A stretch of 20,514 nucleotides of DNA from Pigoraptor vietnamica (lineage: Eukaryota > Opisthokonta > Filasterea). This document shows positions 1-20,514 of the stretch, piece by piece. Numbering within the stretch: position 1 is the stretch's first letter; every line of letters starts with the position of its first letter. A program made the position numbers and the translations under genes. Under the pieces are notes generated by a model. The model searched no databases and was not told the origin of the DNA. It was given only the letters and a program-made list of their open reading frames with translations. The stretch spans positions 1 through 20,514 of the forward strand of contig CALSCQ010000212.1 in NCBI GenBank assembly GCA_943704525.1, read 5' to 3'.

Positions 1-128
1 AGAAGAAGAGAAGAGGTGACCGCACGCAAGGCCATTCGAATTCAAATAACCCCGCGGGTGCAATCACGTGACGCTCCGCCCCGTATGTGAAGGCTAAACC
101 GGCACTTCACAACAGTGGAAAGAGACGG

Positions 129-138
129 ATATATATCT
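129..138 (+). promoter_or_regulatory. TATA-like AT stretch upstream of GPI
   Basis: A TATATAT core stands alone in otherwise GC-rich sequence about 280 bases before the preferred GPI start codon and about 50 bases before a CA-repeat leader. Position and composition suit a core promoter, but no transcription start is visible and the match is short. Confidence 0.2.
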
Positions 139-177
139 TCGCGGAACCTTCGCGATTGCGTGGGAGGTGCCCGACGC

Positions 178-209
178 GCACACACTGACACACACACACA
201 CACACACAA
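178..209 (+). repeat. (CA)n microsatellite in GPI leader
   Basis: Near-perfect CA dinucleotide run with one interruption. It lies upstream of both candidate GPI start codons, so the transcript would carry CA in its leader. This is the opposite polarity to the GT tracts in the introns. Confidence 0.9.
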
Positions 210-259
210 GGTCAAGCCTTCGCGACTCACGCCGCAGACACACCGACCCCTTAAGACAG

Positions 260-418
260 ATGCGAGTTCTTGCGTTGCTGTTCATTGCTGTCGTCGCTCT
301 CGCAGTGCGCGGCGAGTCTGTTAACCTCGCCTATTCGTCAACGGATCAGCCGGCGCTGAATTGCCACGCACACACAACTCACTCGGACTCAAAAAGCTCC
401 CTCTGCGACCCCAACACC
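260..418 (+). other. In-frame N-terminal extension of GPI resembling a signal peptide
   Basis: An upstream ATG at 260 is in frame with the GPI start at 419, with no stop between them. It would add 53 residues. The first 18 read as a classic signal peptide: a short basic start (MRV), a hydrophobic core (LALLFIAVVALAV), then a polar stretch. The rest is Ser/Thr/His-rich with no recognised domain. The ATG at 260 has a poor context, with C at -3, whereas 419 has A at -3 and G at +4. A secreted form by alternative start is therefore possible but unproven; the stretch may simply be 5' leader. Confidence 0.35.
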
Positions 419-2498
<2,080 letters not shown>

Positions 2499-2525
2499 TG
2501 GCAAGCGCGCTTGACCTACGCGGCA

Positions 2526-2561
2526 GCCGTGTCGTCAACGACCGCCGTGTCGCCAACGACC
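2526..2561. repeat. Tandem 18-bp duplication
   Basis: Two head-to-tail copies of an 18-base unit beginning GCCGTGTCG differ at one base. They lie just past the stop codon at 2498, probably in the 3' untranslated region. Confidence 0.85.
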
Positions 2562-2961
2562 GCCAATTTAACGGCGTGCGGTCGGCTGCGCAATGAATAT
2601 CGAATACGAACCGAGTTCAATGGCCACTGCCCCCAGCCAAGCTGGGCCTATAGTACATCAATCGTGTTTGATACTGAGCCCGGCGTTGGTCGGGTCCAGC
2701 TATCAACTGAGTTACGACGCACGTGCAAGTTTGACTGTGTGTGCGGCGTGTGCGTAGTTGTTGCACTCAGACTGGCTTAGTGGGCGGCCTTGAATTGTTC
2801 ACTACAGCACAAAAAAACACTGTACCTATGAAGGTGTGGCAAATTTCGTCAATTGTTTCATTATCCGGCGACGCACGCGCGCACGCACGCAGCAGCACGC
2901 AGCAAGACGCAAGAACGCGGCGGGGAGTGCAAGAAAAAGAGAATTTGGAGAGCAAGAAATA

Positions 2962-2994
2962 CGCGCGCGCACACACACACATACACACACACAC
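2962..2994. repeat. (CG)n/(CA)n alternating tract
   Basis: A short CGCGCG run passes straight into (AC)n with one T interruption. Alternating purine-pyrimidine of this kind is a known Z-DNA-prone pattern. It sits between two convergent genes. Confidence 0.85.
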
Positions 2995-3079
2995 TGTCAC
3001 AGACACGTGTTCACACTGAAACACAAAAATAGCACCGCGACGATCGTCGCACGCGATGCAAGACAAGCGCATGGCGCGC

Positions 3080-5709
3080 TCATCGAATGGCCACGAGGCC
3101 ATAGCCGCACGCGCCCGAAATTTGGTCGCACTCGAGGCACGCGACAATGACATGAGAGCCCACTTCGGTTGGGTACAGCGGCACCTTCGCGACGGCACTT
3201 GCGCCGGACGCGACAGTGCCAATCCCCACCGCAACTTGCTGTGCGGGGACGAGAATACTGCTGCCCTCCGCATGAATCGCCGCGTTCGTGAGCGGGAACG
3301 GCAGCGCGTTGACGACTTTGACGACCGCCGACGTGCTAGTGCGCGAGACCACGCGCGCAGGACACTCGACGACGACCCTGGGGAGGGCGAGAAGGAACGG
3401 TGTGTCTGTCGCGTGCACGACAGACTCCGGCAAGAGGCTGTTCAGGAGAGAGGGACCGCGCTGTCCGTCGCCGCGCACCGGCGGAAGTAGCGCGCCAAAC
3501 GAGAAGAGCCGCAGGGCACAGCACTCCTTCAAGTGCTGCGCGTAGTCCAACACCTCGACGTCCATGGTCACGGCGCGCGATGAGCCGGGCTTCATGGCGA
3601 CAATCTCCGTCTTCGACTTGATCGTTTCCAGCACGCGGCCGGCGCCCTGATACCTCTCTGCGCACACGGTGAGGGTGACGGCCACGCGCGACGTCTCGGG
3701 GAGAGAGTCGCTCGCGGCTATCTCGAGGCCCACGGAGAACGGGCCGCCAATGGCGAGGTCGGAGCCCACGGACGGCGTGAACGCTATTCCGGAGGACGAC
3801 GGCGCCCCCACGCCCTCCCCTATCGGCGACACAGGGTCACCCTTGTCGCCCCTGTAGTTGGTCGTGAGGTCGAGTTGGGCCGACGCCATCGCCCCGCACA
3901 TCTTCGTCAGGATGAGTGCGCCCGTCTTGTTGCGCGCAATGGCAACGTCGACATACGCGCCTTCCTGCGTGATCGGCGGCGACTCCTCGTTGTCCGAGAG
4001 CGACGGGTTCGGCTGACGGAAGTGCACCGGCGCCGTGATGCCGTGCGCAAAGTACTCTGCGTCCACGCGCACGCGAGAGCCCGTCTTGGTCTTGCCAAGC
4101 TGGCCGAGCGCGCAGTCGCGGACGAGCTGGACGGGCACGGGACCGCGGCACAGGCCACTGGACTTGTCCGACGCCCTCCCCCCGGACGCGGGAAGGGGAT
4201 CGACCGAATTCCATCCGTGATAGTGGTTGCCGGCCGAGTCACGTGTGCGCATGTAACACTCGGCCCAGCAGTGCGACGCGCGGACGCTCGCGGGTCCCTT
4301 CTCGGGAAACCCGCACTGGTCGAGGAGAACGACGGCCGGCTTCGCGCCAGAGGGGTCGCCGACGGGTGCCGACGAGCTGTGCGCAGACTCGTAGCACGTG
4401 ACCATGCGCGCGGGAATTCCGAGGCAGCGCAAGACTGTCACGAGGACGGCCGACGCCACCGCAGAGTTGCCGTAGCAAACGGGCTGCCGGCCACGCCTCA
4501 GCCACGTGCGAAGAATGACCGGCGACCCGTTCCACCGCGTGGGTCCGCGGCGGTCCTCCGCTGTCGTCGAACCGCTCTCAAACTGTGTCGCGGCCATCGA
4601 TCCCATGACAACAAAGTCGCGACTCTTCTTGCGCTCGGCGGCGCGGCGGTCGACGGGCTCGAGCAGCGACGGCCGTCGTATTTCCCCGTTCGAGGATGTC
4701 CGGCGCCCAGCAGGCAGCGCGGGGAGGAGCACGCGGCACGACAGCACGCACCCGTTGATCGCCGCGGAGCTTTCGCTTGCAATAAACGCCGAGACGTGGC
4801 GAACGACGCGCTTTGGGTCCCCGCGGTCTTCCGGCGCGAGGCCGTCGAGAAGCGCAAGCGCAGCCGAGAGACAGTCCGACTCAAACTGGCCGTAGTTCCA
4901 CGGGCGCTCCGTGGGCTTGGATGCAACGCCGTCGTACACGATTCCGTGCGACGCGAGCACGTACTCGTCGCGATCGGTGCGCTCCGACACGTACACAGGG
5001 TCGGCCTCGCACCACGGGTTGAAGAGGACGACGACAGTGGGAGAGGAAAGCAGAATGCGCCCCTTGGACGTCTTGAGAAACGAGGACTGCGAGTCCGTGC
5101 GGCCGAGGCTCGACACGCTGCTCATGCTGCTGCTCACGCGGCGGAGGAGGAACGCAGCTTCTTCGTCGTCATCCGCAAACTCCGAGCTGCGGTCCGAGAG
5201 GTCCGACGCCGAGCGCGATATCTCGTCGTTCTCGGAGGGATTCGTCGACCACTCGCACGCGCCGATGCCGTCCACGTGCAACCGCACAACAAAATCGTAC
5301 TCGCCCACCGCAAAGTTGCTCGGGAGGGTTACGCTCACGTAACACCCGGTCCGTGACGTCCACATGACGCGGGCGCCGTGCTCGGCCTTGCGCGAGGCGG
5401 CGGTCGACTCGTCCGGGTAGCGCGGCAGAGGGGGTATGTTGATGGCCTCCCCGATCTTCTTGCGAAGCGAAGCCGCGTCCTTCACGTCGCCGCCGTACAT
5501 GCCGCTCGTGTCGACGGGGACGAAGGTGAGCGTCACGTACACTCCGTGCGCGGGAATGGGGCGACTCGTGCTAATGCCAAACACAAAGGGAAGGCCACGG
5601 CGAATGACGAGGCGCTCGCCGTAGACGCTCGCGTAACGGCTTGTCACGTGCTGTGTGCGGTTGCGAAGCGCCTGCAGCTGCAGACCTGTGATAGACAGGG
5701 GGCCGTACT
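3080..5709 (-). other. Animal-type transglutaminase fold, nucleophile Cys replaced by Ser
   Basis: All four parts of the animal transglutaminase family are present: the N-terminal Ig-like domain (LVIRRGLPFVF), the core beginning LFNPWCEADPVYV and WNYGQFE, and two C-terminal barrels ending LVAIR. In the core the usual YGQCW reads YGNSA, so the catalytic Cys is Ser (codon TCT, 4463-4465). The His (SHCWAE, 4271-4273), the Asp (WNSVDP, 4199-4201) and the Trp before the active site (RWNGS) are kept, with near-normal spacing of 64 and 24 residues. One base separates TCT from a Cys codon. Loss of the Cys with the fold kept is what erythrocyte band 4.2 shows, so a structural role is inferred. A Ser/acidic insert of about 70 residues interrupts the N-terminal domain. 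Confidence 0.9.
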
Positions 5710-8700
5710 CTGCGCGTGGCGTAACACACACCTGAATCAGCATAGAGGATACAAGGGGTGGCAAACGAGCACATGCGGCCACACAAAAACAGTCGCAGAC
5801 AGCAGCCATCGCTGCCGTCCACGCCGACGTTGTGCGCGCAACAAGACATCACAAACTCACCGTCGCCGTAGATGGACCCGGTGAGCGACGGCGCGTCGGG
5901 GCTCGGCGGTGCCTCAAACAGGTTCACCACGCTCGACTTGACCGGGTCGACGACAATCGTCGGCGCGTTCACCGGCTCCGATTGCGCGAGGCGTTCGGGA
6001 ACGGCCGGTGTCGACGGCAGAGACCACGTGCCAGGAGGGAAGAACTCAAACGACTGGCGAAGGTAGTCAATCACATTCTGCTGCTGCTGTTGGGCGGTGG
6101 GCGCAGCGGGCAGAAGGGCCAGGTCCGCCATCTGCAGCCGCTCGAGCGACGGCGTGCGCGTGCCCGAGCGCCAAGAAGACGATTGCTTGGGATTGACGAC
6201 AATTCCGGCAATGCCCGCAAACAGGCTCGACAGGTTCACGCTCTCCTGACTCGTGCGCCGGTCGGGAGTGCCGGTTGACGACGACATGCGACGCGTCCCG
6301 TCCGCACCCGCGGCCCCAGTCTGCGACGACGACGACGCGCGGCGTCCCTCCACGCCTGCAAGAGGTGCTGCGGGGGCGGACACGGAAAGGCGCCGCACGT
6401 CGTTCGTCGGCGCGGAAGACGAGGAAAGGCGCCGTGCGTCCGGGTGGGGAGAGGTGCTTGACAGCGGCGTTGCGTGTGAGAAGGTCGCCATAAAAGTGGC
6501 GCTCAGGCGCCGCTCCAAGCGACCGCCGGCCACGCCCATGAGCGCAGCTTCGAGCACGTGTGCCCCCGCCGCCGTCCCCTGGATATTTGGGCTCGTTGTA
6601 CCGGACGCGCCCAATGGCCGCCGAGAAGGGCTTTCCATCCCAGAGTCTGCTGCCGACACGGCGGGGCTCAATCCGCGCGCCGCAAGGAGGGCGGGGAGTG
6701 CCTCGTACGACGACGCGAGCGGGGTGCCGCCGTCCAGCGATCTCCGTTCTTGCGTGTGCGCCTGCGGGGCGTGCGCTTGCTGGCTGCTGCTGCTGAGCGG
6801 GATGTCGCTGATCGATGCCCTTCGCCTGTGGGCCACCGAGTTCGGCAGGAGGGGAAGGGGAGACGCGATCGACGACGAGCGCGGCGGCAGCACCTGCTTG
6901 CTGTCGTCGGGAGAGATGACCGGCGCAGACTGCGGGACTGCTTCCAACGGCGCGTTCGCAGCCCCTTGTGCCATCAGCAGAGGGTCGAGAGTAGGCACGG
7001 CGGTCGCACTGGGAACGGACGTCACGCTGTTGCGCCTCGACAGCAGGCGCTGCTGCTGCATAAGCAGCTCCTGCTGGAGTTGCCGCTGTTGATGAGCCTG
7101 CTGCGCCTGCTTCTCAATCTCAAGGCGCGCCTGGATGTCGCTGTAGCTGCCGTCTTCGGGGACCATGTCGATCGGCGGAAATGCGAGGGCGTTCACGCGG
7201 TGGTGCGCGACGGGTACGCCTCCGTTGGCTTGCGACGTGGTCGACCCACCGTCAAGCGGCGACGCGTCCGTTCCCTCCTCTGTGGGGGGTGGCGGCGTCG
7301 CGACCGTCGTTTCGAGCGACACAGCCAGACGCGATGCTTGCGACGCGGGAGTCGTGGTGGGCTCCGGCACCGTTGCAGTCGAGTCCGCTTGCTCCTGCGC
7401 TTCGCCCGCGCGTTCCACCGACGATTCCGCTTGAACAACGGCCGTTTCGGCGCTCTCCACGACAACTTCCGTCGTCCCCTGCGCCTCCTCCTCGGTGCCA
7501 TCCCCCGCGGCGTCCTTCGGTTCGTCTGGGTTCGTGACGACGATGGGCGGCGGCGATTCCGTCGGCGGAGGGACCGTGTCCGCCGACGCCGAACCAATCG
7601 AGTACAGTGACGCTTCGAGCACGTCCAACACTGGCGAGTCGATGCGGTCCGCCATCGTGGCCAATAGGCCCATTGCGACGGACGAGCGGCGGGACATGTT
7701 CGAGTCTGCACTCGACGACGACCTCCTCGATGCGTCGCCTCCGCTGAGGAGATTGACGGACGACGAGCGACGGCCGAGCCCCTTGAATGGGTTGTTGCCG
7801 GAGAGAGGCGTCTGGGGCTGCGTGCCCGGCTGCGCGTGCGCATTGTGCTCCTTGCTGTTGCGGCGCGCGAGGAAGGCCATCGGAGACGCGTCGCTCTTGC
7901 GCCTCTCTGGGGAATCGACGCCGTTCGAGGGCACGGTCTTGCACATAAACGCACCGTCGCCGAGGTGGTACACGCTCATGAGGGACGTGCTGCGCGCCGA
8001 GTTCTTGTCAATCGCCGTCACGGACGACTTGTCCGAGAGGGCGCGATCGAGGGAAGCCACGCTCGCGCGGTCGCTGTCGGAGTCGTTAGAGTCCACGGAC
8101 TCCGCGCCCGACATGTGTCCGGTCATCAGTTGGTGCTTCAGTATGGCCGTGTAAGCCTTCGACGCGTCGTGTGACGTCAGGTCCGATTCGGATGACGTCG
8201 TCGCGGGCGCCTTCACCTTGCCCTTCTTCTTCTTTGCCGTGTCCTCGGTTAAAAGGCCCAGGAGGCCCTTGGAAGGCGACGAGTTGTCCGCCGTGAGGCT
8301 TATGCTCCGTCGCGGCAACGGTGAGTCCACGTCGGGCACAAGCGGCGTAGCCATCGACAGAACAATCGACGGCTTGCGATTGGGCTCGGTCGATATGAAG
8401 AGCGCAGAGTCGCTCGATGCCTTTCCCGTCGTCGACTGCTTGCGAGCGGCGACCGCTCCCTTCGTGAAAGGTGCACCAGCAGCGGTCACGTGCGCGTGCG
8501 CAGCGGAAGCCTCTGCCGCGTTCGTGTCGTCAGCGGCTGGCAGTACCGGACACGGGGGCGGAGGCTGGACGACGTCCCGCAGTTCGCACTCGTTTGTCTC
8601 TCCATCCGTGGCGTTGGTGGCGCACTCTTCGCGCGAAGTGGCTTGCTCGTGGTGAGAGTGGTGATGGTGCGCTCGATACGCATTCGCCTCTGCGCTCTCT

Positions 8701-11700
8701 GCAAGCGCAAAGCTGGCCTCAAAGTGCGGCGGAGGTGTGCCGGGGGGCGCCCGCAGCTGCTGCCTGACCTGCGCGTGCAGCGCACGTCGGCGCTCTTCCT
8801 CTTCCTCGTCCACCTCCCACTCTTCCGAACTCCCACCGCCCACGGCCGTGTCACTCGCCGCCTCGCTCTCGTCGTCGCCGTCCTCACTCGAGGACCCGTA
8901 CAGCTCCGGCGAAGACGGCTCCCCATCCGACGCTTCGCCACCGACAATAGCAAGGCTCTGCAACTCGACGCGCGCGTCGTCGTCCAGCACGCCGTGCAGT
9001 CCGTTGCCGCTCGAGTCGTCCTCCGGGGCATCCGTCCCGAACTTGTACCACGCGCAGAGGCCAATCTCGCGGGCCTTATCAGGGAACAGCGACGCACGCA
9101 TGCCCGCCGCTATCTCCGACTGCGACAGCGCGCGCGACCACAGGCGGACGTCCGCCACCTTTCCGTAGAAGCCGCATGGCATATCCGACGCGTACTCGAG
9201 TCGACCCATGCGAAGCGGCGGCTGCGACTGTCCGTAGGGGTAGAGGGGACCGCCGCGGAAGGGCATGATGTCGTCGAGCTCTCCGTTGATGTACATGCTC
9301 AGCTCGTCGCCGTCGCACACGCACGCAATGTGCGTCCACTCGCGCGCGCGCACACGAACCGACGCGCAGTAGTCGTTATCGACCCAGCCCGTGGCGAAAA
9401 AGTAGAGGCTACCGCGCTTGCCCGCGCAGAGGCAATACCCGTCCAGACCGTTGGACGTTTTCGCAACGACGACAGAGTTGGGTGGCTGGTCGGCGCAGAG
9501 AAAGTACACCCAGCACTCAAGGGTCAGAGCCTTGGTGGGGCGGAGGAGAGGGCTGTCCGGCACTTCGAATCCGGGGTAGCGATCCCAATCCACGATGCAC
9601 AGCGAATTGATGCGCGACGCTGCAAGTGTGAGGACGGTGTGCGTGTGAGAGCGCGCTTCACACACACACACACACACTCTCTCTCTCTCTCTCCATACTC
9701 CACACTTAAAAACACTCTTACACACACTCACACACACACACAAAAAAAAAACACGCACACGCACACACACAACGCATACAAAGTCGTACGCATGGCACGG
9801 GAAACTCACGCTCTTCAATCGGAGCTATAGCCGCGATCCATTCGTCCTCCGGCACGGCGTCCACCGGCGGCTTGATGCTTGCCGGCGCCTCGACCGGCAT
9901 CTGCTGCACGCTCGATCTCACCAGCACCCCCTTCCGCGCCAGGCCCGCTGCCTCCGTCGGTCCACTCGCTGGCAGTGTCCTCGTCGCTCGGGCTCTCGCC
10001 GCGTCCGACATGGCGGGCGTAGTGCCCTGAGGGACTGTCGTCGGCGCCGTCGCTCCCGCTGCCGCTGTGGCCGTGGGAACGCTCGTTGCCGCTGTCGGCG
10101 CTGTGGTCGTCTTCTCCGAGCGGACGAAAGGAATGACGGCCGGTACCAGAGGGCCCATTACGGTCACCCTCGGCCCGGCCAACAGTCTTATCCTTCTCGC
10201 CGTCCGCGGGGGACACTGAAGAGTCGTGCGCACCTCCCATCGGCTCGTCCACGTCCGAGCCGCCGCGGGGCGATGGCGCACGCTGCGGCTGCTTCTTGCG
10301 CGCAGCAGGCGACGTGCGGGACGTTGAGTAGTCGTCGCTCGTGTTCCCGACATCGCTGGTGTCCGAGCTGTACCCGCTCTGCCGCGACGTCGACCGTTCC
10401 TCGGCGCTTTCTGGAGGCAACGAAAACGATACGGCCTTGCGACCCTTCTCGGCGTGCCGCTCGCCCTCCGAATCCGAGCGATTGCCGTCGCGGTTGCCCC
10501 ACTCGTCTCCCGCCGACGACGCCGACAGCTCGAAGATGGTCGGTGCCTCATCGCCAGAGGAAGCGCCGCCCGCGCTGGCACTCGGAACGTAAGGGTCGTC
10601 GTCTTCAGAGTCCGACACGGCGGGCCCGGAGGAAGCGTCGGCGACCGCGCGCTCGCGCTCGCGCTCAATCTCGACCTGAGGGGGAGGGGCGAGGAGGTTG
10701 CGGGCCATCTGAATGCACTCGTGCCCGCGGACCATCTCGCGGCGGATGAGCGAAATGTCGTCCGATTCAATGTCTTCGAGCAGGCGCGCGCCCGCGGGAG
10801 GGCGTCCCGAGGGGGTCAGCGGGTGCACGACAGACCCTGCCACGGCACGCTTGTTTGCCGCGAGGGTGGCGGACGACGCCGTGTACTTTGTGTCGTCGCG
10901 ACGGCGAGAGTACTTGTGGAAGCGGCCCTTCGTCTGGGGAAAAGCATTGCGGAAGGCGATTTGTGAGCAAGCGTCATCGCCACACTATCGGTCTACAGCG
11001 CACTCGGGTCGCGCGCGCACTACGCACACAAAGGAAAAAACGAACACAAATGCACATACCTGCACGGCGAGCTTCTCCAAAAACTTGTTCGCAGCAGCGT
11101 CCGCGCAGTTAAACGAGATCGTGTGCACGGGCGTCGCGCGGCCCCACGTGGCCACCGCGTTCAGAATGTCCTCCGTGGACTGGTCCGGCTGGCCGTCCGT
11201 GAGAAGGTAGACTGCGTCCGCCTCGTCCACATGCAGTGCCATGCGGAGCGCGTCGAGCGTGTTCGTGCTGCCGCCGGCCTCTAGCTTCAGGACCCACTCG
11301 CACGCGTCGGCGACGGACTTGGGTGTCCACGCGACCAGCTTCTCGGACCACGCCTCGACGCGGCCGCTGTAGCGCACGATCGAAAAGGCCGTCCCCGCCG
11401 TCAGCTGCGACTGCACGAGCGACGACAGCTCCGTGCGGAGAACGTCCATGTGCTCCTCCATGGATCCGGACGTGTCCACCACGAAGATCACGTGCCGCTC
11501 GGGGACGGTGCCGAAGATGCGGCGGCTGCCCGATTGGAGCCAGCGCAGGCGCGCGCCGAACCGCCGCAGCTGCCGCTTCACCGCGCGCTCGTACTTGTCC
11601 ACGAGCATCTCGCGCGTGGACGCGTTCCCGCCCTTCAGCTCGGAAAACGTCACGGCGAAGCGGGCGAAGTCGAGGCCCTTGTTCTCGAGGCCGTGCTGCG

Positions 11701-14700
11701 ACAGCCAGTCAATTGACAGCATCGCCTGCTCCTCGTGCGTAAACTGCACGATAGGCTCCGCCTCGTACTTCGACTTGACGCCGCTCGAAGGGGAGGAGGG
11801 ACTCTCGTGCGCGAGCGCGTCGGCCGGCGACGCCGACGCCGACTTGACCTGGCGCGCACGCCGAGTCTTTGTCGTCGTCACGCTGTCCAAGAGACCCCCG
11901 AATGGGGGGGTCGGCTTCTGAGAGCGCTTGCCCGAACTCGACGGCGGGCGCACAGGCGAGGCCCACGTGGGGCCCTGCGCCGACTTCCACTTGCTCTTCG
12001 GCGTTCGCTTCGTCGGTGACGGGCCAAAAGACGCGTCGGCCTCGTGCCGGCTGTTCCCAACGAATGATGCCGGGTCAATGCCGCGCACGCTGCGGCGCGT
12101 GGGGCTCGACGAGCGGTCCGCCGGAGGCTCCGTCGACGACGCTTCCGACGTGCGCGAGGCCACGCGGCGAACCTCGGCGTCGACGTCGCCGTAAACAGAG
12201 TCGAACGACTCGTCGGCGCCCCCGCGAGTCCCTCGGGTGGGAGAAGCGCTGGCGCCGCGCGGTGGGCGCCAAGGAGAAGGAGCGTCGTCGTCAAACTGCG
12301 GGCGAGCGGGGAGCGTGCTGCGAGCGACGTCGCCGTCGGCAATCACCGCAATCGCCGCAATGTTGCGCGCGGCGTCCGCCGTCACGGGCTGCGGAACAGC
12401 CTCGCGGGGGTACACCTCGACACTGCCGACATCGCCGCTGGCGTTGCTCGTTGCGTCGCCACCGCCCTGGCCGGCGTCCGAATGGGAGGTGGACTGTGCG
12501 CCGCCGATGACCGAGAGGAGCTTGCCCGATGCAATCTCCGTCGTGGGGTCCTTGCCGACGGACGTCGCCGCCTTGAGGATTTTCACGATGTGGTCCGTGA
12601 TCTTCGCAGGCAGCTGGAAGAAGTGGGGGACGTCGCGAATGTGCCGGCAGTACTGCGTCCACTCGTGCAGCCTCGGGCGGAACTGCAGCAGCGCCAGTGC
12701 CGCGAAGCGAAACTCCTTCGAGTCGGCGTCCTTCCGCACGGCGTCGAGGAGGTACCGCAGCGCAAACGCGAGAGACGTGGACGCGACGAGGCGGTGGCGG
12801 ATGAGCTGCCCAAACGTCGTCGCGAGGATGGCGAGGCGCGGCTCGCTCTGCCTGTGCATCCAGTGGAAGTAGTCGAAAATGGAGCGCACGAGGCACGCGT
12901 ACATCGCGCGGTCGCGCGCAGAGTCCGAGCGGCGGAGCTGCTGCAGCAGCGCAATCATCTCCTCGACCGACGTCGCCTCGGTGAGAAGCTCCTCAACCTG
13001 CATGCGCCCAATCTCGCCAACCTCGTCGGGGAAGGGGTCAAAGGCCGCCGTGTTCGCAATGTCGCCGGTGCCCATCGAAGCGCCCGCGCTCTGCGGACGC
13101 ACTGGAAGCTGCCGAATGTCGCGCGCGCGAGAGCCCGTCGCGCTCATCGGCCGCTGCGGCTGCGGGGACGCCGACGCCTTCCGTCCGCGAACGGGCGAAG
13201 CGTCCTGCGTCGCGGCCTTCTTCGCCGTCTCGTTGGCCTGCTGGCGCATGCGGCGGAGCTCGTTGTCGGCGCGCAGCTTCGCGCTCTGCTCGGCGTACTG
13301 TCGCGCGCGGTTGATCTCCGCACGGATGAGCGCGACGTCGTCCGATTCGAGGAGGTAGCCGCCGCCCGCAGACTCGCCATGGTAGTGGAAGCGCCCTCCC
13401 GAGATCTCGGCGAGCTTGCGCAGGCCGGCGTTGGTCAGGCCATCCGTGCACCCGTACGACACGGCGTGCACGCGCAGCTTGCGCGCGGCGTCGAGGTGCT
13501 GCGCCCTGCGAAGCTCCTCCACCGCCGCGTCGGGAGCGTGCGCGGGGATGCCGGCGACGACCATGTACAACGCATCGGCGTCGCGGTCGGACAGCGCGAG
13601 GTTCACCGCGTTGATCTGGTTGGGCTGGCCGGCGGGGCGCGTGCCGCAGACCCACGCCCATGCCTTGTCAAGGGCCTCGGGGGTCACCTCGACGAGCGAC
13701 GGCATCCACGACTCGGCGTTCCCGGCGTAACGAATGACGTTGAACTTGCGCTTGTGGGCAATCTGCTCGCCGAAGAGCGTCTTGAGGTGCTGTCTGAATT
13801 GCTCCGTCCTCTGCGCAATGTGGACCGACGCGTCAATGGCGATGATCAGCCTGTCCTCCACGATGGCGCCGAAGGGGAGGCGCGAACCGCTGCGCAGCCA
13901 CGAGATCCTGCGGTCGAAGAGATCGATCGCCTTGGTGAGGCGCTGCTCGTACTCGCGGAGAGCGGCCTGGTCGACGTGTATGTGCTTGATTGTCCCGTCG
14001 TACCATCGAAAGTGCGTCATGTTGCTGCAGATGCGCGCAGACGCCTCCTTCTCCGCCTTCGTCCCCGTCGGCGCCTCAGAGTGATCAAACGCATCCCGCG
14101 CGAGGACGTCGTAGATACCGAGGTGCTGAGACCGCAGGCCGTGCTCCTTCAGCCACTCCTTCGACGCAATGATGGGACCGTCAAAGCGCTCCGCGCGGCG
14201 CTTCTTCGGCTTGGGCGTCTCCGACGGAAGGTCCGCCTCGTCGCCCGCCGCAGAACCGGGCACCTTGGGGCGTCGGCTGCGCCCAGTACCGTACTGGATG
14301 CTGTGCGAGCGCACCTGCCGCACAATTTCCTCGGCGCGGTGCAGTTCCTCGCGCAGCGCGTCGACGTCGTCGCCCTCGCAGAGGCAGATCGACGAGCCGC
14401 GCGAAAGGTCGCGCCACGCGCGGTGGAAGCGGCCACCGCACTCCTCCGCCAGCGCGCGGTACTGCGGGAGGGCCGCGGGGTCGGCGCACTCGAGCATGAC
14501 GCTGTGGATGCGCGTCGTCCTCCCAGCAAGCAGCTGCGAAGCGAGCGCGCACAACACGCCCTTGCGCTGGTTCGCGCGCGTGCCGGCGACCACGTAAATG
14601 TTGTCGGCGTCCTCGTTGGAGAGCGCGAGGCGGAGACCTGCCCACGCGTCGCTGCCGGCACCCGCGATCATGCGCTGTGCCACCGTGTCGCCGGGGGACA

Positions 14701-16911
14701 TCGTGAGGCCCTGCACCCACTCGCGCGCCTCCCCGATGGCGCCCTCTTCGACCGCACACATGGAGGGGCGGAACATGACGGCGCCATGCGGTCCGAACGC
14801 GACGACGTTGAACGCCGCCTTCGGGGAAGCGTCCTTCGACTTGAGGAACTGTTCGAGGAGGAGAGTGGAGAGCGACTCCTTGAGGTACTCGAGACGCGCC
14901 TCGCCGCCCGTCGTGTCGACGGCGATGACGACGCGGGAGCCAGTGATGAGACCGAAGGCGGCGCGCGTGCCCGACGACAGCCACGCGACGCGCCTGCGAT
15001 AGACGCCGATGGCCTTGTTCATGCGCTTCTCATAGTACGTCGCGAGGCTCGGGTCAAAGTGGACGTGGCGCGTGATGGCGTTCTCGCTGTCGCCATCCCC
15101 GAGCACGACGTCCCCGCCGACGACGTGGTTGTGGCGAAAGAGCGACTCGCAGTAGCGCGCGCTCACGTGCTTGTCGATCGACGCGACAAAGCTCTCCTTG
15201 TGGCTGAACCCGGCGGAGAGGAGGTCCGCCGCCGTCAGCTTCTTCGGGCGCAGTCCGTACGTGCGCAGCCACTCGGCCGAGTCGACCCACTCGTGCTCGG
15301 CGGGCGCCTTCACCCCCAGAATGGAAACGCTAGCCTCCGACGGGACTGTTTTGGCAGACGCCAGCTTGATCCCAGAGCCGCCGGCGTCGGACGTGGCGTT
15401 TCCGACGGACGCACCGGCGGACGCGAGCGTGTGGACGAGGGGCTCTGTGCGGCGGAACTTGTGAAGGAGAACCTCCTGGTCCATCTCGGCGCCGAGCAGT
15501 GCGCCGCTGCCTGTGGAGTGTAGAGTGTGCGTGGTTAGCGAAGGCGAGTGAGGGAATACGAGGACGTGTCTCTCAGGGTGGGCCCACAACATGCGACGCT
15601 TCTCAATTGCAAGATATGCAAAGGTCTCGATTCAGAAAAAAAAAGTCGTGAGGGTTCCCCTCCGATAACTCCATAGTGTGCGCAGTAAAAGGATGTCGAG
15701 CGTACCGTGCTGCAGCCGCTTGTGGACCTTGAAAACGGGGTCGTTGTGGCGCGTCGACTGAAATTTGGCGGTGCAGCCTGCGTGCATCGCGTGGGAATAG
15801 CCGTAAGTTCAGTACATAAGTCGCGATGACTAATCGCCCACACAACACGCAAGCGCATGCACGCACGCACATGCACGCACGCACACACACACACACACAC
15901 GCCGCGAGCCACGCCTCGTTTGTCTGTGGGGTGCGGAGCGGCGCGGTGTGTGTGCGGGTGCGGGATACGGTTGAAGACACAAACACACGCACACACACAC
16001 ACACACACACACAGTCTACAATTTGACAGCGCGCGCTTACATGCCAATACGCAACCCGAATAACGCACCTTTGAACGTGCAAGGCTGGTGCTCTTCGCCC
16101 GTTTCCTCGCACGGCTCCGAACCGCAGAGGCACCCGTACAGATAGACTTGGTTCTCGCCTACAAAAAAACAATGCGCAACAAACGTGAGTTTGGCTATTA
16201 ATGCCCAATGCATCTCTCTCCCTCCCTCTCCTGAGTACTCTACATTTAACACAGCCTCAGAGCCTCAACACGACCCAAACAAGCTTGCGATTGTTTGAAA
16301 TCTGTCCAAATCTGACGAGTTACAAGGCTCGTAACCAAGTGAATCATGAAATACAAATCCGCCCCGCACGCTTGCCGACACCCAAGAGAAAGAAGAATAT
16401 ACAAATCCGACCCGCACGCTTGCCAACACCCACCGCTAAGAAGCATTTTGCTGTACGTTTCGTCCTCCTCCGCAAGAAGCTCCGCCGCGGCGTCCACCGT
16501 CGGTTGCGACTCGTCATCACGGGCGAGTGCGTACGTGTCGCCGTTCACAGACACCGTCGCGGGGCGCGTCTGGCCGCTGGGGAACGACCGCCGCTTCTTC
16601 ACCACGACCTTCTTCTGCGTAATGGGCGAATTTGCAATGATGTTGCGCACGCGCCGGTGCAAATCGGCGGCCGGATCTTTAGGCGCATGTGCGCCGCTCC
16701 CCCCACTCGCCGCACTCCCGCGCGCAGAGCCCTCGGTGGGCCGCGACGAACCCGCGCCATCCACGGAATCGCCCTCCTCCGTGGCGTTCACGTCCCCTTC
16801 GGCGGTAATATCGCCCTCAAAATCGGCTTCGTTTCCAGCAAAGTCATAGCTTCCCGACGCATCGTGCGCGTACTCGGCACTTTGCTGCCCGTAATCATAG
16901 TCGTCATCCAT
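3080..16911 (-). CDS. Giant multidomain scaffold: VWA3 units, CNOT1-type MIF4G, LamG, pseudo-transglutaminase
   Basis: One gene of about 4,200 codons. Exons, in transcription order, are 16911-16434, 16158-16069, 15777-15706, 15510-11060, 10933-9810, 9619-5861 and 5709-3080. Intron phases are 1,1,1,0,1,1 and agree at each join. Exon 5 is the exception: it carries one base too many, most simply a fifth G in the C5/G5 run at 9927-9931. Start at 16911 is the first ATG of the open frame (MDDDYDYG); the frame runs upstream without another ATG. Domain order by approximate residue: acidic N-terminus 1-159, Cys/His cluster 169-213, VWA3 units 292-611 and 664-961, MIF4G 1051-1191, third VWA3 unit 1478-1770, Ser/acidic disorder to 2071, LamG 2073-2291, disorder to 3324, transglutaminase 3325-4200. 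No signal peptide or membrane segment is seen, so it is probably intracellular. Two basic nuclear-signal-like patches occur (residues about 100-108 and 645-653). The alternative is two or three adjacent genes, but no ATG-led start or terminator separates the blocks. The weakest link is the join into exon 7. Confidence 0.8.
5861..8960 (-). other. Long disordered region of exon 6
   Basis: Roughly 1,030 residues of Ser, Ala, Pro, Thr and acidic low-complexity sequence on one open frame. Distinct patches are a Glu-rich acidic tract, a His-rich patch (HHHHSHHEQ), many RRxS motifs typical of basophilic kinase sites, a Gln-rich predicted coiled coil (QQAHQQRQLQQELL), and a short poly-Gln run (QQQQQ) near the end. 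It links the LamG and transglutaminase blocks and is probably a flexible, phosphorylated tether. Confidence 0.75.
8961..9619 (-). other. LamG-like (concanavalin A-type) domain
   Basis: About 220 residues at the head of exon 6 show the LamGL jelly-roll signature: LTLECWVYF, an AREWTHIACV strand, the MYINGEL hairpin, GFYGKVADVRLWSRALSQSEI, and a closing GLCAWYKF. The exon starts at acceptor CACTTGCAG and continues the codon left open by exon 5. LamG domains are usually extracellular ligand-binding modules, though this protein has no secretion signal. Cys residues occur but not as an obvious disulfide pattern. Confidence 0.85.
9655..9785. repeat. Compound CA/CT/A microsatellite in giant-gene intron 5
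   Basis: (CA)n, (CT)n, a second (CA)n, an A10 run and more (CA)n lie within the intron 9620-9809. On the sense (minus) strand this reads as GT and GA repeats with a T tract. Confidence 0.9.
9810..10700 (-). other. Disordered Ser/acidic linker with one-base frame slip
   Basis: Low-complexity sequence rich in Ser, Asp, Glu, Gly and Arg, with no fold visible. The frame that follows unit 3 reads well to about 9975, then the neighbouring frame takes over with VEAPASIKPPVDAV and WIAAIAP, which splices cleanly in phase 1 to the LamG exon. No GT-AG pair in the overlap has the length needed to shift by one. A five-G run at 9927-9931 is the likeliest site of an extra base. Confidence 0.6.
10700..11719 (-). 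other. VWA3-type unit 3 with intact MIDAS, split by an intron
   Basis: The third unit starts at IDWLSQHGL and runs WLQSGSRRIFG, then DTSGS (residues 1559-1563), then STNTLDAL and LLTDGQ. The DxSxS, Thr and Asp metal ligands are therefore all present. The unit is cut by the intron 11059-10934 (donor GTATGT, acceptor CCCCAG, phase 0). After splicing it continues TKGRFHKY and ends with the ESDDISLIRREM helix, the same closing motif as in units 1 and 2. That continuity is strong evidence for linking exons 4 and 5. Confidence 0.85.
12578..13000 (-). other. CNOT1-type MIF4G (TTP-binding-like) domain
   Basis: About 140 residues (1051-1191) align with the tristetraprolin-binding MIF4G domain of CNOT1, the scaffold of the CCR4-NOT deadenylase. 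Shared landmarks, in order, are SVEEMIALLQQL, the helix ending IFDYFHW, the segment before LAFALRYLL, AVRK, the helix before RPRLHEW, YCRHI, and PHFFQLP. In CNOT1 the same places read SVDEVLEMLQRF, LFEEYRF, LGLALRYVL, ALRK, KNRLKDY, YCQHL and SHFMQFP. In CNOT1 this domain binds RNA-binding adaptor peptides. Here it is encoded in the same uninterrupted exon as three vWA units, so a chimeric join is hard to invoke. It stands alone, without the CAF1-binding or NOT-box domains. Confidence 0.82.
13268..14161 (-). other. VWA3-type unit 2 (degenerate MIDAS)
   Basis: Same repeat layout as unit 1: KEWLKEHGL, SWLRSGSRLPFG, vWA core, GGRFHYH, then ESDDVALIRAEI. The metal site is DASVH (residues 773-777) and the TDG motif is again lost. 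A Lys/Arg patch (PKKRR, residues about 648-652) lies in the linker between units 1 and 2 and resembles a classical nuclear import signal. A charged, Ala-rich segment follows the unit. Confidence 0.82.
14318..15277 (-). other. VWA3-type unit 1 (degenerate MIDAS)
   Basis: The order of motifs is that of the animal VWA3A/VWA3B proteins: EWLRTYGL, then WLSSGTRAAFG, then a vWA core strand, then GGRFH, then an EGDDVDALREEL helix. The metal-ion adhesion site reads DTTGG instead of DxSxS (residues 412-416), and the later TDG is replaced by VAG. Divalent metal binding is unlikely here. Confidence 0.82.
15706..16158 (-). other. Cys/His cluster, candidate zinc finger (exons 2-3)
   Basis: Two tiny exons (16158-16069 and 15777-15706) encode a dense set of metal-ligand residues: C169, C171, C176, H183, C186, C191, H200, H208 and H213 of the predicted protein. 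The last four ligands fit a C-x4-C-x16-H-x4-H arrangement, similar to but longer than TFIIIA-type fingers. The sequence only assembles when both introns are removed in phase 1, which supports the exon calls. The metal and any nucleic-acid binding are inference. Confidence 0.5.
15841..16012. repeat. Two (CA)n tracts in giant-gene intron 2
   Basis: CA/CATG-rich runs around 15841-15900 and 15980-16012 fill most of the intron 15778-16068. They are GT-rich on the sense strand of the giant gene. A small oppositely oriented GT patch lies between them near 15945. Confidence 0.9.
16351..16432 (-). repeat. Tandem duplication of donor-proximal intron sequence
   Basis: Two 34-base copies (16351-16384 and 16399-16432) with two mismatches are spaced 48 bases apart at the 5' end of giant-gene intron 1. 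The upstream copy abuts the splice donor used (GTGGGT). The downstream copy has TTGGGT at the equivalent place and so lacks a usable GT there. Confidence 0.8.
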
Positions 16912-17059
16912 TCTCTCGGAGGGGATGCGACCACTTTCGAACGCTTTCCGCCCCAACGACAACGGCCGCAGCGAATAACGGCGCTAATGGGCGCAAGACG
17001 CCATGCCACAGCACGTAATTTGCGTTGCCGCCCCTCAACAGCTGTGCACCCTAATGCCT

Positions 17060-17117
17060 GTGTGAACGTGTGACTGTGCTTGTGAGTGCGTGTGTGTGCC
17101 TGTGTGCGTGTCGTCTG
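17060..17117. repeat. GT-rich tract upstream of the giant gene
   Basis: Imperfect GT repeats on the plus strand, hence CA on the sense strand of the giant gene, about 150-200 bases before its start codon. This is probably leader or promoter. Confidence 0.8.
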
Positions 17118-17240
17118 TTAAAGAAAGCTGGACGTCGGCGATGCCCTTTCTTTCGAGCGGGGTTCGCCAGTGCCACCCCAGGTGTCTGGGCGGGACGCAC
17201 ACGCGCCATACACACACACGCACACAAATTTTGAACTGAG

Positions 17241-17254
17241 GTTGTCCTGGCAAC
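17241..17254. promoter_or_regulatory. RFX X-box-like site 1
   Basis: The sequence GTTGTC-CT-GGCAAC matches the RFX X-box consensus GTNRCC(0-3N)RGYAAC at 11 of 12 positions; one half-site, GGCAAC, is perfect. X-boxes drive cilium genes in animals and their relatives. Confidence 0.45.
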
Positions 17255-17455
17255 GAACCTGGCATTCGAGCCAATATGACTTTATATGGCATTTTAGTAC
17301 GGTATATTCCTTTAAATGGAGACATGTTGTTCGTTTTACTATACTATATATAATATCTCCTGCTCTTAGTGCCAATTAAGGTTATCATAGACCATTTAAT
17401 TACTATAATTGGGTTTGAAGGCTTACTATTTTCGGGATGCCCAATCACTATGGGC

Positions 17456-17468
17456 GTTGCCTTGCAAC
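17456..17468. promoter_or_regulatory. RFX X-box-like site 2 next to a CCAAT box
   Basis: The sequence GTTGCC-T-TGCAAC matches the X-box consensus at 11 of 12 positions, with a perfect GTTGCC half-site. A CCAAT motif lies 10 bases upstream at 17441-17445. This is the second such palindrome in the same promoter region. Confidence 0.45.
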
Positions 17469-17560
17469 TCCCAAAGTTCCACGTGATTGTCTGGACACGA
17501 CGTGACCCTCTTTGAGTTAGCAATCATTAGTAAGTAGAAATTAAAATGCTCCAATCGCAG

Positions 17561-17577
17561 AACGATTTCCAATCGTT
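17561..17577. repeat. Short inverted repeat containing CCAAT
   Basis: AACGAT and ATCGTT flank a five-base centre TTCCA; the right arm completes a CCAAT. It could be a dimeric factor site. Nothing further can be assigned. Confidence 0.5.
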
Positions 17578-17746
17578 TTTCACTTCTTTCATTAATTATG
17601 CAGAATATACTCGGTACTTTGTAATACGCATCGCTGCGTGCTATACTCAATTTGAATGACAGGCCGATTACTGCCACTATTGTGTAGCAGTGTGTTGTGT
17701 GAGCAGCGCAGCTACGCCACTCACACTCCACAAAAGACGCACGTGC

Positions 17747-17783
17747 AACACACGCACACACACGCACACACACACACACACAC
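17747..17783 (+). repeat. (CA)n tract upstream of the SAM-oxidoreductase gene
   Basis: An almost pure CA run lies about 265 bases before the start codon at 18049, on the sense strand of that gene. Its polarity matches the CA tract in the GPI leader. Confidence 0.9.
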
Positions 17784-18048
17784 CGAGTCCAAAAGTGCGT
17801 ATGTGCGTGCGTGTGTAATTCACACGAAGCGTGCGTGTGACTAGCTAGGGTGCACTTAGCTCGTACTCTGTCGGATTCTCGCTGGCCAACAACACTACCG
17901 CCGAAGGTTCGGTGGCGTGCCGTCGGTGACGGCCGTTCACGTGCAGACTCCCACGTCGTATCTTGCATAGGTGTGCCTTTCCCCTTCGTGAAGTGCGTGG
18001 CGGCCACCGCACATAAGGGCGCTGATTGCGCCTTGAACTTGGGCGAGA

Positions 18049-18264
18049 ATGAGCGAAATGGACCAGGTCAAGAAGTTTTTGCAGCGCGTGGGACTGCCTC
18101 AGTACGAGAAGATATTCGAGGCGGAAGGATTCGACACACTGTCGGCGGTGGGTAGTTGGTGCGACGCAGTTTGCATTGTACACGCAAGTATGACTGGCGG
18201 TTTGGGAGTCGCGTGTCCCTTTAGTGTGTTGTTGCGTTGTGCACGGGCGATGTGTGCGCACTCC

Positions 18265-18302
<38 letters not shown>

Positions 18303-20284
18303 GCGTTGCGCGTGTGTCCTGTGCTCTGTGTGTGTCATCCATCGCTTGTGTTGTGCCCGCTAAACCTCTTGACTTAACTTTGCGATCGCACAGTTGCAAG
18401 ATGCCACAGAGGACGACCTCCTCGCCATCAGCGTCAAGGCGAGCCACGCCAAGCAGTTAATCAAGTATGCCGCGTCAATCCAACCCGACGGCACTTATGG
18501 CTCGCCGCCGCAGGGCTACGCAAGCTCCCGTGAGTGTTCCCTCTGCTTTGACCCCGTTGCATGTGTGTTTACGTGCCAAAAAGTGATAGTACTCTGCCGC
18601 CGGTGCGGAGAAAAAGACGAGAGAGACGGAGCAAAGTTTGACAGGGTGCGTGTGTGTCGCTCAGCCATGTAGCTCATCGCGTGCTTTCGATCGTTTGTTC
18701 CCTCCAGCGGTCCCCGCTTCCTTCCTCCTCGGTGTCAAGATGGCCGAGTCTGGACCCTTCTCCGGCCGTTCCACACCCACCACGATGTCGCCGTCGACGT
18801 CCGGCGTGCTGAATCCGCGCGGATTTGTGTCCATCAACACTTCAAGTACCTTGTCGCCGCCGAGCCTTGAGACCCCCCGTGCGCCGAAAGAAGTGGCGGT
18901 GCGTCCTGTACTGTGGTGTTACATGTGTTCGCGTTGCCTGTATTACGTGTGTGTGTGTGTGTGTACACTGTGTGCGTGCAGTGTGTGCAATGTGGGTGGG
19001 TGGGGTGGGTGGGTGTGCGTGTGTGCATGTGTGTGTTACGATGTAATGTATGGGCATTCGCTGGGCGAAATACGATGACTGACGCTGCGTGCCGCAGAAT
19101 GTCGTTCTTGTTGGCTATGGGTACGGCGGCCGCACAATTCACGCGCCTCTCATCAAGCTGGCTGAGGGACTAAGGTGACATTTAGACGAAAAATCGCAAG
19201 TGTGCGTGCATTAGCACTCTCCCCGCAAGTGTTCCATACTTACGTGTGTGCTCTCTTAATTTTCGCCAAAGGCTCTACGGCGTCGTTGCGCGTGCGGCGG
19301 AAAACAGGACGCGCGCCGAACAGGACCACAATTGCAAGACGTTCGAGCGCTTTGAGGACGCCCTCGCTGACCCTGAGGTCCACGTGGTCGTCATTGCGAC
19401 ACCGCACGACACCCACTGCGCGATGACCCTTCAGGCGCTCAACGGTGTGTGCGAACTCGCTTGCGTGTGCGTGTGCGTGTGCGTGTGCGTGTGTGAACAT
19501 ATGTGTGAGTGTGAGTGTGTGCGTGTATGTGCGTGTATATGTGAGTTCGTTTTCTTGTGTGTGCTTGCGTGTTTGTTCATTCGCGGTTGCAGAGCAAGCG
19601 TGTGCGTGTGTTGTACATTTCCTCTACTCAACACGCCGTCGCCCTGCGTCCCACAGCCAAGAAGCACGTGGTCGTTGACAAGGTCATGTGCCTCTCCGTC
19701 GACGAGTGCGACAAGATGATTGCCGCCGCGCGCGCCAACAATCGGCTGCTGACGGTCTTTCAGAACCGGCGGTGGGACGGCGACTTTCTAACCGTACGCA
19801 GCCTTCTCGGAAACGAGTCGCTCGGCAAGGTGTGTTGCCGGTAGATGGGATCGAAGTACAGTTAGCTAGCGCACACATCGAAGTACTTGCAGGCGTGATG
19901 CGATCGAGTATGCGTGCGCCTTACCATTTTGTGTAATAGTTTATTTTTACGTGGGTGCGTGTGCGTGCATGACGTGCGTTTAAACGGGCGCTCACCACTC
20001 CTCCCCATCCCTTTCCCTCTCTTTCCCTCTCCCATTCTCTTTTTGCGTTACCGTAGGTGCGATGGATTGAGATGGCGTACCAAAAGTTCGGCCAGTCGAC
20101 AAAGGCGTGGAAGTCGGCGCCCATTGAGAGCGGCGGCGGCACTTTCCTCGATCTCGGCGCCCACTGCGTGGACCAGATGCTTCTCTTGTACCCCAGCAAG
20201 GTCACGAGCGTCTACTGCCGCATGCACTTCGACTTCGGCAGCGACGGAACGGACTCGCACTCGCTGCTCGTGCTGGGATTCGAG
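18049..20284 (+). CDS. SAM domain fused to Gfo/Idh/MocA-type oxidoreductase (3' end outside window)
   Basis: Seven exons chain in consistent phase: 18049-18147, 18394-18529, 18708-18898, 19098-19174, 19272-19444, 19657-19829 and 20057-20284. Exons 1-2 encode a SAM domain (VKKFLQRVGLPQYEKIF, then ATEDDLLAISVKASHAKQL), a helical oligomerisation or interaction module. Exon 3 is a Ser/Thr/Pro-rich linker. Exons 4-7 encode a Gfo/Idh/MocA dehydrogenase: the dinucleotide-binding GYGYGGRTIH, the second-strand VIATPHDTH, LLTVFQNRRWDGDF, and GGGTFLDLGAHCVDQ. The family oxidises or reduces sugars and related compounds with NAD(P). The usual EKP lysine motif reads DKV, with Lys kept and Pro lost. About 360 residues are seen, and the last third of the catalytic domain is missing. 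Start 18049 is the first ATG and has A at -3. A further exon may begin near 20368 but the evidence is weak. Confidence 0.9.
18268..18302 (+). repeat. (GT)n tract in SAM-oxidoreductase intron 1
   Basis: Pure GT run inside the intron 18148-18393, on the sense strand. Confidence 0.95.
18947..18964 (+). repeat. (GT)n tract in SAM-oxidoreductase intron 3
   Basis: GT run inside the intron 18899-19097, sense strand, followed by a GTGGGTGGG-like G-rich stretch near 18990-19015. Confidence 0.9.
19462..19550 (+). repeat. (GTGTGC)n and GT-rich tract in SAM-oxidoreductase intron 5
   Basis: Five hexanucleotide units followed by imperfect GT repeats fill the first half of the intron 19445-19656, on the sense strand. 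Confidence 0.9.
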
Positions 20285-20396
20285 GTGCGTTCTCGCGCGT
20301 GCGTGTGTGTGGCTGCCTGGCTGCATGCGTTTGTTGTACTGCGTCAATGTGGATGTACAGTCATGAGTTCAACGCGACTCTCAGTGCACACTTGAG

Positions 20397-20416
20397 TTTT
20401 TTTTTTTTTTTTTTTT
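20397..20416 (+). repeat. T20 homopolymer, possible polypyrimidine tract
   Basis: Twenty T residues are followed by C/T-rich sequence within the last, unfinished intron of the oxidoreductase gene. Together they could be the polypyrimidine tract of an acceptor lying beyond the window. Confidence 0.6.
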
Positions 20417-20489
20417 CACTCGCCGTTCCGCCGTTCGTCTCCTCTTGCACGCTCCTCTTCGCGTGTGATTCTGAACACAACGCCTAATA

Positions 20490-20514
20490 CCCCCCCCCCC
20501 CCCCCCCCCCCCCC
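20490..20514. repeat. C25 homopolymer at the window edge
   Basis: The last 25 bases are all C. Such a run at a sequence end is often a contig-end or read-quality artefact, but a genuine poly-C tract cannot be excluded. Confidence 0.7.

Follow-up and report, generated by a model that had tools for sequence, protein, structure and literature searches.

The human VWA3A and VWA3B proteins consist of three VWA_3 units with DUF4537 as a family feature. The MIDAS motif of VWA units is made up of DxSxS, Thr, and Asp. BEACH proteins such as neurobeachin and WDFY3 are giant cytosolic scaffolds that carry a ConA-like lectin domain. EPB42 (erythrocyte protein band 4.2) has Ala at the transglutaminase catalytic cysteine site. 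According to a review, the mammalian transglutaminases comprise eight active enzymes and the inactive band 4.2 (PMC6265872), and EPB42 is described as catalytically inactive in two sources (PMC11152450, PMC6265872). In CNOT1 of CCR4-NOT, the residues of the human TTP groove are Phe847, Tyr851, Glu893, Phe896, and Tyr900, as given in PMC11939966.

The window, which is the whole 20,514-base contig C80 in a genome of 32.5 Mb and 1,395 contigs, carries features of all these systems. Its predicted domain order is VWA-VWA-CNOT1-VWA-LamG-transglutaminase, a combination for which a search of published papers returned no description. Like the VWA3A/VWA3B-like proteins, the predicted protein has three VWA_3 units with WLxx[HY]GL leads; unlike them, it lacks DUF4537, carries a CNOT1-type domain between its second and third units, and has LamG and transglutaminase domains at the C terminus. 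It resembles EPB42 in having a transglutaminase layout probably without catalytic cysteine activity (PDB sequence match, E 2.8e-24) and differs in having Ser at the site and in its setting within a giant multidomain protein. The TTP-binding-type domain is 34.9% identical to human CNOT1 over 129 residues, whereas its groove residues are replaced and no other CNOT1 domain family occurs in the window frames scanned. These frames also gave no BEACH or WD40 match, in contrast to the BEACH proteins. The features are as follows.

Exon 1, 16434..16911, minus strand: start codon and acidic N terminus, probably disordered; no family.
Exon 2, 16069..16158, minus strand: 30 residues, Cys-rich; GT-AG, in phase; codon score near zero.
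Exon 3, 15706..15777, minus strand: 24 residues; GT-AG, in phase; codon score weakly positive.
Exon 4, 11060..15510, minus strand: single open frame with VWA units 1 and 2, the CNOT1-type domain, and most of VWA unit 3.
Exon 5, 9922..10933, minus strand: end of VWA unit 3 and a disordered linker; alternative end at 9810 after a frame change near 9955-9934.
Exon 6, 5861..9619, minus strand: LamG and a disordered linker of ~1,030 residues with 13 RRx[ST] sites.
Exon 7, 3080..5709, minus strand: Transglut_N, core, and two C-terminal barrels; stop at 3080-3082.
VWA_3 unit 1, 14309..15271, minus strand: WLRTYGL lead; MIDAS lost (DTTGG); boundaries set by the analyst.
VWA_3 unit 2, 13283..14155, minus strand: WLKEHGL lead; MIDAS lost (DASVH).
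CNOT1_TTP_bind-type helical (MIF4G/HEAT) domain, 12569..13039, minus strand: between VWA units 2 and 3; TTP groove residues replaced.
VWA_3 unit 3, 10700..11707, minus strand: MIDAS intact (DTSGS, Thr, Asp); completed across intron 4.
Laminin_G_3 (ConA-like) domain, 9108..9572, minus strand: 79.7 bits in the genome search, 74.5 bits in the Pfam scan.
Ser codon TCT at the catalytic position (TGM2 Cys277), 4463..4465, minus strand: Ser 3703.

With GT donors and AG acceptors throughout, the seven exons can be joined without loss of phase from the ATG at 16911 to the stop at 3080-3082, giving 12,492 nt of coding sequence, 4,163 residues, and a single, terminal stop. The phase-consistent chain of seven exons and the size of about 4,200 residues claimed in the preliminary description are thus borne out. 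A Pfam scan of the window (E <= 1 per stretch, seven frames) found VWA_3 at 109.7 bits over three stretches, CNOT1_TTP_bind at 128.8, Laminin_G_3 at 74.5, Transglut_core at 39.5, and Transglut_N at 35.1, with Transglut_C at 19.6 bits, below its 26.6 cut-off. This profile search recovered the three VWA units, of which unit 1 is weakest, and the LamG domain that the preliminary description had listed. Its CNOT1-type MIF4G domain is also present, with the correction that its place is between VWA units 2 and 3, and the complete transglutaminase fold stands as a layout, with the catalytic cysteine missing and the C-terminal family below cut-off. The intron lengths by exon coordinates are 275, 291, 195, 126, 302, and 151 nt. 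In the expected frame, most of exons 1 and 5 and the samples from exon 4 give positive codon scores, and introns are mostly negative. The longest stop-to-stop frame in the region has 1,548 codons, compared with a longest of 544 in 60 order-1 Markov simulations. Antisense to exon 4 lies a 1,151-codon open frame (12068-15523, plus strand), which is probably a by-product of GC-rich codon use. The introns carry CA/TG-type simple repeats, and 9660-9781 matches dozens of places in the genome at 71-87% identity. The ATG at 16911 has A at -3 and G at +4, and the polar, acidic N terminus that it opens (MDDDYDYGQQ...) suggests a cytosolic protein. Exons 1-3 gave no Pfam family up to E 10 and no match elsewhere in the genome outside the window.

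Divergent from the giant gene, 18047-20394 (plus strand) encodes first a SAM domain and then a GFO/IDH/MocA oxidoreductase, which may form one split gene (SAM_2, GFO_IDH_MocA, GFO_IDH_MocA_C3). Convergent with it, 260-2498 (plus strand) holds open frames that begin with a hydrophobic, signal-peptide-like stretch (MRVLALLFIAVVALAVRG) and gave no Pfam match over cut-off in the six frames scanned. The contig end (20491-20514) is a run of C that looks like an assembly or sequencing artefact.

The preliminary description had LamG following from exon 5 in matching phase. The in-phase join from 9922 holds, and the codon signal contradicts it, because it ends elsewhere: near 9955-9934 it changes frame, and coding then continues to a GTGAGT donor after 9810. 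The gain from switching frame (codon scores, ~9955 to 9811) is 60 bits against a maximum of 5.9 in 50 control windows, which were taken from training exons and overlap each other. This conflict matters because LamG and the transglutaminase both hang on the exon 5-6 join. An intron hidden at the frame change was rejected, as the best plain switch scored more than 6 bits above every GT-AG intron of 19-250 nt. A one-base assembly error in a GC-rich stretch is likelier than a second gene starting at ATG 9900; exon 5 may also end at the in-phase donor (9922), with the tail scoring well by chance. A single gene across 16911-3080 is the probable arrangement.

The strongest rival, which we consider unlikely, divides the locus into a VWA3-CNOT1 gene that ends within exon 5 or close to it and a LamG-pseudo-transglutaminase gene that starts at ATG 9900 (MPVEAPASIKPPVDAVPEDEW...) and reaches exon 6 through the donor after 9810. 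The 60-bit preference for the second frame fits this arrangement, as do the position of ATG 9900 in that frame, a donor after 9810 that by position is in phase with exon 6, and a stop of the first frame's own at 9815-9817. However, the 130 nt leading up to that stop score as non-coding in the first frame (-2.5, -5.8, and -15.4 bits), and the second frame reaches +8.4 bits as early as 9945-9902, upstream of its proposed ATG (but -7.5 over 9990-9945). This ATG sits in a weak context (C at -3 and at +4), and the arrangement would require two overlapping genes on the same strand, with a promoter in a coding exon of the first. A misjoin of unrelated pieces, or a pseudogene with a frameshift, is very unlikely: the exon 5 conflict and the run of C at the contig end could reflect either, but both sides of the conflict are long open frames with coding codon use, VWA-CNOT1-VWA is contained in one 4.45-kb exon, and no second copy of 9600-10300 was found beyond repeat matches among the 40 of 578 candidates scored. 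The 67 other genome matches of that segment are all confined to a repeat stretch at query positions 48-187.

For the join of exons 6 and 7, 70 donor/acceptor pairs were tried, of which 19 are in phase. Two of these have a consensus-type donor; both use donor 5860 and place the start of exon 7 at 5709 or 5685. An earlier exon 7 start at 5731 had an out-of-phase acceptor and a joined reading with seven stops, and was replaced by these two. The coding signal switches frame between the exons across about 5860-5710, a gap of only ~150 nt. The exon 6 frame stays open until a stop at 5571, within transglutaminase coding sequence, and a transglutaminase gene of its own could therefore exist only if it overlapped this frame.

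A single open frame encodes VWA-VWA-CNOT1-VWA, which makes this fusion independent of splicing except for the end of VWA unit 3 in exon 5. At the exon 4-5 join, KLAVQ runs into TKGRFHKY...LLEDIESDDISLIRREMVRG, which resembles the ends of units 1 and 2 and agrees with the proposal that unit 3 is completed by splicing. A complete MIDAS is present in unit 3 only, and this unit has two PDB relatives (E 2.1e-5 and 0.0035). The genome search for VWA_3 (E <= 0.001) returned 13 places, with window units 2 and 3 among them and unit 1 absent; unit 1 is identified by Pfam (E <= 1) and by blastp alignment with contig C497. That alignment runs through units 1 and 2 (E 2e-69, 28% identity over 690 columns) and is the best blastp match of the window protein among the fetched contigs; the VWA_3 contigs C1080 and C173 were also compared with the window by blastp. 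DUF4537 is absent from the window's Pfam matches and in the genome is present beside the C497 VWA units. The ancestor was therefore probably VWA3A/B-like, given the rank of C497 and the DUF4537 in its adjoining open frame. A tree of VWA units resolved 2 of 8 inner branches and gave no support for unit-by-unit descent. Elsewhere in the genome, a 1,398-codon open frame on contig C331 (L024:3766-7959, minus strand) has VIT, VWA_3, partial 14-3-3, and partial actin matches and is either one protein or a misjoin.

The CNOT1-type domain scored 133.8 bits in the genome search and matched PDB 4j8s (E 6.9e-24). CNOT1_TTP_bind occurs at two places in the genome, the window and a separate CNOT1 on contig C804. 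Pairwise identities are 34.9% over 129 columns for window and human, 32.1% over 190 for window and C804, and 48.8% over 129 for human and C804. In the alignment, the window has V, L, Y, W, and Q at the five groove positions in the order given above, and the C804 protein retains all five residues; the first two positions were aligned via C804, with the human residues there taken from the text of PMC11939966. The CAF1-binding, CN9BD, and Not1 C-terminal domains gave no family at E <= 1 in the seven window frames scanned. No second copy of the fusions was found in the 10-kb stretches around the C804 CNOT1 and the other two genomic transglutaminases, where blastp of the window protein (1e-4) matched nothing but the like domain.

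Laminin_G_3 occurs at 48 places in the genome, and the window domain has no PDB relatives at 0.01. Matches to Integrin_beta (6 rows at E <= 0.001, of which 5 exceed the cut-off) and to cadherin repeats (two contigs, 47 rows) also occur in the genome, which therefore probably belongs to a unicellular relative of animals. RRx[ST] is the kind of site that basophilic (PKA-type) kinases use. The LamG-transglutaminase linker (1,028 residues) contains 13 such sites, against a mean of 0.77 and a maximum of 5 in 2,000 shuffles. Four other linkers or ends lack such sites; 3 fall in the transglutaminase region (0.81 expected), and the total for the protein is 17 (3.9 expected, maximum 12).

Transglut_N, core, and two C-terminal barrels are present in exon 7, the first two above cut-off. 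A three-sequence profile of the window protein and its paralogues on C100 and C1031 aligns from 386 to 824 of its 827 positions with TGM2 248-684; this profile leans on the two paralogues, and the window sequence alone scores 9.3 bits against TGM2 in the C-terminal stretch. TGM2 has RVKYGQCWV where the window has PVCYGNSAV, so that Ser stands at the nucleophile position and QCW becomes NSA. The catalytic His 3767 and Asp 3791 and the oxyanion-side Trp 3680 are retained. The genome has Transglut_core at three places, and the other two (C100 and C1031) retain YGQCW. A transglutaminase fold without its catalytic cysteine, the feature of a Band 4.2-like pseudo-transglutaminase, is therefore found in the window, and transglutaminase activity has probably been lost. 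The TG2-C277S mutant is reported to be inactive in transamidation and still active in non-catalytic roles (PMC3496119). The active-site change suggests that the protein probably holds other proteins together without cross-linking them. Of the rival readings the least probable is a single gene whose transglutaminase domain works as a different enzyme with a Ser nucleophile, to which the retained His, Asp, and Trp would be suited, against which stand the altered neighbours of the nucleophile, the QCW kept by both paralogues, and the loss of transamidation reported for C277S (PMC3496119). EPB42 is present in tetrapods and not in fish according to PMC11152450, so the cysteine loss in the window protein would be a separate event. 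Among viral contigs, five stretches fit a pattern for exon 7 relatives, and tblastn confirmed none.

We modestly favour the interpretation of one gene that encodes a large intracellular VWA3A/B-derived scaffold with a CNOT1-type insertion, ending in a pseudo-transglutaminase. The Cys-less transglutaminase, the rewritten CNOT1 groove, the two MIDAS-less VWA units beside one intact MIDAS, and the kinase-type linker together point to a regulated scaffold. The scaffold role proposed in the preliminary description is strengthened by VWA, CNOT1, and transglutaminase parts that have each lost known functional residues. Points against the one-gene scaffold interpretation are the frame change at the LamG join, the missing DUF4537, the weak scores of exons 2 and 3, and a Ser nucleophile that with His and Asp could in principle have some other activity. 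The starting point would have been a VWA3A/B-like protein with a triple VWA_3 array. A copy of the CNOT1 TTP-binding-type helical domain would then have been inserted between units 2 and 3. The C terminus would have gained a LamG (ConA-like) domain, a long disordered linker, and a transglutaminase of the animal type. In the scaffold, VWA units 1 and 2 would be structural and unit 3 would provide the single metal-dependent binding site. The CNOT1-type module would dock a ligand other than TTP-like peptides, and the transglutaminase, with Ser in place of Cys, would bind partners without cross-linking. A basophilic kinase acting on the RRx[ST] cluster would control docking of the LamG and transglutaminase halves. 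The analysis shows the exons, their phases, the domains, the replaced residues, and the motif cluster; the single transcript, cytosolic location, loss of activity, kinase control, and order of fusions are inferred. More tentatively, the protein could be a giant scaffold of a unicellular relative of animals that fuses enzyme and adaptor folds of separate pathways (VWA3A/B-type, CCR4-NOT CNOT1, and transglutaminase), stripped of their known activities, with a pseudo-transglutaminase outside animals that is independent of band 4.2 and is under basophilic kinase control.

A natural Cys-to-Ser transglutaminase beside two Cys-keeping paralogues in one small genome would allow the non-catalytic role of the fold to be studied in isolation. 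Another case of this kind would be the CNOT1-type docking module, which lies outside CNOT1 and has a rewritten groove. Should the fusion be real, its partners would lead to converging cell processes, namely those of VWA3-type proteins, mRNA decay, and lectin-like binding.
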